Below, piece after piece: positions 1 through 64,000 of a stretch of DNA of 64,000 bases. Origin of the DNA: Sinimarinibacterium flocculans. Its GTDB lineage: Bacteria; Pseudomonadota; Gammaproteobacteria; Nevskiales; Nevskiaceae. The stretch is taken from contig NZ_QICN01000001.1 in NCBI RefSeq assembly GCF_003201205.1, positions 124,001-188,000 of the forward strand, given 5' to 3'. The notes beneath the pieces are model-generated. The model saw nothing but the letters and a program-made list of their open reading frames with translations, had not been told where the DNA came from and did no database searches. Each line of letters begins with the position of its first letter. Within the stretch, counting starts at the first letter, position 1. The position numbers and the translations under genes are program-made.

Positions 1-419
1 TGCCGGGCATCACCGCGGCCAGCGGCTGCGCCGCGTATGCCGGAATTCCGCTGACCCATCGCGACCACGCCCAGTCCTGTGTCTTCGTCACCGGTCATGC
101 GCGCAAGGACGGCACGCTGGATTTGCACTGGGACCAGCTGGCACGACGCGGGCAGACCGTCGTCGTCTACATGGGCTTGCACACGCTGCCGGCGTTGTGT
201 GCCGAACTGATCGTGCACGGGCTGCCGCCGCAGTGGCCGGCGGCGATGGTCGAGGAGGGGACGTCGCCGTCGCAGCGGGTGGTCGTCGGCACCCTGGGCG
301 ATCTGCCGCAGCGCGTCGAGGCGGCCGGTCTCAAGGGAGCGAGCCTGCTCATCGTCGGCGAGGTCGTGCGCTTGCGCGAACACCTGGCCTGGAATGCCGG
401 TGGTGTAAAGGACGCTTGA
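1..419 (+). CDS. cobA: Uroporphyrinogen-III C-methyltransferase, C-terminal part (5' truncated)
   Basis: This is the last ~139 codons of the SAM-dependent enzyme that methylates uroporphyrinogen III at C2 and C7 to give precorrin-2, the branch point to siroheme and cobalamin. The frame is open from base 3 without a start, so the N-terminal SAM-binding region lies outside the window. The visible part opens with PGITAASGCAAYAGIP, a stretch typical of this family, followed by a VFVTGH strand and a VVYMGL strand. The stop codon (417-419) lies inside the TTGACA box of the next gene's promoter. It could equally be the C-terminal domain of a CysG-type fusion; that cannot be decided from this fragment. 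Confidence 0.88.
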   Translation, partial: PGITAASGCAAYAGIPLTHRDHAQSCVFVTGHARKDGTLDLHWDQLARRGQTVVVYMGLHTLPALCAELIVHGLPPQWPAAMVEEGTSPSQRVVVGTLGDLPQRVEAAGLKGASLLIVGEVVRLREHLAWNAGGVKDA

Positions 420-444
420 CATGGCGAGTCGTCGCTCCTAGTCT
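416..444 (+). promoter_or_regulatory. Candidate sigma-70 promoter of the membrane protein/XRE pair
   Basis: A perfect -35 box TTGACA (416-421) is followed after 17 bp by TAGTCT (439-444). The -35 overlaps the cobA stop codon. The expected start of transcription is near 451, inside the palindromic operator at 448-465. The -10 matches the consensus at only three of six positions. Confidence 0.55.
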
Positions 445-447
445 GTT

Positions 448-465
448 TGTCAAGTTTGCTTGACA
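448..465. promoter_or_regulatory. Palindromic operator TGTCAAG-TTTG-CTTGACA
   Basis: The arms TGTCAAG (448-454) and CTTGACA (459-465) are perfect inverted repeats separated by TTTG. They end 11 bp before the ATG at 477 and cover the predicted transcription start. A third CTTGACA half-site lies at 415-421 and overlaps the -35 box. The XRE-type repressor encoded in the same transcript (854-1045) is the obvious candidate ligand, which would make this an autoregulated operon. That link is inference. Confidence 0.6.
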
Positions 466-476
466 CGAGGCGGCGC

Positions 477-857
477 ATGTACGACCGACGTTACTGGCGC
501 GAAAGCGGGATCTGGCTGCTGATCTACCTGGGCGTGGTCCTGTTGACCGCGGCCGTGATGCGCCGGCTGCCTGATGACAGCCTCTGGCGTCTGCCGGCGA
601 TGCTGCCGTTCTTCGCCGCCGCAGCCGCAGCGTTCTGGATCGAGTTGCGGCAGCTGCGCCGCTTCGATGAACTGCAGCGTGCCATCTACCTCGAAGCGTC
701 GCTGGCCGCGCTGTGGCTCACGGGTGCCGCCATCATCAGCGTCTGGCTGCTCGAAGAGGTCGGGGGTCTCGGGCGGATCTCGCCGCTGTGGCTGCTCGGT
801 GTGCTCGGCGCCGGCTTTGCGCTCGGCTACTTCAAGGCCCGGCGTCGCTACCGGTGA
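477..857 (+). CDS. Small polytopic membrane protein paired with an XRE regulator
   Basis: A 126-aa inner-membrane protein of unknown function. Four hydrophobic segments are visible, at about residues 10-28, 38-54, 72-92 and 98-116, with a basic C-terminus (KARRRYR). A short polar stretch between segments two and three reads RRFDELQRAIYLEA. ATG 477 is preferred to an upstream in-frame TTG at 447, because the TTG would put the palindromic operator inside the coding region. The stop overlaps the GTG of the XRE gene by four bases, so the two are probably translated together. Membrane protein plus tiny XRE regulator is a recurrent bacterial gene pair; what the membrane protein does is not known to me. 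Confidence 0.75.
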   Translation: MYDRRYWRESGIWLLIYLGVVLLTAAVMRRLPDDSLWRLPAMLPFFAAAAAAFWIELRQLRRFDELQRAIYLEASLAALWLTGAAIISVWLLEEVGGLGRISPLWLLGVLGAGFALGYFKARRRYR

Positions 858-1045
858 AGAACCGCGTTCGCGAGTGCCGCCAGCAGACCGGCTGGACGCA
901 GCAGGATCTGGCCGAGCGCCTCGGCGTTTCCAGACAGACCGTCAACGCGATCGAGACCGGCAAGTACGATCCGAGTCTGCCGCTGGCCTTCGCGCTCGCC
1001 GCACTGTTCGATTGCCGCATCGAGGATCTATTCGACCCGTCCTGA
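854..1045 (+). CDS. XRE-family helix-turn-helix regulator, 63 aa
   Basis: A very small DNA-binding protein consisting almost only of a Cro/C1-type helix-turn-helix: TQQDLAERLGVSRQTVNAIE covers both helices, followed by GKYDPSLPLAFALAALF and a short DLF tail. The GTG start (854) overlaps the upstream stop as GTGA. The same frame is open much further upstream, but the HTH begins right after this GTG and short regulators of this kind are usually 65-70 aa. It most likely represses its own operon through the palindrome at 448-465. No ligand or sensor domain is visible. Confidence 0.85.
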   Translation: MKNRVRECRQQTGWTQQDLAERLGVSRQTVNAIETGKYDPSLPLAFALAALFDCRIEDLFDPS

Positions 1046-1079
1046 GGCCCGCAGGCCCGGACAAATGCCAAGGAACACC

Positions 1080-1220
1080 ATGACCGACATCCTCTTCGCT
1101 GCCCTGATCGTCGTTGCGATGCTGTGCATGCGTTTCACCGAGCTGTTCTTCGAGAAGGTCTGGCCGCTGATCGAGCTGGCCGTCCGGCAACGCCTGGAAC
1201 GGCCGGAGCAGCGACCATGA
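1080..1220 (+). CDS. Short membrane peptide (46 aa)
   Basis: A short reading frame with a good ribosome binding site (AAGGAA, 7 bases before ATG 1080). It has one strongly hydrophobic segment (about residues 4-17), then FTELFFEKVWPLIELAV and a charged tail (RQRLERPEQRP). It is the first gene of a coupled run: its stop overlaps the ATG of the secreted hydrolase by four bases. I do not recognise a family. It could be a true single-pass peptide or a leader that couples translation to the hydrolase. Confidence 0.55.
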   Translation: MTDILFAALIVVAMLCMRFTELFFEKVWPLIELAVRQRLERPEQRP

Positions 1221-2671
1221 TGCGCTTGCTGGTCGCCGCGGCGCTGCTGTGGGCAATGCCGTTGCCCGCCGCCCGCGCGCAGGGGCCGCTGACGTTCGCC
1301 GACTGCGACCTGGTCGACGGTCACGGTGTTCCGCGCGTCGAGGCGCAGTGCGCCGACTTTGCCGTGCCGGAAAACCACGACGAGCCGCAGGGACGCCAGA
1401 TCGAGCTGCGCGTGGTCCGCGTCGAAGCTCGTCAGGCACGTCGACACGACGATCCCGTGGTGCTGCTGGCGGGCGGGCCCGGCCAGTCGGCGGTGGATGC
1501 CTACGTGTCGATGCGCGCGGCCTTCGCACCGCTCAACCGCGATCGCGAAGTGTTGCTCGTCGACCAGCGCGGCACCGGATCGTCCAACCGGCTGGCCTGC
1601 GATCTCGCCGAATCCGAGCTGCAGCTGACGCCGGAGCCGGCCGAACTGCGGCGCATGGCGAATCGCTGCCTCGACGACCTTGCCGGGCGCGCCAATGTCC
1701 GGTACTACACGACGTCGGACTACATCCTCGATCTGGAACAGGTGCGCTCGGCACTGGGCATCGCGCAGCTCAACCTGATCGGCGGGTCCTACGGTACGCG
1801 CGTGGCGCTCGAGTACCTGCGCCGCCATCCACAGGCAATCCGCACGGTCGTCGTCGACGGTGTCGTGCCGCCGACGCTCGCGCTGACCCAGGATCATGCG
1901 CGCAACCTCGACGACGCGATCGAGCGCCTGTTCGCCACTTGTGCAGCGGATGCCGGCTGCCGTGAGCGCTACGGCCGCCCCGCGCAGTTGCTGCGACAGC
2001 TGCGCGAGCGCCTGGCACGCGCGCCGATGGCGACCGGGTATCCCGATCCGGTCGATTTCACCCTGCAGCAGGGCGAGCTGACGCGCGGAACGCTGGCCGG
2101 CATCGTGCGCCTTTTTTCCTACCAGCCCGAATCCGCGTCGCTGCTGCCGCTGTTGCTCGCCGAGGCGGGGCAGGGGCGGCCGCAGGCGCTGGTCGCACAG
2201 TTCGGCATGCTGCTGCGCACCCTCGGCGACAAGCTGGCGCATGGCATGGAGCTGACGGTGACCTGCACCGAGGATCTACCGTTCCTGGGGCCGCAGGCGG
2301 AGGATGACGGGACGCTGCTCGGCTCGATGCTGACCGAGGCCGTGATCGCGCAGTGCGACGTCTGGCCGCGCGGCCGCCTGCCGGAGGATTTCAAGCGGCC
2401 GCTGCGATCGGACAAGCCGGTGCTGATCCTCTCCGGCGAGTTCGACCCGGTGACGCCGCCGCGCTACGGCGACGAGATCGCGCAGACGCTCAGCAGCAGC
2501 CGGCGCATCGTCGCGCCCGGGCAGGGGCATATCGTCATGCCGCGCGGCTGCCTGCCGCGGCTCGTGTCCGAGTTCATCGACACTGCGGATGCCGCGGGTC
2601 TGGACCCCGGCTGTGTCGACAGCCTCGGCACGATGCCCTTCTTCCTCGACTACAACGGATTCGCACCATGA
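1217..2671 (+). CDS. Secreted alpha/beta hydrolase, S33 / TAP-like family
   Basis: A 484-aa exported serine hydrolase of the tripeptidyl/prolyl aminopeptidase-like group. An N-terminal signal peptide ends near PLPAARAQ. The fold begins with an oxyanion region GGPGQSAVD. The nucleophile elbow GGSYGTR puts the serine at residue 191; the acid is Asp410 in SGEFDPVTPP and the base is His438 in PGQGHIV, so the triad is complete and the C-terminal TAP-like region is present. ATG 1217 is chosen because the signal peptide starts there, although the frame is open upstream. It overlaps the genes on both sides by four bases and is therefore co-translated with the NatAB-type exporter, so a shared substrate (peptide or lipid-like) is possible but unproven. 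Confidence 0.85.
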   Translation: MMRLLVAAALLWAMPLPAARAQGPLTFADCDLVDGHGVPRVEAQCADFAVPENHDEPQGRQIELRVVRVEARQARRHDDPVVLLAGGPGQSAVDAYVSMRAAFAPLNRDREVLLVDQRGTGSSNRLACDLAESELQLTPEPAELRRMANRCLDDLAGRANVRYYTTSDYILDLEQVRSALGIAQLNLIGGSYGTRVALEYLRRHPQAIRTVVVDGVVPPTLALTQDHARNLDDAIERLFATCAADAGCRERYGRPAQLLRQLRERLARAPMATGYPDPVDFTLQQGELTRGTLAGIVRLFSYQPESASLLPLLLAEAGQGRPQALVAQFGMLLRTLGDKLAHGMELTVTCTEDLPFLGPQAEDDGTLLGSMLTEAVIAQCDVWPRGRLPEDFKRPLRSDKPVLILSGEFDPVTPPRYGDEIAQTLSSSRRIVAPGQGHIVMPRGCLPRLVSEFIDTADAAGLDPGCVDSLGTMPFFLDYNGFAP

Positions 2672-3402
2672 TCGAGATCAGGGGTCTGCGCCGCGCCTTC
2701 GGTGCCGTGCAGGCCGTCGACGGCGTATCGTTCGCGGCTGCGGACGCCCGGATCACCGGCCTGCTCGGCCCGAACGGGGCCGGCAAGACCACCACGCTGC
2801 GCATGCTCTACACGCTGCTCAAGCCGGACGCCGGGAGCATCCGCATCGACGATGTCGATGCCCTGGCCGACCCGGTCGGTGCGCGCCAACGCCTCGGCGT
2901 GCTGCCGGATGCGCGGGGTCTGTACAAGCGCTTCACGGCGCGCGAGAACATCGAGTACTTCGGGCGACTGCAGGGACTCGATCGCGAAACACTGCGCCGG
3001 CGCGCGGATGCCTTGATCGAGCGCCTGGACATGCGCGACATCGAACATCGTCGTGCCGAGGGCTTCTCGCAGGGCCAGCGCGTCAAGACCGCGATCGCCC
3101 GCGCCCTGGTTCACGAGCCGCGCAACATCGTGCTCGATGAGCCCACGAACGGCCTCGATGTCATGGCGACGCGCAGCCTGCGGCACTACCTGCGCGCCCT
3201 GCGCGATGAAGGGCGCTGCGTCGTGCTGTCGAGTCACATCATGCAGGAGGTCGCCGCCCTGTGCGACCACATCGTCGTGATCGCGCATGGCCGTGTCGTC
3301 GCCAGCGGCTCCGCCGAAGAACTTTTACAGACTACGGGCGCAAGCTCGCTGGAGGATGCGTTCGTGACGGCCATCGGTTCGGGAGAGGGGTTGCTCGCAT
3401 GA
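2668..3402 (+). CDS. natA: ABC-2 exporter ATP-binding protein (NatA type)
   Basis: A 244-aa cytoplasmic ATPase subunit that would power the permease encoded next. Walker A is GPNGAGKTT (about residues 35-43). The signature loop is degenerate, FSQGQ instead of LSGGQ. Walker B is IVLDEPTNGLD, and a switch histidine follows in SSHIMQEV. The ATG overlaps the hydrolase stop and the TGA overlaps the permease start. By sequence it belongs with NatA-like sodium/drug exporter ATPases, but the substrate cannot be inferred from the ATPase. Confidence 0.88.
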   Translation: MIEIRGLRRAFGAVQAVDGVSFAAADARITGLLGPNGAGKTTTLRMLYTLLKPDAGSIRIDDVDALADPVGARQRLGVLPDARGLYKRFTARENIEYFGRLQGLDRETLRRRADALIERLDMRDIEHRRAEGFSQGQRVKTAIARALVHEPRNIVLDEPTNGLDVMATRSLRHYLRALRDEGRCVVLSSHIMQEVAALCDHIVVIAHGRVVASGSAEELLQTTGASSLEDAFVTAIGSGEGLLA

Positions 3403-4607
3403 CCATTTCGACGGGCAACGTCGCCGCATCGCGCCGCGCGTGGATCACGGTCTTCTCCAAGGAGGTGCGCGAGAATGCGCGCGACCGTCGCACGCTGGCC
3501 TCGGCACTGCTGTACGGGCCGCTGGTCGGTCCGGTGCTGTTCGCGGTGCTGATCAGCTTCATCATGGTCCAGCAGCGCGAGAAGCTCGAGAAACCGCTGG
3601 AACTGGCGATCGTCGGCGCCGAGCATGCGCCGAACCTCGTGCGCCATCTGGAGCGGCAGGGCGTCATCGTGCGGCCGGCGCCGGGCGACGCGGAAGCGGC
3701 CATTCGCGAGCAGCGCGAGGATGTCGTGCTGCGCATCGGCTCCCGCTACGCGGAGCACTGGCAGGCCGGCAAGCCGGCGCCGGTGGACCTGCTCTTCGAC
3801 GCCAGCCGCACGCACACCGGCGCGACTGTCGAGCGTACGCGCGCGCTGCTGCAGCAGTACGCCAGCACCGTGGCGACGCTGCGCCTGCAGGTGCGCGGCA
3901 TCGCACCGCAGATCGTCACCCCGGTCGCGGTCGTGGACCGGGACCTGTCCACGCCGCAGAGCCGCACCGGCATGATCATGGCGATGCTGCCGTACTTCCT
4001 GATCCTGTCGGCCTTCGTCGGCGGCATGTATCTCGCCATCGACACGACCTCGGGCGAGCGCGAGCGCCAGTCGCTCGAACCGCTGCTGATCACGCCCGTA
4101 TCGCGTGCCCAGATCATGTTCGGCAAACTGCTGGCCACCAGTGCCTATGCCGCGGCGTCGCTGCTGATCTGCGTGCTGGCGTTCGTCGTCAGCCTGGGCA
4201 TGATTCCGGCAGACGTCGCCGGTTTCAGTCTGCAGCTGCCGGCGGTGACTGCCGTCTCGATCATGCTGACGGTGCTGCCGATCGCCCTGCTCGCAGCCTC
4301 CACCCAGACGGTCGTCGCGGCAATGGCCAAGTCCTTCCGCGAAGCGCAGACCTACCTGCAGTTCCTGATCCTGCTGCCGGCCGTGCCCAGCCTCGTGCTG
4401 GTCGTCAACCCGATGAAACCGGCGCTGTGGATGTATCTGACACCGCTGTTCGGCCAGAGCGCGTTGATCGGGGAGCTCGTGCGCGGCGAGGAGGTCCCGG
4501 TCGCATACATCGCGGCGTGCAGTGCGACGACAGTCCTGCTCTCCGGACTGTTCGCTGCGCTGGCCGTACGCCTGTATCGCAGCGAGCGGCTGGCGGTGAG
4601 CGCCTGA
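3399..4607 (+). CDS. natB: ABC-2 type permease (NatB type)
   Basis: A 402-aa integral membrane subunit. One N-terminal membrane helix (LVGPVLFAVLISFIMV) is followed by a large extracytoplasmic domain of about 150 residues. A cluster of five or six helices then starts at MAMLPYFLILSAFVGGMY. The motif DTTSGERERQSLEPLL after the first helix of the cluster is typical of NatB/ABC-2 exporters. It is translationally coupled to the ATPase. Its stop lies only six bases from the stop of dxs on the other strand, leaving no room for a separate terminator. Substrate unknown. Confidence 0.88.
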   Translation: MTISTGNVAASRRAWITVFSKEVRENARDRRTLASALLYGPLVGPVLFAVLISFIMVQQREKLEKPLELAIVGAEHAPNLVRHLERQGVIVRPAPGDAEAAIREQREDVVLRIGSRYAEHWQAGKPAPVDLLFDASRTHTGATVERTRALLQQYASTVATLRLQVRGIAPQIVTPVAVVDRDLSTPQSRTGMIMAMLPYFLILSAFVGGMYLAIDTTSGERERQSLEPLLITPVSRAQIMFGKLLATSAYAAASLLICVLAFVVSLGMIPADVAGFSLQLPAVTAVSIMLTVLPIALLAASTQTVVAAMAKSFREAQTYLQFLILLPAVPSLVLVVNPMKPALWMYLTPLFGQSALIGELVRGEEVPVAYIAACSATTVLLSGLFAALAVRLYRSERLAVSA

Positions 4608-4613
4608 GGAGTC

Positions 4614-6491
4614 TCAGGCGCTCTGCGCGCTGCTCGGCCGGTCGAGGTCGCGCGAGCGCAGGCGTTTGGCGACGGCGCGCTGGATGCCGGCGGTGTCGAG
4701 GCCGCACTGGGCCAGCAGCTCCTCGCGCGTGCCGTGCTCGATGAACTGGTCGGGCAGGCCGAGGTTGAGCACCGGCACGGTGTGATGCTGGGCGACCAGC
4801 ACTTCGTTGACGGCGGAACCGGCGCCGCCGAGGCGGGCATTGTCTTCCAGCGTGACCAGCAGGTCGTTCTCGTTGGCGAGTTCGAGGATCAGCTCGGTGT
4901 CGAGCGGCTTGACGAAGCGCATGTCGGCGACGACCGCGTCGAAGATCTCGGCGGCTTCGAGCGCCGGTTGCACCATCGCGCCGAAGGCGAGAATCGCCAC
5001 ACGCGGGCGGCGGCGGCCGTGCGCCTCGCGCAGGATGCGGCCCTTGCCGACCGCGAGCGGGCGGGCTTCGGTATCGCAGGCGACGCCGCTGCCGTTGCCG
5101 CGCGGATAGCGGACGGCGCTGGGCTGTTGCAGCGTCAGGCCGGTTGCGAGCATGCGCCGGCATTCGTTCTCGTCCGACGGCGCCATCACGACCAGGTTCG
5201 GAATGCAGCGCAGGTAGGAGAAATCGTAGGCGCCGTGGTGGGTCGCACCGTCGGCGCCGACCAGACCGCCGCGGTCCAGGGCGAACAGCACCGGCAGGTT
5301 CTGTATGGCGACGTCGTGGATCAGCTGGTCGTAACCGCGCTGCAGGAAGGTCGAGTAGATCGCGCAGACCGGCTTGAGGCCTTCGCACGCCAGTCCCGCG
5401 GCGAGGGTGACGGCATGCTGCTCGGCGATGCCGACATCGAAGTAGCGTTCCGGGAAACGCTGGGCATAGTCGACCAGCCCCGAGCCTTCGCGCATCGCCG
5501 GCGTGATCGCCACCACCGCGGGGTCGGCGGCCGCGGCCTCGCACAGCCACTGGCCGAACACCTGGGTGTAGCTGGGGGCGCCCGCGGTCTTCTTCCGCGG
5601 GAAGGCGCCAGTGACAGGGTCGAACTGGGTGACGCCGTGGTACTTGATCGGGTCGAGCTCGGCCGGGTCGAAGCCCTTGCCCTTGACAGTGACCACGTGC
5701 AGCAGCTGCGGGCCGGAGGCATCCCTGAGCCGCTCCAGCGCGGCGCCGAGCGCGTCGAGGTCGTGACCGTCCACCGGGCCGTGGTAGCCGAAGCCCAGCG
5801 TTTCGAAGATCGCGCCGGGATTGTCCAGATGCGCTTCGTTGTGGTCCTCGGACGCCGGACGCTGCTTGTGCGGGGCGTCGATGCCGAGCCGGCGCAGCAG
5901 CCGCGCCGAATGATTGCGCAGCGCGCCGACGTTCTCGGAGATCGACATGTCGTTGTCGTTGTAGATCACGAGCATGTCGAGCTTCAGGTGTCCGGCGTGG
6001 TTCAGCGCCTCGAAGGCCATGCCCGCGGTCATGCCGCCGTCGCCGATGACGGCAACCACCCTGCGCTTCTCGTTCTTGACGCGCACGGCGGCGGCCATGC
6101 CGGCGGCTGCGGAGATCGACGTCGACGAATGACCGACGCCGAAGGTGTCGTACTCGCTTTCCGCGCGATGGCAGAACGGCGCGAGGCCGCCGAGCCGGCG
6201 GATCGTCTCCAGGCGTGCGCGGCGTCCGGTCAGCATCTTGTGCGGATAGGCCTGATGGCCCACGTCCCAGACGAGGCGGTCGTGCGGGGTGTCGAAGGCG
6301 CGGTGCAGGGCGATCGACAGTTCGACCGTGCCCAGGTTGGCGGCGAAGTGGCCGCCGATGCGCCCCAGCGTCTCGATCAGGTAGCGGCGCACTTCGAGCG
6401 CCAGCGCGGGCAGCTCGGTCGCCGGCAGCCGGCGCAGGTCTGCGGGCGCATTGACGCCGCCGAGCAGGGCATATCCGGGGATGTCAGTCAT
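4614..6491 (-). CDS. dxs: 1-deoxy-D-xylulose-5-phosphate synthase
   Basis: A 625-aa thiamin-diphosphate enzyme that condenses pyruvate and glyceraldehyde-3-phosphate to DXP, the first step of the MEP isoprenoid pathway and a precursor for thiamin and pyridoxal. ThDP/Mg binding is visible as [16 protein letters not shown] and [13 protein letters not shown]. The transketolase-like middle domain carries [18 protein letters not shown], and a transketolase C-terminal domain follows. Length is normal for the family. It lies downstream of ispA and xseB on the minus strand, the usual xseB-ispA-dxs order, so precursor supply and prenyl chain extension are made from one transcript. ATG 6491 is 96 bp after the ispA stop. 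Confidence 0.97.
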
Positions 6492-6587
6492 CGTCTGAAA
6501 AGTATGCGCCTTGCGCTGTTTTGGTGCGAACCGCGCGGCGATTATCGCCGATGACGGCTGGCTTGTTGCACTGCAGTAGAAACCGGG

Positions 6588-7493
6588 TCAGTGGGCGCGC
6601 TGGCGAATCGCCTCGGTGAAGGCGAGCAGGGCGTCGGCACGGGTACCGAGCAGGCCCAGCGCCTCGCGGGCCTGGGCAAACAGCTCCTCGGCCCGCTGGC
6701 GCGCCGCCCCGAGTCCGAGCAGGGCCGGATAGGTCGATTTGCCGCTCGCGTGATCCTTGCCCGCGGTCTTGCCCAGCGTGTCGGCGCTGCCCTCGACGTC
6801 GAGCACGTCGTCCTGGATCTGGAAGGCCAGGCCCACGCACTTGCCGTAGCGGTCGAGCGCCTGGGCCGCGTCCGCGGGGCAGTCGTCCGCGGCGGCGCAG
6901 GCCATCTGCATGCAGGCGCGGATCAGCGCGCCGGTCTTGTGGATGTGCAGGGCCTCGAGTTCGGCGAGCGTGAGCTGCCGGTGCTCCGATTCGAGATCGA
7001 CCGCCTGGCCGCCGACCATGCCGCGCGAGCCGGCGGCATGGGCGAGGATCGCGACCATGCGCAGGCGCTGGCTGGCGCTCAGGCCGCCGGCCGCGTCGTC
7101 GGCCAGCGTCTGGAAGGCCAGGGTCTGCAGGGCGTCGCCGACCAGGATTGCCGTGGCCTCGTCGAAGGCAATGTGCGTGGTCGGCCGCCCGCGGCGCAGG
7201 GCGTCGTCGTCCATCGCCGGCAGATCGTCGTGGACCAGCGAATAGACATGGATCATCTCGACGGCGCAGGCCGCGGCGTCGAGGCGGTGCGCGTCGATGC
7301 CGAGGGCGCGACCGCTCAGATAGACCAGCAGCGGCCGCAGCCGCTTGCCGCCGTCGCTGGCATAGCGCATGGCTTCGTGCAGGCGCGCCGGATACTGCCC
7401 GGCCGCCGGCAGCCGCTGGGCGAGGGCCTTGGCAAGCCGCTCGCGGTAGCCGGCAATCAGCGCTGCGGCAGGGTCGGCGGGGTCGGGGCTCAC
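6588..7493 (-). CDS. ispA: Polyprenyl (farnesyl) diphosphate synthase
   Basis: A 301-aa trans-prenyltransferase that joins DMAPP/IPP units to geranyl and farnesyl diphosphate. The first aspartate-rich motif is in SLVHDDLPAMDDDALRRGRPTTH and the second in AFQIQDDVLDVEG; GGKRLRP binds IPP. GTG 7493 is chosen because it overlaps the xseB stop as GTGA, and the protein then starts with a normal family N-terminus; the frame itself is open further upstream across xseB. Product length (C15 or longer) cannot be fixed by reading alone. Confidence 0.95.
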   Translation of the reverse strand: MSPDPADPAAALIAGYRERLAKALAQRLPAAGQYPARLHEAMRYASDGGKRLRPLLVYLSGRALGIDAHRLDAAACAVEMIHVYSLVHDDLPAMDDDALRRGRPTTHIAFDEATAILVGDALQTLAFQTLADDAAGGLSASQRLRMVAILAHAAGSRGMVGGQAVDLESEHRQLTLAELEALHIHKTGALIRACMQMACAAADDCPADAAQALDRYGKCVGLAFQIQDDVLDVEGSADTLGKTAGKDHASGKSTYPALLGLGAARQRAEELFAQAREALGLLGTRADALLAFTEAIRQRAH

Positions 7494-7738
7494 GGCGCCT
7501 CGTCGCCGGGCGCGTCCGCTTCGAGGAGGTTGCGCACCGTGAGTTCGGCGCCGTCCAGCGCTCCGCGACACTGACGTGCGAGTTCGATGCCGCGCCGGAA
7601 CAGCTGCAGCGACTCTTCGAGCTTCAGCTCGCCGCGCTCGAGATCCTGGACGATCCCCTCGAGTTCCTTCATCGCGTCTTCGAAGCGGCTCACCGGATCG
7701 GCGTCCGGCCCGACTGCGGCTTCGGCTTTCTTGGCCAT
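7490..7738 (-). CDS. xseB: Exodeoxyribonuclease VII small subunit
   Basis: An 82-aa cytoplasmic subunit of ExoVII, which degrades single-stranded DNA to oligonucleotides. The family core FEDAMKELEGIVQDLERGEL followed by LEESLQLFRRGIELARQC is complete. ATG 7738 has a G-rich stretch upstream (CGGACGGGG). It is the first gene of the minus-strand xseB-ispA-dxs operon and is transcribed divergently from parE. The large subunit xseA is not in this window, which is usual. Confidence 0.93.
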   Translation of the reverse strand: MAKKAEAAVGPDADPVSRFEDAMKELEGIVQDLERGELKLEESLQLFRRGIELARQCRGALDGAELTVRNLLEADAPGDEAP

Positions 7739-7836
7739 GACCCCGTCCGGAGTGATGTGATGATTTGTCGAATATCGTAATATCTGCGCCTGAACAGTCA
7801 CTAGCCTGCGGCGCGGCGTGCGGCAGTGTAGCCGGG

Positions 7837-7865
7837 TTGCCGCAGGGGCGGGCATCCGCTAGTGT
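7837..7865 (+). promoter_or_regulatory. Candidate parE promoter
   Basis: TTGCCG (7837-7842) and TAGTGT (7860-7865) are separated by 17 bp. The predicted start near 7872 would give a leader of about 19 bases before ATG 7891. Only one strand of the parE/xseB divergent region shows such a pair; I could not assign a convincing -35 box for xseB. Confidence 0.5.
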
Positions 7866-7890
7866 CCGCGCGCCTTTTCACGTCCCGAAC

Positions 7891-9786
7891 ATGGCCAATT
7901 CGAACTACAGCGCAGAAGCGATCGAGGTGCTGCAGGGGCTCGAGCCCGTGCGCAAGCGCCCCGGCATGTACACCGACACCGCGCGGCCCAACCATCTCGC
8001 GCAGGAGGTCATCGACAACGCGGTCGACGAGGCCCTCGCGGGCTACTGCAAGAACCTCTCGGTGACCTTGCACGCCGACGGTTCGCTGGAAGTGTCCGAC
8101 GACGGTCGCGGCATGCCGGTGGACCTGCATCCGGTGCACAAGGTCACCGGTGTCGAGCTGATCCTGACCAAGCTGCATTCGGGCGCCAAGTTCTCGAACA
8201 AGCAGTATCAGTTCTCCGGCGGCCTGCACGGCGTCGGCGTGTCCGTCGTCAACGCGCTGTCCACCCGGCTTGAGGTGCGCGTGTGCCGCGACGGCACCGA
8301 GTACCAGATCGGCTTCGCCGGCGGCGAAGTGGTCGACAAGCTCAAGCCGATCGGCAACGTCGCGAAGAACCGGCGCGGCACGACAGTGCACTTCTGGCCG
8401 GACGCGAAGTACTTCGATTCGCCGAAGTTCTCGCTGCCGCGGCTCAAGCAGGTGCTGCGCGCCAAGGCGGTGCTGTGTCCGAACCTCAAGGTCACGCTGA
8501 CCGAGGCCGCGAGCGGCGAGGTCACGATCTGGCAGTACGAGAACGGCCTGCGCGATTACCTGCGCGATGCGCTCGGCGATGCCGAGACGCTGCCCGCCGA
8601 GCCCTTCATCGGCAACTTCAAGGGGACGCGCGAGGAGGCCGAGTGGGCGCTGGTGTGGCTCAACACCGAAGGGCAACGTGGTGAGCCGGTTGCCGAGAGC
8701 TACGTCAACCTGATCCCGACCGCGCAGGGCGGCACCCACGTCAACGGCCTGCGCACCGGCCTGACCGAGGCGATCCGCGAATTCTGCGAGTTCCGCAACC
8801 TGCTGCCGCGCGGTCTCAAGCTGGCGCCCGAGGATGTCTGGCAGGACTGCGCCTACGTGCTGTCGGTGAAGATGCAGGACCCGCAGTTCGCCGGTCAGAC
8901 CAAGGAGCGCCTGTCGTCGCGCGAGTCGGCGACCTTCGTGTCCGGCGTGGTCCATGACTCGTTCAGCCTGTGGCTCAACCAGCATCCCGAGGCCGGCGAG
9001 CAGATCGCGCAGCTGGTCATCGCCAGCGCCAATGCGCGGCTCAAGCTGGCCAAGCAGGTCGTGCGCAAGAAGATCACGACCGGCCCGGCACTGCCGGGCA
9101 AGCTCGCCGACTGCGTGCAGAGCGACGTCTCACGCACCGAGCTGTTCCTCGTCGAAGGCGATTCCGCCGGCGGCAGCGCCAAGCAGGCGCGCGACCGCGA
9201 GTTCCAGGCAATCATGCCGCTGCGCGGCAAGATCCTGAATACCTGGGAGGCCGACGCCAACGAGGCGTTGGCGTCCGACGAGATCCACAACATCAGCGTC
9301 GCCATTGGCGTCGATCCGGGCAGTGCCGACATCTCCGGCCTGCGCTACGGCAAGATCTGCGTCCTCGCGGACGCCGATTCCGACGGCCTGCACATCGCCA
9401 CGCTGCTGTGCGCGCTGTTCCTCAAGCACTACCGGCCACTGGTCGAGGCCGGGCACATCTACATCGCCATGCCGCCGCTGTTCCGCATCGACGCCGGCAA
9501 GCAGGTGTTCTACGCGCTGGATGAATCGGAGAAGCAGGGTGTGCTCGACCGCCTCGCCGCTGAAGGCAACAAGTCGAAGATCAGCGTGACCCGCTTCAAG
9601 GGTCTTGGCGAAATGAATCCGCTGCAATTGCGCGAAACGACGATGACGCCCGACACGCGGCGGCTGGTGCAGCTTGCTCTCGACGACACGCCTGCAGAGC
9701 AGGTCATGGACATGCTGCTCGCGAAGAAGCGCGCCTCCGACCGCAAGGACTGGCTGGAACGCGAAGGCAACCGCGCCGAGGTCTGA
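7891..9786 (+). CDS. parE: DNA topoisomerase IV subunit B
   Basis: A 631-aa ATPase subunit of topoisomerase IV, which decatenates daughter chromosomes. The GHKL ATPase is marked by the [14 protein letters not shown] helix, DDGRGMPVD and [14 protein letters not shown]; the transducer lysine loop reads AGQTKERL. The TOPRIM domain carries [14 protein letters not shown] and [15 protein letters not shown]. The length equals that of E. coli ParE (630 aa) and lacks the insert of gamma GyrB, so ParE is preferred to GyrB. ATG 7891 is used; the longer upstream reading would add an unrelated N-terminus. parC follows after 5 bp. Confidence 0.96.
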
Positions 9787-9791
9787 AGAAG

Positions 9792-12029
9792 ATGACCGAC
9801 ATCACCGATACCGAACGCCTGCCGCTGCGCGTCTTCGCCGAGAAGGCCTACCTCGACTACTCGATGTACGTCGTGCTCGACCGCGCGCTGCCGAACATCG
9901 CCGACGGTCTCAAGCCGGTGCAGCGACGCATCGTCTACGCGATGTCCGAACTCGGCCTGTCGGCCGGGCAGAAGCACAAGAAGTCGGCGCGCACCGTCGG
10001 CGACGTCATCGGCAAGTTTCATCCGCACGGCGACTCGGCCTGCTACGAGGCCATGGTCACCATGGCGCAGCCGTTCAACTACCGCTATCCGCTGGTCGAC
10101 GGTCAGGGCAACTGGGGCTCGCCGGACGATCCGAAGTCGTTCGCGGCGATGCGCTACACCGAGTCGCGGCTCACGCCGTACGCGGCGGCGCTGCTCGGCG
10201 AGCTGGAGCAGGGTACGGTCGACTGGACGCCGAATTTCGACGGCACGCTCGAAGAGCCCAAGCTGCTGCCGGCACGGCTGCCGAACATCCTGGTCAACGG
10301 CACGACCGGTATCGCCGTCGGCATGGCCACGGACATTCCACCGCACAACATCCGTGAACTGGTGCAGGCCTGCCTGCATTTGCTCAAGCATCCGAACGCG
10401 CACATCGAGAAGCTCTGCGAGTTCGTGCCGGCGCCGGACTTCCCGACGTCTTGCGAAATCGTCTCCGAGCCGCACGACCTGCTGAAGATCTACCAGACCG
10501 GCAACGGCCAGGTGCGCGCGCGGGCGCGCTGGGAGCGCGAGGACGACGGCGACATCGTCGTCACCCACCTGCCGTTCCAGGTGTCGCCCGCCAAGGTGCT
10601 GGAGCAGATCGCCGAGCAGATGCGCGCGAAGAAGCTGCCGCTGGTCGAGGATCTGCGCGACGAGTCCGACCACGAGAACCCGACGCGGCTGGTCATCGTG
10701 CCGCGCTCGAACCGTGTGGATGCCGAGCAGCTGATGGCGCACCTGTTCGCGACCACCGATCTGGAACGCAGCTACCGCGTCAACCTCAACATGATCGGCC
10801 TCGACGGCCGGCCGCGGGTCAAGAACCTCAAGGACATCCTCAGCGAGTGGCTGGAGTATCGCTTCGCGACGGTCACGCGCCGCCTCAACCATCGTCTCGG
10901 CAAGGTCAACGAGCGCCTGCATCTGCTCGAAGGCCTGCTGATCGCCTATCTGAACATCGACGAGGTGATCCGCATCATCCGCTACGAGGATGATCCCAAG
11001 GCGAGCCTGATCCGCACCTTCGCGCTGACCGAGATCCAGGCCGACTACATCCTCGACCTCAAGCTGCGTCACCTGCAGAAGATCGAGGAGATGAAGATCA
11101 AGGGCGAGCAGGAAGAGCTCGCCGCCGAGCGCATGCGCCTGGAGGAACTGCTCGGCGACGACGACAAGCTGCGCAAGCTGATCGGCGACGAGCTCAAGGA
11201 AGACGCCAAGAAGTACGGCGACGACCGGCGCTGCCCGGTCAACGCAAGGCCGCCGGCACAGGCGCTGGTGGCGGCGGACATCCTGCCGGCCGAGCCGGTC
11301 ACGGTCGTGCTGTCCAAGGCCGGCTGGATCCGTGCCGGCAAGGGACATGAACTCGACCCCACCGCGCTCAGCTACAAGGCCGGCGACGAATACCAGTGCC
11401 ATGTGCTGGGCAAGACTAGCCAGCTGCTGGTGCTCATCGACCACAACGGCCGCTGCTACACGCTCAACCCGCGCGAGCTGCCGAGCGCGCGCTCGCAGGG
11501 CGAGCCGGTCACCAAGTGGCTGGAGATCCAGGACGGCGGCCGTATCGTCGGCCTGATGATGGGCGAGGCGCACGACCGCTATGTGCTCGGCGGTGACGAG
11601 GGCTACGGCTTCGTCGCCCGGCTCGGCGACCTGGAAGCCAACAAGCGCGCCGGCAAGGCCGTGGTCAATGCCGGCAAGGGCAGCACCCTGCTGCCGGCGC
11701 GGGCCGGTGACCCGGCCAGCGACCGGCTGGCCATGGCCACCGCCGAAGGCCGCCTGCTGGTGTTCCCGCTGAGCGAGCTGCCGGAACTGGCCAAGGGCAA
11801 GGGCAACAAGCTCATCGCACTCAAGGGCGAGGACCGCATCCTCGCGGCGACGGTCGTGCCGCCGGCGGCGAGCCTGGAGCTGGTCTGCGGCAAGCGCACG
11901 CTCACGCTCAAGCCCTCGGACCTGGAGCACTACACCGGCTCGCGCGCCAGTCGCGGCAGCCACCTTCCGCGCGGCTTCCAGCGCGTGGACAGCATGAACG
12001 CCATCGCGCCGGGCAAGTCCGTATCCTGA
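9792..12029 (+). CDS. parC: DNA topoisomerase IV subunit A
   Basis: A 745-aa DNA cleavage subunit. The catalytic tyrosine is Tyr122 in [10 protein letters not shown]. The quinolone-resistance region [12 protein letters not shown] has Ser82 and Glu86 at the positions equivalent to E. coli Ser80 and Glu84, i.e. the susceptible-type residues. The C-terminal beta-pinwheel is present, with shorter GyrA-box signatures as expected for ParC. It starts 5 bp after parE. A dispersed REP-like element follows the stop codon. Confidence 0.96.
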
Positions 12030-12053
12030 ACCCGTGTCATCCGCGTGCCGCGA

Positions 12054-12119
12054 ACCCGGTGCTTGAATTCCGGGTCCAAGCCCGCAAGTAGGCATATCGT
12101 CATGCCCGCAACGGCGGGC
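12054..12119. repeat. REP-like element with two hairpins downstream of parC
   Basis: Two inverted repeats lie between parC and htpX: ACCCGG (12054-12059)/CCGGGT (12070-12075) and GCCCGC (12104-12109)/GCGGGC (12114-12119). The 12-mer CGTCATGCCCGC (12098-12109) recurs in reverse complement at 25080-25091 inside the pbpC N-terminus. This indicates one dispersed palindromic family. The first hairpin may also help to end the parEC transcript. Confidence 0.55.
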
Positions 12120-12160
12120 GTGGCGAGGGTTTATCCACCAGCCAGAGTCATCCTCGCGCC

Positions 12161-13030
12161 ATGAAACGCATCGCCCTGTTCCTGCTGACCAACATCGCGG
12201 TTCTCGTCGTGCTGTCGGTGGTCGCCAGCATCTTCGGCGTCGATCGTTTCCTGACCCAGGAAGGCCTCAACCTGCAGGCGCTGCTGATCTTCAGCGCGAT
12301 CTTCGGCATGGGCGGCTCGTTCATCTCGCTGGCGATGTCCAAGTGGATGGCCAAGCGCGCCACCGGCGCCCAGGTCATCACCCAGCCGAAGAGCTCGGCC
12401 GAAATGTGGCTGCTGCAGACCGTGGAGCGCCAGGCGCGCGCCGCCGGCATCGGCATGCCCGAGGTCGCCGTCTACGACGCGCCGGAACCCAACGCGTTCG
12501 CGACGGGCATGAACAAGAACGCCGCACTGGTCGCCGTGTCCACCGGCCTGCTGCACAACATGAGCCAGGACGAGGTCGAGGCCGTGCTCGGCCATGAAGT
12601 CAGCCATGTGGCCAACGGCGACATGGTCACGCTGGCGCTGGTGCAGGGCGTGCTCAACACCTTCGTGATGTTCCTGTCGCGCGTTGCCGGCTACGTCATC
12701 GACCGCGCGGTATTCCGCACCGAGCGCGGCATCGGTCCGGGCTACTACATCACCGTGATCGTGCTGCAGATCGTCTTCGGCATCCTCGCGTCGATGGTCG
12801 TCGCCTGGTTCTCGCGGCAGCGCGAATTCCGCGCCGACGCCGGCGGCGCCCACCTCGCCGGAAAGCGCAAGATGATCGCGGCGCTGGAGCGCCTGAAGGC
12901 TGCACACGGACAGTCGACCCTGCCGGAGAACATGACCGCCTTCGGCATCAGCGGCGGCAAGTTCGCGCAGATGTTCTCCAGCCACCCGCCGCTGGACGTG
13001 CGCATCGCCGCGTTGCAGCAGTCGACCTGA
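12161..13030 (+). CDS. htpX: Membrane zinc metalloprotease HtpX
   Basis: A 289-aa M48B inner-membrane protease that degrades misfolded membrane proteins. Two N-terminal helices (residues about 4-24 and 35-55) precede the zinc motif [11 protein letters not shown], with His145, Glu146 and His149. Two more helices follow, and the third ligand lies in the [11 protein letters not shown] stretch. Length and topology match E. coli HtpX (293 aa). It stands alone between the parC repeat and a strong terminator. No heat-shock promoter could be recognised with confidence. Confidence 0.95.
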
Positions 13031-13040
13031 GCCCTCTCAC

Positions 13041-13077
13041 AACGAAAGAACCCCGCCTTAGAGCGGGGTTTTTCGTT
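13041..13077 (+). terminator. Rho-independent terminator of htpX
   Basis: A stem AACCCCGC (13049-13056)/GCGGGGTT (13063-13070) with loop CTTAGA is extended by AACGAAA against TTCGTT outside it, with a T-run on the 3' side. It starts 10 bp after the htpX stop. Confidence 0.9.
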
Positions 13078-13095
13078 GCGACATCCTGGTAGCGG

Positions 13096-13181
13096 AGTGT
13101 CCCCGACGAACCCGCTCGCTTTTCCGCCGGAGCACGGCAGATGAACATTTCGGCACATTTCCTGCGCAGGACGGGGACACT
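13096..13181. repeat. Widely spaced inverted repeat AGTGTCCCCG / CGGGGACACT
   Basis: Perfect 10-bp arms at 13096-13105 and 13172-13181 enclose 66 bp, which also contain the small palindrome CCTGCGCAGG at 13161-13170. The layout resembles remnants of REP/IS200-type elements. No transposase is present. Confidence 0.5.
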
Positions 13182-13233
13182 TTGACGAGCGCCTGCCCTC
13201 TACACTGGCCAGGTCAAAACAGCAGGAAGACCC

Positions 13234-13647
13234 ATGTTCAATCACGTCATGTTGGGGAGTAACGATCTGGAGCGATCCAGACAGTTTTATGACCGAGTCC
13301 TCGCCATTCTTGGTTGCACCACTGGCCCATCGCTCAGCACCACCAATTCCGGGCACCACCGGCTGTTCTACCGGCACGAGGGTCAGACCCTGGGCATCAG
13401 CCAGCCGATCAACGACCAGCCCGCCACTGCCGGCAACGGCAGCACGGTGGCGTTCCGCTGCGACTCGCCCGAGCAAGTCCGTGCGTTCCACGACACTGCC
13501 ATCGCGCACGGCGGCCACTCGATCGAGGACCCGCCGGGACCGCGTACCCTGGGGCCACACAGCTACTTTCTGGCGTATGTGCGCGATCCCGACGGGAACA
13601 AGTTGTGCGCCATCCATCGCTTGCCGAACGAGCCGACGGCTGAGTGA
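13234..13647 (+). CDS. VOC-family (glyoxalase/bleomycin-resistance fold) protein
   Basis: A 137-aa single-domain protein with two beta-alpha-beta-beta-beta modules. The first module opens MFNHVMLGSNDLERSRQFYD and the last strand is YFLAYVRDPDGNKLCAI, the usual end of these proteins. Candidate metal ligands are His4 and the terminal-strand acidic/polar positions, but the glutamate seen in true glyoxalase I is not obvious (NKLCAIHR). A ribosome site (CAGGAAGA) precedes ATG 13234. The AraC regulator follows after 6 bp. The enzymatic function is unknown; dioxygenases and resistance proteins share this fold. Confidence 0.85.
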   Translation: MFNHVMLGSNDLERSRQFYDRVLAILGCTTGPSLSTTNSGHHRLFYRHEGQTLGISQPINDQPATAGNGSTVAFRCDSPEQVRAFHDTAIAHGGHSIEDPPGPRTLGPHSYFLAYVRDPDGNKLCAIHRLPNEPTAE

Positions 13648-13653
13648 TTGCGT

Positions 13654-14463
13654 ATGAGGCAGGCGTATCGGTCGCTGGCGTCACGCGCCGAAGTGGGGGT
13701 GACCGCCAACGTCGTGCAGCACTGTACGTTGCGCTTCAGCGAAGTAGCGGTCGACAGCGCAGCCCTCATCCTGCTGAGAGAAGGCGTCAAGACCTTGAAG
13801 CTGGGCTCGCGCCAGTGGACTGCGCGCAGCGGTGATGTGCTGGTGGTTTCCGGCGGACAGACGCTCGACATTCGCAACCAGCTGTCTCCGCAGGGCCTGT
13901 ACGAAGCCCGCTGGATCGTATGGGACCCGGCCCTGCTGGCGGAGATGCAGCCCGAGCCGCCCAGGCGACCGCTGTCCGGAGTGTTCCACATGCCGTCGGC
14001 AAGCCGCATCTTCACCGACGCCGTCGACCGGGCAGTCCGGGCCATCGAATGTCAGGCCGAGGTCTCCGCGGCACTCGCCAGGCACGCGCTCGCGGAACTG
14101 CTTCTGTGGCTGCACGAGAGCAACGTCACGCTGGCGTCCAGCCAGCCCCGTTCGATGGTCGCGCGGCTGCGGTTGATGGTGTCGCGCTCTCCTTCGTCCC
14201 CCTGGTCCCTCCCGCATGCGGCTGAGCAGCTCGCCGTCAGCCAGACCACGTTGCGCAGGCGCTTGAGCGCGGAGGGTGCGACGTTCGGCGACGTGCTTGC
14301 CGATGCCCGCATGTCTCATGCCATGATGATGCTGCAGTCCACGCAGCGCGCGATTTCGTCGATCGCCTCCGATGTCGGTTATGCGTCAGCCTCGCGCTTC
14401 TCAGTCCGGTTCCGTTCGCGATCTGGATTCGCACCGTCCGTGGTGCGCGGACATCAGCGTTAG
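13654..14463 (+). CDS. AraC-family transcriptional regulator
   Basis: A 269-aa regulator with an N-terminal cupin-like sensor (residues about 15-95) and a C-terminal double helix-turn-helix. The latter is seen in WSLPHAAEQLAVSQTTLRRR and ISSIASDVGYASASRFSVRF, the canonical AraC second-helix signature. ATG 13654 is preferred over the TTG two codons earlier. It lies directly behind the VOC gene in the same direction, unlike many AraC regulators that are divergent from their target. The pair may be a small acquired cassette between the htpX terminator and tRNA-Met. The effector is unknown. Confidence 0.88.
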   Translation: MRQAYRSLASRAEVGVTANVVQHCTLRFSEVAVDSAALILLREGVKTLKLGSRQWTARSGDVLVVSGGQTLDIRNQLSPQGLYEARWIVWDPALLAEMQPEPPRRPLSGVFHMPSASRIFTDAVDRAVRAIECQAEVSAALARHALAELLLWLHESNVTLASSQPRSMVARLRLMVSRSPSSPWSLPHAAEQLAVSQTTLRRRLSAEGATFGDVLADARMSHAMMMLQSTQRAISSIASDVGYASASRFSVRFRSRSGFAPSVVRGHQR

Positions 14464-14720
14464 CCGTGTGAACCCAAAGCGTTGTGCGGCGAGATTCTTC
14501 CGATGGGGCTCGTCGCCTGGGCTGGCGTCCGAACGGTGCGAGTCGTCGCGATGCAGGCGACCGCTGAAGCGCTCCGGCGGAGCAGTTGGCACAGGTTTCG
14601 AGAGAACGGAGGGGGGAAAGAGAGCCGAACTGGGCGGCATCACGACGCCGGGGCGCCACGGCGTGGCACATGCAGAACCGCGCCGGACCCCCTGCGTGGT
14701 GTCGCGGAGCCCGGAAATGA
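14464..14720. other. Non-coding stretch, nothing recognised
   Basis: About 260 bases between the AraC stop and the tRNA-Met terminator. Open frames exist on both strands but show no domain and no matching ribosome binding site. I see no repeat or hairpin worth naming. Confidence 0.5.
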
Positions 14721-14749
14721 AAACGCCCAACCGGAGAGGGTTGGGCGTT
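14711..14749 (-). terminator. Terminator of tRNA-Met
   Basis: A perfect 11-bp stem AACGCCCAACC (14722-14732)/GGTTGGGCGTT (14739-14749) lies just downstream of the tRNA on the minus strand and is followed on that strand by TTTTCATTT. Confidence 0.85.
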
Positions 14750-14752
14750 GAA

Positions 14753-14829
<77 letters not shown>

Positions 14830-14844
14830 GGGAAAGGGGCGCGA

Positions 14845-14873
14845 AGTTTAAGGAAATCCGCGGGTTTCGTGAA
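14845..14873 (-). promoter_or_regulatory. Candidate tRNA-Met promoter
   Basis: On the minus strand TTCACG (14873-14868) is followed after 17 bp by TAAACT (14850-14845). The start would lie about 9 bases before the tRNA 5' end, in the short gap after the ychF stop. Confidence 0.55.
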
Positions 14874-14891
14874 GGCTTGCGTGCCGGCCGC

Positions 14892-15986
14892 TCAGACGTT
14901 GAAGCGGAAGTGCATGACGTCGCCGTCCTGAACGACGTACTCCTTGCCCTCTAGCCGCCACTTGCCGGCCTCCTTGGCGCCCGCCTCGCCCTGGCCGGCA
15001 ATGTAGTCGGCATAGGCGATGACTTCGGCGCGGATGAAGCCTTTCTCGAAGTCGGTGTGGATGACGCCGGCCGCCTGCGGGGCGGTGGCACCGACCTTCA
15101 CCGTCCAGGCACGCACTTCCTGTTCGCCCGCGGTGAAGTAGGTCTGCAGGCCGAGCAGGCTGTAGGCGCCGCGGATCACGCGGTTGAGGCCGGGTTCCTC
15201 GAGTCCGAGATCGGTCAGGAACGCGGCCTTGTCGGCGTCGTCGAGCTGGGCAATCTCGGCCTCGATCGCCGCGCAAACGGTCACGACCTGGGCGTTCTCG
15301 GCTGCCGCGTAGTCCTGCACTGCCTTGAGGTAGTCGTTGCCCTGGGTCAGGCCGGCCTCGTCGACGTTGGCGATGTACAGCGCCGGCTTGGCGGTGATCA
15401 GGTGCAGCTCGCGCAGCTCCAGGCGCTCCTCGGCAGTCAGCTCGAGCGCGCGCACCGGCCGTCCGCCGTCCAGATGGGCCTGCACGCGCTTGAGCAGCTC
15501 ATGCTTGGCAATCGCCTCCTTGTTACCGGTCTTGGCTGCGCGCGCGGCGCGCTCGGCGGCCTTGGCGACGGTGTCGAGATCGGCCAGCGCCAGCTCGGTG
15601 TTGATGATCTCGATGTCACGGATCGGATCTGTCGAGCCGGCGACGTGGATCACGTCCGGGTTGTCGAAGCAGCGCGTCACGTGGGCGATCGCGTCGGTTT
15701 CGCGGATGTGCGAGAGGAACTGGTTGCCCAGGCCCTCGCCCTTGCTGGCGCCCGCCACGAGGCCGGCAATGTCGACGAACTCCACCGTGGCCGGCAGCAG
15801 GCGCTGCGGCTTGGCGATGGCCGCCAGCGCATCGAGACGCGCGTCCGGCACCGGCACGACGCCGACGTTGGGGTCGATGGTGCAGAACGGATAGTTCTCG
15901 GCCGCGATCTGCGCCTTGGTCAGCGCGTTGAACAGGGTGGACTTGCCGACGTTCGGCAGGCCGACGATGCCGCATTGGATGCCCAT
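14892..15986 (-). CDS. ychF: Redox-regulated ATPase YchF (OLA1-like, TRAFAC)
   Basis: A 364-aa ribosome-associated NTPase that prefers ATP and is linked to oxidative stress and translation start-site choice. G1 is GLPNVGKST, followed by switch II in [19 protein letters not shown]. The G4 element is degenerate (YIANVDE), as usual in this family. A coiled-coil insertion (about residues 130-200) and a C-terminal TGS domain ending HFRFNV complete the family layout. It lies 10 bp downstream of pth and is probably co-transcribed with pth and perhaps rplY. Confidence 0.97.
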
Positions 15987-15996
15987 GGTGTTCTCT

Positions 15997-16584
15997 TCAG
16001 ACTGCCTTGCTGTGAAGCTGGTTGATGGCGCGTTCCCAGCCGCGCGACAGCCAGGTCTCGAGCGCGTCGAGCGACAGGTCGATACCGTCGACGATCGCGC
16101 TCTCGTCGTCGCGGCTGGGGCGCCCGAGCACGTAGTTCAGCACCAGGGTCTTGTCGCCCGGATGTCCGATGCCCACGCGCAGACGGCGGTAGTCCGGCCC
16201 GAGCGCCCGGTGCACGTCGCGCAGCCCGTTGTGCCCGCCGTGACCGCCGCCGAGCTTCAGGCGCACGGTCCCCGCCGGCAGGTCGAGCTCGTCGTGAACG
16301 ATGAGCACGCGATCCGGCGTGAGCTTGTAGAACTGCGCGAGCGCCTGTACCGCCTGGCCGCTGCGGTTCATGAAGGTCGACGGCTTGAGCAGCAGCACGT
16401 CGCTGCCGCCCAGTTCGATGCGACCGAACTCGCCGTGGAACTTGGCCTCGCGCCGCATCGCCGCGCGTGCCCGGTCGGCGAGCCGGTCGATACACCAGAA
16501 ACCGGCGTTGTGTCGCGTGCGCGCGTACTCGTCGCCGGGATTGCCGAGTCCGACGATTGCGTGCAGTTCAGTCGACGAGGCCAT
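15997..16584 (-). CDS. pth: Peptidyl-tRNA hydrolase
   Basis: A 195-aa hydrolase that frees tRNA from drop-off peptidyl-tRNA. The start [19 protein letters not shown] carries the catalytic histidine; [10 protein letters not shown] and [15 protein letters not shown] contain the conserved Asn and Asp; [12 protein letters not shown] follows. Length is normal. It lies between rplY and ychF in the common rplY-pth-ychF order. A hairpin separates it from rplY, so it may be partly attenuated or have its own start. Confidence 0.97.
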
Positions 16585-16611
16585 GTCGGTGATGCGAGCG
16601 GTCGTGCAAAC

Positions 16612-16668
16612 GAAACGGCCCGCCCGGGCGCTGGGGCACGGACGGGCCGCGGGATCGCCGGGCGATCC
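16612..16668 (-). terminator. Hairpins between rplY and pth (attenuator or partial terminator)
   Basis: On the minus strand, just after the rplY stop, a 7-bp stem GGATCGC/GCGATCC (16668-16652) is followed by a longer stem CGGCCCG/CGGGCCG (16649-16616), itself followed by a T-rich TTTCGTTT. The second hairpin looks like an intrinsic terminator, yet pth needs transcription, so partial termination is likely. Confidence 0.55.
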
Positions 16669-17325
16669 TTACTTCTTCTCTTCCTTCTTCGCGTCGGCAG
16701 CGGCGCCCTCGGCCGGGGCGTCGGCGGCCGGCGCCTCTTCCTCGATCGCGGCACGCGGCAGGTGGATCGAGACGACCGACTGGTCGTTGTCGTGCTTGAG
16801 CTCGAGCAGGGTCACGCCCTGCGGCAGCGTCAGCTCGGACAGATGGATCGACTCGTTGACCTGCATGCTCGACAGATCGACCTCGATGTACTCCGGCAGA
16901 TCCTTCGGCAGGCACTCGACCTCGACCTGGTTCAGGTGGTGCTCGACGATGCCGCCGCCGGTCTTCACGCCCGGGGCGACGGTCTCGCCCTTGAAGTGCA
17001 GCGGCACGTGCATGCGCAGCAGCTTGTCCGCCTGCACGCGCTGGAAGTCGGCGTGTGTGGCGTATCCGCTGACCGGATGGCGCTGCAGATCCTTGAGCAC
17101 GACCTGCTGTTCGGTGCCGTCCAGCTTGAGGGTGAGCAGATGCGAGTAGAAGGCCTCGACCTTCAGATGCTTGGCCATCTCGTTGGCGGACAGGGACACG
17201 GACGTCGGCGTCTCGCCGCCGCCGTAGACGATGGCCGGGATCTTGCCCTCGCGACGCAGGCGGCGGCTCGCACCCTTGCCCTGGTCAGCGCGGCTCTCGG
17301 CGATGACGACAAAGTTTTCTTTCAT
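16669..17325 (-). CDS. rplY: 50S ribosomal protein bL25 (Ctc form)
   Basis: A 218-aa long form of L25, which binds 5S rRNA. The N-terminal L25 domain reads ESRADQGKGASRRLRREGKI with PAIVYGGG; the TL5-type C-terminal beta domain follows, and a low-complexity Ala/Glu/Lys tail ends the protein. ATG 17325 has GGAG 7 bases upstream; the frame is open much further but without a plausible N-terminus. A TATAAT box lies about 55 bases upstream. Confidence 0.96.
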   Translation of the reverse strand: MKENFVVIAESRADQGKGASRRLRREGKIPAIVYGGGETPTSVSLSANEMAKHLKVEAFYSHLLTLKLDGTEQQVVLKDLQRHPVSGYATHADFQRVQADKLLRMHVPLHFKGETVAPGVKTGGGIVEHHLNQVEVECLPKDLPEYIEVDLSSMQVNESIHLSELTLPQGVTLLELKHDNDQSVVSIHLPRAAIEEEAPAADAPAEGAAADAKKEEKK

Positions 17326-17379
17326 CAGACACTCCAGAAATGGAAAACCACCGCCCGCGACCAGGCGATGGGGGCGCGG

Positions 17380-17385
17380 ATTATA
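17380..17385 (-). promoter_or_regulatory. -10 box of the rplY promoter
   Basis: A perfect TATAAT on the minus strand, preceded directly by TG and a T-rich run. The -35 position 17 bp upstream reads GCGGAC and is weak. A leader of about 48 bases before ATG 17325 would result. Confidence 0.55.
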
Positions 17386-17455
17386 CAGAAAAAGGCCGCC
17401 CGGTCCGCGCTTGTCCTGTTCGGGGCGCCCGGCCGCTCGTCGGAGAGGGGCTGCG

Positions 17456-17478
17456 CGCCTGCCGGGCAGGCGTATTCT
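17456..17478 (+). promoter_or_regulatory. 17-bp palindrome directly upstream of a TATTCT box
   Basis: CGCCTGCC-G-GGCAGGCG (17456-17472) is a perfect palindrome ending at TATTCT (17473-17478), a possible -10 box for the small lipoprotein at 17527. A regulator bound there would sit in the promoter spacer. No good -35 box is visible, and the palindrome could instead be a hairpin. Confidence 0.35.
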
Positions 17479-17526
17479 CGGTGCTGCCGCCCCAAGCAGC
17501 GGCCTGATCCGACAGGAGGTCTCGCC

Positions 17527-17727
17527 ATGACACGCGCGAAATTCCTCGCAGCACTTCTCGTCGCCGGCCTTGCCGCCGGTTGCGCCAGCCAGCCCGCTAC
17601 CGTCGGCGCCTACGGCGATCCGTGGGTCGACCGGGACCGTGTGGCCGCTGTCGAACGCGAGGCCAGGCGCACCGGTGTCGAGGTGCGCTGGGTCAATCCG
17701 CCGACTCGACGGGACGCGCGCAGCTAA
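17527..17727 (+). CDS. Small lipoprotein, 66 aa
   Basis: A short exported protein. A lysine/arginine start and hydrophobic core are followed by the lipobox LAAGC, so the mature protein would begin at Cys19 and be about 48 residues, charged, with a DRDRVAAVEREARRTGVEV helix. The ribosome site ACAGGAGGTC before ATG 17527 is very strong. It is divergent from rplY and convergent with the ZIP-like gene 13 bp further on. I do not recognise the family; short lipoproteins ending in a WVNPP-type motif are widespread and uncharacterised. Confidence 0.8.
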   Translation: MTRAKFLAALLVAGLAAGCASQPATVGAYGDPWVDRDRVAAVEREARRTGVEVRWVNPPTRRDARS

Positions 17728-17740
17728 GGTCTGCAGGGGC

Positions 17741-18838
17741 TCAGTGCCCGGCGGCGTGCCCGCCGCCGAACAGGTCGAGCAGCCAGGCGCGGCCGCCGCG
17801 ACGCAGCAGCGCCAGTGCGTAGAGCGCGACAAGCGCAACGAGGCTGGCCCATCGTGTCCAGCCGGCGGCGACCGGCTGCGCCGCGTCGACCTCGCCGGTG
17901 AGCAGCAGCGCGCCCAGCGCGAGGCTGGCCAGCACATAGGCCGCGCTGCGGTCGACGGCATCGACGAAGCCGGCGCGAAGGGCGCAGCCCAGGCGCTGCA
18001 TGCCGCGGCCGGGATCGCGCCCGCGCCAGAAACCGCATCCGGCGATCACGCCCGCAAGCACATGGGCGCCGAGCAACAGCGGCGCCGCCATCAGCGCGAG
18101 TTCCAGGCTGGCGCGAACGAAGGGTGACACCGCCGGGTCGTCGCCGTGCGCGAAGGTCAGCAATGCCAGCACCGCCAGCGCGGCGAGGTTGCCGAGCCCC
18201 TCGAATGGCGCCACCGAATGATGGTGCGCCGTGTCCTCGTCCAGATGCGGCCGCCCGAAGATCACATGCAGGATCGAGCCCGCGATCAGCGCCTGGAACC
18301 ACGCCCAGCCGTCCGTGCCCAGCAACGCCGCAACGGTCACGCCGAAGGTGTAGCCGACGACGGTGCCGATGCACATCGCCACCAGCGCCAGGGCGGGTAG
18401 CCAGGCGCCGAACACCGGGTACAGCAGCCACCAGACCACCAGGCCCACCGGTACGCTGTGGATGGCGATCGCCAGGCCCAGGGCGCCGTGGGTATGGATG
18501 TCCTCGGCGATCAGCGCGGCGCCGTCGCCCAGGCTGTGCAGGACCAGCCCGACGATGGCGAGTGCCAGCGCCGCCAGGTGCGCGCCGCGGCGGACGCGGC
18601 TCAGGCCGTGCTCGAGCAGCGTGGGCCCGATCAGGCCGGTGACCAGAAAGCCCAGGCTCCACCAGCCGCCGTCGGCAAAGGCCTCGGGCATCACGTCGAG
18701 CAGGACCAGGCCGCTGATGCTCACCAGCACGAAGCCGTCGAGGAACGACAGCAGTGCCAGGCGCCGGCGCGCAAGCAGGTACCACAGCGGTCCGGACGCG
18801 AGCGCTGCGAGGGTGGCGATGAGCAGGATGAGGTGCAT
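17741..18838 (-). CDS. ZIP-like putative divalent-metal transporter, atypical
   Basis: A 365-aa integral membrane protein with about nine to ten hydrophobic segments. The ZIP hallmark helices are recognisable as LHSLGDGAALIAED (compare HNxxDG) and IHSVPVGLVVWWLL (compare HExPEG). A histidine-rich loop DEDTAHHHS lies near the middle, and an extra C-terminal membrane half follows. In the second hallmark motif both acidic positions (E) are replaced, so metal binding may differ or be lost. It stands alone, convergent with the small lipoprotein and divergent from the operon beginning at 18942. Metal specificity unknown. Confidence 0.65.
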   Translation of the reverse strand: MHLILLIATLAALASGPLWYLLARRRLALLSFLDGFVLVSISGLVLLDVMPEAFADGGWWSLGFLVTGLIGPTLLEHGLSRVRRGAHLAALALAIVGLVLHSLGDGAALIAEDIHTHGALGLAIAIHSVPVGLVVWWLLYPVFGAWLPALALVAMCIGTVVGYTFGVTVAALLGTDGWAWFQALIAGSILHVIFGRPHLDEDTAHHHSVAPFEGLGNLAALAVLALLTFAHGDDPAVSPFVRASLELALMAAPLLLGAHVLAGVIAGCGFWRGRDPGRGMQRLGCALRAGFVDAVDRSAAYVLASLALGALLLTGEVDAAQPVAAGWTRWASLVALVALYALALLRRGGRAWLLDLFGGGHAAGH

Positions 18839-18941
18839 GATCAGTCCGCCATTATTTCATGCCCGTCAGGCGCGGCAGCGAGGCGCCATACTGCGCGCCC
18901 GGCATCCAGACTCATGACGACAAGGGCGTCGCTCCAGGTTC

Positions 18942-19424
18942 ATGAACAAGATCGTTTCGATAGTGGTGTTGCTCGTAGCCCTGTGCGCAGGCGGCGTGTG
19001 GATGTGGTCGCAGCGCAGCGGCTATGACTACGAGGCCGCCTTCGAGAACCTGCCGGCGGCCGACTCCGCGGCGGACTGGCCGCTCGCCGACTTCGCCGGC
19101 AAGCCGCGCGAGGAAGCCGAACGGGTGCTGGGGCGACCCCTGGGCTGCGAGGCCGCGCTGCACAGCCGGCGTTGCCGCTACGCGGCCGGCGTCGAGGTGG
19201 TCTACATCGACGACCACGCCGACTGGATCACGATCGGCTTTCCGTACGGACGCTATCCGCTCGATGCCCAGGCGCTGCAGCGGCTCGGCCTGCCGGTCCA
19301 GCCGCCCACCGAGGAGGACGCGCACAGTCTGGTCTGGCGCGAGCTGCCGGGTCTGCAACTGATTCGCCTCGTCGGCGACGAGAACGGCGCGCTCTATGCC
19401 CGCATCCAGGTGAGCCATGGCTAG
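18942..19424 (+). CDS. Uncharacterised membrane-anchored protein upstream of A2M
   Basis: A 160-aa protein with one N-terminal membrane helix (residues about 4-23, IVSIVVLLVALCAGGVWMW) and a soluble, presumably periplasmic, acidic domain containing two cysteines close together (CEAALHSRRCRY) that could form a disulfide. It overlaps the alpha-2-macroglobulin start by 8 bases and is thus the first gene of an A2M-pbpC operon. No family recognised. A role in envelope protection would be guilt by association only. Confidence 0.7.
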   Translation: MNKIVSIVVLLVALCAGGVWMWSQRSGYDYEAAFENLPAADSAADWPLADFAGKPREEAERVLGRPLGCEAALHSRRCRYAAGVEVVYIDDHADWITIGFPYGRYPLDAQALQRLGLPVQPPTEEDAHSLVWRELPGLQLIRLVGDENGALYARIQVSHG

Positions 19425-22400
19425 GGTGCTCGCGCTGCTCGCCGGCCTGTTCGCCGTCGCCGCCCACGCTGCGGATCTGCGCGTCACCCGCATCACGCCC
19501 GCAGGCGACGACGTGCGCGGCGAGCGTCAGATCGTCATCGCCTTCGACCGGGCGATGGTGCCGCTGGGGCGCATGCAGCGGGGCTCCGACGAGGTGCCCG
19601 CGCGCGTGGCGCCCGATCCCGGCTGCCGCTGGCGCTGGCTCGATCCGCAGCTCCTGGCCTGCGACCTGCCCGATGACGGCCTGCAGCCGGCAACGGCCTA
19701 TCGGGTCGACGTCGAGGCCGGAACGACGGCACTCGACGGCGTGGTGCTGCGCAAGGCCGTCGCACACGCGTTCGTCACCGAGCGGCCGCGGCTGCTGTAT
19801 GCCGGCGTGGCGTCCTGGCGTGCGCCGACGCAGCCGGAACTGCAACTGCGCTTCAACCTGCCGGTGACGGCTGCATCGGTGGTGCAGGCGCTGCGTTTCG
19901 GTGGCGCGGTCGAGGTCGAACCGGACCTGTTCGACTCGACGACGCCGTTCTATACGCCGCAGGGCGAGGCGCGTGAACTGTGGCGGCTGTGGCCGCGCGA
20001 GCCCTTGCCGGCCGACCGCACGGTGAACCTGCAGGTCGGTGCCGGTCTGGTCTCCGCCCAGGGCACGCAGCCCGGTCAGGCGCAGGACAACACGACCGCG
20101 TTCCACACCTTTCCGGAACCGCGCTGGCTCGGCCTGGCCTGCCAGGTGGGCAAGGCCGAACGCCGCTTCGCACCGGGCGTTGCCGCGACCGGCTGCTCGC
20201 CGCTCGACGGCATCGAGCTGGTGTTCAGCGCGCCGGTGGCGGTCGCGGCGCTGCGCGAGCACCTGGCGATCGAACCGTCCCCGCCGCTGCCGCAGGACCC
20301 CGACTACGACCCCTGGGCCAATGCCGGCGATGCGCGCCCGGTTGCCTGGCGCCATGCTGCCGGTCAGGTCTACCGGGTGCGGCTGCCGTTCGCGTTCTCC
20401 GCCGAGAGCCGCTACCGCCTGCGTCTCGACGCCAACCTGACCGACCGCTTCGAGCGCCCTCTGGCGCGCGGCGGCGAGATCGAGCTCGCCACCGGTGCAC
20501 GCCGGCCGGCGCTGGTGTTCGAGCATGACAACGCGGTGCTGGAGGCCGGTCTCGATACGGAGGTGCCGGCCATCGTGACCAATCTCGAGGCCATGGTGGC
20601 GCGATACACGCGTATCGACGCGCAGGGGCGCAGCGGCGATCTCGAGCACCGCGTCCCCGTCGAGCCGGTGCGCAACCTCGCGTTCGCAATGCCGCTCGAT
20701 GTGCGCGGGATGGTCGGTCGCCACAGCGGCGCCATCCGCGGCGAGCTGCGAACGGAGCCGGACACCGGTCACCCGCGCCGCTTCTTCGCACAGCTCACGC
20801 CGTTCCAGGTTCACGTCAAGCTCGGTCACGCCAACAGCCTGGTCTGGGTGACGCGCCTGGACGACGGGCAGGCGGTGGCCGACGCGCAGGTGACGATCCT
20901 CGGTGGCGACGAGGTTCTGGCGCAGGGCACGACCGATGCACAGGGCATCGTGCTGCTCGCGGGCAGCGGGCGTCTCGACCCGCAGCTCGACCGCGCCTGG
21001 GAGAGCGGCGAGCAGGCGCTGGCGGTTCACGTGCGGCGCGGCGACGATTTCGCGCTGTTGCCGCTGGAACACGATTTCGCGGTCGACACCTGGCGCGCGT
21101 CGCGCGAGCAGGTCTCGGCCTGGCGCCGCGCGCGGTACGGCCATCTGCGCGTCTGGGGCACGACGGCGCAGGGTGTGTACCGGGCCGGGGAGACCATCCA
21201 GTACAAGGTCTACGTCCGCGACGATGCCGGTGCGCGACTGGCGGCGGCGCCGGAAGGCGAGTACCGGCTCGTCGTCTACGACCCGACCGGGACGGCGGTC
21301 CATGAACGCAGCGGGCAGACCCTCAGTGCCTTCGGCGCACTCGACGGCGAACTGGTGCTGGCGAAGTCGGCGCCCGTGGGCTGGTATCGCTTCGAGCTGC
21401 GCCGCGAGGACGACGAGCACGCGGTCTTCGAGGCCCTGCGGGTGCTGGTCGCCGATTTCGTGCCGGCGCCATTTCGCGTCAGCGCCGAGTTGCGCGCCCG
21501 GGCCGCAACGCCGGATCAGCCGGTCGAGGCGCATGTGCAGGCGCGCCTGCATGGCGGCGGGCCGTTCAGCGCGGCGCCGCTGCGCGCGCTCGCGCGCCTG
21601 GAGGCGGCGCCGTTTTCGTCCGCACACAAGGTGGCCCGCGGCTTCCACTTCGACAGCAGTGCGCCGGACGCGCGCGACGTGCTGCCGCTGCTCGACGAAC
21701 GCGCACGCCTCGACGGCGAAGGCATGTGGACCACGACGCTGTCCGCTGCCGACGGGCCGGTGCGCTACGGGCGCCTGCTGCTCGAAGGCAGCGTCGAGGA
21801 CGATCGCGGGCGCAGCATCGCCGCGCGCGCGTCGCTGCCGTATCACGGAAGGGATCGCTACATCGGCCTGCGCTACGACGGCTGGGTGCTGACGGCCGGA
21901 GAGCCGGCCGAGCTGCAGACCCTCGTCGTCGACGCCGACGGCGAGCCGCGCAGCGGAGCGCCAACCTACGTCAAGGTCGAACGCAAGCGCACGCACGGCG
22001 CCCGCGTGAAGGGCGCCGGCAACGCCTACATCACGCGCTACACGCACGAGTGGGAACGTATCGAGACCTGCCCCGGCCGTTCGACGGACCGCCCGGCGGT
22101 CTGCACCTTCACGCCGGATGCGGCGGGCGAGTATCGCGTCACCGCCATGGTGCGCGACTCGCGCGACCGCCTGCACGAAACCCGGCAATGGCTGTATGCG
22201 CAGGGCCGGGGGGCGGTGCTGTGGGAGGAACCGGCGGACTACAGCCTCGAACTCGACGCCGAGCGCGAGAGCTGGCGCGTCGGTGACACGGCGCGGTTCT
22301 TGGTGCACAACCCGTTTCCCGGCGCGACGGCCCTGATCACGGTCGAGCGCTACGGCGTCATCGACCGGCGCGTCGAGGTCCTGGAAACGGCAACGCCGGT

Positions 22401-24993
22401 GATCGAGATTCCGGTGACCCCGGAGTTCGTCCCCGGCGCCTATGTGTCGGTGATCGTGATGTCGCCGCGTGTCGACACGCCGCCGGCGCAGGGCGTCGAC
22501 CTGGGCAAGCCGACGTTCCGCATGGGCTATGCGCCGCTGGCCGTCGACGAGCCATGGCGGCAGATCGACGTCGAGGTGAAGGCCGATCGCGAGCAGTACC
22601 GGCCGCGCGAGACCGTGACGCTGGTGCTGCAGGCGCGTCCGCGGCAGCCGACCGGCGAGCCGGTGGAGTTCGCCGTCGCGGTGCTCGACGAGGCAGTGTT
22701 CGACCTGATCCGCAGCGGCAGCGACTACTTCGATCCGCTCAAGGGGCTGACTGCGCTCGATCCGCTCGACCTGGCCAACTTCAGCCTGCTGACGCGCCTC
22801 GTCGGACGGCAGAAGTTCGAGAAGAAAGGGGCGAACCCCGGCGGCGATGGCGGCGCCGATCTGTCGCTGCGCTCGATCGAGCGCTTCGTCGCCTACTGGA
22901 ATCCGTCGCTGCCGGCGGATGCCGATGGCGGCGCCCGTGTCTCGTTCGCGCTGCCGGACCAGCTCACCGGCTGGCGCGTGCTCGCGCTCGCGGTCACGCC
23001 GACCGACCGCATGGGCCTGGGGCAGCGCGTGGTGCCTGTCTCCAAGCCCACCGAACTGCGGCCGGCGATGCCCAACCAGCTGGCGGTCGGTGACCGCTTC
23101 GAGGCCGCGTTCACGGTGCTCAACCGTGCCGACGCGCAGCGGCGCATCGAGGTCGCCATCCGCGTCGATGGGGGCGCCCGTGGCGAGACGACACAGCGCG
23201 TGGCGCTGGCGCCGTTCGAGCGCGCCCGCGTCGCGTTGCCGCTCACGGTGGAATCGGACGCGCCGCTGCGCTTCGAGGCACAGGCCGGCGACGACGAGGA
23301 CCACGACGCGCTCGTGCACGTCGTCCCGGTGCGACAACGGCGCATGACCGCCGCCGCCGCCGATCTCGCGGACCTGACCGTGGACGCGCCCTTGCAACGG
23401 ACGCTGCAGGTGCCGGCGGACGTGCTCGACGCCAGCTTGCAGCTGCAGTGGTCACCGACGCTGCTGGGTTCGCTCGGCGGTGTCTTCGGGCAGATGCGCG
23501 ACTATCCGTACACCTGCTGGGAGCAGAAGCTCAGCCGGGCGGTCATGGCCGCACACTTCTCGGCCTTGAGCACCCGTACGGATCTCGCGGCCGAGTGGCC
23601 CGAGGCGGCCGCACTGCCGAAACAGGTGCTCGACGAGGCGATCGGCTTCCAGGCACCGGGCGGCGGAATGGCGTACTTCGTCGCCACCGATGCCTACGCG
23701 AGCCCCTACCTGTCGGCGTTCACCGGCCTCGCCTTCGGCTGGCTGCAGGCGGCGGGACATGCGCCGCCGGCGGATGTCTGGGACCGGCTGGATGCCTACC
23801 TGCTGCGCCTGCTGCGCGAAGACCCGGCGGCCAGCGGCTACGACAGCCGGCCGGCACGGGCGCAGTTGCGCGCCGTCGTGCTCGCGGCGCTGGCGCCGCG
23901 CGGCAAGATCGACGCCGCCGAGATCGCGCGCCACGCCTCGCGTCTGCCGGAGATGGGTCTGTTCGGCGAAAGCCTGCTGCTCGTCGCCGCGCAACAGGTG
24001 GACGGTGCCGACGCGCCGGCCCGCGCGGCGCGCGAGCGCGTGCTGGCGCGTGCCAACGAGTCCGCCGGTCGGGTGTCGCTGCAGGACGGCGACGGTGATG
24101 CCTGGACGTGGTTGCTCGGATCGCCGCTGCGCTCGAACTGCGCGGCGCTGTCGGCCCTGGTCGGCGAGCAGACCCGCGACGGCTGGCAGGCCTTGCCGGT
24201 CAAGCTCGTGCGTCACATCGAACAGGCGCGCAGCGTGCGCACGCACTGGGCCAACACCCAGGAGAACCTGTTCTGCACGCGCGCGCTGATCGACTATGTG
24301 CAGGCCTACGAGACCGAACCGGCGGCGCTCGACGTTCGCGTGCAACTCGACGGGCAAACCATCGGCGAGGCCAGCGTGCAGGCGCGGTCCGGGGCCTCGC
24401 TCCGCCACGCGCTCGACGCGCCGGGTACGCACGATCTGCAGGTCACGGCGAGCGGCCAGGGACGGGCCTACCAGAGCACCGTGCTGCGCTACGCGGAGCC
24501 GGCCGACGCGCCGCCGGTCAGCGCCGGACTGACGCTGACACGGCATTACGCCGTGCAGCGCGACGGGCGCTGGCAGCCACTGGAGACGTCTGCCGGTGTG
24601 CCGCTGCGGCTGCAGCGCGGCGAGTTGCTGAAGGTCGAGCTGGACCTGCAGGTGCCGGCCTGGATGAGCTACGTCGTCGTCGACGATCCGGTTCCCGGCG
24701 GCATCGAGCCGCTGAACCCGGACCTCGCCACGACCGCGGGTCTCGATGTCGAGGCACTGGGTGCCGATGGCGCCTGGCCGTGGCCGTTCTACCACCGCGA
24801 GCTGCGCTTCGACGCCGTGCGCCACTACGCCGAAGCGCTGCCCCAGGGGCATCACCGGCTGGTCTGGGTCGGGCAGGCGGTCGCGGCCGGCGAGTTTGCC
24901 ATCGACCGTCCGCATGCCGAGCAGATGTACGAGCCGGACGTCTACGCCAACGGCACCGCGGCGCGCCTGCTCGTGGAGAACGCCGGGCCGTGA
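19417..24993 (+). CDS. Bacterial alpha-2-macroglobulin (YfhM type) with CxEQ thioester
   Basis: A 1858-aa periplasmic protease trap. A signal peptide ends near FAVAAHA. Repeated macroglobulin-like beta domains follow, then MG7/A2M core blocks (VAVLDEAVFDLI; YWNPSLPADADGGARVSFALPD) and a thioester domain with CWEQ at residues 1367-1370, where E. coli YfhM has CLEQ. The protein is thought to cross-link attacking proteases. No lipobox cysteine is seen, so a soluble periplasmic form is likely. Its stop overlaps the pbpC start as GTGA; the A2M-PbpC pairing is classic, with PbpC suspected to mend peptidoglycan after damage. The length is above that of E. coli YfhM (1653 aa). Confidence 0.93.
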   Translation: MARVLALLAGLFAVAAHAADLRVTRITPAGDDVRGERQIVIAFDRAMVPLGRMQRGSDEVPARVAPDPGCRWRWLDPQLLACDLPDDGLQPATAYRVDVEAGTTALDGVVLRKAVAHAFVTERPRLLYAGVASWRAPTQPELQLRFNLPVTAASVVQALRFGGAVEVEPDLFDSTTPFYTPQGEARELWRLWPREPLPADRTVNLQVGAGLVSAQGTQPGQAQDNTTAFHTFPEPRWLGLACQVGKAERRFAPGVAATGCSPLDGIELVFSAPVAVAALREHLAIEPSPPLPQDPDYDPWANAGDARPVAWRHAAGQVYRVRLPFAFSAESRYRLRLDANLTDRFERPLARGGEIELATGARRPALVFEHDNAVLEAGLDTEVPAIVTNLEAMVARYTRIDAQGRSGDLEHRVPVEPVRNLAFAMPLDVRGMVGRHSGAIRGELRTEPDTGHPRRFFAQLTPFQVHVKLGHANSLVWVTRLDDGQAVADAQVTILGGDEVLAQGTTDAQGIVLLAGSGRLDPQLDRAWESGEQALAVHVRRGDDFALLPLEHDFAVDTWRASREQVSAWRRARYGHLRVWGTTAQGVYRAGETIQYKVYVRDDAGARLAAAPEGEYRLVVYDPTGTAVHERSGQTLSAFGALDGELVLAKSAPVGWYRFELRREDDEHAVFEALRVLVADFVPAPFRVSAELRARAATPDQPVEAHVQARLHGGGPFSAAPLRALARLEAAPFSSAHKVARGFHFDSSAPDARDVLPLLDERARLDGEGMWTTTLSAADGPVRYGRLLLEGSVEDDRGRSIAARASLPYHGRDRYIGLRYDGWVLTAGEPAELQTLVVDADGEPRSGAPTYVKVERKRTHGARVKGAGNAYITRYTHEWERIETCPGRSTDRPAVCTFTPDAAGEYRVTAMVRDSRDRLHETRQWLYAQGRGAVLWEEPADYSLELDAERESWRVGDTARFLVHNPFPGATALITVERYGVIDRRVEVLETATPVIEIPVTPEFVPGAYVSVIVMSPRVDTPPAQGVDLGKPTFRMGYAPLAVDEPWRQIDVEVKADREQYRPRETVTLVLQARPRQPTGEPVEFAVAVLDEAVFDLIRSGSDYFDPLKGLTALDPLDLANFSLLTRLVGRQKFEKKGANPGGDGGADLSLRSIERFVAYWNPSLPADADGGARVSFALPDQLTGWRVLALAVTPTDRMGLGQRVVPVSKPTELRPAMPNQLAVGDRFEAAFTVLNRADAQRRIEVAIRVDGGARGETTQRVALAPFERARVALPLTVESDAPLRFEAQAGDDEDHDALVHVVPVRQRRMTAAAADLADLTVDAPLQRTLQVPADVLDASLQLQWSPTLLGSLGGVFGQMRDYPYTCWEQKLSRAVMAAHFSALSTRTDLAAEWPEAAALPKQVLDEAIGFQAPGGGMAYFVATDAYASPYLSAFTGLAFGWLQAAGHAPPADVWDRLDAYLLRLLREDPAASGYDSRPARAQLRAVVLAALAPRGKIDAAEIARHASRLPEMGLFGESLLLVAAQQVDGADAPARAARERVLARANESAGRVSLQDGDGDAWTWLLGSPLRSNCAALSALVGEQTRDGWQALPVKLVRHIEQARSVRTHWANTQENLFCTRALIDYVQAYETEPAALDVRVQLDGQTIGEASVQARSGASLRHALDAPGTHDLQVTASGQGRAYQSTVLRYAEPADAPPVSAGLTLTRHYAVQRDGRWQPLETSAGVPLRLQRGELLKVELDLQVPAWMSYVVVDDPVPGGIEPLNPDLATTAGLDVEALGADGAWPWPFYHRELRFDAVRHYAEALPQGHHRLVWVGQAVAAGEFAIDRPHAEQMYEPDVYANGTAARLLVENAGP

Positions 24994-27119
24994 AGGGGCG
25001 GGGCGCAAGCGTCAGTGCCGCGCAAGCGGGAATCCGGCGACGCCGGATGCCTGCCTTCCGCACCTGGATGCGCGCCTGCGCGGGCATGACGGCATCGGCG
25101 GTCGTCGTGCTCCTGACGGCGACCGTGCTCGCGCAGCGCGCGCTGCCGGAGCGTCTCGTGCCGCCGCAGGATGCGCGTCGTCCGCCGGTGCTCGATCGCC
25201 ATGGCAGTCCGCTGCAACTCGTGCACGATGGCGGCTGGAACCTGGCGGAACAGGTGAACCTCGCCGACGTGCCGCCGCTGCTGGTGGCCGCCGTGATCGG
25301 TGCCGAGGATCGCCGCTTCGATACCCATGCCGGGATCGACTGGCGGGGGCGCGCAGCGGCGCTCTGGCAGAACCTGCGCGCCGGTCGCGTCGTGCGCGGT
25401 GCGAGCACGATCAGCGAACAGGTCGTACGCCTGCTGCATCCGCGCGAGCGCACGCTGTGGTCGCGCTGGATCGAGGGCTGGGAGGCGATGCGCCTGGAGC
25501 GCCGCTTCTCCAAGCCCGAGATTCTCGAGTTCTATCTGAACCAGGTGCCCTACGGCGCGAACCGCCGCGGCGTACGGCCGGCGGCGCAGTACTACTTTGG
25601 CCGCAGCCTCGAGACGCTGGCGCCGCGCGAGATGCTGGCGCTGGCGGTGCTGTTGCGCGCGCCGTCGCGACTGGCCCGCGATACCGAGGCGCTCGACGCC
25701 GGCATCGGGCGCCTGGCGCAGCACCTGCGGTCGCATCCGGCGCTGGCGGAGGGGGCGGGCTGGCAGCCGGCGCCGCTGCGTCTTGCACGTCAGTCGACAC
25801 CACTGGCTGCCGCACACGTCGTCGACCACCTGCGGCAGATGGTGCCGGGCGGTGGCCCCGTGCACAGCAGCCTCGATGCCGCCCTGCAGGCGGATGCCGA
25901 GCGCTTCCTGCGCGAGCGCCTGCACGACCTGCAGCGCGAAGGCGCCCGCAACGGTGCCGCGCTCGTCGTCGACTTGGACGGCAACCGCATCCGCGCCTGG
26001 GCGGTCGTCGACGCGGCGCACCCGCAGACGGTCGGCATCGATGCCGTCCGCGTGCCGCGGCAGCCGGGTTCGACGCTCAAGCCGCTGCTGTACGCCACCG
26101 CGTTCGAGCGCGGCTGGAGTCCGGCGACGCGAATCGACGACGCGCCGCTGGCCGAGCGCGTGAACGGCGGACTGCACGCCTACCGCAACTACAGTCGCGT
26201 GCACTACGGTTCGGTCACCGTCGCCGAGGCGCTCGGAAACTCCCTCAACATCCCGGCGGTCAAGGCGCTGCAGTTCGTCGGCGCGGAACATTTCCTCGGT
26301 GTCCTGAGACGCCTGGGCATCACCGGTCTCGACCGCCATCCGCGCTTCTACGGCGACGGCCTCGCGCTCGGCAACGGCGAGGTGACGCTCTACGAACTGG
26401 TGCAGGCCTACACCGCGCTCGCCCGCGAAGGACGCTTCCGGCCGCTGACCCTGCTCGAGCAACCGCGCGCCGTCGTGCGCGACTCGGTGGTGTTTTCCGC
26501 TGCCGCGGCTCGCGCGACCAGCGCCGTGCTGTCCGACCCGGCAATGCGACTGCTCGAATTCGGCGACGGTGGCCTGCTGCGCTTTGCCGCGCGTACCGCG
26601 GTCAAGACCGGCACGTCCAGCGACTATCGCGATGCCTGGACGCTGGCCTACGACGGCCGTCATGTCGTCGGGGTGTGGATCGGCAACCTCTCGGGGCGGG
26701 AGACCGAGGGCGTGAGCGGTGCGCGCGGTCCGGCGCTGCTGGCGCGCAGTCTGCTGGCCCGCCTCGGCGAAACCGTTCCGGTTCGCGCGGAATCCCCCGG
26801 AGCGGGCGCATCGTCCGCCATCGACGTCCCCGCGGCGCCTGAACCCACGCAGCCGACGCTGCGGCAGCCGTACGACGGTCTTCAACTGGCGCTCGATCCG
26901 CGCATTCCCGATGAACTGGAGCGCTTCGACTTCGAACTGGCCTGGTCGGGGACTCCCACGCGCGTGCGCTGGTACGTCGACGGCGATCTGGTGGGCGAGG
27001 GCATCGAGCCGCGCTGGTCATGGCCGCTGCGGCGGGGGCAGCATCGCCTGCACGCCGTGGTCGAATCCGGGGAGACCGAGCCGCTGCAGACCGCGGCGGT
27101 CGGCTTCGTCGTTCACTGA
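24990..27119 (+). CDS. pbpC: Penicillin-binding protein 1C
   Basis: A bifunctional class A PBP, 709 aa from GTG 24990. A membrane helix (residues about 34-50) precedes the GT51 glycosyltransferase with IGAEDRRFDTHAGIDW (Glu106) and GASTISEQVVRLL. The transpeptidase has SxxK at Ser361-Lys364 in QPGSTLKP, SLN at 418-420 and KTG at 539-541, so all catalytic motifs are intact. A C-terminal BiPBP_C-type beta domain closes it. GTG 24990 has GGAG upstream and overlaps the A2M stop, but the first ~32 codons are formed by a REP-like repeat; ATG 25047 or 25086 are possible true starts. Confidence 0.94.
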   Translation: MKGRGASVSAAQAGIRRRRMPAFRTWMRACAGMTASAVVVLLTATVLAQRALPERLVPPQDARRPPVLDRHGSPLQLVHDGGWNLAEQVNLADVPPLLVAAVIGAEDRRFDTHAGIDWRGRAAALWQNLRAGRVVRGASTISEQVVRLLHPRERTLWSRWIEGWEAMRLERRFSKPEILEFYLNQVPYGANRRGVRPAAQYYFGRSLETLAPREMLALAVLLRAPSRLARDTEALDAGIGRLAQHLRSHPALAEGAGWQPAPLRLARQSTPLAAAHVVDHLRQMVPGGGPVHSSLDAALQADAERFLRERLHDLQREGARNGAALVVDLDGNRIRAWAVVDAAHPQTVGIDAVRVPRQPGSTLKPLLYATAFERGWSPATRIDDAPLAERVNGGLHAYRNYSRVHYGSVTVAEALGNSLNIPAVKALQFVGAEHFLGVLRRLGITGLDRHPRFYGDGLALGNGEVTLYELVQAYTALAREGRFRPLTLLEQPRAVVRDSVVFSAAAARATSAVLSDPAMRLLEFGDGGLLRFAARTAVKTGTSSDYRDAWTLAYDGRHVVGVWIGNLSGRETEGVSGARGPALLARSLLARLGETVPVRAESPGAGASSAIDVPAAPEPTQPTLRQPYDGLQLALDPRIPDELERFDFELAWSGTPTRVRWYVDGDLVGEGIEPRWSWPLRRGQHRLHAVVESGETEPLQTAAVGFVVH
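25015..25092. repeat. REP-like palindromic element inside the pbpC 5' end
   Basis: It contains the perfect palindrome ATCCGGCG-A-CGCCGGAT and the block GCGCGGGCATGACGG. The 12-mer GCGGGCATGACG (25080-25091) is the reverse complement of 12098-12109 in the parC-htpX spacer. It is read through as the arginine-rich N-terminus of PbpC if GTG 24990 is the start. Confidence 0.6.
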
Positions 27120-27186
27120 TCGCCGGAACGCTGGTCGCGCTGGGGTCGGGGCCAGCTCCGGAGAAGCAGATCGGTCGCCAAGAGAA

Positions 27187-27211
27187 AAATGGCGCTCCCA
27201 CCGGGATTCGA
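27187..27211 (-). repeat. Copy of the tRNA-Glu 3' end (25-bp direct repeat)
   Basis: These 25 bases are identical to 27330-27354, which cover the CCA end, the 3' acceptor strand and half the T-arm of the tRNA-Glu. The copy lies 143 bp downstream of the gene on the minus strand. A 9-bp stem-loop (27212-27220/27225-27233, CGATTTCGC/GCGAAATCG) sits immediately before it, and a T-run follows it in that direction. It resembles the tRNA-fragment repeats known downstream of E. coli tyrT. Confidence 0.85.
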
Positions 27212-27332
27212 CGATTTCGCCGGAGCGAAATCGGACGTCCGTGAGGACGGCCCCGAGCATCCGCGAGGGGTGAGGCCCATGGAGGGGCCGAACAACCGCG
27301 AAGGTGCGCGCCGCGGTGAACGCGCAAAGAAA

Positions 27333-27408
27333 TGGCGCTCCCACCGGGATTCGAACCCGGGTTTAAGCCTTGAGAGGGCTCCGTCCTAGGCCTCTAGACG
27401 ATGGGAGC
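27333..27408 (-). tRNA. tRNA-Glu (CTC)
   Basis: A 76-nt gene with encoded CCA. The acceptor is GCTCCCA/TGGGAGC with a G discriminator; the D-arm contains GTCTAGAGGCCTAGGAC as in other tRNA-Glu; the anticodon loop is CTCTCAA (anticodon CTC); the T-arm is CCGGG-TTCGAAT-CCCGG. It is transcribed away from pcnB. Its 3' end is duplicated 143 bp downstream. Confidence 0.93.
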
Positions 27409-27450
27409 GCGGCGACCACGACCTTCGGCCGGTGCGGCCAAAGGGCGCGT

Positions 27451-27479
27451 ATTATCTGTTGGGCGCCGCGGCGATTCAA
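27451..27479 (-). promoter_or_regulatory. tRNA-Glu promoter
   Basis: On the minus strand TTGAAT (27479-27474), 17 bp, then GATAAT (27456-27451). The start would fall about 36 bases before the tRNA 5' end. Confidence 0.7.
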
Positions 27480-27573
27480 CCGGTTTTTTCGTGCGGCGAA
27501 AACGCCGTTGGCCGGCGCCGCAGAAGCGGCCTCAGTTGATTAGGGCGGGGTGCGCGGTCAATATGCGCGCCCA

Positions 27574-28932
27574 ATGAACTGGCTCAAGACACTGTTTCCG
27601 CGCAAAAGAAGGTCCGAACGCATCGAAGTCCGACGCATTCCCCGAGCCGAGCACCCGATCTCGCGCAGCCAGTTCACCCAGGCCACCTTGCGGACCCTGT
27701 ATGGACTCAAGGACGCGGGCTACCAGGCTTATGTCGTCGGCGGCGGTGTGCGCGATCTGCTCGCGGGGGAGACGCCCAAGGACTTCGACATCGCGACCGA
27801 TGCGCATCCCGAGGACGTCAAGCGCATCTTCCGCTCCTGCCGCCTGATCGGCCGGCGTTTCGTCATCTGCCACGTGCGCTGGGGCGGCGAGGTGGTCGAA
27901 GTCACGACCTTCCGCGGGGTCATCACCGACGAACACGAGCGCGACGAGACCGGGCGCATCCTCGCCGACAACGAATACGGCACGCTGGAGACCGATGCGT
28001 TCCGGCGCGACTTCACCGTCAATGCGCTGTACTACGACATCCGCGATTACGCGATCGTCGACTTTGCCGGCGGACTGCACGACATGCAGGCACGCCTGAT
28101 CCGGCTGATCGGCGACCCCGAGCTGCGCTATCGCGAGGACCCGGTGCGCATGCTGCGCGCGGTGCGCATCGCCAACAAGCTCAGCTTCGAGATCGAGAAG
28201 GACACCGCGGCGCCGATTCCGAAACTCGCCGGACTGCTGCGCGAGATTCCGCCGGCGCGGCTGTTCGACGAAGTGATCAAGCTGCTGCAGTCGCGCGAGG
28301 CCGTCGCCAATCTCGAGGGACTGCATCGCTACGGATTGCTCAAGCAGATCCTGCCGGTGACCGATTCGGCGATGGGCGATGCGCGCTACGGCGAGTTCCT
28401 GCGCCAGGCGCTGGTCAACACCGCCGAACGGCTGGCCAACGACCAGACCGTCAGCCCGGCGTTCCTCTACGCCGCGCTGCTGTGGCCCGGGGTCGTCCGC
28501 GAATACCAGCGCCTGCTGCAGGCCGAAGGGCAGCACCCCAACGACGCGATCTCGCAGGCCTCGGAGCGCGTATTGGCGCGCACGCTGTCGACGATCATGA
28601 TCCCCAAGCGCTTCAGCCTGCCGATGCGGGAAATCTGGGCGCTGCAGCCGCGGCTCGAACAGACGCGCGGCGGGCGCGCGAAGCGGCTGTTGACGCATCC
28701 GCGGTTTCGCGCCGCCTACGACTTCCTGCTGCTGCGCGCCGCCTGCGGCGAAGTCCCGCAGGCGCTGGCGGACGGATGGACGCAGGCACAGACGGGTGAG
28801 TTGGCGGCCCCGGAACCGGACGACGCTGCCGACGGGGACGAGGGTGTGGCGCCCCCGGCGCGACGCAAACGCCGCCGCCGTGGCGGCCGACGCCGGCGTC
28901 CGGGCGCGCCCGCGCCGACACCGGCGCAATGA
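27574..28932 (+). CDS. pcnB: Poly(A) polymerase I
   Basis: A 452-aa template-independent RNA adenylyltransferase that tags RNA for decay. The nucleotidyltransferase motif VVGGGVRDLLAGETPKDFDI holds the catalytic aspartates; RRDFTVNALYYD and LRYREDPVRMLRAVR follow. It ends with a very basic tail ([13 protein letters not shown]) suited to RNA binding. ATG 27574 (MNWLK) is preferred over GTG 27550 because the latter gives an unlikely extension. Bacterial CCA-adding enzymes are related, but length, the basic tail and the pcnB-folK-panBCD context favour PcnB. The stop overlaps folK by four bases. Confidence 0.95.
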   Translation: MNWLKTLFPRKRRSERIEVRRIPRAEHPISRSQFTQATLRTLYGLKDAGYQAYVVGGGVRDLLAGETPKDFDIATDAHPEDVKRIFRSCRLIGRRFVICHVRWGGEVVEVTTFRGVITDEHERDETGRILADNEYGTLETDAFRRDFTVNALYYDIRDYAIVDFAGGLHDMQARLIRLIGDPELRYREDPVRMLRAVRIANKLSFEIEKDTAAPIPKLAGLLREIPPARLFDEVIKLLQSREAVANLEGLHRYGLLKQILPVTDSAMGDARYGEFLRQALVNTAERLANDQTVSPAFLYAALLWPGVVREYQRLLQAEGQHPNDAISQASERVLARTLSTIMIPKRFSLPMREIWALQPRLEQTRGGRAKRLLTHPRFRAAYDFLLLRAACGEVPQALADGWTQAQTGELAAPEPDDAADGDEGVAPPARRKRRRRGGRRRRPGAPAPTPAQ

Positions 28933-29408
28933 CGCGGGCCTTCATCGGGCTCGGCGCGAATCTCGGTGATCCGCCTGCGCAGTTGCGCACGGCACTCGAG
29001 GCCATCGATCCGCTCGGGCGGATGCTCGCCGTCTCGCCGTTCTACCGCAGTGCGCCGATGGGGCCGACGGATCAGCCGGATTTCTGCAATGCCGTCTGCG
29101 CCCTCAAAACCGGACTCGCGGCGCCGGCACTGATGGACGCGCTGCTGGCGATCGAGCGCGGCATGGGCCGGCTGCGCACGGTCAAGTGGGGGCCGCGGCT
29201 GATCGATCTCGATCTGCTGCATGTCGACGGTGTGCACTGCGCCACCGAGACGCTGACGCTGCCGCATCCGGGCATCGGCCAGCGCAGCTTCGTGCTGGTG
29301 CCGTGGGCCGACATCGCCGCCGACACGACGGTACCGGGTGTCGGGCTGATCGACGAGGCGGCGCGGTCGGTCGATCGCACGGGTCTTCGACGCTGGGAGT
29401 CCGGTTGA
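28929..29408 (+). CDS. folK: 6-hydroxymethyl-7,8-dihydropterin pyrophosphokinase
   Basis: A 159-aa cytoplasmic enzyme that transfers pyrophosphate from ATP to hydroxymethyl-dihydropterin in folate synthesis. The start FIGLGANLGDP, the FCNAVCAL strand, ERGMGRLRTVKWGPRLIDLD with the conserved Arg and paired Asp, and LPHPGIGQRSFVL are all typical. ATG 28929 overlaps the pcnB stop. The panB promoter overlaps its stop codon. Confidence 0.96.
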   Translation: MTRAFIGLGANLGDPPAQLRTALEAIDPLGRMLAVSPFYRSAPMGPTDQPDFCNAVCALKTGLAAPALMDALLAIERGMGRLRTVKWGPRLIDLDLLHVDGVHCATETLTLPHPGIGQRSFVLVPWADIAADTTVPGVGLIDEAARSVDRTGLRRWESG

Positions 29409-29432
29409 ACCGCCGGTCCGATGGGCTACACT
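29405..29432 (+). promoter_or_regulatory. Candidate panB promoter
   Basis: TTGAAC (29405-29410) and TACACT (29427-29432) are 16 bp apart. The start near 29439 would give a leader of about 155 bases that contains both copies of the repeated GTGGGCCACC motif. Confidence 0.5.
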
Positions 29433-29468
29433 GCGCCGTGCTCCGCGCCCCGCGTGCGGATCGTCCGG

Positions 29469-29538
29469 GTGCATGCCTTGGTGGGCCACCCTTCGTATCA
29501 ATGCCCCGAATGCCGCGTGTATGTCTTGGTGGGCCACC
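29469..29538 (+). repeat. Two copies of a 22-bp motif in the panB leader
   Basis: Copy A (29469-29490) and copy B (29517-29538) agree at 20 of 22 positions; the core of B is GTATGTCTTGGTGGGCCACC. The 3' part GGTGG-G-CCACC is self-complementary. The same motif occurs twice before panD (31455-31476 and 31505-31526). Copy B and the second panD copy match at 25 of 26 positions. Function unknown. Confidence 0.8.
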
Positions 29539-29595
29539 GGCATTCCCCATCGGACGGCCTCCATTCCCGCATGGCCTCCGGGGAGCACTCAAGAC

Positions 29596-30531
29596 ATGGA
29601 TAACACGAAGCCTGTGAGCATCGCGGAGCTGCGCGACATGCGTGCGCGTGGCGAAAAGATCGCCTGCCTGACCTGCTACGACGCCAGTTTCGCGCTGATC
29701 GAGGACCGCGCCGGCGTGGACCTCGTGCTGATCGGCGACTCGCTCGGCATGGTGCTGCACGGCGGTCGCACGACGACGCCGGTCACCGTCGATGACATCG
29801 TCTATCACAGCCGCTGCGTCGCGCCGCACCTGTCGCGCGCCTTCCTCGTCGCGGACCTGCCATTCCTGTCCTACGCGACGCTAGAGCGTGCGCTCGATGC
29901 CTCGCAGCGGGTGATGCAGGAGGGCGGCGCCAAGATGGTCAAGCTCGAAGGTGGCCGCGAACAGGCCAGCATCGTCGAGTACCTGTCGGTTCGCGGCGTG
30001 CCGGTGTGCGCCCATCTGGGCCTGCAGCCGCAGTTCGTGCACAAGATGGGTGCCTTCCGCATCCAGGGGCGCGACGAGGCGGCTGCCGAGGCGATGCTCC
30101 ACGATGCGCGGGTGCTCGCCGAGGCGGGTGCCGATCTGCTGCTGCTCGAATGCATTCCCACCGAGCTGGGGGCGCGCATCGCCGCCGAGTCGCCGGTGCC
30201 GGTGATCGGCATCGGCGCCGGTCACCGGGTCGACGGCCAGATCCTGGTCCTGCACGACATCCTGCACGTCTCGCCCATGGTCACGCTCGGGCGCACGCCG
30301 CGGTTCGTGAAGAACTACATGACCTGTGCCGCGGAACAGGGCACGCCGGATATCGAGTCGGCGGTCCGTGCCTACGTCCGCGAAGTGAAGTCCGGGGCGT
30401 ATCCGGCGCCGGAACACCGCTTCGACGTGCCGGCGCCGGCGGCCATCCGGAACGACAAGGCCGGCAGGACGGCCCGCCCGGCGCTGAAGCGGCCGGCGCC
30501 AGCCGGCGTGGTGCGGAAACGGCGCAAGTGA
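29596..30531 (+). CDS. panB: 3-methyl-2-oxobutanoate hydroxymethyltransferase
   Basis: A 311-aa TIM-barrel enzyme making ketopantoate from ketoisovalerate and methylene-tetrahydrofolate, the first committed step to pantothenate. LTCYDASFALIEDRAGVD, LIGDSLGMVLHG, AFLVADLPFLSY, VKLEGG and CIPTELGARIA are the conserved blocks. The last ~40 residues form a basic, proline/alanine-rich extension (RFDVPAPAAI to VRKRRK) beyond the usual C-terminus. ATG 29596 is used; longer readings run through the repeat motif. GTGA overlap with panC. Confidence 0.96.
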   Translation: MDNTKPVSIAELRDMRARGEKIACLTCYDASFALIEDRAGVDLVLIGDSLGMVLHGGRTTTPVTVDDIVYHSRCVAPHLSRAFLVADLPFLSYATLERALDASQRVMQEGGAKMVKLEGGREQASIVEYLSVRGVPVCAHLGLQPQFVHKMGAFRIQGRDEAAAEAMLHDARVLAEAGADLLLLECIPTELGARIAAESPVPVIGIGAGHRVDGQILVLHDILHVSPMVTLGRTPRFVKNYMTCAAEQGTPDIESAVRAYVREVKSGAYPAPEHRFDVPAPAAIRNDKAGRTARPALKRPAPAGVVRKRRK

Positions 30532-31382
30532 TCACGCGTCACGCGATCACCGAGTTGCGCGCGCAGCTCGCTGTCTGGCGCGCGGCCGGCCAGCGCATCG
30601 CCCTGGTGCCGACGATGGGCAACCTGCACCGGGGCCATCTGCGGCTCGTGGAGCAGGCGCGGATGCAGGCCGACCGCGTCGTCGCGAGCATCTTCGTAAA
30701 CCCGCTGCAGTTCGGACCCAACGAGGACTTCGAGCGCTACCCGCGGACACTGGCCGCGGATCAGGCCTCGCTGCAGGACGCCGGGGTCGACCTGCTCTTC
30801 GCGCCCTCGGTCGCCGAGATGTATCCCCATGGCCGCGAAACGCTGAGCAGCGTGCACGTGCCCGGCGTGTCCGAGGACCTCGACGGCGCCCACCGCCCCG
30901 GACACTTCGACGGCGTGGCGACGGTGGTCAGCATCCTGTTCAACATCGTGCAGCCGGATGTCGCGCTGTTCGGCGAGAAGGACTACCAGCAGCTCGCGGT
31001 GATCCGGCAGATGGTGCGAGACCTGCACCTGCCGATCGAGATCGTCGGCGTGCCCACGCAGCGTGATGTCGACGGTCTGGCGTTGTCGTCGCGCAACCAG
31101 TACCTGAGCCCCGAGGAGCGCACTCGCGCGCCGGCGCTGCACGCCGCCCTGAAGGCCGTGGCCGCAGCGCTCGACGAGGGCCGCCGCGACTTCGAACCGA
31201 TCTCGGAAGAGCAGTGCAAGGTTCTGGCGAACAAGGGATTCGATGTGCAGTACCTGGCGATCCGCCGGCCCGATCTGGGGCTGCCGGATGCGACCACGCA
31301 GCGCTTCGTCGTGCTGGTGGCGGCGAAGCTCGGCCGGACCCGCCTGATCGACAACATCCAGGCCCCGTCGGGGCAAATATGA
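30528..31382 (+). CDS. panC: Pantothenate synthetase
   Basis: A 284-aa ligase that joins pantoate and beta-alanine via pantoyl-adenylate. The HIGH-like motif is VPTMGNLHRGHLRLVEQA; FVNPLQFGPNEDFERYPR, HRPGHFDGVATVV, FGEKDYQQLAVI and LSSRNQYLSPEER (KMSKS equivalent) follow. The GTG start (30528) overlaps the panB stop. Length is normal (E. coli 283 aa). panD follows after 175 bp with its own promoter region. Confidence 0.97.
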   Translation: MITRHAITELRAQLAVWRAAGQRIALVPTMGNLHRGHLRLVEQARMQADRVVASIFVNPLQFGPNEDFERYPRTLAADQASLQDAGVDLLFAPSVAEMYPHGRETLSSVHVPGVSEDLDGAHRPGHFDGVATVVSILFNIVQPDVALFGEKDYQQLAVIRQMVRDLHLPIEIVGVPTQRDVDGLALSSRNQYLSPEERTRAPALHAALKAVAAALDEGRRDFEPISEEQCKVLANKGFDVQYLAIRRPDLGLPDATTQRFVVLVAAKLGRTRLIDNIQAPSGQI

Positions 31383-31389
31383 CAGGCAT

Positions 31390-31418
31390 TTGATGCACTG
31401 CGGGAATGCCGCTAGACT
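31390..31418 (+). promoter_or_regulatory. Candidate panD promoter
   Basis: TTGATG (31390-31395) and TAGACT (31413-31418) with a 17-bp spacer, starting 8 bp after the panC stop. The predicted start near 31425 precedes a CRP-like palindrome. Confidence 0.6.
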
Positions 31419-31428
31419 CCGGCCTCCG

Positions 31429-31448
31429 CGTGTGATCGAGATCACGCG
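31429..31448. promoter_or_regulatory. CRP/Clp-like palindrome at the panD transcription start
   Basis: TGTGA-TCGAGA-TCACG (31431-31446) matches the CRP consensus TGTGA-N6-TCACA at nine of ten arm positions and is extended to CGTGTGATC/GATCACGCG. It begins about 6 bases downstream of the predicted start, a position where a bound regulator would more likely repress panD than activate it. Confidence 0.55.
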
Positions 31449-31454
31449 AAACGG

Positions 31455-31526
31455 GCGTATGTCTTAGTGGGCCGCCCGCCGTAGCCAGACCCCCAGGCCG
31501 TCGCGTGTATGTCTTAGTGGGCCACC
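31455..31526 (+). repeat. Two copies of the panB-type 22-bp motif in the panD leader
   Basis: Copy C (31455-31476) and copy D (31505-31526) share the core GTATGTCTTAGTGGGCC(A/G)CC. Spacing between copies is 50 bp, close to the 48 bp in front of panB. Copy D ends about 31 bases before the panD ATG. Confidence 0.8.
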
Positions 31527-31557
31527 GACGACCCCAAGCTCCCGAAGAGGCATCGCC

Positions 31558-31941
31558 ATGCAACTGCATATGCTCAAGTGCAAGCTGCACCGCGCCTGCG
31601 TGACCCACGCTGAACTCGACTACGACGGTTCCTGCGCCATCGACTCCAAGTTGCTGGAGCTCGCGGGCATCCTCGAATTCGAGCAGATCGACATCTACAA
31701 CGTCACCAACGGCGAGCGGTTCACCACCTACGCCATCAAGGCCGAACCGGGCTCGGGCATCATCTCGGTGAACGGCGCTGCCGCCCACAAGGCCCGCGTC
31801 GGCGACCGCGTGATCATCTGCGCCTACGCGACGATGGACCAGGCCGCTGCACGCACGCTCAAGCCGCGTCTGGTCTACCTCGATGCCCAGAACCGCGTCG
31901 AACGCACCGCCAACACGATTCCGGTGCAGCTCGCGGTGTGA
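31558..31941 (+). CDS. panD: Aspartate 1-decarboxylase (pyruvoyl type)
   Basis: A 127-aa proenzyme that makes beta-alanine for pantothenate. Self-cleavage between Gly24 and Ser25 in DYDGSCAID creates the pyruvoyl group; Lys9, Tyr22 and Thr57-region residues (NGERFTTY) and NGAAAH are conserved. ATG 31558 has GAAGAGG upstream. It is separated from panC by a 175-bp leader with a promoter, a CRP-like site and two repeats. The stop overlaps the following oxygenase gene as GTGA. Confidence 0.97.
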
Positions 31942-32558
31942 TTGCGGTCCGCGCCTGGTTCCCCACACTCATCTATAGCGAGCGCCTGCAGGCACGCGGC
32001 CTGCGGGCGTTCAACGCGGAGCTGCTCGACGAGTGCCGGCGCATCCGTGATTTCGACGAGGCGGGGCGGGCGTGGTCGGCTCGCAGCTATCCGCTGGGCT
32101 ATACGAGCTACGGCTCGCTCGACCGCCTGCAACGCTTCTCGTCGACCTTTGACGTCCTGCGCCAGCGCATCGACCCGCATGTGGCGTCCTATGCGCGGGC
32201 GCTGGACTGGGATCTGCGGGGCGGTCGTCTCGAGATGACGGACTGCTGGCTCAACATCATGCCGCAGGGTTGCAGCCACAGCTTTCACGTCCACCCGCAC
32301 GCCGTGGTCAGCGGCACCTACTACGTCGACGTGCCACGGGGCAGCCCGGGCCTCAAGTTCGAGGATCCGCGGCTGACGAAGATGATGGCGGCGCCGGCGC
32401 GACGCGCGCGCGGACGGCCGGACCAGCGCGCGCACATCGAGTATCGCGCGCGTGCCGGCGACGTGATCCTGTTCGAAAGCTGGCTGCGCCACGAGGTGTC
32501 CGCCAATCCGGTCGGTGAGGAGCGCGTCAGCATCAGCTTCAACTACCACTGGCGCTGA
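31938..32558 (+). CDS. Putative 2OG-Fe(II) oxygenase (TIGR02466-like)
   Basis: A 206-aa protein with the jelly-roll core of iron/2-oxoglutarate dioxygenases. [20 protein letters not shown] provides the likely first metal ligands, [20 protein letters not shown] follows, and [18 protein letters not shown] supplies the distal histidine, with the 2OG-binding arginine in [10 protein letters not shown]. The GTG start overlaps the panD stop by four bases, so it is translated with panD; no pantothenate role is known to me. The substrate is unknown; protein or small-molecule hydroxylation are both possible. Confidence 0.82.
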
Positions 32559-32633
32559 CCACCGGCATCCGGTTCAGTGAACAGTCGGGGACGGGGCTGC
32601 TAGGCTTCGGGGATCGCCTCGATACCCAGACGC

Positions 32634-34247
32634 ATGAACGACCTGACTCGCAGCGGTTCCTGGCAGCAGGTGGCCGCGCAGGCCGCGCGCATGCAGCCGA
32701 CGCATCTGCGCGAGCTGTTCGCCGACGACCCCGGACGCGCGCAGCGCTATACCGCGCAGGCCTGCGGCCTGCACCTGGACTACTCCAAGCAGCGCATCGA
32801 CGATGCCGCACGCGCGGCGCTGCTCGCGCTCGCCGATGATCGCGGACTCGCCCAGTGGCGCGAGCGGTTGTTCGCCGGCGAGGCGGTCAACGCCACCGAG
32901 CATCGCGCCGCGCTGCACATGGCCCTGCGGGCCTCGCCCGACGATGCGCGCTTTGCAGCGGTGTCCGGCGAAGTCCATGCCGTTCGCCGGGCGATGCGTG
33001 CGTTCGCGCAGGCGGTTCGCGATGGCGAGCGGACAGGGGCGACGGGCGAGCGCATCACGGATGTCGTCAACATCGGCATCGGCGGATCGGACTTCGGGCC
33101 GCGCATGGTTTGTGCCGCGCTCGCGCCGCAGATCGACGGTCCCCGGCCGCACTTCGTCGCGAACGTCGACGGTGCCGAGCTGCACGCGCTGCTCGCGCGA
33201 CTCGAGCCGGCGCGCACGCTGTTCATCGTCACCAGCAAGACCTTCACGACCCAGGAGACCCTGGCCAATGCACGGCGCGCCCGCGCGTGGCTGGTGGACG
33301 CTCTCGGCGAAGAGGCGGTGGCGCGCCACTTCGTTGCCGTCTCCACCAATGCCGAGGAGGTCGGGCGCTTCGGCATCGACAGCGACGCGATGTTCGGGTT
33401 CTGGGACTGGGTGGGCGGACGCTACTCTTTGTGGAGCGCGGTAGGCCTGTCGATCGTGCTCGCGCTCGGACCGGAGCGTTTCGATGCGCTGTGCGCCGGC
33501 GCCGCGGCGATGGACCGGCATTTCGTCGATGCGCCCGCCGAGCACAACCTGCCGGTGCTCATGGGATTGCTCGGCGTCTGGAACGTGAACTTCCTCGGCT
33601 GCGCCAGCCATGTGGTGGCGCCGTATGCGCAGCGGCTGTCGCTGTTCTGCGGCTGGCTGCAGCAACTGGAGATGGAGTCGAACGGCAAGCGCGTGGATCG
33701 CGACGGCCGCACGGTCGACTACGCCACGACACCGGCCCTCTGGGGCAGCGTGGGCACCAACGCCCAGCACGCCTACTTCCAGATGCTGCACCAGGGGCCG
33801 GCGGTGCACGCCATCGATTTCATCCTCGCGCAGTCGGCGGATCATCCGTTCGACGAGATGCAGCAGATGCTGGTGGCCAACTGCCTGGCGCAGTCCGCCG
33901 CGCTGATGGCGGGCAAGACCGCAGACGAGGTACGTGCCGAACTCGAGGCCGCAGGGTTGTCGGGCGCCGCCCTCAAGGCGGCGGTGCCGCACCGCGTATT
34001 CCCGGGAAACCGGCCGAGCAGCACCCTGCTGCTGCCGCGGCTGGACGCCCATCACCTGGGTGCGCTGCTCGCGCTCTACGAGCATCGCACCTTCGTGCAG
34101 GCGGTGATCTGGGGCATCAACCCCTTCGATCAGTGGGGCGTCGAGCTGGGCAAGCAGCTCGCGAAACGGATTCTCGATCCGGGCCAGCGGGCCGGGCTCG
34201 ACGCATCGACGCGGGCGCTGTGGACACGAATCAACCCGCCGGACTGA
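32634..34247 (+). CDS. pgi: Glucose-6-phosphate isomerase
   Basis: A 537-aa glycolytic enzyme interconverting glucose-6-P and fructose-6-P. NIGIGGSDFGPRMV, FIVTSKTFTTQETL (phosphate-binding serine/threonine loop), the AQHAYFQMLHQG helix with the ring-opening histidine, and NPFDQWGVELGKQLAK with the conserved lysine are present. In the catalytic loop the sequence reads WGSVGTNAQH where many PGIs have WGEPGTNGQH, so the usual glutamate position holds Ser. A weak promoter (TGAACA, 17 bp, TAGGCT at 32601-32606) may precede it. It stands alone. Confidence 0.95.
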   Translation: MNDLTRSGSWQQVAAQAARMQPTHLRELFADDPGRAQRYTAQACGLHLDYSKQRIDDAARAALLALADDRGLAQWRERLFAGEAVNATEHRAALHMALRASPDDARFAAVSGEVHAVRRAMRAFAQAVRDGERTGATGERITDVVNIGIGGSDFGPRMVCAALAPQIDGPRPHFVANVDGAELHALLARLEPARTLFIVTSKTFTTQETLANARRARAWLVDALGEEAVARHFVAVSTNAEEVGRFGIDSDAMFGFWDWVGGRYSLWSAVGLSIVLALGPERFDALCAGAAAMDRHFVDAPAEHNLPVLMGLLGVWNVNFLGCASHVVAPYAQRLSLFCGWLQQLEMESNGKRVDRDGRTVDYATTPALWGSVGTNAQHAYFQMLHQGPAVHAIDFILAQSADHPFDEMQQMLVANCLAQSAALMAGKTADEVRAELEAAGLSGAALKAAVPHRVFPGNRPSSTLLLPRLDAHHLGALLALYEHRTFVQAVIWGINPFDQWGVELGKQLAKRILDPGQRAGLDASTRALWTRINPPD

Positions 34248-34345
34248 TGCGGCCGGCAGGGATGTCGGCCCGTCGCGCGATGGCGGGTACGATGCGGTGG
34301 CGGGACCTGGGTAAACACTGAAAGCAACCAGAAGCGAGGTGGATC

Positions 34346-34714
34346 ATGGACGGATTTCGCGGTGTGATGGTGGTTGTCGTGGCTGTTGCGCTGGGCCTGT
34401 CGACGATTGCGGCGCCGGCGTCTGCGGCGATCGTCGGGACCGAGCAGATGCTGTCGCAGAACACCGCGCGGCAGGATGTCGATACCTTCCTGGCACGTGC
34501 CGAGGTGCAGGAGCAGCTGCAGGCCTGGGGCGTCGATGCCGCCGATGCGCAGCGGCGCGTGGCGACGCTGACACCGGACGAACTGCAGATGCTCAATGCG
34601 CAGATCGACGAGCTGCCGGCCGGGGCGGGCGCCCTCGAAGTGATCGGGGTGGTCTTTCTCGTGCTCCTGATTCTCGAGCTGGTCGGCGTGACCAACGTCT
34701 TCAGCGCGATCTGA
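34346..34714 (+). CDS. PA2779-family protein
   Basis: A 122-aa exported protein. A signal peptide ends at AAPASA; a short helical middle (residues about 30-85) follows, and a C-terminal membrane helix (EVIGVVFLVLLILELVGV) is near the end, so it is probably anchored with the middle part in the periplasm. AGCGAGGTGG is the ribosome site. Pairing with a C39-like peptidase/TPR protein next door is the hallmark of the PA2779/PA2778 pair. Its role is unknown. Confidence 0.8.
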   Translation: MDGFRGVMVVVVAVALGLSTIAAPASAAIVGTEQMLSQNTARQDVDTFLARAEVQEQLQAWGVDAADAQRRVATLTPDELQMLNAQIDELPAGAGALEVIGVVFLVLLILELVGVTNVFSAI

Positions 34715-35670
34715 ACACGCGGCGGTCACGGGCCCGGCGGCTGTGGCTGCCGGGCCTTTTCGTATTGCTGCTCGGTGCCTGCGCCGGGCCGGAGACCCGG
34801 CACCTGCGCGAACAGACGCAGGCCGTGGAGCTGGCCGCGGTGCCGTTTCATCCGCAGGACGAATACCAGTGCGGCCCCGCGGCGCTGGCGACGCTGCTGG
34901 GCGCCGACGGACTCGCGGTATCGCCGGACGAACTGGTGCCGGAGATCTACGTGCCGGCGCGACAGGGCAGCCTGCAGGCGGAGATCGTCGCTGCGGTCCG
35001 GCGGCGCGGTCGTGTCCCCTACGTGCTGGCACCGCATATCGAGGCGGCGCTCACCGAGCTGCACGACGGCCGGCCGGTGCTGCTGCTGCAGAACCTGGGT
35101 ACGCGTGCGTTGCCGGTCTGGCACTACGCCGTGATCGTCGGCTTCGATCCGCAGACGCAGACGTTCGTGCTGCGCTCGGGTCGGGAGCGGCGGCAGGAGC
35201 TGTCGGCCCGACGCCTGCTCGAAAGCTGGGACCGGGCGGGGCGCTGGATGCTGGTGACCGCGTCGCCCGGCGAGCCGCCGGCGAGCGCACAAGCCGGGCC
35301 GTGGCTGCGCGCCGCCTCCGCGTTCGAGTCGCTCGGAGCGTTCGAGCCGGCCGCTGCTGCGTACCGGGCGGCCACCCGACGCTGGCCCGACACGGCGATG
35401 GCCTGGACGGCGCTGGGCAATGTCCTTGCGCAGCAGGCCGACTGGCCGCAGGCCTACGACGCCTATGAACAGGCGCTCGCGAACGGAGACGACGGGCCGC
35501 TGCTCCGCAACAACCGCGCCTGGGTGCTTGCGCAGATGGGCTGCCGCGACGCCGCAATGGACGAGATCGATACCGGCCTGTCGGCAGCGACGCCAGCGCA
35601 GCGCGCCACGCTCGGCGACACCCGTGCGCAGATCCGGGCGCTTCAGTCGGACGCCGTCTGTTCCCGCTGA
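34711..35670 (+). CDS. PA2778-family lipoprotein: C39-like cysteine peptidase fold plus TPR, apparent CTG start
   Basis: About 319 aa. The N-terminus reads as a lipoprotein signal (arginine-rich, then LPGLFVLLLGAC). A C39-like papain-fold domain has DEYQCGPAALATLL (Cys54) and VWHYAVIVGFD (His138). The C-terminal third holds two TPR-like repeats (ESLGAFEPAAAAYRAAT; YDAYEQALANG). No ATG, GTG or TTG lies at a sensible place; CTG 34711, overlapping the upstream stop as CTGA, gives a perfect signal peptide. The 3' end overlaps convergent queG by 28 bases. Likely role: periplasmic peptidase or scaffold working with the PA2779 protein. Confidence 0.78.
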   Translation: MNTRRSRARRLWLPGLFVLLLGACAGPETRHLREQTQAVELAAVPFHPQDEYQCGPAALATLLGADGLAVSPDELVPEIYVPARQGSLQAEIVAAVRRRGRVPYVLAPHIEAALTELHDGRPVLLLQNLGTRALPVWHYAVIVGFDPQTQTFVLRSGRERRQELSARRLLESWDRAGRWMLVTASPGEPPASAQAGPWLRAASAFESLGAFEPAAAAYRAATRRWPDTAMAWTALGNVLAQQADWPQAYDAYEQALANGDDGPLLRNNRAWVLAQMGCRDAAMDEIDTGLSAATPAQRATLGDTRAQIRALQSDAVCSR

Positions 35671-36731
35671 CGTGCGAGGGCCCAGCCGACGTGTTCGCGC
35701 ACGACCGGGTCTTCGTGATCGGCCTTCTGCGTCAGCGCCTCGATCACGGCGGCCGAGCGTGGTGCATTGCCCAGTGCGATCGCGATGTTGCGCAGCCAGC
35801 CGCCGTAGCCGGCGCGGCGCAAGGCCATGCCTTCGGTACGCTGCAGCCATTGCGCCTCGGTCCACGCGAACAGGTCGATCAGACGGGCGTCGTCGAGGCC
35901 GTGACGTGGTGCGAAGTCCGGCTCGGTGGTGAGCTGTGCGTGGCGGTTCCACGGACAGACGAGCTGGCAGTCGTCGCAGCCGAAGATGCGATTGCCGATC
36001 AGCGGTCGCAGCGCGACGGGAATCGGCCCCCGGTGCTCGATGGTGAGATAGGAGATGCAGCGCCGGGCGTCGAGCTGGTAGGGTGCAACGATGGCCTGTG
36101 TCGGACAGATGCGGATGCAGGCCATGCAGCGCCCGCAGCTGTCGGCGACGGGTGCGCTATCCGGGCGCGGTAGCGGCAGGTCGGTGTAGATCTCGCCGAG
36201 GAAGAACCACGAGCCGGCATCGCGGTGGAGCAGCAAGGTGTGCTTGCCGATCCAGCCGAGCCGCGCATCGCGCGCCAGCGCCTTTTCGAGCACCGGCGCA
36301 CTGTCGGCGAACACGCGGTAGCCGTGGGTGCCGACCGCCTGTTCGATGCGCGCCGCGAGCCTGCGCAGCCGTGCGCGCATCAGCTTGTGATAGTCGCGAC
36401 CGAGCGCGTAGCGTGAGACATAGGCGCGCTCCTTGTCCTCGAGCACCTGCAGGGCGTCCGCGGCGGCGGGACGGTACGGCATGCGGGCGCTGATCACACT
36501 GACGGTTCCCGGATGCAGCCGTGCCGGCGTGTGACGCATCTGCGGGTCTCGGGCCATCCACGCCATCTCTCCGTGATGCGATTGCGCGAGCCAGTCGCGC
36601 AAATGTCCGGCGTCCGCATCGATCTCGCAGCTCGAGATGCCGGCGTCGGAGAAGCCGAGCTCACGCGCCCACTGCGGGATCAGCGCCGGGATCTCGGCGA
36701 GCGACGGGACGGGCGGCGAAGCCGTGTTCAT
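35643..36731 (-). CDS. queG: Epoxyqueuosine reductase
   Basis: A 362-aa cobalamin-dependent iron-sulfur enzyme that reduces epoxyqueuosine to queuosine in tRNA. Two ferredoxin-like clusters are visible: CGRCMACIRICPTQAI and CDDCQLVCPWN. The cobalamin-binding N-domain carries YHKLMRARLRRLAARI, ADSAPVLEKALAR and LGWIGKHTLLLHRDAGSWFFLGEI; a C-terminal HEAT-like helical part follows. ATG 36731 (MNTASPP) is used. It is divergent from nnr with 49 bp between, the usual queG<>nnr arrangement, and overlaps the PA2778-type gene at its 3' end. Confidence 0.95.
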   Translation of the reverse strand: MNTASPPVPSLAEIPALIPQWARELGFSDAGISSCEIDADAGHLRDWLAQSHHGEMAWMARDPQMRHTPARLHPGTVSVISARMPYRPAAADALQVLEDKERAYVSRYALGRDYHKLMRARLRRLAARIEQAVGTHGYRVFADSAPVLEKALARDARLGWIGKHTLLLHRDAGSWFFLGEIYTDLPLPRPDSAPVADSCGRCMACIRICPTQAIVAPYQLDARRCISYLTIEHRGPIPVALRPLIGNRIFGCDDCQLVCPWNRHAQLTTEPDFAPRHGLDDARLIDLFAWTEAQWLQRTEGMALRRAGYGGWLRNIAIALGNAPRSAAVIEALTQKADHEDPVVREHVGWALARQREQTASD

Positions 36732-36768
36732 GCAGGTGGACGGGCGCGGGACGTTGGCGATCCACCAA

Positions 36769-36774
36769 TATACT
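36769..36774 (+). promoter_or_regulatory. -10 box (TATACT) 6 bp before the nnr ATG
   Basis: TATACT ends six bases before ATG 36781, so transcription would start at or next to the A of the start codon, giving a leaderless message. No convincing -35 is found 17 bp upstream. Confidence 0.4.
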
Positions 36775-36780
36775 GTCGGC

Positions 36781-38250
36781 ATGAACGAGCCGATGCGAGC
36801 CCTGTACGACGCCGAGCAGGTGCGCGAACTGGATCGCCGCGCGATAGCCGGCGGCATTGGCGGCTACGTGCTGATGCAGCGCGCCGCGCACGCCTGCTGG
36901 CAGGCGATGCAGGCGCAGCCGCAGCCGCGTCGCGTCACCGTGTTCTGCGGACCCGGCAACAACGGCGGTGACGGTTACGAGATCGCGCGTCTCGCGCGTG
37001 CCGCCGGCGCACAGGTGTCGGTGCACGCCCTGGGCGATCCGCGACCGGGCAGCGACGCGGCAACGGCCAAGCAGGCCTGGCTCGACGACGGCGGCAGAGT
37101 CGCTCCGGAAAACGGGGCGTCCACGGACGCGGACTGGATCGTCGATGCGCTGCTCGGTACCGGGCTCGGCCGCGCGCCGCAGGACGCCATGCAGGCGGCC
37201 ATCGAATCGATCAACGCCGCACGCGAGCGCGGTGGGCGCGTACTCGCCGTCGACGTGCCGTCCGGGCTCGATGCGAGCAGCGGGTACGCGCCCGGCGCCT
37301 GCGTCCGCGCCGACGTCACCGTGAGCTTCATCGGCAGCAAGCTGGGTCTGTGGACGGGACGGGGGCCGGAGATGGCCGGTCAGCGGGTCTTCGACGCACT
37401 CGGCGTTCCCGAAGAGGTCTATGCCGGCGTCGCACCGCGGGCGCGGCTGCAGTCCGCGGATGCCTTGCGGCAGCTGGCGCGCCGCCCGCGCGACGCGCAC
37501 AAGAACCTGTCGGGCCATGTCCTGATCGTCGGCGGCAACCTGGGCATGGGCGGCGCCGCGCTGCTCGCCGGGCGCGCGGCCCTGCGCAGCGGTGCCGGGC
37601 TCGTTTCCGTGGCCACGCGCCGGGAGCATGCGACGGCGTTGACGGCCGCGCAGCCGGAACTGATGGTGCATGGCATCGACCGGCCCGAGCAGCTCGATCC
37701 GCTGTTGGCGCGCGCGACCGTCACCGCACTCGGGCCGGGCCTCGGTCAGGACGAATGGGCCCGCGCGCTGTACGCCCGCACGATCGCGGACGACGGTGCG
37801 CTGGTCGTCGACGCCGATGCCCTGAACCTGCTGGCGCGGTTCCCGCGTGCTCGGCCGAACTGGATACTGACGCCGCACCCAGGCGAGGCCGGACGGCTGC
37901 TGCAGACGTCCTCGGCACAGGTGCAGGCCCAGCGGCTGCAGACGACGGCGCAGATCGCCGAGCGCTACGGTGGCGTCGCCGTGCTCAAGGGAGCCGGCAG
38001 CTGCGTCAGCGGCAGTCCGCCGCAGATCTGTCCGTACGGCAATGCCGGCATGGCCGTCGCCGGCATGGGCGATACGCTCACCGGCATCGTGGCGGCGCTG
38101 TGGGCACAGACCGGCGACCCCGCGCTGGCGGCGCAGCTCGGCGTCTTGGCGCACGCCTGCGCCGGCGACCGCGCGGCCCGCGACGGTGAGCGCGGCCTGC
38201 TGCCCGGCGATGTGATCGACGCCCTGCGCGCGACCCTCGACGCGAGATGA
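36781..38250 (+). CDS. nnr: Bifunctional NAD(P)H-hydrate epimerase / ADP-dependent dehydratase
   Basis: A 489-aa repair enzyme for hydrated NADH and NADPH. The N-terminal YjeF epimerase domain shows FCGPGNNGGDGYEIARLA and AVDVPSGLDASSG. The C-terminal carbohydrate-kinase-like dehydratase shows LIVGGNLGMGGAALLAGRAA, TPHPGEAGRLL and NAGMAVAGMGDTLTGIVAAL. Length matches E. coli YjeF (515 aa). No ribosome binding site is obvious before ATG 36781, in line with a leaderless start. It overlaps tsaE by four bases. Confidence 0.96.
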   Translation: MNEPMRALYDAEQVRELDRRAIAGGIGGYVLMQRAAHACWQAMQAQPQPRRVTVFCGPGNNGGDGYEIARLARAAGAQVSVHALGDPRPGSDAATAKQAWLDDGGRVAPENGASTDADWIVDALLGTGLGRAPQDAMQAAIESINAARERGGRVLAVDVPSGLDASSGYAPGACVRADVTVSFIGSKLGLWTGRGPEMAGQRVFDALGVPEEVYAGVAPRARLQSADALRQLARRPRDAHKNLSGHVLIVGGNLGMGGAALLAGRAALRSGAGLVSVATRREHATALTAAQPELMVHGIDRPEQLDPLLARATVTALGPGLGQDEWARALYARTIADDGALVVDADALNLLARFPRARPNWILTPHPGEAGRLLQTSSAQVQAQRLQTTAQIAERYGGVAVLKGAGSCVSGSPPQICPYGNAGMAVAGMGDTLTGIVAALWAQTGDPALAAQLGVLAHACAGDRAARDGERGLLPGDVIDALRATLDAR

Positions 38251-38750
38251 GCGACTCGTCCGCGACACCTGCGAATGCCGCCGCGCCAGCCATCCCGCTG
38301 GCGGACGCGTCGGCGACGGAAGCCGCTGGCGCAGCCTTGGCCGCTGCGCTGGCGTCGCGACCCGGTGCGGTGGTGTTCCTGCACGGCGACCTGGGAGCCG
38401 GCAAGACCACGCTGGCGCGCGGCTTTCTGCGGGCGCTCGGGGCCGACGGGCCGGTCCGCAGCCCGACGTATACGCTGATCGAGCCCTACACGCTGGGGGC
38501 GCGCACCGTCGTGCACATGGACCTCTACCGTCTGGCCGATCCGCAGGAGTGGTGGACGCTGGGGCTCGACAGCTACGCGCCCTCGCAGACCCTGTGGCTG
38601 GTCGAGTGGCCGGAGCGGGCGGCCGGCGTGCTGCCTGCGCCTTCGGTGGCGCTGCGGCTCGAGCGGGTCGGTGACGCACGCAGGCTCACGGTGCACGGCG
38701 ACCCGGCCGTGGCGGCGGCATTGCGGTCCCGACTAGAGGTCCAGCTTTAA
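38247..38750 (+). CDS. tsaE: tRNA threonylcarbamoyladenosine biosynthesis ATPase
   Basis: A 167-aa ATPase of the TsaBDE complex for t6A37 formation. Walker A is LHGDLGAGKTTLARGFLRAL; SPTYTLIEPY and VVHMDLYRL follow, with LVEWPERA near the end of the core. The N-terminal ~25 residues are an alanine/proline-rich extension. It is coupled to nnr by an ATGA overlap. The amiB promoter region with an AT-rich hairpin follows. Confidence 0.95.
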   Translation: MSDSSATPANAAAPAIPLADASATEAAGAALAAALASRPGAVVFLHGDLGAGKTTLARGFLRALGADGPVRSPTYTLIEPYTLGARTVVHMDLYRLADPQEWWTLGLDSYAPSQTLWLVEWPERAAGVLPAPSVALRLERVGDARRLTVHGDPAVAAALRSRLEVQL

Positions 38751-38760
38751 GAAAATGCTC

Positions 38761-38783
38761 TATCTCGATGTTTGATTGAGATA
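38761..38783. promoter_or_regulatory. AT-rich stem-loop between tsaE and amiB
   Basis: TATCTCGAT (38761-38769) and ATTGAGATA (38775-38783) pair over 9 bp with one G-T position; loop GTTTG. In this GC-rich setting it stands out. It lies 8 bp upstream of the -35 box of the amiB promoter, so it may be an operator or a weak terminator for tsaE. Confidence 0.5.
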
Positions 38784-38790
38784 TTCCCTC

Positions 38791-38819
38791 TTGCAAATGT
38801 CTGCGGGAAGGCGTACTTT
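38791..38819 (+). promoter_or_regulatory. amiB promoter
   Basis: TTGCAA (38791-38796), 17 bp, TACTTT (38814-38819); the ATG is 26 bp further on with CAGGGA as ribosome site. Confidence 0.65.
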
Positions 38820-38845
38820 CCGCCCAAATCGTGCTGGGCAGGGAC

Positions 38846-40108
38846 ATGCGCTGGGGTCTACTCGTCGTGGCGGTGGCGTTGAACTCGACGGCTTTTGCCG
38901 CCGAGTTGCGTGACCTGCGCGTCTGGGCCGGCCCCGAGTCGACGCGGGTCGTCTTCGATCTCGATGCGCCGGCGAAGCACGAGATGTTCACGTTGAGCGG
39001 ACCCGAGCGCGTCGTCATCGACATCCAGGGGCTGGGCGCTGCGGCGCGGGCCCGCGTCGAAAGCACGGCCGGACAAGGTGTCGTCCAGCGCCTGCGCAGC
39101 GGTCCGCGCAAGAACGGCGTGCGTATCGTGCTCGATGTGAGCGACCGCGTGTTCGCGACCAGCTTCGCGTTGCCGCCGGACGCCGGCACCGGACACCGGC
39201 TCGTCGTCGATCTGGCGCATCCGGATGCGCCGCCTGCGGCAGCCGAGGTGGCGACTCCCGCGGTGGTCCAGGCGGCACCGGCCCCCGTTCCCGAGCCGCA
39301 GATCAGCCTGCGCAGCCGTCCGGTCGTGATCGCGATCGACGCCGGCCACGGCGGACAGGACCCCGGCGCCAAGGGGCGCAGCGGCCTGCTCGAGAAGAAC
39401 GTGGCGCTGACGGTATCGCGCAAGCTGGCGAAGCTGATCAACGACACGCCGAACATGCGCGCGGTGCTGACCCGCGACGGCGACTACTTCCTCGGGCTGC
39501 GCGAGCGCGTCAACATCGCGCGCAAGCATCAGGCCGACCTGTTCGTCTCGGTGCACTGCAATGCCTTCACGCGCCGTGACATGCGCGGCTCCGCGGTCTA
39601 TGTACTGTCGAACGGCGGGGCGACGAGCGAGCACGCGCGCTGGCTGGCGCAGAAGGAGAACGCGTCCGACCTGGTCGGCGGCGTCCACCTGCACGACAAG
39701 GACAACGAACTCGCCGCGGTGCTGATCGACCTGTCGCAGGGCGCGACGATGGAGGCCAGCTTCGACGTCGGCAGCCGCATCCTCGGCTCGCTGTCCAAGA
39801 TCAATCGCCTGCAGAAGCGCGAGATCCAGCAGGCCGGTTTCGCGGTGCTCAAGGCGCCGGACATCCCGTCGGTGCTGGTCGAAACCGCATTCATCAGCAA
39901 CGCCGAAGAAGAGAAGATGCTGGGCTCGGGCGCGTTCCAGGACAAGCTCGCGCGGCAGATCTTCGCCGGCGTGAAGGGTTATTTCGAGAGCTATCGGCCG
40001 CAGCAGCAGGTCGTCGAGGCGGAGCCCGAGCTGCAATACGTCAGTCGCAACAGCGCCGCGCAGGGCGAGTTGCACGAGACTTCGTTCACCCAAGGCGTCT
40101 CCCGCTAA
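38846..40108 (+). CDS. amiB: N-acetylmuramoyl-L-alanine amidase (AMIN + Amidase_3)
   Basis: A 420-aa periplasmic zinc amidase that splits septal peptidoglycan. A signal peptide ends at STAFA. An AMIN domain (about residues 22-125, ELRDLRVWAGPESTRVVFDL) binds peptidoglycan. The Amidase_3 domain starts VIAIDAGHGGQDPGAKG (zinc His) with LFVSVHCNAF and VLVETAFISNAEEE (catalytic Glu). The tail after GYFESYRP contains no LysM repeat, which several AmiB proteins have. ATG 38846 is preferred to GTG 38831. Position between tsaE and mutL is that of amiB; amiC is the paralogous alternative. Confidence 0.93.
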   Translation: MRWGLLVVAVALNSTAFAAELRDLRVWAGPESTRVVFDLDAPAKHEMFTLSGPERVVIDIQGLGAAARARVESTAGQGVVQRLRSGPRKNGVRIVLDVSDRVFATSFALPPDAGTGHRLVVDLAHPDAPPAAAEVATPAVVQAAPAPVPEPQISLRSRPVVIAIDAGHGGQDPGAKGRSGLLEKNVALTVSRKLAKLINDTPNMRAVLTRDGDYFLGLRERVNIARKHQADLFVSVHCNAFTRRDMRGSAVYVLSNGGATSEHARWLAQKENASDLVGGVHLHDKDNELAAVLIDLSQGATMEASFDVGSRILGSLSKINRLQKREIQQAGFAVLKAPDIPSVLVETAFISNAEEEKMLGSGAFQDKLARQIFAGVKGYFESYRPQQQVVEAEPELQYVSRNSAAQGELHETSFTQGVSR

Positions 40109-40121
40109 AGGAGACTGACTG

Positions 40122-40157
40122 CCCGGGCGGTCGTGCTGCCGCCCGGGATTTTCTTTG
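40122..40157 (+). terminator. Terminator of amiB
   Basis: A perfect 9-bp stem CCCGGGCGG (40122-40130)/CCGCCCGGG (40139-40147) followed by ATTTTCTTT. It ends the nnr-tsaE-amiB region and separates it from mutL. Confidence 0.92.
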
Positions 40158-40202
40158 TCCGTTTCCCGGGGCTGGCTTCGTCGGCGGCTCGCCCGCAGCA
40201 GC

Positions 40203-40208
40203 TACACT
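40203..40208 (+). promoter_or_regulatory. -10 box (TACACT) 6 bp before the mutL ATG
   Basis: TACACT ends six bases before ATG 40215, giving a leaderless or near-leaderless start. No ribosome site and no clear -35 are visible. Placement equals that of the box before nnr. Confidence 0.4.
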
Positions 40209-40214
40209 GGCGCG

Positions 40215-42005
40215 ATGATTCGCGTCCTCCCCGATCAGCTCGTCAACCAGATTGCAGCCGGCGAAGTCGTCGAGCGTCCCGCCGCCGTCGTCAAGGAACT
40301 GATCGAGAACAGCCTCGATGCCGGCGCACGGCGCATCGATGTCGAACTCGAGCGCGGCGGCCTGGGACTGATCCGCATCCGCGACGACGGCGGCGGCATC
40401 GAGCCCTCGCAGATGGCGCTGGCCTTCGAGCGGCACGCGACCAGCAAGATCGCCAGCCTCGACGATCTGGAGCGCGTCGGCAGTCTCGGCTTTCGCGGCG
40501 AGGCGCTGCCCAGCATCCTGTCGGTGTCGCGTCTGCGCCTCACCTCGTGCCCGCCCGGCGGCGGGCACGCGTGGACGCTCGGCGGCGAGGGAGGACTCGC
40601 GGAGCGGCAGCCCGTGCCCGCGGCGCATCCGCCGGGGACCAGCGTCGAGGTGCGCGACCTGTTCTTCAACACGCCGGCGCGGCGCAAGTTCCTCAAGGCC
40701 GAGACGACCGAGTTCCGGCATGCGCAGACGGCGCTCGATCGCATCGCCTTGTCGCGCTTCGACGTCGGTTTCTCGCTGCGACACAACCAGCGCCGCGTGC
40801 GCGATCTGGCACCGGCCGACAGCGCTCCCGCGCGCCGCGCGCGGGTGGCGGCGATCTGCGGCGAGGAATTCGTCGCACAGGCGGTGGAAGTCGACGAGTC
40901 GCGCATGGGTATGCGCCTGCACGGCTGGGTCGGCCTGCCGAGCTTCGCGCGCAACCAGGCCGACCTGCAGTTCTTCTACGTCAACGGACGGCTGGTGCGC
41001 GACCGTCTGCCCGGGTTCGCGCTGCGTCGGGCGTTCGCCGACGTGATGCACTCGGCGCACCATCCGGCCTACGTGCTGTATCTCGAACTCGATCCGGCGG
41101 GCGTCGACGTCAACGTCCACCCGCAGAAGACCGAGGTGCGGTTCCGCGAGGGCGCGCGGGTGCACGACATGCTGTTCGGCGCCGTGCACCAGCTGCTGCG
41201 CGGCGTGCGGCCGCAGGCCGCCGAACAGCACCGCGTGACCCTGAAGCCGATGGCGGCCGCGGTATCTGCAGCGGCAATGCCTGCGCACCCGCAGGGCATG
41301 CCCAGCCTTGCCCTGGTGCCGGAACGGGCGCCGGCGGTCCTGGCCGAGGCGCCGGCGGCATACGGTGCATCCCCTCCGGCGCCGTCGGCGGCGCTGGACG
41401 AGCGCGCGGACGAGGCGCCACTGGGGCACGCGCTGGCGCAGCTGCACGGCATCTACATCCTGGCCCAGAACCGCCACGGCCTGGTCGTCGTCGATGCGCA
41501 CGCGGCGCACGAACGGGTGCTTTACGAGCGCATGAAGCGGCAGCTCGACGGCGGCGGCGTGCCGGCGCAGGGCCTGTTGATGCCGCAGCAGGTCTCGCTG
41601 CACGAGGACGAGGCCGATGCGCTGGAGTCCCGGCGCGAGGAGCTGTACCGCTACGGCATCGAACTCGATCGCGCCGGGCCCACCAGCGTGCGGGTGCGCG
41701 CCGTGCCCCCGCTACTCGGGGGTGCGCAGGTCGAGACCCTGATCCGCGGGTTGGTGCGCGACGACGAATCCCGCGACAGTCGCAGCCATTTCGGCGAGGC
41801 CCTCGAAGCGCAGTACCGTGTGCTCGCCGACGTGGCCTGCAAGGCGGCGATCAAGGCGCATCGCCGCCTGACCTTGCCGGAGATGGAAGCCCTGTTGCGG
41901 GACATGGAGCGCACCGAACTGGCAGGGCAATGCAATCACGGCCGGCCGACCTGGGTGCAACTCGGCGTCGACGCGCTCGACCGGCTGTTCCTGCGCGGGC
42001 GCTGA
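40215..42005 (+). CDS. mutL: DNA mismatch repair protein MutL
   Basis: A 596-aa GHKL ATPase linking MutS recognition to strand cleavage. IAAGEVVERPAAVVKELIEN, DDGGGIEPSQM, RHATSKIASLDDLERVGSLGFRGEAL and VRDLFFNTPARRKFLK are the conserved N-terminal motifs. A proline/alanine-rich linker (about residues 340-410) leads to the C-terminal dimer domain. The DQHA(x)2E(x)4E metal motif of endonuclease MutLs is replaced by VVDAHAAHERVLYE, with DAHAAHE, as in MutH-associated or non-nicking forms. ATG 40215 is chosen since the family N-terminus MIRVLPDQLVNQIAAGE begins there. Confidence 0.96.
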   Translation: MIRVLPDQLVNQIAAGEVVERPAAVVKELIENSLDAGARRIDVELERGGLGLIRIRDDGGGIEPSQMALAFERHATSKIASLDDLERVGSLGFRGEALPSILSVSRLRLTSCPPGGGHAWTLGGEGGLAERQPVPAAHPPGTSVEVRDLFFNTPARRKFLKAETTEFRHAQTALDRIALSRFDVGFSLRHNQRRVRDLAPADSAPARRARVAAICGEEFVAQAVEVDESRMGMRLHGWVGLPSFARNQADLQFFYVNGRLVRDRLPGFALRRAFADVMHSAHHPAYVLYLELDPAGVDVNVHPQKTEVRFREGARVHDMLFGAVHQLLRGVRPQAAEQHRVTLKPMAAAVSAAAMPAHPQGMPSLALVPERAPAVLAEAPAAYGASPPAPSAALDERADEAPLGHALAQLHGIYILAQNRHGLVVVDAHAAHERVLYERMKRQLDGGGVPAQGLLMPQQVSLHEDEADALESRREELYRYGIELDRAGPTSVRVRAVPPLLGGAQVETLIRGLVRDDESRDSRSHFGEALEAQYRVLADVACKAAIKAHRRLTLPEMEALLRDMERTELAGQCNHGRPTWVQLGVDALDRLFLRGR

Positions 42006-42067
42006 TATGCTGACCGGCCGCCGGCGAGTCCGGCGGGCGAGCGGGTCGAATAAGGGAGGATCGGGGT

Positions 42068-43126
42068 ATGGACTCAGCCAGCGTGGCGGCCGCTCCGGCC
42101 GTCGAGCACCGCGTAGCGTTTCACGGATCGGGCGGTGAGTACTTCGGCATCTGGATCGTCAACCTCGTGCTGACGATCCTCACGCTCGGCATTTATTCGG
42201 CCTGGGCGAAGGTTCGCAGGCTCAAGTATTTCTACGGGCAGACCGAGCTGGCGGGTGCGCGTTTCGACTATCACGGCAATCCGCGGGCGATTCTCGTGGG
42301 GCGGCTGATCGGGCTGCTCCTGTTCGCCGCCTACACCGTCGCGACCGAACTGGTGTCATGGTGGACGCCGGTGGTGCTCGTGCTGCTCGCCGTCGTGCTG
42401 CCCTGGCTGCTGCGCAACGCGATCCGGTTCCAGCTGCACAACAGCAGCTACCGCGGTATCCGTTTCGCATTCGACGGTCGGCGCGCTCCCGCCTACGTTG
42501 TCTTCCTGCTGCATCCGCTGCTCATGCTGGTCACGTTCTATCTGACCGCGCCGTTGTTCCACCAGCGGGTCAAGCGCTATCAGCTTGGCAACGCGCGCTT
42601 CGGTGCGACCGCCGTGCAGTTCCATGCGGGCGTCGGACAGTTCTATCGCGCCTATGTCCCGGTGATGCTGCTGATGCTCGGCCTGTTCGTCATCGTGATC
42701 GGTACCATCGGCGCCGCCGTCAGCGGTGTGGAGCCGGGCGCCGAACCCGATCCGCGGGTCATCGGTGGAGCGGCGCTGACGAGCGTGCTGGTGATCTTCG
42801 GCGGCCTTCTGGTGATCGGTCCGATCTGGTTGGTGCGGACACAGAACCTCATCTGGAATCACACGAGTCTGGGCGAGCATCGCTTCGTCAGTACCCTGCG
42901 CGTGTGGCCGCTGCTGTGGATCCAGTTGAGCAATCTCGTCGGCATCATGCTCACGTTCGGACTGTTCATGCCGTGGGCTGCCGTGCGTATGGCGCGCTAC
43001 CGGGCACAGAATGTGCGCCTGATCGCTGCGGGCGAGATCGACGCCTTCGTTGCCGGAACCGGTGCCGAGGTGACCGCGGCTGGCGAGGAGACGGCCGAGA
43101 TCTTCGACTTCGACATCGGACTGTGA
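42068..43126 (+). CDS. DUF898 (YjgN-type) membrane protein
   Basis: A 352-aa inner-membrane protein with six to eight helices. Recognised by the N-terminal FHGSGGEYFGIWIVNLVLTI with LGIYSAWAKVRRLKYFYGQT, and by the repeat of the same motif near the C-terminus (GIMLTFGLFMPWAAVRMARY). ATG 42068 has GGGAGGAT upstream. It overlaps an M48 peptidase gene, and the pair is inserted between mutL and miaA, which adjoin in most gammaproteobacteria. Function unknown. Confidence 0.88.
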   Translation: MDSASVAAAPAVEHRVAFHGSGGEYFGIWIVNLVLTILTLGIYSAWAKVRRLKYFYGQTELAGARFDYHGNPRAILVGRLIGLLLFAAYTVATELVSWWTPVVLVLLAVVLPWLLRNAIRFQLHNSSYRGIRFAFDGRRAPAYVVFLLHPLLMLVTFYLTAPLFHQRVKRYQLGNARFGATAVQFHAGVGQFYRAYVPVMLLMLGLFVIVIGTIGAAVSGVEPGAEPDPRVIGGAALTSVLVIFGGLLVIGPIWLVRTQNLIWNHTSLGEHRFVSTLRVWPLLWIQLSNLVGIMLTFGLFMPWAAVRMARYRAQNVRLIAAGEIDAFVAGTGAEVTAAGEETAEIFDFDIGL

Positions 43127-44130
43127 CGCTGCAGGGCATTTACTACGACGGACAAAGCGCGCGGGCGCACGCGGTCGCCGTCGAGCTGTGCGACGGCCAC
43201 TGGCAACTCCACGGACTCATCGAACGTCGCGAGCCTGTCGGCGAGGTGCAGATCAGCGAATGGCTCGGATCGGTGCCGCAACGGCTGCAGTTCCGGGACG
43301 GGGCCTATTGCGAAGTGGCGGATCACGCGGGCCTGGCTGCTGTGCTGTCGGCAGCCGGTCGTCGCGACCGCTCCATCGAATGGCTGCAGAACAGCCGGCG
43401 TGTGGCGATCGCCGCAGTCCTCTGCCTGATCGTCGCGGCGCTGTCAGCCTATCTCTGGGGGCTGCCGCTGGTGGCCAAGCTCGGTGCGCGGATGATGCCG
43501 CAGCGTGTCGTCGAGCAGGTCAGCTCGACGACGCTGCAGCTGCTCGACCGGCAGTTGCTCGCACCCAGCGAACTGCCGGCGGCGCGTCGCGGCCGGATCG
43601 AGGTGGCATTCGCGCGGTTGGCGGATGACGACGGCAGCCGCCTGCTGTTCCGGTCCAGCGCTCACATCGGTCCGAACGCCCTGACGCTGCCGGACGGCCG
43701 CATCGTGCTGCTCGACGAGCTGGCGGTGCTCGCGGAGGATGATGAGGAGGTTCTCGCGGTCCTGGCACACGAACTCGGACACGCCCACGGCCGGCACGGA
43801 CTCGAGTTGCTGATCCGCGGCGCACTCCTGGGTTTCGTTTCCGCATGGTGGCTGGGAGACGCCAGCGCCCTGCTGGCGGCCGCGCCGGTGGTGCTGCTGC
43901 AGGCGCGCCACTCGCGCGAGCTGGAGCGCCAGGCAGACGCCTACGCCGTCGGACGGCTCGCCGCCGTCGGCGTGGCGCCCGCACGGCTGGCGGACGTGCT
44001 CGAGCGGATCGACGCGGTAGAGCGCGAGCGCAACGGCGGGCCACCAGCCGCGGCCTCGACCGGCTACCTCGACTCCCATCCGGCGACGAACGATCGCATC
44101 GAGCGTCTGCGCGCCGACGGCAGCCCGTGA
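43123..44130 (+). CDS. M48-family metallopeptidase with N-terminal membrane part
   Basis: A 335-aa zinc peptidase. A soluble N-terminal region (about 85 residues, beta-rich) is followed by a membrane helix ([20 protein letters not shown]) and an M48 domain with [16 protein letters not shown] (His216, Glu217, His220) and a distal ligand in [14 protein letters not shown]. The GTG start overlaps DUF898 and the stop overlaps miaA, each by four bases. It is similar to YcaL/LoiP/BepA-type proteases but without the TPR of BepA. The substrate is probably an envelope protein, possibly related to the DUF898 partner. Confidence 0.87.
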
Positions 44131-45071
44131 GCATGGCCTTGCCGCCGGTGTTGTCGCTGATGGGCCCGACCGCGTCGGGCAAGACGCAATTGTCGCTGGA
44201 GCTGGCGTCGCGTCTGCCGGTGGAGATCGTCAGCGTCGATTCCGCACAGGTGTATCGCGGCATGGACATCGGCACGGCGAAGCCCTCGCCCGGGTTGCGG
44301 TCCGCAGTGCCGCATCACCTGATCGACATCCTGGATCCCTCGCAGCCCTATTCGGCGGCGCAGTTCGCGGCCGATGCCGCCGCGCTGATCGCGCAGATTC
44401 GCGCCCGCGGCCGCGTGCCGTTGCTGGTCGGCGGCACGATGCTGTACTTCCGCGCCCTTTTCGACGGTCTCAGCGAGCTGCCGCCGGCCGCCGCGGATCT
44501 GCGCGAGAAACTGGCGGCCGAGGCGCGCATTCACGGTTGGCCGGCGCTGCATGCCCGCCTGGCGGCGGGCGATCCGGACACCGCCGCGCGCCTGCACCCC
44601 AACGACCAGCAACGCATCCAGCGCGCGCTCGAAATCCTGGACGGCACCGGGATTCCGCCCAGCCGCTGGTATGCGCAGCCGCGGACCGGTGCCGTCGACG
44701 GTGCGAGCGTGCACGTTGCGCTCGTGCCGGACGATCGCGCACACCTGCACCGGCGCATCGATCAGCGCTTCGACCTGATGATGGATGCCGGTTTCCTCGA
44801 CGAGGTGCGGCGCCTGCACGCGCGCGGCGATCTGCGCGCGGAACTGCCGGCGGTGCGTGCGGTCGGATACCGGCAACTATGGGCACATCTCGATGGCGCC
44901 TGTACGCTCGACGAGGCCATCGAGCGCGGCAAGGCCGCGACCCGTCAGTACGCCAAGCGACAACTCACCTGGTTACGCGGCGAAAGTCGCCTGTTGCGGT
45001 TCGATCCCGAGGCGTCCGGCGTCGTGGACCGCATCTTGCTTGCCATGAAAGTGGCGGCCACGGCTGCGTGA
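44127..45071 (+). CDS. miaA: tRNA dimethylallyltransferase
   Basis: A 314-aa enzyme that prenylates A37 of tRNAs reading UNN codons. The P-loop is [44 protein letters not shown] and [12 protein letters not shown] follow, with QRIQRALEI and VGYRQLW further on. GTG 44127 (GTGA overlap) is chosen by analogy with its neighbours; ATG 44133 is two codons later and equally possible. The prenyl donor DMAPP comes from the pathway that dxs opens at 4.6-6.5 kb. Confidence 0.96.
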
Positions 45072-45077
45072 TACACT
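45069..45077 (+). promoter_or_regulatory. Extended -10 (TGATACACT) upstream of hfq
   Basis: TG-A-TACACT overlaps the miaA stop codon and fits an extended -10 promoter, with a leader of about 60 bases. There is no -35 of note. In E. coli hfq is also transcribed from promoters within or after miaA. Confidence 0.45.
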
Positions 45078-45143
45078 CGAAGGCCCGTCAGTGGGCACGA
45101 AACGGCCTCGCCAAGGCCGACATTACAAACAGGGATACGTCCG

Positions 45144-45413
45144 ATGTCCAAAGGTCACACACTACAAGAACCGTTTCTCAATGCGCTGCGCAAGGAGCGC
45201 ATTCCCGTCTCGATCTACCTGGTCAACGGCATCAAGTTGCAGGGTCACATCGAGTCCTTCGATTCCTTCGTCGTCCTGTTGCGCAACAGCGTGAGCCAGA
45301 TGGTCTACAAGCACGCGATCTCGACCGTCGTGCCGGCCCGTGCAGTGCGCCTCTATGATCCGTCCAGCGACAACGCTGACGGTGCCGACGGCGGAGAAGC
45401 CGCTGCGGGCTGA
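45144..45413 (+). CDS. hfq: RNA chaperone Hfq
   Basis: An 89-aa Sm-like protein that forms hexamers and pairs small RNAs with mRNAs. The Sm1 motif is [19 protein letters not shown] with the conserved Gln and Phe, and Sm2 is [10 protein letters not shown]. The C-terminal tail is short and acidic ([16 protein letters not shown]). ATG 45144 follows CAGGGA. The order miaA-hfq-hflX is conserved. Confidence 0.97.
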
Positions 45414-45472
45414 ATGGGTTCGGACAACCGGCGGCGCAGCGGGGCGATGAGTCCCGCGTACGGCAGGGGCTG

Positions 45473-46777
45473 ATGTTCGAACGCCCCAAGACCGGGCAGA
45501 AGGCGCTGCTGGTCCATCTCGATTTTCCCGGTACCGACTTCGAGTCGGACCGCGCCGAGTTCATCGAACTGGCCCGTTCGGCCGGTGCCGATGTGCTCGA
45601 CGTCATCGGAGGCAGCCGCCGCCAGCCCGACCCCGGCCTGTTCGTCGGCAGCGGCAAGGCCGAGGAGATCGCCGCGGCCGCGGCGGCCTGTTGTGCCGAG
45701 CTGGTGATCTTCAACCACACGCTGAGTCCGAGCCAGGAGCGCAATCTCGAGCGCGCGCTCAAGGCGCGCGTCGTCGACCGCACCGGCCTGATCCTCGACA
45801 TCTTCGCGACGCGGGCGCGTTCTCACGAGGGCAAGCTGCAGGTCGAACTGGCGCAGCTTCAGCACATGGCCACACGCCTGGTGCGCGGCTGGACCCATCT
45901 GGAGCGGCAGCGCGGCGGCATCGGCCTGCGCGGTCCGGGCGAAACGCAGCTCGAAACCGACCGGCGCCTGATCCGCGGCCGTATCGGCTCGCTCAAGCGC
46001 CAGCTCGAGGCGGTTCGTGGCCGGCGCGCGCGCTCGCGCGTGGCGCGCAGCCGTCGCCAGGTGCCGACGGTCTCGCTCGTCGGCTACACCAACGCCGGCA
46101 AGTCGACGCTGTTCAATGCGCTGACCGGCGACGGCGTCTTCGCATCGAGTCAGCTGTTCGCGACGCTCGATACCACGGTGCGACGCATGCCGCTGCAGTC
46201 CGGCGAGCCGGTCGTGGTCGCCGACACCGTCGGCTTCATCCGCGAGCTGCCGCACGATCTGGTGGCGGCGTTTCGCGCAACGCTGGAAGAAGCGCGCGAC
46301 GCCGCGCTGCTGTTGCACGTGATCGATGCATCGGATGCCGAGCGCATGGACCGCATCGCCCAGGTGACGGCGGTGCTCGGCGAGATCGGTGCGGAACGTG
46401 CACCGACGCTCGAGGTCTTCAACAAGATCGACCTGAGGCCGGGCGAAACGGCTCGCGTCGATCGCGACGAGGAGGGCGTCGTACGGCGGGTCCATGTGTC
46501 CGCCCGCACCGGCGACGGTCTGGAGCTGCTGCGCGCGGCTGTGGCCGAGCGTCTGGCGCTGGCGCCGCAGGAGCGCGAACTCGTGCTGCCGGCCAGCGCC
46601 GCCCGGCTGCGCGCACAACTGTTCGCCCAGCGCGCCGTGCTGGAGGAAAGTACCGGCGACGACGGCAGCTACCATCTCAGGGTTTCGCTGCCGCCGGCGC
46701 AGTTGCAGCGACTGTGCCGAGACGCGGGGCTGGGCGAACTAGCCGGTGCCGCGGACGTCCCGGCTGTGGCGCGCTGA
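45473..46777 (+). CDS. hflX: Ribosome-splitting GTPase HflX
   Basis: A 434-aa GTPase that splits stalled 70S ribosomes under stress. The HflX N-domain reads VGSGKAEEI with NHTLSPSQERNLE, followed by GPGETQLETDRRLI. The G domain has LVGYTNAGKST (G1), DTVGFIRELP (G3) and FNKIDL (G4). A C-terminal ferredoxin-like part follows. ATG 45473 lies 59 bp after hfq. It probably shares the hfq transcript. Confidence 0.96.
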   Translation: MFERPKTGQKALLVHLDFPGTDFESDRAEFIELARSAGADVLDVIGGSRRQPDPGLFVGSGKAEEIAAAAAACCAELVIFNHTLSPSQERNLERALKARVVDRTGLILDIFATRARSHEGKLQVELAQLQHMATRLVRGWTHLERQRGGIGLRGPGETQLETDRRLIRGRIGSLKRQLEAVRGRRARSRVARSRRQVPTVSLVGYTNAGKSTLFNALTGDGVFASSQLFATLDTTVRRMPLQSGEPVVVADTVGFIRELPHDLVAAFRATLEEARDAALLLHVIDASDAERMDRIAQVTAVLGEIGAERAPTLEVFNKIDLRPGETARVDRDEEGVVRRVHVSARTGDGLELLRAAVAERLALAPQERELVLPASAARLRAQLFAQRAVLEESTGDDGSYHLRVSLPPAQLQRLCRDAGLGELAGAADVPAVAR

Positions 46778-46797
46778 GGCGCCGCTGGCAAGCGGAC

Positions 46798-46806
46798 TGG
46801 TAGAAT
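46798..46806 (+). promoter_or_regulatory. Extended -10 (TGGTAGAAT) before hflK
   Basis: TG-G-TAGAAT, 20 bp after the hflX stop, with a leader of about 90 bases to ATG 46903. There is no -35 17 bp upstream. It suggests that hflKC can be transcribed independently of hfq-hflX. Confidence 0.45.
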
Positions 46807-46902
46807 CCTCTGAAGTCAGGCTTGTCGATGCATCGCGCGCAGCGCCGCGGCAGTCGCACGGCAGAGCCACCTCCCATTCATTCGGACTTTTCGGAGTAGC
46901 AA

Positions 46903-48039
46903 ATGGCCTGGAACGAGCCGGGACCCGGTCGCGATCCGTGGAACCAGGGGCCCAAGCGCGGTGACGGTCCACCCGACCTCGACGAGATGCTCAAGCGTCT
47001 GAAGTCGCGGCTGGGCGGCGGTCGCGGAGGCAACGGCAGTAGCGGCGGCAAAGCGGGGACCCCCTTGCCCGGCGGCCTGATCGGTCTCGTGGTAGCGGCG
47101 TTGGCGCTGCTGTGGGCGGCGTCCGGCTTCTATGTCGTCGACGAGCAAGAGCAGGCGGTCGTGCTGCGCTTCGGCCAGCATGTCGCGACCACCGACGCCG
47201 GCCTGCACTGGCGCATGCCCTGGCCGATCGAGGCCGAGGAGATCGTCAACGTCACCGGCGTGCGCGCCACGCGTGACCGCGCGACGATGCTGACGCAGGA
47301 CGAGAACATCGTCGATCTCGAGCTCACCGTGCAGTACCGCGTGTCGGACGTGAATGCCTTCGTGTTCAACGTCGCCGACCCCGACCTGACCATCCGCCAG
47401 GTCACGAAGTCCTCGGTACGCGAGGTGGTCGGTCAGTCGCGGATGGACTTCATCCTGACGGAAGGCCGCGAAGAGATCGCCGACCGCACCAAGCTGCTGC
47501 TGCAGGAGCGCATGGAGGAGTACGGGACCGGCCTGTTCGTCACCGAGGTCAACCTCCAGCAGGCGCAGCCGCCGGAGCCGGTGCAGGCCGCGTTTGCGGA
47601 TGCGATCAAGGCGCGCGAGGACCAGCAGCGCCTGAAGAACGAGGCAGAGGCCTATGCCAACGACCGCCTGCCGCGCGCACGCGGTGCGGCGGCGCGCCAG
47701 GTCGAAGAGGCCAATGGCTATCGCGAGCAGGTTGTTGCCAAGGCGCAGGGCGACGCGTCACGTTTCACCCAGCTGCTGGCCGAGTACCGCGAGGCCCCCA
47801 AGGTTACGCGCGAGCGCCTGTATCTCGATGCGATGGGGGAGGTCTACGGCAACAACAACAAGATCCTCATCGACGTCGACAAGGGATCGCCGCTGTTGTA
47901 CCTGCCGCTGGATCAGCTGATGCGTCGCGGCGGCAGCGGCGGCAGCAGTGCCGAAACCCTGGTTTCACCACAAACGATGCCGCGCAGCGGTTCGGGCTCG
48001 GAGCTCGACGGCTTGCGCTCGCGCGAAAGGGGTCGCTGA
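46903..48039 (+). CDS. hflK: FtsH regulator HflK (SPFH protein)
   Basis: A 378-aa inner-membrane protein that forms the HflKC cage around the FtsH protease. The N-terminus is glycine/proline-rich (MAWNEPGPGRDPWNQGPK) and cytoplasmic, a membrane helix lies at about residues 57-78, and the SPFH domain starts VVDEQEQAVVLRFG. The long helix with KAREDQQRLKNEAEAYAND precedes a Gly/Ser-rich tail. It overlaps hflC by one base (TGATG). Confidence 0.97.
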   Translation: MAWNEPGPGRDPWNQGPKRGDGPPDLDEMLKRLKSRLGGGRGGNGSSGGKAGTPLPGGLIGLVVAALALLWAASGFYVVDEQEQAVVLRFGQHVATTDAGLHWRMPWPIEAEEIVNVTGVRATRDRATMLTQDENIVDLELTVQYRVSDVNAFVFNVADPDLTIRQVTKSSVREVVGQSRMDFILTEGREEIADRTKLLLQERMEEYGTGLFVTEVNLQQAQPPEPVQAAFADAIKAREDQQRLKNEAEAYANDRLPRARGAAARQVEEANGYREQVVAKAQGDASRFTQLLAEYREAPKVTRERLYLDAMGEVYGNNNKILIDVDKGSPLLYLPLDQLMRRGGSGGSSAETLVSPQTMPRSGSGSELDGLRSRERGR

Positions 48040-48908
48040 TGAGAAACACCAGTCCCATCGTCATAGCCGTGGTTGCGATCGCGGTCCTGCTGCTCGTCTC
48101 GAATTCGGTGTTCATCGTCGACCAGCGCGAACGCGCGGTGCTGTTCCAGGTCGGCCAGCTCAAGGGCGCCGGCTACGAGCCCGGTCTGCACACGAAGCTT
48201 CCGTTCTTCCAGACCGTCCGCAAGTTCGACGCGCGCATCCTCACGCTCGACAACCAGACCGAGAACTTCCTGACGTCCGAGAAGAAGAACGTCGAGGTCG
48301 ACTTCTTCGTCAAGTGGCGCATCGCCGATGCGGCGGTGTACTACCGTGCCACCGGCGGGCAGGAACTCGTGGCGCTCGATCGTCTGGCGGCGATCGTCAA
48401 CCGCGGCCTGCGCGACGAGTTCGGTTCGCGCACGATCCAGCAGGCCGTTTCCGACGAGCGCGACGCGATCATGGAAGAGCTGGAGGCGAAGATCGAGCGC
48501 AACGTCGCCGACCTCGGCATCGAGATCATCGATGTGCGCCTGAAGGCGATCAACCTGCCGCAGTCGGTCAGCGAGTCGGTCTACGACCGCATGCGCGCCG
48601 AGCGCGCGCGCGTGGCGTCCGATCTGCGCGCACGCGGCGCCGAAGAGGCCGAGAAAATCCGCGCCGAGGCAGACCGTACGGCGCAGGTGACCATTGCCAA
48701 CGCCTACAAGCAGGCCGAGGAGCTGCGCGGCGAAGGCGACGCCAAGGCGGCGGAGATCTATGCGCAGGCGTACAGCCAGGATGCGGAGTTCTACAACTTC
48801 TACCGCTCGCTCAACGTCTACCGCAGCAGCTTCTCGGACGGCCGCGACATACTCGTCCTGGAGCCGGATTCGCCGTTCTTCAAATACTTTCGCGGCAGCG
48901 CACCGTGA
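48039..48908 (+). CDS. hflC: FtsH regulator HflC (SPFH protein)
   Basis: A 289-aa partner of HflK. An N-terminal membrane anchor (residues about 5-23) is followed by the SPFH domain (FIVDQRERAVLFQVGQLKG) and a coiled helix with EEAEKIRAEADRTAQVTIAN. The end FYRSLNVYRSSFSDGRD with EPDSPFFKYF is typical of HflC. The last codons overlap the DUF2065 gene. Confidence 0.97.
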   Translation: MRNTSPIVIAVVAIAVLLLVSNSVFIVDQRERAVLFQVGQLKGAGYEPGLHTKLPFFQTVRKFDARILTLDNQTENFLTSEKKNVEVDFFVKWRIADAAVYYRATGGQELVALDRLAAIVNRGLRDEFGSRTIQQAVSDERDAIMEELEAKIERNVADLGIEIIDVRLKAINLPQSVSESVYDRMRAERARVASDLRARGAEEAEKIRAEADRTAQVTIANAYKQAEELRGEGDAKAAEIYAQAYSQDAEFYNFYRSLNVYRSSFSDGRDILVLEPDSPFFKYFRGSAP

Positions 48909-49096
48909 GCATCGACTGGGCCGAGCTGGTTCGTGCGCTCGGGCTGGTCATGGTGATCGAGGGTCTGATGCCGTTTGCAATGCCGTCACGCTGGCGGGCC
49001 ATGCTGCTCACGATTGCGCAGTTCGACATTCGCGGTCTGCGCGTGATCGGCGGCTGCAGTATTGCTGTCGGACTGCTGGTGCTTCATCTGGTATAG
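48905..49096 (+). CDS. DUF2065 (YjeT-like) small membrane protein
   Basis: A 63-aa protein with two membrane helices: WAELVRALGLVMVIEGLMPF and LRVIGGCSIAVGLLVLHLV. GTG 48905 overlaps the hflC stop (GTGA). In gammaproteobacteria a protein of this family sits at exactly this place after hflC. It may be linked to the HflKC-FtsH complex, but its function is unknown. Confidence 0.85.
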   Translation: MSIDWAELVRALGLVMVIEGLMPFAMPSRWRAMLLTIAQFDIRGLRVIGGCSIAVGLLVLHLV

Positions 49097-49099
49097 CTC

Positions 49100-50122
49100 A
49101 TGCTCGACGAACAATGGATGCTGCCCGAGGGGGTCGACGAGACGCTCCCGCCACTGGCGTGGCAGATGGAAGCCCTGCGCCGCAAGTTGCTCGATCACTA
49201 TCGCAGGCGCGGCTACGAGCTGATCCTGCCGCCGCTGATCGAGCATCTCGACACCCTGCTGACCGGCACCGCGCAGGGTCTCGAGCGGCAGACGTTCAAG
49301 CTGACCGACCCGGCGAGCGGGCGCCTGCTCGGTCTGCGGGCGGACATGACGCCGCAGGCGGCGCGTATCGCGGCCCGTCGCTACGGTGACCGGCCGACGG
49401 TGCGCCTGTGCTATCTCGGCTCGGTGCTGCGCACCGAGCCCGACAATCTGGGCGGTCCGCGCTCGCCGCGACAGGTGGGCTGCGAGCTGTTCGGCGTGCC
49501 CGGTATCGCCGGCGATCTCGAGGTGCTCGAGCTGCTGCGCAGCACGCTGCGGCTGGCGGGCGTGCGGCGCCTGCACCTCGACCTTGGACACGTCGGCATC
49601 TATCGTGCGCTGACGGCCCGCGTCGGGCTCGATGCGGATGACGAGTCCGCACTCTTCGACATCCTGCAGCGCAAGTCGCATCCGGACCTGGCGGACTTCG
49701 CCCGCGCGCGCGGTCTGCGTCCGCGCCAGGCAGCGGCGATCTCGCAGCTGATGGATCTGAACGGCGACGTGTCCATTGTCGCCCGTGCCCGCGAGCTGCT
49801 GAAGGCCGGTGGCGAGGCCGTCGCCGAGGCCCTCGACCTGCTGCAGCGGGTCGTCGACGAGTTGCGGCGTGTCGCGCCCCGGCTCGACATCCACGTGGAT
49901 CTCGCGGAGCTGCGCGGTTATCGCTATCACACCGGCATCGTCTTCGCGGCGTTCGTGCCGGGGCACGGTCGCGAGATCGCGCGCGGCGGCCGCTATGACG
50001 GTGTCGGCGCCGCGTTCGGCGCGGCGCGACCGGCAACCGGCTTCTCGGCCGACCTCAACGAGTTGCTGCGCCTGGGCGCGCCCGGCGCGGCATCGTCCCC
50101 GCGAACGCGCAAGCGCCGCTAG
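49100..50122 (+). CDS. hisZ: ATP phosphoribosyltransferase regulatory subunit
   Basis: A 340-aa HisRS-like protein without aminoacylation activity that activates the short form of HisG. Class II synthetase-like motifs are seen as RRKLLDHYRRRGYELILPPL, LRADMTPQAARIAARRY and the ELRGYRYHTGIVFAAFVPG block. The order hflC-DUF2065-hisZ-purA is common in beta- and gammaproteobacteria. Its presence implies that a short HisG exists elsewhere in the genome. The C-terminal ~15 residues are basic and unlike a tRNA-binding domain. Confidence 0.94.
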   Translation: MLDEQWMLPEGVDETLPPLAWQMEALRRKLLDHYRRRGYELILPPLIEHLDTLLTGTAQGLERQTFKLTDPASGRLLGLRADMTPQAARIAARRYGDRPTVRLCYLGSVLRTEPDNLGGPRSPRQVGCELFGVPGIAGDLEVLELLRSTLRLAGVRRLHLDLGHVGIYRALTARVGLDADDESALFDILQRKSHPDLADFARARGLRPRQAAAISQLMDLNGDVSIVARARELLKAGGEAVAEALDLLQRVVDELRRVAPRLDIHVDLAELRGYRYHTGIVFAAFVPGHGREIARGGRYDGVGAAFGAARPATGFSADLNELLRLGAPGAASSPRTRKRR

Positions 50123-50163
50123 CTTCCGGCGCACGGGTACGCGGTTCTCAACTTCTGGAGTAG

Positions 50164-51462
<1,299 letters not shown>

Positions 51463-51525
51463 TCTGCCCGCAGGTCGATGGCTGCGGCTGCACTGGCATC
51501 GCGGCCTGCAAAGGCGGAAACTAAA

Positions 51526-51551
51526 AAAGGCCGACCGCAGGGTCAGCCTTT
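51526..51551 (-). terminator. Bidirectional terminator between purA and tRNA-Leu
   Basis: AAAGGC(C)GACC and GGTC(A)GCCTTT form a 10-bp stem with one mismatch and loop GCAG. On the minus strand it is followed by a run of six T, making it a strong terminator of tRNA-Leu. On the plus strand only three T follow, enough for weaker purA termination. Confidence 0.88.
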
Positions 51552-51562
51552 CATGCTTCGAT

Positions 51563-51647
51563 TGGTGCCGAGAAGAGGACTCGAACCTCCACGGTGTTAC
51601 CCGCCAGTACCTGAAACTGGTGCGTCTACCAATTCCGCCATCTCGGC
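51563..51647 (-). tRNA. tRNA-Leu (CAG)
   Basis: An 85-nt class II tRNA with encoded CCA. The acceptor is GCCGAGA/TCTCGGC; the D-arm region GAATTGGTAGACGC is typical of tRNA-Leu; the anticodon stem-loop CCAGT-TTCAGGT-ACTGG gives anticodon CAG; the long variable arm follows; the T-arm is GAGG-TTCGAGT-CCTC. It is transcribed away from rnr. The anticodon reads CUG, which appears to be the dominant leucine codon in these GC-rich genes. Confidence 0.95.
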
Positions 51648-51659
51648 TTGAGGGCGCGC

Positions 51660-51688
51660 ATTGTGGCGACGCCCCTGACCTTTGTCAA
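51660..51688 (-). promoter_or_regulatory. tRNA-Leu promoter overlapping the rnr start codon
   Basis: On the minus strand a perfect TTGACA (51688-51683), 17 bp, then CACAAT (51665-51660). The first T of the -35 box is the complement of the A of the rnr ATG at 51688. The tRNA 5' end is 12 bp from the -10 box. Confidence 0.75.
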
Positions 51689-54003
51689 TGAAACCCAAGA
51701 ACCCCAAAAAACCCAGCAAAAACACCGGCGCCGGCCCTTGGCAGGCGCGTGATCCAGCCTTCGCGGAGCAGTCGGCGCGCTACGCGGAGCCGATTCCCAG
51801 CCGCCAGCTGATCCTGCAGGCGCTGACCGCACACGACGGGCCGATGACGCTCGACGACCTGATCGGCGACTTCGGCCTGCGGCGGCTCGGCGAGCAGGAA
51901 GGCTTGGCCAAGCGCCTGCAGGCGATGGTGCGCGACGGCGAGCTGATGCAGAACCGCCGCGGCGCCTATGGGCCGGTGACGGAGATGCACCTGATCGCCG
52001 GTGTCGTGCAGGCGCACCGCGACGGCTTCGGTTTCCTGATTCCCGAGGCGGGCGGTGACGACGTCTTCCTGCCGCCGCGGCAGATGCGCGAACTGATGAA
52101 CGGCGATCGCGTGCTGGTGCGCGTGGTCGGCAACGATTACAAGGGGCGACCGGAGGGTGTTGTTGCCGAAGTCATTGAACGGGTGACGCGCAGCGTCGTC
52201 GGCAGGCTTCACGTGGAGCAGGGCGTTTCCTACGTGATACCGGACAATCCGCGCGTGCAGCACGACCTGCTGATTCCGCAGGAGCATCTGCAGGGCGCGC
52301 GCCACGGGCAGATCGTCGTCGCCGAGATCATCACGCCACCCGGCCGCCGGACGCTGCCGGTCGGGCGCATCCAGGAGGCGCTCGGCGACTACATGGCGCC
52401 GGGTATGGAGATCGAGGCGGCGATCCGTGCGCACAGTCTGCCGCGGCACTGGCCGGAGGCGGTCGAACAGCAGCTTGCGGGTATCCCGGATGCGGTGCGG
52501 GCGCGGGACGTGGGCGACCGGGTCGACCTGCGCGACCTGCCGCTGGTGACGATCGACGGTGCCGACGCGCGCGACTTCGACGATGCGGTGTACTGCCGGC
52601 CCCATCGCAAGGGTGCCTTCACCCGCGGCGGGTGGACGCTGTGGGTTGCCATTGCCGACGTGTCGGCGTACGTGAAGCCGGATTCGCCGCTGGACAAGGA
52701 AGCCTTCCAGCGCGGCACCTCGGTCTACTTCCCGCAGCAGGTGATCCCGATGCTGCCGGAGAAGCTGTCGAACGGATTGTGTTCGCTCAACCCGGACGTC
52801 GATCGCCTGTGCATGGTGTGCGAGATGCGTGTGCTGCCGGACGGCACGATCGCGAAGTCGCGCTTCTACGAAGCCGTGATGCGCTCGCATGCGCGACTGC
52901 TGTACGAGGACGTCGCCGAGATGCTCGACGACCCTCAGGGCGAGCGTGCGCGTGCGCAGGCCTCGCTGCTGCCGCATCTGCAGGCACTGGATGCGGCCTT
53001 CGAGGCACTGCTGGCGGCGCGCAGCGAGCGCGGGGCCATCGACTTCGATTCGACCGAGACGCGCATCGTGTTCTCCGACGAGCGCAAGATCGACCGCATC
53101 GTCCCGGTGCGCCGCAACCGGGCGCATCGCCTGATCGAGGAATGCATGATCGCCGCCAACGTGCAGGCGGCGGCCTTCGTCGCCAAGCACAAGCTGCCCT
53201 GCCTCTACCGCGTCCACGAGTCTCCGGACCCGGTGAAGCTCAAGACCCTCCGTGAGTTCCTCGCGCTCAAGGGACTGCGGCTGGGTGGTGGCGACAAGCC
53301 GACGGCGCAGGACTACAGCACGACCATTGCCGCGCTCGAGGGGCGGGACGATGCCGCACTGGTGCAGACGGTGATGCTGCGCTCGATGATGCAGGCGCGC
53401 TACAGCCCTGACAACATCGGTCATTTCGGCCTGGCGCTGACGCACTACGCGCACTTCACTTCGCCGATCCGGCGCTACCCCGACCTGCTGCTGCATCGGG
53501 CGATCAAGCACGCGCTGGCGCGCGGCAAGGCGCGGGACTTCCTCTACGACGCGGAACGCATGCTGGCGCTGGGCACGCACTGCTCGATGACCGAGCGGCG
53601 TGCCGACGAAGCGACGCGCGAGGTCGTGACCTGGCTCAAGTGCGAGTACATGCGCGACCGCATCGGCGAGGTCTTCGACGGCTCCGTGGCCAGCGTCGCG
53701 CCGTTCGGCCTGTTCGTGGAACTTGCCGGGCTCTATGTCGACGGCCTGGTTCACGTCTCGTCGCTGCGCAACGACTACTACGAACACGATGCGGCCGCGC
53801 AGCGGCTCGTGGGCAGCCGCAGCAAGACGGTCTACGCGCTCGGTGACCGGGTCCGCGTGAAGGTCGTGCGCGTGAACCTGGATGAGCGCAAAATCGACCT
53901 AGAGCTGGTCGAGGTGATCCGGCATTCATCACGGATTAAGCCCTCGAACCCAGAATCCGCGAGAACAGCAAAATCACGAAAACGCCAGAGGAAACGCAGA
54001 TGA
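51688..54003 (+). CDS. rnr: Ribonuclease R
   Basis: A 771-aa 3'-5' exoribonuclease that degrades structured RNA. The N-terminal helix-turn-helix region (RQLILQALTAHDGPMTLDDLI) and cold-shock domain (GFGFLIPE) lead to the RNB catalytic domain with TIDGADARDFDDAVYC (metal-binding Asp cluster). HYAHFTSPIRRYPDLLLHR and an S1 domain (GSVASVAPFGLFVELAGLYVDGLVH) follow, then a lysine/arginine-rich tail. ATG 51688 is used; a TTG two codons upstream is less likely. No ribosome site is visible. It overlaps the next gene by four bases. Confidence 0.96.
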   Translation: MKPKNPKKPSKNTGAGPWQARDPAFAEQSARYAEPIPSRQLILQALTAHDGPMTLDDLIGDFGLRRLGEQEGLAKRLQAMVRDGELMQNRRGAYGPVTEMHLIAGVVQAHRDGFGFLIPEAGGDDVFLPPRQMRELMNGDRVLVRVVGNDYKGRPEGVVAEVIERVTRSVVGRLHVEQGVSYVIPDNPRVQHDLLIPQEHLQGARHGQIVVAEIITPPGRRTLPVGRIQEALGDYMAPGMEIEAAIRAHSLPRHWPEAVEQQLAGIPDAVRARDVGDRVDLRDLPLVTIDGADARDFDDAVYCRPHRKGAFTRGGWTLWVAIADVSAYVKPDSPLDKEAFQRGTSVYFPQQVIPMLPEKLSNGLCSLNPDVDRLCMVCEMRVLPDGTIAKSRFYEAVMRSHARLLYEDVAEMLDDPQGERARAQASLLPHLQALDAAFEALLAARSERGAIDFDSTETRIVFSDERKIDRIVPVRRNRAHRLIEECMIAANVQAAAFVAKHKLPCLYRVHESPDPVKLKTLREFLALKGLRLGGGDKPTAQDYSTTIAALEGRDDAALVQTVMLRSMMQARYSPDNIGHFGLALTHYAHFTSPIRRYPDLLLHRAIKHALARGKARDFLYDAERMLALGTHCSMTERRADEATREVVTWLKCEYMRDRIGEVFDGSVASVAPFGLFVELAGLYVDGLVHVSSLRNDYYEHDAAAQRLVGSRSKTVYALGDRVRVKVVRVNLDERKIDLELVEVIRHSSRIKPSNPESARTAKSRKRQRKRR

Positions 54004-54695
54004 AGACCCTGAACATCGCAGTATGCGCGCTGGTCGCGACGACGCTGGCCGGTTGCGCAGCGGACGATCCGAACCGGCGCGCCAAGACCGGTGCGGCGAT
54101 CGGTGCGGTCGCCGGCGCGGTGCTCGGCAAGCAGGTGAGCGATGCACGCGGTGCGCCGATCGTGGGTGCAGTGGTCGGAGCGCTCGCCGGCGGCGCCGTC
54201 GGCAACTACATGGACAAGCAGAAGGCCGAGCTGGAACGCCAGCTCGCCGAGGAAGCGGCACGCAACGAGCTGCGCATCACGCAGATTTCCGGAGACGCGC
54301 TGAAGATCGGCATCGCCAGCGACGTCAGCTTCGATGTCGACAGTGCGCAGATCAAGCCGGATGCGTTGGCGACGTACAGCAAGATCGCCAACGTGCTCAA
54401 GTCGTACGACAAGACGGTGATCCACATCGTCGGTCACACCGACTCGACCGGCAGCGACCAGTACAACCAGGGGCTGTCGGAGCGGCGCGCGGCTTCGGTG
54501 GCCAGCTACATGGGCGGCCAGGGGCTGCCGGGTACCCGCGTGCGCCAGGAAGGGCGCGGCGAGAGCCAGCCGATCGCCAGCAACGACTCGGCGGACGGGC
54601 GCAAGCGCAACCGCCGCGTGGACATCGTGATCAAGCCGGTCATCGAGGGGCAGGAACAGCAGGCCTGGACGCCGCCGCCGTATCTCGGCGCCTGA
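54000..54695 (+). CDS. OmpA-family peptidoglycan-binding lipoprotein with glycine zipper
   Basis: A 231-aa outer-membrane lipoprotein. A signal peptide ends at the lipobox TLAGC. A glycine-zipper stretch (about residues 33-68, AAIGAVAGAVLG and GAVVGALAGGAVGNYMD) may insert into membrane. The C-terminal OmpA-like domain (about 95-215) shows VSFDVDSAQIKPDAL, GHTDSTGSDQYNQGLSERRA and RKRNRRVDIVI, with the peptidoglycan-binding Asp and Arg. It is YiaD-like. Translation is coupled to rnr (ATGA), an unusual partner. Confidence 0.9.
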   Translation: MKTLNIAVCALVATTLAGCAADDPNRRAKTGAAIGAVAGAVLGKQVSDARGAPIVGAVVGALAGGAVGNYMDKQKAELERQLAEEAARNELRITQISGDALKIGIASDVSFDVDSAQIKPDALATYSKIANVLKSYDKTVIHIVGHTDSTGSDQYNQGLSERRAASVASYMGGQGLPGTRVRQEGRGESQPIASNDSADGRKRNRRVDIVIKPVIEGQEQQAWTPPPYLGA

Positions 54696-54714
54696 TCCCC
54701 ACCGTCGTTTCATC

Positions 54715-54741
54715 GACGCCCCCGCATGATGCGGGGGCGTC
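54715..54741 (+). terminator. Strong 12-bp hairpin after the OmpA-type gene
   Basis: GACGCCCCCGCA/TGCGGGGGCGTC with a TGA loop, 19 bp after the stop. The 3' side (GTGCTTT) has few T, so termination may be partial. Confidence 0.7.
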
Positions 54742-54785
54742 GTGCTTTGGGCACACTGCCAGGACAGATCTCTTCGGGTGGCGAC

Positions 54786-55556
54786 GTGGCAAGAACAACG
54801 CTGATCGGCGGCTTTCACGCCGTGCTTGCGGTGCTGGAGGATGCGCACGACAAGCCGTTCGAGATACTGCTGGCCGACAGTCGCGACGATGCGCGTGCGC
54901 GGCAGGTGCGCGCACTGGCGCAGACGCGTGACGTGCGCCTGCGTGTCGTCGCGCGCAGCGAACTGGACATCAAGGCCCCCGGCCTGCGCCACCAGGGCGT
55001 CCTCGCCTACGTTGCCGAGAAGGCCTTTGATGCCGAGGATCTGCTGTATCGCGCCGCGGAGCCGCATCACCTGCTGCTGGTGCTCGATGGGGTGCAGGAC
55101 CCGCACAACCTCGGTGCCTGCCTGCGGACGGCCGAAGCCGCCGGCGTGACGGCCGTCGTGCTGCCCAAGGATCGCAGTACCGGGCTGACCGCGGTCGTCC
55201 GAAAGGCGGCGGCCGGCGCCGCGGAGCGCGTGCCGCTGGTGGCCGTGACCAACCTGGCCCGCACGCTGACGCGGCTCAAGGAGCTCGGATACTGGATCAC
55301 CGGCCTGGACGGCGAGAGCAAGGACACGCTCTACGACGTCGACCTCACCGGTCCCACGGTGCTGGTCATGGGTGCCGAAGGGGAGGGCATGCGTCGTCTG
55401 ACCCGCGAAGGCTGCGACCGGCTGGTCAGGATTCCGATGCAGGGCAAGATCGAGAGCCTGAACGTCTCGGTGGCTGCCGCGGTGTGCCTGTACGAAGCCG
55501 TCCGCCAGCGGCGGCCGACCGGCCGACGCGCCGGCGCGATTGCAACAAGTCGCTGA
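54786..55556 (+). CDS. rlmB: 23S rRNA (guanosine-2251-2'-O)-methyltransferase
   Basis: A 256-aa SPOUT (TrmH-like) methyltransferase. The substrate-binding N-domain begins with IGGFHAVLAVLE; the SPOUT domain carries LVLDGVQDPHNLGACLRTAE (motif 1), LVMGAEGEGMRRLT (motif 2) and MQGKIESLNVSVAAAVCLYE (motif 3). GTG 54786 is chosen; an ATG at 54726 lies inside the terminator hairpin and adds a non-conserved extension. rnr-rlmB order is conserved. Confidence 0.95.
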   Translation: MARTTLIGGFHAVLAVLEDAHDKPFEILLADSRDDARARQVRALAQTRDVRLRVVARSELDIKAPGLRHQGVLAYVAEKAFDAEDLLYRAAEPHHLLLVLDGVQDPHNLGACLRTAEAAGVTAVVLPKDRSTGLTAVVRKAAAGAAERVPLVAVTNLARTLTRLKELGYWITGLDGESKDTLYDVDLTGPTVLVMGAEGEGMRRLTREGCDRLVRIPMQGKIESLNVSVAAAVCLYEAVRQRRPTGRRAGAIATSR

Positions 55557-55568
55557 TTCCCCTAATAT
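55540..55568 (+). promoter_or_regulatory. rpsF operon promoter
   Basis: TTGCAA (55540-55545), 17 bp, TAATAT (55563-55568). The -35 lies in the last codons of rlmB. The start is near 55575. Confidence 0.75.
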
Positions 55569-55574
55569 CCGCGC

Positions 55575-55691
55575 CCCCGTGCCGACCCGGCGCGGTTGTC
55601 AGCCACTTGCTCCACGGCCGGCGCGCGCCGCGTCCGGGAGCCGCACGAAGGACCGCGTCGCAGCGGTGTCGTGCGTCCACAAGGAGATGCA
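55575..55691 (+). promoter_or_regulatory. ~117-base GC-rich leader of rpsF, possible S6:S18 control element
   Basis: The leader between the predicted start and ATG 55692 is long for this tight genome and can form short stems (ACCGC-GTCGCA-GCGGT near the end). In many bacteria S6:S18 represses its operon through a leader RNA at this place. I cannot verify the conserved CCG-containing bulge by reading, so this is a candidate only. AAGGAG at its end is the ribosome site. Confidence 0.35.
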
Positions 55692-56132
55692 ATGCGACAC
55701 TATGAAATCGTCGTCATGGTGCATCCGGACCAGAGTGAACAGGTTCCGGCCATGATCGAACGCTACAAGGGCATGGTCGAGGCCGGCGGCGGCAAGGTTC
55801 ACCGCCTCGAGGACTGGGGCCGGCGTCAGCTCGCCTATCCGGTCGGCAAGGCGCACAAGGCGCACTACGTGCTCATGAACTTCGAGATGAACGCCGAGAC
55901 GCTGGCCGAGCTCGAAGGGGCCTTCAAATTCAACGACGCCGTCATCCGCCGTCTGGTCGTCAAGAAGGACAAGGCGGTGACCGTGCAGTCGCCGCTGTTC
56001 AAGGCGCCGGAAGAAGAGCGCAAGGGCGGCAGCGAGTATCGCTCGCGCCGCAATGACGGCGACACCGACGGCGAGTCGGAGTCCGACAGCAAGCAGACCG
56101 GGGACGCCAACGCCTCGGAAGCAGGAGCCTGA
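55692..56132 (+). CDS. rpsF: 30S ribosomal protein bS6
   Basis: A 146-aa protein, S18 partner in the 30S platform. [40 protein letters not shown] and [15 protein letters not shown] are the conserved strands and helix. The C-terminal ~40 residues are charged and acidic ([20 protein letters not shown]), reminiscent of the E. coli tail that RimK glutamylates. ATG 55692 follows AAGGAG; the longer reading upstream covers the leader and is rejected. Confidence 0.97.
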
Positions 56133-56135
56133 GCC

Positions 56136-56363
56136 ATGGCACAGTTTTTCCGCCGCAAGAAGTCGTGCAAGTTCAGCGCCGAGGGCGCACCCGAGATCGA
56201 CTACAAGGATCTCAACGTGCTCAAGCAGTACGTCGGCGAGAACGGCAAGATCGTGCCGGCCCGCATCACGGGCACGCGCTCGCGCTACCAGCGTGAGCTG
56301 GCGCTGGCCATCAAGCGGGCGCGCTACCTGGCGCTGCTGCCGTACACCGACCGTCACGGCTGA
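56136..56363 (+). CDS. rpsR: 30S ribosomal protein bS18
   Basis: A 75-aa basic protein binding S6 on the 30S platform. [27 protein letters not shown] and the end [20 protein letters not shown] with ALLPY are diagnostic. A single cysteine (CK) is present. It starts 3 bp after rpsF and is followed by rplI after 11 bp. Confidence 0.97.
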
Positions 56364-56374
56364 GGGCTAGGAGC

Positions 56375-56833
56375 ATGGACGTCATTCTGCTGGAAAAGAT
56401 CAAGAAGCTCGGCGATCTGGGCGACACCGTGAAGGTCAAGTCCGGATTCGGGCGCAACTACCTGCTGCCGCAGGGCAAGGCGCTCCCCGCGACCGACGAG
56501 AACCGCAAGGTCTTCGAGACGCGCAAGGCCGAGCTGATGAAGAAGTCGCAGGACAGCCTCAACGCCGCGAAGATGCGCGCCGAGAAGCTGGCCGGCCTGA
56601 CGGTGACGATCACCGCGCTGGCGAGCGAGGAAGGCAAGCTCTACGGGTCGATCGGCCCCGGCGAGATCGTCGATGCCGCGGCGGCGCAGGGCGTGGACCT
56701 GCATCGCAACGAGATCGACATGGTCACCGGACCGATTCGCGCGGTCGGCAGCTATGCGGTCGCCGTGCAGCTGCACTCCGAGGTCGAGTCGAGTCTGACC
56801 GTCATCGTCGAGGAACAGCGCGGCAAGGGCTGA
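56375..56833 (+). CDS. rplI: 50S ribosomal protein bL9
   Basis: A 152-aa protein. The N-terminal 23S rRNA-binding domain MDVILLEKIKKLGDLGDTVK with VKSGFGRNYLLPQGKA is complete, a long connecting helix (about residues 40-75) follows, and the C-terminal domain (VTITALASEEGKLYGSIG) closes it. The short ribosome site GGCTAGGAGC precedes ATG 56375. A UUCG-type hairpin follows the stop. Confidence 0.97.
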   Translation: MDVILLEKIKKLGDLGDTVKVKSGFGRNYLLPQGKALPATDENRKVFETRKAELMKKSQDSLNAAKMRAEKLAGLTVTITALASEEGKLYGSIGPGEIVDAAAAQGVDLHRNEIDMVTGPIRAVGSYAVAVQLHSEVESSLTVIVEEQRGKG

Positions 56834-56857
56834 TACTTTGCCCCCGTGTTCCGGTTC

Positions 56858-56883
56858 AGCGGCCCGCCTTCGTGCGGGCCGCT
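56858..56883 (+). terminator. Hairpin between rplI and dnaB
   Basis: A perfect 10-bp stem AGCGGCCCGC (56858-56867)/GCGGGCCGCT (56874-56883) with a CTTCGT loop. The T-run is poor (GCATTTC), so it may act as a partial terminator or RNA stabiliser. Confidence 0.6.
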
Positions 56884-56931
56884 GCATTTCAGGCGCCCCC
56901 GCGGCATGTGCGCGGGTATGATCCGAGGTTC

Positions 56932-58305
56932 ATGAGCACTCCCGCCGCCAGACTGCAGGCCCAGCCGAAGCTGCCGCCGTACTCGATCGAGGCCGAGCAA
57001 TCGGTGCTCGGCGGGCTGATGCTGGACAACCGGGCGTGGAACGAGCTCGGCGATCGCCTGTCCGCGGAGGACTTCTACCGGGAGGATCACCAGCTGATCT
57101 ACCGGGCGATCTGCGAGCTGGTCGGCACCGCACGCCCCTGCGATTTCGTCACGCTCTCCGAGCATCTCAAGGCGCGCGGCCAGCTCGACGAGGCCGGCGG
57201 GCTGGCGTATCTGGGCAGCCTCGCCAACGACACGCCGAGCGCCGCCAATGTGCTCGCCTACGCCGACATCGTCCGCGAGCGGGCAGTGTTGCGCGGGCTG
57301 GTCGCCGCCGGTGGCGACATCGCGGAGCTGGGTTTTCGCGCCGACGGCCGCAGCTACGCCGAGCTGCTGGACATCGCCGAGCAGAAGGTCTTTGCGCTGC
57401 GCTCGCGCGCCGAGCATGCGCGTTCCAGTTACCACGCGATGCCCGAGCTGATGAAGCAGCTCGAGGAAAAGATCGAGTTTCTGCGGAGCAACCCCTCCGG
57501 TCTGGCCGGACTGTCGACGGGCTTCGTCGACCTGGATGCGAAGACCACCGGCCTGCACCCGGGCGATCTGGTGATCCTCGCGGGGCGTCCGTCGATGGGC
57601 AAGACCAGCTTCGCGCTGAACGTGGCGGAACATGTGGCGCTGTACGAGAAGAAGCCCGCGGCGGTGTTCAGCATGGAAATGCCGGCCGAGCAGCTCGCGT
57701 TGCGCATGCTGTCGTCGTTCGCGCGCATCCCCATGGGGCGGCTGCGCAGTGGTGACCTCGACGATCGCGACTGGGACCGGCTGGTGTCGCAGGGAGGTTT
57801 GATTCGCGAGGCGCCGCTGTACATCGACGAGACCGGCGCGCTGTCGCCGCTGGACCTGCGCGCACGCGCGCGCCGCATCAAGGCGCGTCACGGTCTGGGC
57901 CTGATCGTCGTCGACTACATCCAGCTGATGCAGGTGCCGGGAACCAAGGAAAACCGCACCAACGAGATCTCGGAGATCTCGCGCAGTCTCAAGGCACTGG
58001 CGAAGGAACTCGAGGTGCCGGTCATTGCACTGTCGCAGCTCAACCGCGGCGTCGAGCAGCGTGACAACAAGCGGCCGCGCATGGCCGACCTGCGCGAGTC
58101 CGGCGGCATCGAGCAGGACGCGGACCTGGTCGTGTTCATCTATCGCGACGAGGTCTACAACAGGGAATCCCCCGACGCCGGGACCGCGGAGATCATCATC
58201 GCCAAGCAGCGCAACGGGCCGCTCGGAACGGTCAAGACGGCGTTTCTCGGCGAGTTCACGCGTTTCGACAACCTCGCGCAAGGCTTCGACGACGGTTACG
58301 CATGA
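56932..58305 (+). CDS. dnaB: Replicative DNA helicase DnaB
   Basis: A 457-aa hexameric helicase of the replisome. The N-terminal primase-interacting domain has PYSIEAEQSVLGGLMLDN; the RecA-like domain has GRPSMGKTSFALN (Walker A), LIVVDYIQLM (Walker B), LSQLNRGVEQRDNKRP and a conserved end with KQRNGPLGTVKTAFLGEF. No intein is present. ATG 56932 lacks a clear ribosome site; TATGAT at 56917-56922 lies close upstream, so transcription might start near the ATG. It overlaps alr by four bases. Confidence 0.97.
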   Translation: MSTPAARLQAQPKLPPYSIEAEQSVLGGLMLDNRAWNELGDRLSAEDFYREDHQLIYRAICELVGTARPCDFVTLSEHLKARGQLDEAGGLAYLGSLANDTPSAANVLAYADIVRERAVLRGLVAAGGDIAELGFRADGRSYAELLDIAEQKVFALRSRAEHARSSYHAMPELMKQLEEKIEFLRSNPSGLAGLSTGFVDLDAKTTGLHPGDLVILAGRPSMGKTSFALNVAEHVALYEKKPAAVFSMEMPAEQLALRMLSSFARIPMGRLRSGDLDDRDWDRLVSQGGLIREAPLYIDETGALSPLDLRARARRIKARHGLGLIVVDYIQLMQVPGTKENRTNEISEISRSLKALAKELEVPVIALSQLNRGVEQRDNKRPRMADLRESGGIEQDADLVVFIYRDEVYNRESPDAGTAEIIIAKQRNGPLGTVKTAFLGEFTRFDNLAQGFDDGYA

Positions 58306-59393
58306 TTCCGCGCGTCACCGCGAGCGTCGATCTGTCGGCGTTGACCCACAATCTGGGTGTCGTCCGTCGCATCGCTCCGCGGTCCAGGGTGATGGCGGCA
58401 GTCAAGGCCGATGCCTATGGCCACGGCGCGGTTCCCGTTTCGCGGGCGCTCGAGGCCGCCGGCGTCGATACGCTGGCCGTTGCCTGCCTGGAAGAGGCCA
58501 TGGCCTTGCGTCAGGCGCGCATCCAGGCGCCGATTGCCTTGCTCGAGGGGGTGATGTCCGGCGAGGAGGCCGCGCAGGCCGTCTACGAGCGTCTGCAGAT
58601 CGTCGTGCACGATCACTGGCAGATCGACCTGCTCGAACGGCTGCCGACCAGCGCCCGCCTGACGCTGTGGCTCAAGCTCGACAGCGGCATGCACCGGCTC
58701 GGGTTTCCGCTCACCGATGTGCCGCGGCTGCGGGACGTGCTGGCGCGTCATCCGGGGTGGACATTCGCCGGCTGGATGACGCATCTGGCCTGCGCCGACG
58801 AACCCGACAACGCCTTCACGCGCGAGCAGATCGCGCGCTTCGAGGCTGCCCTGTCCGGCGCGCCGGGGCCGCGGTCGATCGCGAACTCCGCCGGCCTGCT
58901 CGCCTGGCCGCAGGCGCGGGTCGACTGGGTGCGGCCCGGGCTGGCGCTCTACGGCTGTTCGCCGCTGCCGGAGATGCCGGCCCTCGGCCTGGGGCTGCGA
59001 CCGGCGATGCGGCTGGAAAGCCGCCTGATCGCCGTCCGCGAGTACGCGGCAGGCGAGGGGGTCGGCTACGGTCTGCGCTACCGCTGCCCGGAGCGCATGC
59101 GCATCGGCGTGGTGTCCGTCGGCTACGCCGACGGGATGCACCGCGCGTTCCGCGACGGCACGCCGGTGCTGGTCCGCGGCCGCCGGGCCTATCTGGCCGG
59201 GCGCGTGTCGATGGACATGATCACCGTCGACCTGCGCGAGGTGGCCGATGCTGCCGTCGGCGACCCCGTCCTGTTGTGGGGTGAAGGACTGCCGGCCGAG
59301 CAGATCGCGACCTGGGCCGACACGCTGTCGTACGAGCTGTTCTGCGGTCTGACGCAGCGGGTGCGGTTTCGCTACCGGGGCGCACCCGCCTGA
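58302..59393 (+). CDS. alr: Alanine racemase
   Basis: A 363-aa PLP enzyme making D-alanine for peptidoglycan. The PLP lysine is in VMAAVKADAYGHG; WLKLDSGMHRLG, SIANSAGLLAWP, VRPGLALYG and the catalytic tyrosine loop GEGVGYGLRYRC are conserved, and VSMDMITVDL is near the end. ATG 58302 overlaps dnaB. dnaB-alr adjacency is common in gammaproteobacteria. Confidence 0.97.
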   Translation: MIPRVTASVDLSALTHNLGVVRRIAPRSRVMAAVKADAYGHGAVPVSRALEAAGVDTLAVACLEEAMALRQARIQAPIALLEGVMSGEEAAQAVYERLQIVVHDHWQIDLLERLPTSARLTLWLKLDSGMHRLGFPLTDVPRLRDVLARHPGWTFAGWMTHLACADEPDNAFTREQIARFEAALSGAPGPRSIANSAGLLAWPQARVDWVRPGLALYGCSPLPEMPALGLGLRPAMRLESRLIAVREYAAGEGVGYGLRYRCPERMRIGVVSVGYADGMHRAFRDGTPVLVRGRRAYLAGRVSMDMITVDLREVADAAVGDPVLLWGEGLPAEQIATWADTLSYELFCGLTQRVRFRYRGAPA

Positions 59394-59400
59394 AACGAGA

Positions 59401-59423
59401 AAGGCCACGCCGGGCGTGGCCTT
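59401..59423. terminator. Convergent terminator between alr and the small secreted protein gene
   Basis: AAGGCCACGC/GCGTGGCCTT, a perfect 10-bp stem with loop CGG. On the minus strand it is followed by TCTCGTTTC, so it serves the minus-strand gene better; it can also stop alr transcription. Confidence 0.8.
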
Positions 59424-59445
59424 CGGATGCTCGCAGCGGCAATCC

Positions 59446-59739
59446 TCAGTTGACCGACGCCGAGGAGCGGCGGATCGCGTCGGACAGCGTGACCGCGCCG
59501 GTGCGATCGAGTTGCTCGCGGGTGATCACCTGACCGGGGGCACCCGTGCAGGGACGATCCTCCGAGGTCTTGAGACGGCTGCCCGTCTGCTGCAGGCAGC
59601 GGTTCGTTTCGGTCTCGTCCGGCTCGCTGGCCTGCGCATTCGTGGTGCCCTCGTCAGGCAGCGCTGCCGGCTCTGCGGCGTACAGGCCCGACGCGCCCAG
59701 CAGGGCGAGCCCGGCGGCGAGGGGGGTCAGTTTGTTCAT
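59446..59739 (-). CDS. Small secreted protein with a TonB-receptor-plug-like C-terminus
   Basis: A 97-aa exported protein. The signal peptide (MNKLTPLAAGLALLGASG) is cut near LYAAE. An acidic linker, then a CLQQTGSRLKTSEDRPC segment with two cysteines 16 apart (probable disulfide), and the end GQVITREQLDRTGAVTLSDA with IRR resemble the first part of a TonB-dependent receptor plug, but no barrel follows. GGAG lies 7 bp before ATG 59739 and only 1 bp before ATG 59745, so 59739 is taken. Function unknown; it may be a member of a small free-standing family. Confidence 0.75.
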   Translation of the reverse strand: MNKLTPLAAGLALLGASGLYAAEPAALPDEGTTNAQASEPDETETNRCLQQTGSRLKTSEDRPCTGAPGQVITREQLDRTGAVTLSDAIRRSSASVN

Positions 59740-59821
59740 GCGCATGCTCCGGCAGACGGTGGGTCGGCAGTACGCTGCTCGCCGTTACCTGTCCCTTGCC
59801 TGAACGACCGCCTCCCGGGCC

Positions 59822-60538
59822 TCAGGCCTCAAGCAGGAAGGTCATCCGCGTACCGACGAGTTCCACGGTGTCGTTGTGCTGGAGCTTGCGTGCCTGCGTG
59901 TCGATCGGCTGCCCATTGAGCAGCGGGCGCTGCGAGCCACTGTCGCCGCCGACGTGGACGATGTAGTAACCGTCCGCACGCCGGGTCACGGCGGCCACCT
60001 GAACGCCCGGCTTGCCGATCGTGGTGAGCGCCTTGGACAGCTCCAGTTCCTTGCCTGCGTTCGGACCCGAGGCGACCCGGAGCTTGCCGAGCATCGGCTT
60101 GGCGGAGGGGGGCGGCGTCGGGCGTGCCGCGGTCGCCGCCGGTGCGGCGGCCGGCGGCGCATCGGCGGCCTGGCTCACCTGTGCATCGAAGGCCGCGCCG
60201 AACTGGCCCGGCTTGAGGATCATGGTGCGCTCGAAGTCGTCGTCGACGCCCGCCTCGCCTTCGTAGCGCAGGGTGTTGCGCCCGATAGAGATGACGTCGC
60301 CGTGCGACAGGGGATGCTTCGCGATCGCCTTGCCGTTGACCTGGGTGCCGTTGGTCGAGTCCAGGTCCTCGAGAAAGGAGTCCTGGAGGATGGTGATGAC
60401 CACGGCGTGATGCCCGGAAACCGCCTTGTCGGCGAGCGGGATGTCGTTGTCCGCATGCCGTCCAATGGTGATCCGCTCCTTGGTCAACTCGACCTCGGAG
60501 TTCTTGCCGCTGCTGTCGGTGACGATGAGCTTGCCCAT
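59822..60538 (-). CDS. FHA-domain protein (two FHA modules)
   Basis: A 238-aa cytoplasmic phosphothreonine reader. The first FHA domain (about residues 20-95) has ITIGRHADNDIPL, SGHHAVV and DLDSTNGTQVNG, i.e. all phosphopeptide-binding residues. A proline/alanine linker leads to a second, degenerate FHA-like domain (LTTIGKPGVQVAAVTRR, RPLLNGQPID) lacking the arginine-serine pair. It begins 2 bp after the phosphatase gene stop. It should bind threonine-phosphorylated partners of the adjacent kinase. Confidence 0.9.
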   Translation of the reverse strand: MGKLIVTDSSGKNSEVELTKERITIGRHADNDIPLADKAVSGHHAVVITILQDSFLEDLDSTNGTQVNGKAIAKHPLSHGDVISIGRNTLRYEGEAGVDDDFERTMILKPGQFGAAFDAQVSQAADAPPAAAPAATAARPTPPPSAKPMLGKLRVASGPNAGKELELSKALTTIGKPGVQVAAVTRRADGYYIVHVGGDSGSQRPLLNGQPIDTQARKLQHNDTVELVGTRMTFLLEA

Positions 60539-60540
60539 TT

Positions 60541-61362
60541 TCAGAACCATTCCATCAGACGTTCATACCAGCGCCGGCCGCGTGCGAACGAACTGTCCAC
60601 CCGTGCAAGCACAACCGAAACATTATCCTTGCCCCCAGCCGCGTTCGCGAGCGTCACCAGTTCCAATGCGGCGTGGTCAAGCGTAGCAGCGTGCCTGTCC
60701 AGTGTTAAGCCGATCTGGTTGTCGTCGACCATGTCGGTCAGGCCGTCGGAACACAGGAGGATGACGTCGCCGATCTCGGCGGTTTCCTCGATCAGGTCGA
60801 CGCCGACGTCCGATTCGACACCGAGCGCGCGCGTCACGATGTTCTTGCGCACCAGCCGCGATGCGTCCTCGCGGCTGTAGTGGCCGCGGGCGATCAGCTC
60901 CTCGACCAGCGAGTGATCGCGGGTGATCTGTTCGAGCCTGCCGTTGCGGAAGCGGTACAGCCGCGAGTCGCCGACGTAGGCGATCGAGAGCCGGTCGTCG
61001 TGCAGCAGACAGGCCACGATCGTCGTGCCCATGCCGGCGCACTGCGGCTGGCTCTGCGCCACCGAGTGGATCGTCCGGTGCGCCTGCTCGACCGCCTCGC
61101 GCAGCGCCAGCGTCTCGACGCTGTGACCGCTGTCGGCATCGATCTCGCCATGGCGCAGCTCCGGCCACTGCCGGCGCATGAGGTCCAGCACGGTGGTCAC
61201 CGAGATGCCGCTGGCGATCTCGCCGGCGTTGTAGCCGCCCATGCCGTCCGCCAGGACCAGCAAGCCGATGTCCGGGTCCTCGCCGACGGCGTCCTCGTTG
61301 TTGCTGCGCACCCGGCCGGTGTCGGTGGCCAGTGCCGTTGCAACCTTGCCCTTGAGTGCCAT
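60541..61362 (-). CDS. PP2C-family protein serine/threonine phosphatase
   Basis: A 273-aa Stp1-type phosphatase. Metal-binding motifs are complete: VRSNNEDAVG, VLADGMGGYNAGE, GDSRLYRFRNG, LLCSDGLTDMV and GGKDNVSVVLAR. No membrane segment. ATG 61362 (MALKGKV) is used; upstream readings add a non-conserved part. It lies 7 bp after the kinase gene and 2 bp before the FHA gene and would reverse the kinase's phosphorylation. Confidence 0.93.
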   Translation of the reverse strand: MALKGKVATALATDTGRVRSNNEDAVGEDPDIGLLVLADGMGGYNAGEIASGISVTTVLDLMRRQWPELRHGEIDADSGHSVETLALREAVEQAHRTIHSVAQSQPQCAGMGTTIVACLLHDDRLSIAYVGDSRLYRFRNGRLEQITRDHSLVEELIARGHYSREDASRLVRKNIVTRALGVESDVGVDLIEETAEIGDVILLCSDGLTDMVDDNQIGLTLDRHAATLDHAALELVTLANAAGGKDNVSVVLARVDSSFARGRRWYERLMEWF

Positions 61363-61369
61363 GCGACGC

Positions 61370-64000
61370 TCAGGCGCCCGCCGCCGCGCGCAGCTCGCGG
61401 GCGACATCGGCACCGCGTGCGTAGCGCGCATCGGCGCTCTTCTGCAGCAGGCGATCGACGATTGGAGCGACGGCCTCGGGAAGATCCGGGCGCAGCCCGT
61501 GGATCGGGGTGTGGGGTTCGGTGGCGATCTTCATCATCAGGTTCACCATCGAATTGGCCTGGAACGGCAGCGCGCCGGTGAGCAACTGGAACAGCGTCAC
61601 GCCGAGCGAGAACAGGTCCGAACGGCCGTCGACGCGCTTGCCCGCGAGCTGCTCGGGCGACATGTAGCTGGGCGAGCCCAGGACCATGCCGGTCTTGGTC
61701 TTGTTGGAGTCGGTGAGCCGGGCGATGCCGAAGTCCATCAGCTTCACCGCGCGGCTGGACTCGACCAGCATCATGTTCGCCGGCTTGATGTCGCGATGGA
61801 TCACGCCGCTGGCGTGGGCGTAGTCCAGGGCGTCGGCGGCATCGGCGATAAGCCGCAGAACATCGGGGACCGGCAGCAGCGCGTCGGCCTTGCAGTGCCG
61901 GGTGAGGTCGTGCCCCTTGATGAACTCCATGGCGATGTAGGCCAGGTCGTGCTCTTCGCCGGCGTCGAAGATCGACACGATGTTCGGATGGCTCAGGCGC
62001 CCGGCGGTTTCCGCCTCGCGGAAGAAGCGCTCCTTCACGCCGGCGAGTTCGTCTGGCTCGAACTCCTGCGACAGCGCCATCGTCTTGATGGCAACCTGGC
62101 GGCCGATCTTAGGGTCACGGCCGACGTAGACGATGCCCATTGCCCCCTTGCCGAGTTCCTTTTCGACCTGGTAGCGCCCGAGCATCGGCTTCTCGAGCTC
62201 TGCGGTCGCGTCGAGCACGAGCGTGCCGCCGGGGTGGGCCGATGCGGCGCTGCCGCCGAGGATCACGGTTTCCGACAGCTTCTTCGCCCGGCTCAGCTTC
62301 TGCTGCACGTCGCGGAACTCGCGATTGTGCTCGCCGATGTACTGATACACCGACTCGGCCTTATTGAACTGCCGCTTGCGCTCGAAGTCGAGCGCCAGGT
62401 TGTAGAGCAGATCCAGTGCCTTGTCGTCGACCGGTCGGACGCGACGGAACTTCTCGAAGGCCATGTCGAGTTGCCCCTGACCCTGGAAGGCGAGGCCGAG
62501 CATGCGGTTGGATTCGGCGCCCTCGACTTCGCTGCTGCGCTTGAGCCGTTCGGTGACGTTGAACTTCTTCACGGTCATGAACGCATGCCCCGCGATGAGG
62601 AACACGGCGGCCGTCGTCAGCTTGAACCACATCGCCTCCATCGCCATCAGGCCGATCTGTCCGCCGACCAGCATCAGCACGACGAGCGCGCTCAGCACGG
62701 CCGCGATCGTCGCCGGCAGGCGCGGCAGCAGCAGCGCGACGTACAGCGCCAGGGAAAGGAACACGCCGAGCTCGGCCCACGGCGCCCAGACGGGTCGGGT
62801 GAAGAAATCGCCCTGCAGCAGGCTCGACACGGCATGCGCGAGCGTGACCACGGGAGCCGTTGCCGCCGATACGGGCGTCGCGAAGGTGTCGCCGGTGCCG
62901 GCTGCCGTCGTGCCGATGAGGACGATGCGGTCGCGATAACGGTCGACCGGCAGTCGCCCGCTGAGCACGTCGTAGGCGGAGTCGACGGGAAACGCCGGCC
63001 GGCCGTCGACGTCACGGTAGAAGTGGGTGTACATGCGCAATGCCGGGCTCGTGCCGATGGCCTGCGGCCCCAGGTCCACGCCCTCTCCCAGCCGCACGGC
63101 GATGTCGTTGCCTTCCAGGTTCAGCGCGGTGGCGGCGATCATCAGTGACAGCGACGGATACAGCTCGTCGTAATGCTGCAGCACCAGCGGTTCGAAGCGC
63201 ACCGCACCGTCCACGTCGGGCGTCACGTTGAGGTGCCCGATCGCGGCAGCCGCGGCGCCGATACCGGGAACCGGCACCTGGGCTTCGGTGGTCGGTAGCG
63301 GCGTCGCGCCGGCGGCACGTGCGCCCACGCGATCCTCGATGTTCGCGAGTGCATGGCGGCGAACGTAATCGGGCAGCGGCGCTTCCGGCCGGCCCTGCGG
63401 GCGGCCAATGGTGAACACCATCGGCAGGACCGCGCGCGCGTGAGCCTGCAGCGCGCTCGCCAGCGCGGCGTCGCCGGCCCCGGCGCTCGCAGCGGCCAGG
63501 TCGAGGCGGGTGCGCAGATCGCCGATGAGGCGTCCGTAGTCACGTGCCAACGCCGAGTCGGCGTAGGCGGCGGCGATGCCGCCGACGGCCGGGTCGCTGC
63601 TGGCGGCGTCCGCCAGCATCAGGCCGAAGGTCTCGATCTCGCCGGGGATCTGCCGGGTCAGCGCGGACTCGTCCAGCGTGGTGCGCAGCTCGGCGAGCGC
63701 ATCGGCTCCGGCCCCCTGTTCCGGTTCCAGGTACAGCGCCGTGCTGCCGATGACGCGTGCGCCGCCGGCGTGCAGCTTCTCGATCAGCTCGCCCTGGCGC
63801 TGGCGCGGCCACGGCCAGCGACCGAGGTTGCGGATCGACTCGTCGTCGATGGCCACCACGGCGATCCGCTCCGACGGCGCCCGTTCGCGCGCACGCACGC
63901 CCAGATCGTAGGTGTAGCGTTCCAGCGATTCGAAGCCGCTGTCGAAGACCGCGAACGCCAGCACCGCGAAGAATGCGGAGAACAGCACGGCGGCGAACCA
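61370..64000 (-). CDS. CHASE2-domain serine/threonine protein kinase (5' end beyond window)
   Basis: At least 876 residues are visible and the frame runs off the window edge, so the start may lie outside. A first membrane helix near the edge (FSAFFAVLAFAVFD) is followed by a CHASE2 extracytoplasmic sensor (RIAVVAIDDESIRNLGRWPW to IVLIGTTAAGTGD). Three or four helices follow, then a helical TPR-like linker (MLGLAFQGQGQLDMAFEKF; LLYNLALDFERKRQFNKAE). The last ~270 residues are a Hanks-type kinase with LGKGAMGIVYVG, VAIK, VIHRDIKPANMML, DFGIARL and GSPSYMSPEQL, all intact. The kinase is at the C-terminus. It is the first gene of the kinase-phosphatase-FHA set. Confidence 0.93.
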   Translation of the reverse strand, partial: WFAAVLFSAFFAVLAFAVFDSGFESLERYTYDLGVRARERAPSERIAVVAIDDESIRNLGRWPWPRQRQGELIEKLHAGGARVIGSTALYLEPEQGAGADALAELRTTLDESALTRQIPGEIETFGLMLADAASSDPAVGGIAAAYADSALARDYGRLIGDLRTRLDLAAASAGAGDAALASALQAHARAVLPMVFTIGRPQGRPEAPLPDYVRRHALANIEDRVGARAAGATPLPTTEAQVPVPGIGAAAAAIGHLNVTPDVDGAVRFEPLVLQHYDELYPSLSLMIAATALNLEGNDIAVRLGEGVDLGPQAIGTSPALRMYTHFYRDVDGRPAFPVDSAYDVLSGRLPVDRYRDRIVLIGTTAAGTGDTFATPVSAATAPVVTLAHAVSSLLQGDFFTRPVWAPWAELGVFLSLALYVALLLPRLPATIAAVLSALVVLMLVGGQIGLMAMEAMWFKLTTAAVFLIAGHAFMTVKKFNVTERLKRSSEVEGAESNRMLGLAFQGQGQLDMAFEKFRRVRPVDDKALDLLYNLALDFERKRQFNKAESVYQYIGEHNREFRDVQQKLSRAKKLSETVILGGSAASAHPGGTLVLDATAELEKPMLGRYQVEKELGKGAMGIVYVGRDPKIGRQVAIKTMALSQEFEPDELAGVKERFFREAETAGRLSHPNIVSIFDAGEEHDLAYIAMEFIKGHDLTRHCKADALLPVPDVLRLIADAADALDYAHASGVIHRDIKPANMMLVESSRAVKLMDFGIARLTDSNKTKTGMVLGSPSYMSPEQLAGKRVDGRSDLFSLGVTLFQLLTGALPFQANSMVNLMMKIATEPHTPIHGLRPDLPEAVAPIVDRLLQKSADARYARGADVARELRAAAGA

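Follow-up and report, generated by a model that had tools for sequence, protein, structure and literature searches.

Tandem hairpin pairs in the panD and panB leaders of Nevskiaceae, a candidate RNA control element of pantothenate synthesis

Why should one short motif stand twice before panB and twice before panD? In the window, that is, the whole 64,000-nt stretch of Sinimarinibacterium flocculans DNA that was analysed, a sequence-only reading had placed four copies of a motif in the predicted leaders of these two genes and had suggested that it might control pantothenate synthesis, as an operator or RNA element common to both units, or be a dispersed repeat that happened to land here twice. 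A search for the 20-mer GTATGTCTTRGTGGGCCACC with up to three mismatches recovers all four copies where they had been claimed, the earlier ranges denoting the same sites with two additional bases on the left. All are on the plus strand, at 29471-29490 (2 mismatches) and 29519-29538 (0 mismatches) before panB and at 31457-31476 (1 mismatch) and 31507-31526 (0 mismatches) before panD. The claimed spacings of 48 bp within the panB pair and 50 bp within the panD pair are exact, and the statement that the window holds no further copy stands at this mismatch limit. Chance is a poor source of such sites, with 0 matches in 100 dinucleotide shuffles of the window.

The whole genome of 4,401,070 bp adds a single site with 3 mismatches, C3:160537, which is taken as a chance match because it lies within long open frames and because its reverse strand resembles what we presume to be the start of an adenylate kinase gene; no other convincing copy was found in the 4.4 Mb. 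The covariance model R1, run on the same genome, returns four matches at E ≤ 0.1, which are the four known copies.

Layout of the two leaders

The copies are parts of two predicted leaders with the following features, all on the plus strand.

29405..29432, +, predicted promoter of the panB leader (-35 TTGAAC at 29405-29410, -10 TACACT at 29427-29432, 16-bp spacer)
29443..29459, +, P0 of the panB leader, a 5' hairpin of non-conserved sequence, from folding z-scores
29467..29491, +, HP1 of panB, copy 1 (GGGUG / CAU bulge / GCCU-UGGU-GGGC / CACCC)
29508..29545, +, HP2 of panB, copy 2, with a long lower stem GAAUGCCG/CGGCAUUC containing one bulged base
29571..29603, +, possible upstream ORF of 10 codons (MASGEHSRHG), its stop overlapping the panB start
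29596..30531, +, panB, 311 aa, with the Shine-Dalgarno-like GGGGAG at 29580-29585
30528..31382, +, panC, co-directional, overlapping panB by 4 nt and without an element of its own
31390..31418, +, predicted panD promoter (-35 TTGATG at 31390-31395, -10 TAGACT at 31413-31418, 17-bp spacer)
31428..31447, +, P0 of the panD leader, a 5' hairpin of 8 bp with a UCGA loop
31453..31477, +, HP1 of panD, copy 1 (GGGCG / UAU bulge / GUCU-UAGU-GGGC / CGCCC)
31499..31530, +, HP2 of panD, copy 2, with the lower stem CGUCG/CGACG
31545..31550, +, panD Shine-Dalgarno sequence AAGAGG
31558..31941, +, panD, 127 aa, starting 35 nt after the HP2 core

So the leaders read, in order, predicted promoter, P0, HP1, linker, HP2, Shine-Dalgarno sequence and start. 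The predicted panB-leader promoter overlaps the end of folK. The possible upstream ORF beginning with ATG at 29571 overlaps panB by 8 nt and has no clear Shine-Dalgarno sequence, and is in this genome weakly supported.

The layout extends to the relatives, where promoter, P0 and pre-start counts comprise 48 of the 49 panD pairs, as L134 is without upstream sequence, and near-identical relatives are kept in. Upstream of the element, 47 of 48 panD leaders carry a box of the form TANA[ACT]T (2.34 on average in shuffles, at most 7), and so do 15 of 16 panB leaders (0.32 on average in shuffles, at most 2), at a distance of 36-78 nt from the copy-1 core; in all, 62 of 64 leaders have a promoter box predicted from the sequence upstream of the pair. 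P0 has no conserved sequence, yet its folding is consistent: the mean z-score is -2.48 in panD leaders (n=48; below -1 in 44 of 48) against 0.08 for control segments upstream of the promoter, and -1.69 in panB leaders (n=16; below -1 in 12 of 16) against -0.15 for the corresponding controls. A CRP-like palindrome between the panD promoter and HP1 was considered and rejected, many other leaders having unrelated hairpins at that place; in the panD leader we read it as the stem of P0.

Distribution among Nevskiaceae and association with pan genes

The element is a conserved family trait of Nevskiaceae. With R1 at E ≤ 0.1, 85 genomes of the order were searched and 56 of the 58 Nevskiaceae genomes match, 55 of them with at least two matches. 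At least four matches are present in 17 family genomes, namely 9 of 11 in the Solimonas group (g1, which also takes in Fontimonas and Sinimarinibacterium) and 8 of 18 in the Nevskia group (g3), both groups belonging to Nevskiaceae. The two family genomes without the element (G050, G063) have no PanD match either. An altered pair with a weak score is retained in G065.

Outside the family but within the order, one of 27 genomes (G028) carries a full pair and two have single weak matches (E 0.043 and 0.072). A search with filters off of 13 PanD loci from other families of the order finds the pair in G028 and none in the other 12 (best E 0.67), two of which, L163 and L164, are weak PanD matches of 41-42% identity. 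A sample of 368 other genomes from across the class yields 0 matches at E ≤ 0.001 under strict filters, at least three of these 368 being in the same order.

The leaders of the relatives show the same gene association. A pair precedes panD in all 26 loci read (the window and 25 relatives), and a second pair precedes panB in 10 of the 26 (the window, L036, L038-L043, L045 and L058). Over 84,980 species genomes the tandem pattern has 69 matches in 61 stretches, of which 53 are directly before panD or panB and one (L110) reaches the stretch end, the remaining 15 being in 15 stretches without a pan gene in the stretch. A dispersed repeat that landed here twice is at odds with these 53 of 69 matches and with the lack of any other convincing copy in the genome. 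The carriers are Solimonas, Nevskia, Hydrocarboniphaga, Panacagrimonas, Stagnimonas, Fontimonas, Sinimarinibacterium, Polycyclovorans, Stenotrophobium and Algiphilus; some carrier bins, for example L105, L115 and L134, stand under broader or other titles. The element is apparently a control element undescribed so far, as no description of it occurs among the papers listed from the one literature library searched, with Rfam as the motif database covered.

Hairpin structure and distance to the start codon

The alignment A1 comprises 68 of the 72 extracted copies, from the genome of the window and its relatives; the four copies of L042, a near copy of L041, were omitted, and one coding look-alike in L039 was removed by hand beforehand. 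The 68 copies align as an ungapped block of 43 columns, with a core consensus of GGGYG, a YAU bulge, GYCU, a U-N-K-U loop, GGGC and CRCCC. Counted by pairs there are 72 distinct pairs, 65 with panD (49) or panB (16) downstream and seven with neither, namely six look-alikes and the second pair of L110 at the stretch end; 64 of the 65 pairs, thus 128 copies with near-identical relatives kept in, enter the copy statistics. In these 128 copies GGGC is invariant (128/128), the upper stem has GUCU (112) or GCCU (16) as its 5' strand, and the bulge reads CAU in 60, UAU in 60, UCU in five, AAU in two and CAC in one. The middle of the loop is variable in the same copies, which speaks against a bound protein, as many protein-bound hairpins are recognised via their loops.

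Stem pair 13/31 is C-G in 61, U-A in 35 and U-G in 29 of the 128 copies, with C-A, A-A and A-G once each. Since U-G is tolerated and C-A nearly absent, this position behaves as RNA pairing predicts, unlike DNA recognition. In the 68-copy alignment the number of paired cells, the number of cells changed on both sides and the covariation score are reached by 0 of 500 shuffles and equalled by no slid version of the alignment. Two further measures are not beyond chance: pairs changed on both sides are reached by 63 of 500 shuffles and tied by one slid version, and further pair types are reached by 298 of 500 shuffles and exceeded by two slid versions. Compensatory, wobble-tolerant changes, the hallmark by which structured cis-regulatory RNAs are judged, are found at pair 13/31, in small number at pairs 9-11, and in the lower stem of HP2. 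The upper stem is invariant except for U-G/C-G at one pair and, as it hardly varies, covariation is no test of it.

The two hairpins of a pair differ below the core. HP1 has a nearly fixed outer stem of 5 bp without extension, and its flanks show no preference for their own partner, 3919 of 5000 permutations pairing equally well. The lower stem of HP2 is longer and varies between species, with -16.2 kcal/mol for the own partner versus -11.1 for others, matched in 0 of 5000 permutations, in which relatedness is uncontrolled. Folding energies of single sequences, by contrast, are unremarkable (z -0.55 to 0.04). Based on wobble-tolerant covariation, the complementarity of the HP2 lower stem and the position after a predicted promoter, each copy looks like an RNA hairpin rather than a DNA operator, which favours the RNA element among the possibilities that the sequence-only reading had offered for pantothenate synthesis.

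The distance of the pair to the start codon is equally regular at panD. The core-to-core spacing is 47-51 nt in 47 of 49 panD pairs and the panD start follows the HP2 core by 29-38 nt in 48 of 49, so that little beyond the Shine-Dalgarno sequence fits between the HP2 stem and the start codon. The panB start lies farther from HP2, at 61-144 nt, for starts chosen by hand as in-frame codons with a Shine-Dalgarno sequence before them; in the eight Nevskia-group leaders the chosen start lies earlier than the alignment estimate, by 12 nt in six, 3 nt in L058 and 18 nt in L110.

In each of the eight distinct Nevskia-group panB leaders (L058, L082, L096, L099, L105, L110, L115 and L119) an ORF of 20-38 codons begins 29-33 nt downstream of the HP2 core. 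Its length varies, yet its stop always shares 4 nt (ATGA or GTGA) with the panB start. Seven of these eight ORFs begin with ATGCA or GTGCA, like panD. In six of seven Nevskia-group comparisons the stretch after HP2 resembles that of the panD leader in the same genome (0-16 of 500 shuffles as good); L105 shows no such resemblance (393 of 500 shuffles as good) and L110 is outside the comparison. The simplest reading of these sequences is that the Nevskia-group panB leader would be a copy of the panD leader including its start site. That the start-site geometry has been kept would in turn most simply follow if the element acts on initiation at that distance, and the geometry points to control of translation initiation.

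The Solimonas group is irregular with respect to the panB upstream ORF. In L039, L043 and L045 there is an ORF with a 4-nt overlap, two of the three starting with GTG or TTG, and in the remaining four panB leaders of the group, that of the window set aside, the overlap is longer, there are in-frame extensions or no convincing ORF is present. Among eight same-genome comparisons of the stretch after HP2 in panB and panD leaders of this group, only L038 is beyond chance (24 of 500).

Proposed control, alternatives and significance

The best explanation overall, to which a probability of about 0.58 is assigned, is that two tandem pairs of structured leader RNA are bound by a factor and set the access to the start codon. 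That the element regulates expression we infer from its conservation and position. The panB(C) and panD leaders would each begin at their own promoter and fold into a P0 of variable sequence, a short HP1 of fixed sequence and an HP2 with the same core and a longer, species-variable stem. A trans-acting factor, probably a dimeric RNA-binding protein, would grip both cores, which stand about 49 nt apart with little variation; two identical cores so spaced fit a dimeric protein, as has been proposed for the pan motif. This putative protein may sense a signal of the pantothenate/CoA pathway, and its binding would change how readily the 30S subunit reaches the start, which lies about 33 nt further on. 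The small upstream ORF of the Nevskia group would maintain this geometry at panB, with panB following by translational coupling. The element would thereby set the amount of vitamin B5 (pantothenate), and hence of coenzyme A, made by the cell. As for candidate proteins, a basic C-terminal tail of PanB was considered as the RNA binder and rejected; it is found in several Solimonas-group genomes and is absent from many carriers. A search for PanZ (PF12568) in 19 family genomes was negative in all 19.

Alternatively, the hairpin or the pair may itself serve as a small aptamer that recognises CoA, pantothenate, pantoate or beta-alanine, with binding altering the access to the start. Such a riboswitch is the main rival, though less likely, and the narrower version, a tandem-hairpin riboswitch directly sensing CoA or a metabolite of the pantothenate pathway, is a little less likely still. 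The compact and nearly invariant core with its 3-nt bulge would suit an aptamer, as would the finding of only pan genes beneath it. As a tentative candidate for the expression platform, the HP1 5' strand (GGCGUAUGUCUU) may pair with the Shine-Dalgarno/pre-start region (AGAGGCAUACGCC before AUG), a pairing that appears in some minimum-energy folds among the 43 panD leaders folded, including those of the window, L037 and L052. Over 42 dereplicated leaders this pairing amounts to -11.9 versus -10.2 for shuffled pre-starts (0 of 300); however, its partners are not specific to the leader (equalled in 581 of 5000 permutations), HP2 displays a similar excess over shuffled pre-starts, and the panD pre-start exceeds that of folK in only 17 of 30. 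GCC stands directly before the start in 33 of 48 panD leaders versus 4 of 25 element-free panB, 5 of 41 panC, 2 of 40 pgi and 0 of 30 folK genes, and UACGCC occurs in 9 of the 28 leaders whose HP1 is of the GGCG-UAU type versus 0 of 20 others, in a hand tally in which several of the nine are close relatives; the Nevskia-group upstream ORFs, on the other hand, are without GCC before the start. The confinement of the element to one family and one further genome also speaks against a riboswitch. For CoA, no riboswitch is known according to a 2022 review (PMC9971707).

Compared with control by a bound factor at the RNA, a DNA operator, with a transcription factor on direct repeats downstream of the start site, is improbable. 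The repeats are direct, vary little in spacing and lie close to predicted promoters, as would be expected of an operator, but the tolerance of G-U and not of C-A, and the complementarity of the HP2 flanks to their own partner, would not be. In the pairs examined the copies follow the promoter box and lie on the coding strand, and the near-palindrome GGTGGGCCACC is not retained in relatives.

Similarly improbable is that the element is a diverged member of the pan RNA family RF01749. The pan motif likewise consists of tandem small hairpins, located upstream of panB, panC or panD (aspartate decarboxylase) operons and proposed to be a dimeric protein-binding site (PMC2864571). The element shares the gene context and tandem arrangement, and some letters of the 5' strand (GGGCG, UAU). 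The pan hairpin, however, has a bulged A on each strand, whereas the element has a single YAU bulge of 3 nt, confined to the 5' strand, and its upper stem, GYCU/GGGC, hardly varies. In the collections searched the element is restricted to Nevskiaceae plus a single genome from another family within the order. RF01749 finds no match at E ≤ 10 in the leaders nor at E ≤ 0.001 in the genome; its gathering threshold is not reached in the window, the own genome or L060, while a Bacillus subtilis control does match. Rfam at gathering thresholds detects only three tRNAs in the window and none of its families in L060, and at E ≤ 10 yields six unrelated sub-threshold matches and no pan motif in 29380-31600 and no matches in 31410-31570. 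Pan RNAs sought for comparison were found in 0 of 5 and 0 of 119 genomes, and in 3 of 120 genomes in the class of a Chloroflexaceae genome, one of them above the cut-off; conversely, R1 on three loci with pan-motif matches gives nothing meaningful (best E 0.2). On present tests, the element seems to work like a pan RNA but to be no member of RF01749.

Leader-peptide control via an AUG inside each hairpin is very improbable: bulge and first stem base form AUG in most copies and in the window the first-copy AUG is in frame with panB (ORF 29473-30531), but the UAGU loop of 49 of 128 copies puts a stop at the third codon of this frame, five copies read UCUG instead of AUG, and stems, not codons, are preserved. 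Least likely of all is a dispersed repeat or recent duplication without function, which two near-identical pairs 2 kb apart and a Nevskia-group panB pair that looks like a panD-leader copy might suggest, but against which, as sole explanation, stands the family-wide conservation of an invariant core, without other genomic copies, while linkers and P0 diverge.

The guanidine-II riboswitch and the E. coli thrS operator likewise carry a tandem of two like hairpins close to the ribosome-binding site; their conserved letters and genes differ from those of the element, with no sign of kinship. The feedback of CoA through PanZ and PanD in E. coli likewise controls pantothenate supply at PanD, but is protein-protein control, and was described in 2015 as the first regulatory mechanism of pantothenate synthesis (PMC4410942).

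What emerges for Nevskiaceae, a family that includes cultured members and gave no PanZ match in the 19 genomes tested, is a small RNA, strongly conserved and associated with just two pan genes. If a second tandem hairpin, unrelated in sequence, has indeed arisen at the genes of the pan motif, the common layout would itself be informative, and the element and the pan motif could both be examined for one type of partner or ligand.

Leader segments next to the hairpin pair

Between the panD promoter and the first hairpin (HP1) of the tandem RNA element lies a palindrome which resembles the consensus of a CRP/Vfr site:

31430-31446, TGTGATCGAGATCACG, palindrome between the panD promoter and HP1

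At the corresponding position, several other leaders possess comparable palindromes, while many carry different stems. In the eight distinct panB leaders of the Nevskia group that carry the element (L058, L082, L096, L099, L105, L110, L115 and L119), small open reading frames overlap the panB start by 4 nt, six of the eight encoding products that begin with MQ; these frames are possibly leader peptides or relics of the panD start.

PanB and PanD in the Nevskiaceae

The PanB protein of the window (311 aa) ends in a Lys/Arg-rich C-terminal tail (30400-30531). Comparison of PanB sequences showed that tail length varies widely within the family, with EHCF as the terminus of many of the proteins. 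A PanD search of two Nevskiaceae genomes, G050 (91% complete) and G063 (90% complete), gave no match; either these genomes would draw their beta-alanine from another source, or panD is located in an assembly gap.

Loci outside the family and an altered element

Among the genomes searched, G028 is the only one outside the family to carry the element, and a weak match to the family of PanZ, the E. coli PanD regulator, is found there within a 398-aa open frame (L168, G028:C122:49334-49495; 23.5 bits versus a cut-off of 22). The pan motif (RF01749), a separate tandem-hairpin RNA, was matched in three further loci (L165, L166 and L167), in one of them above the cut-off, and tblastn of the window PanB, PanC and PanD against these 3-kb loci gave no more than weak matches (E 0.13 or worse).

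Upstream of panD in G065 (L145), the hairpin pair is altered, and copy 2 carries additional bases in the bulge and loop; it is a natural variant helpful for probing which positions of the element matter.
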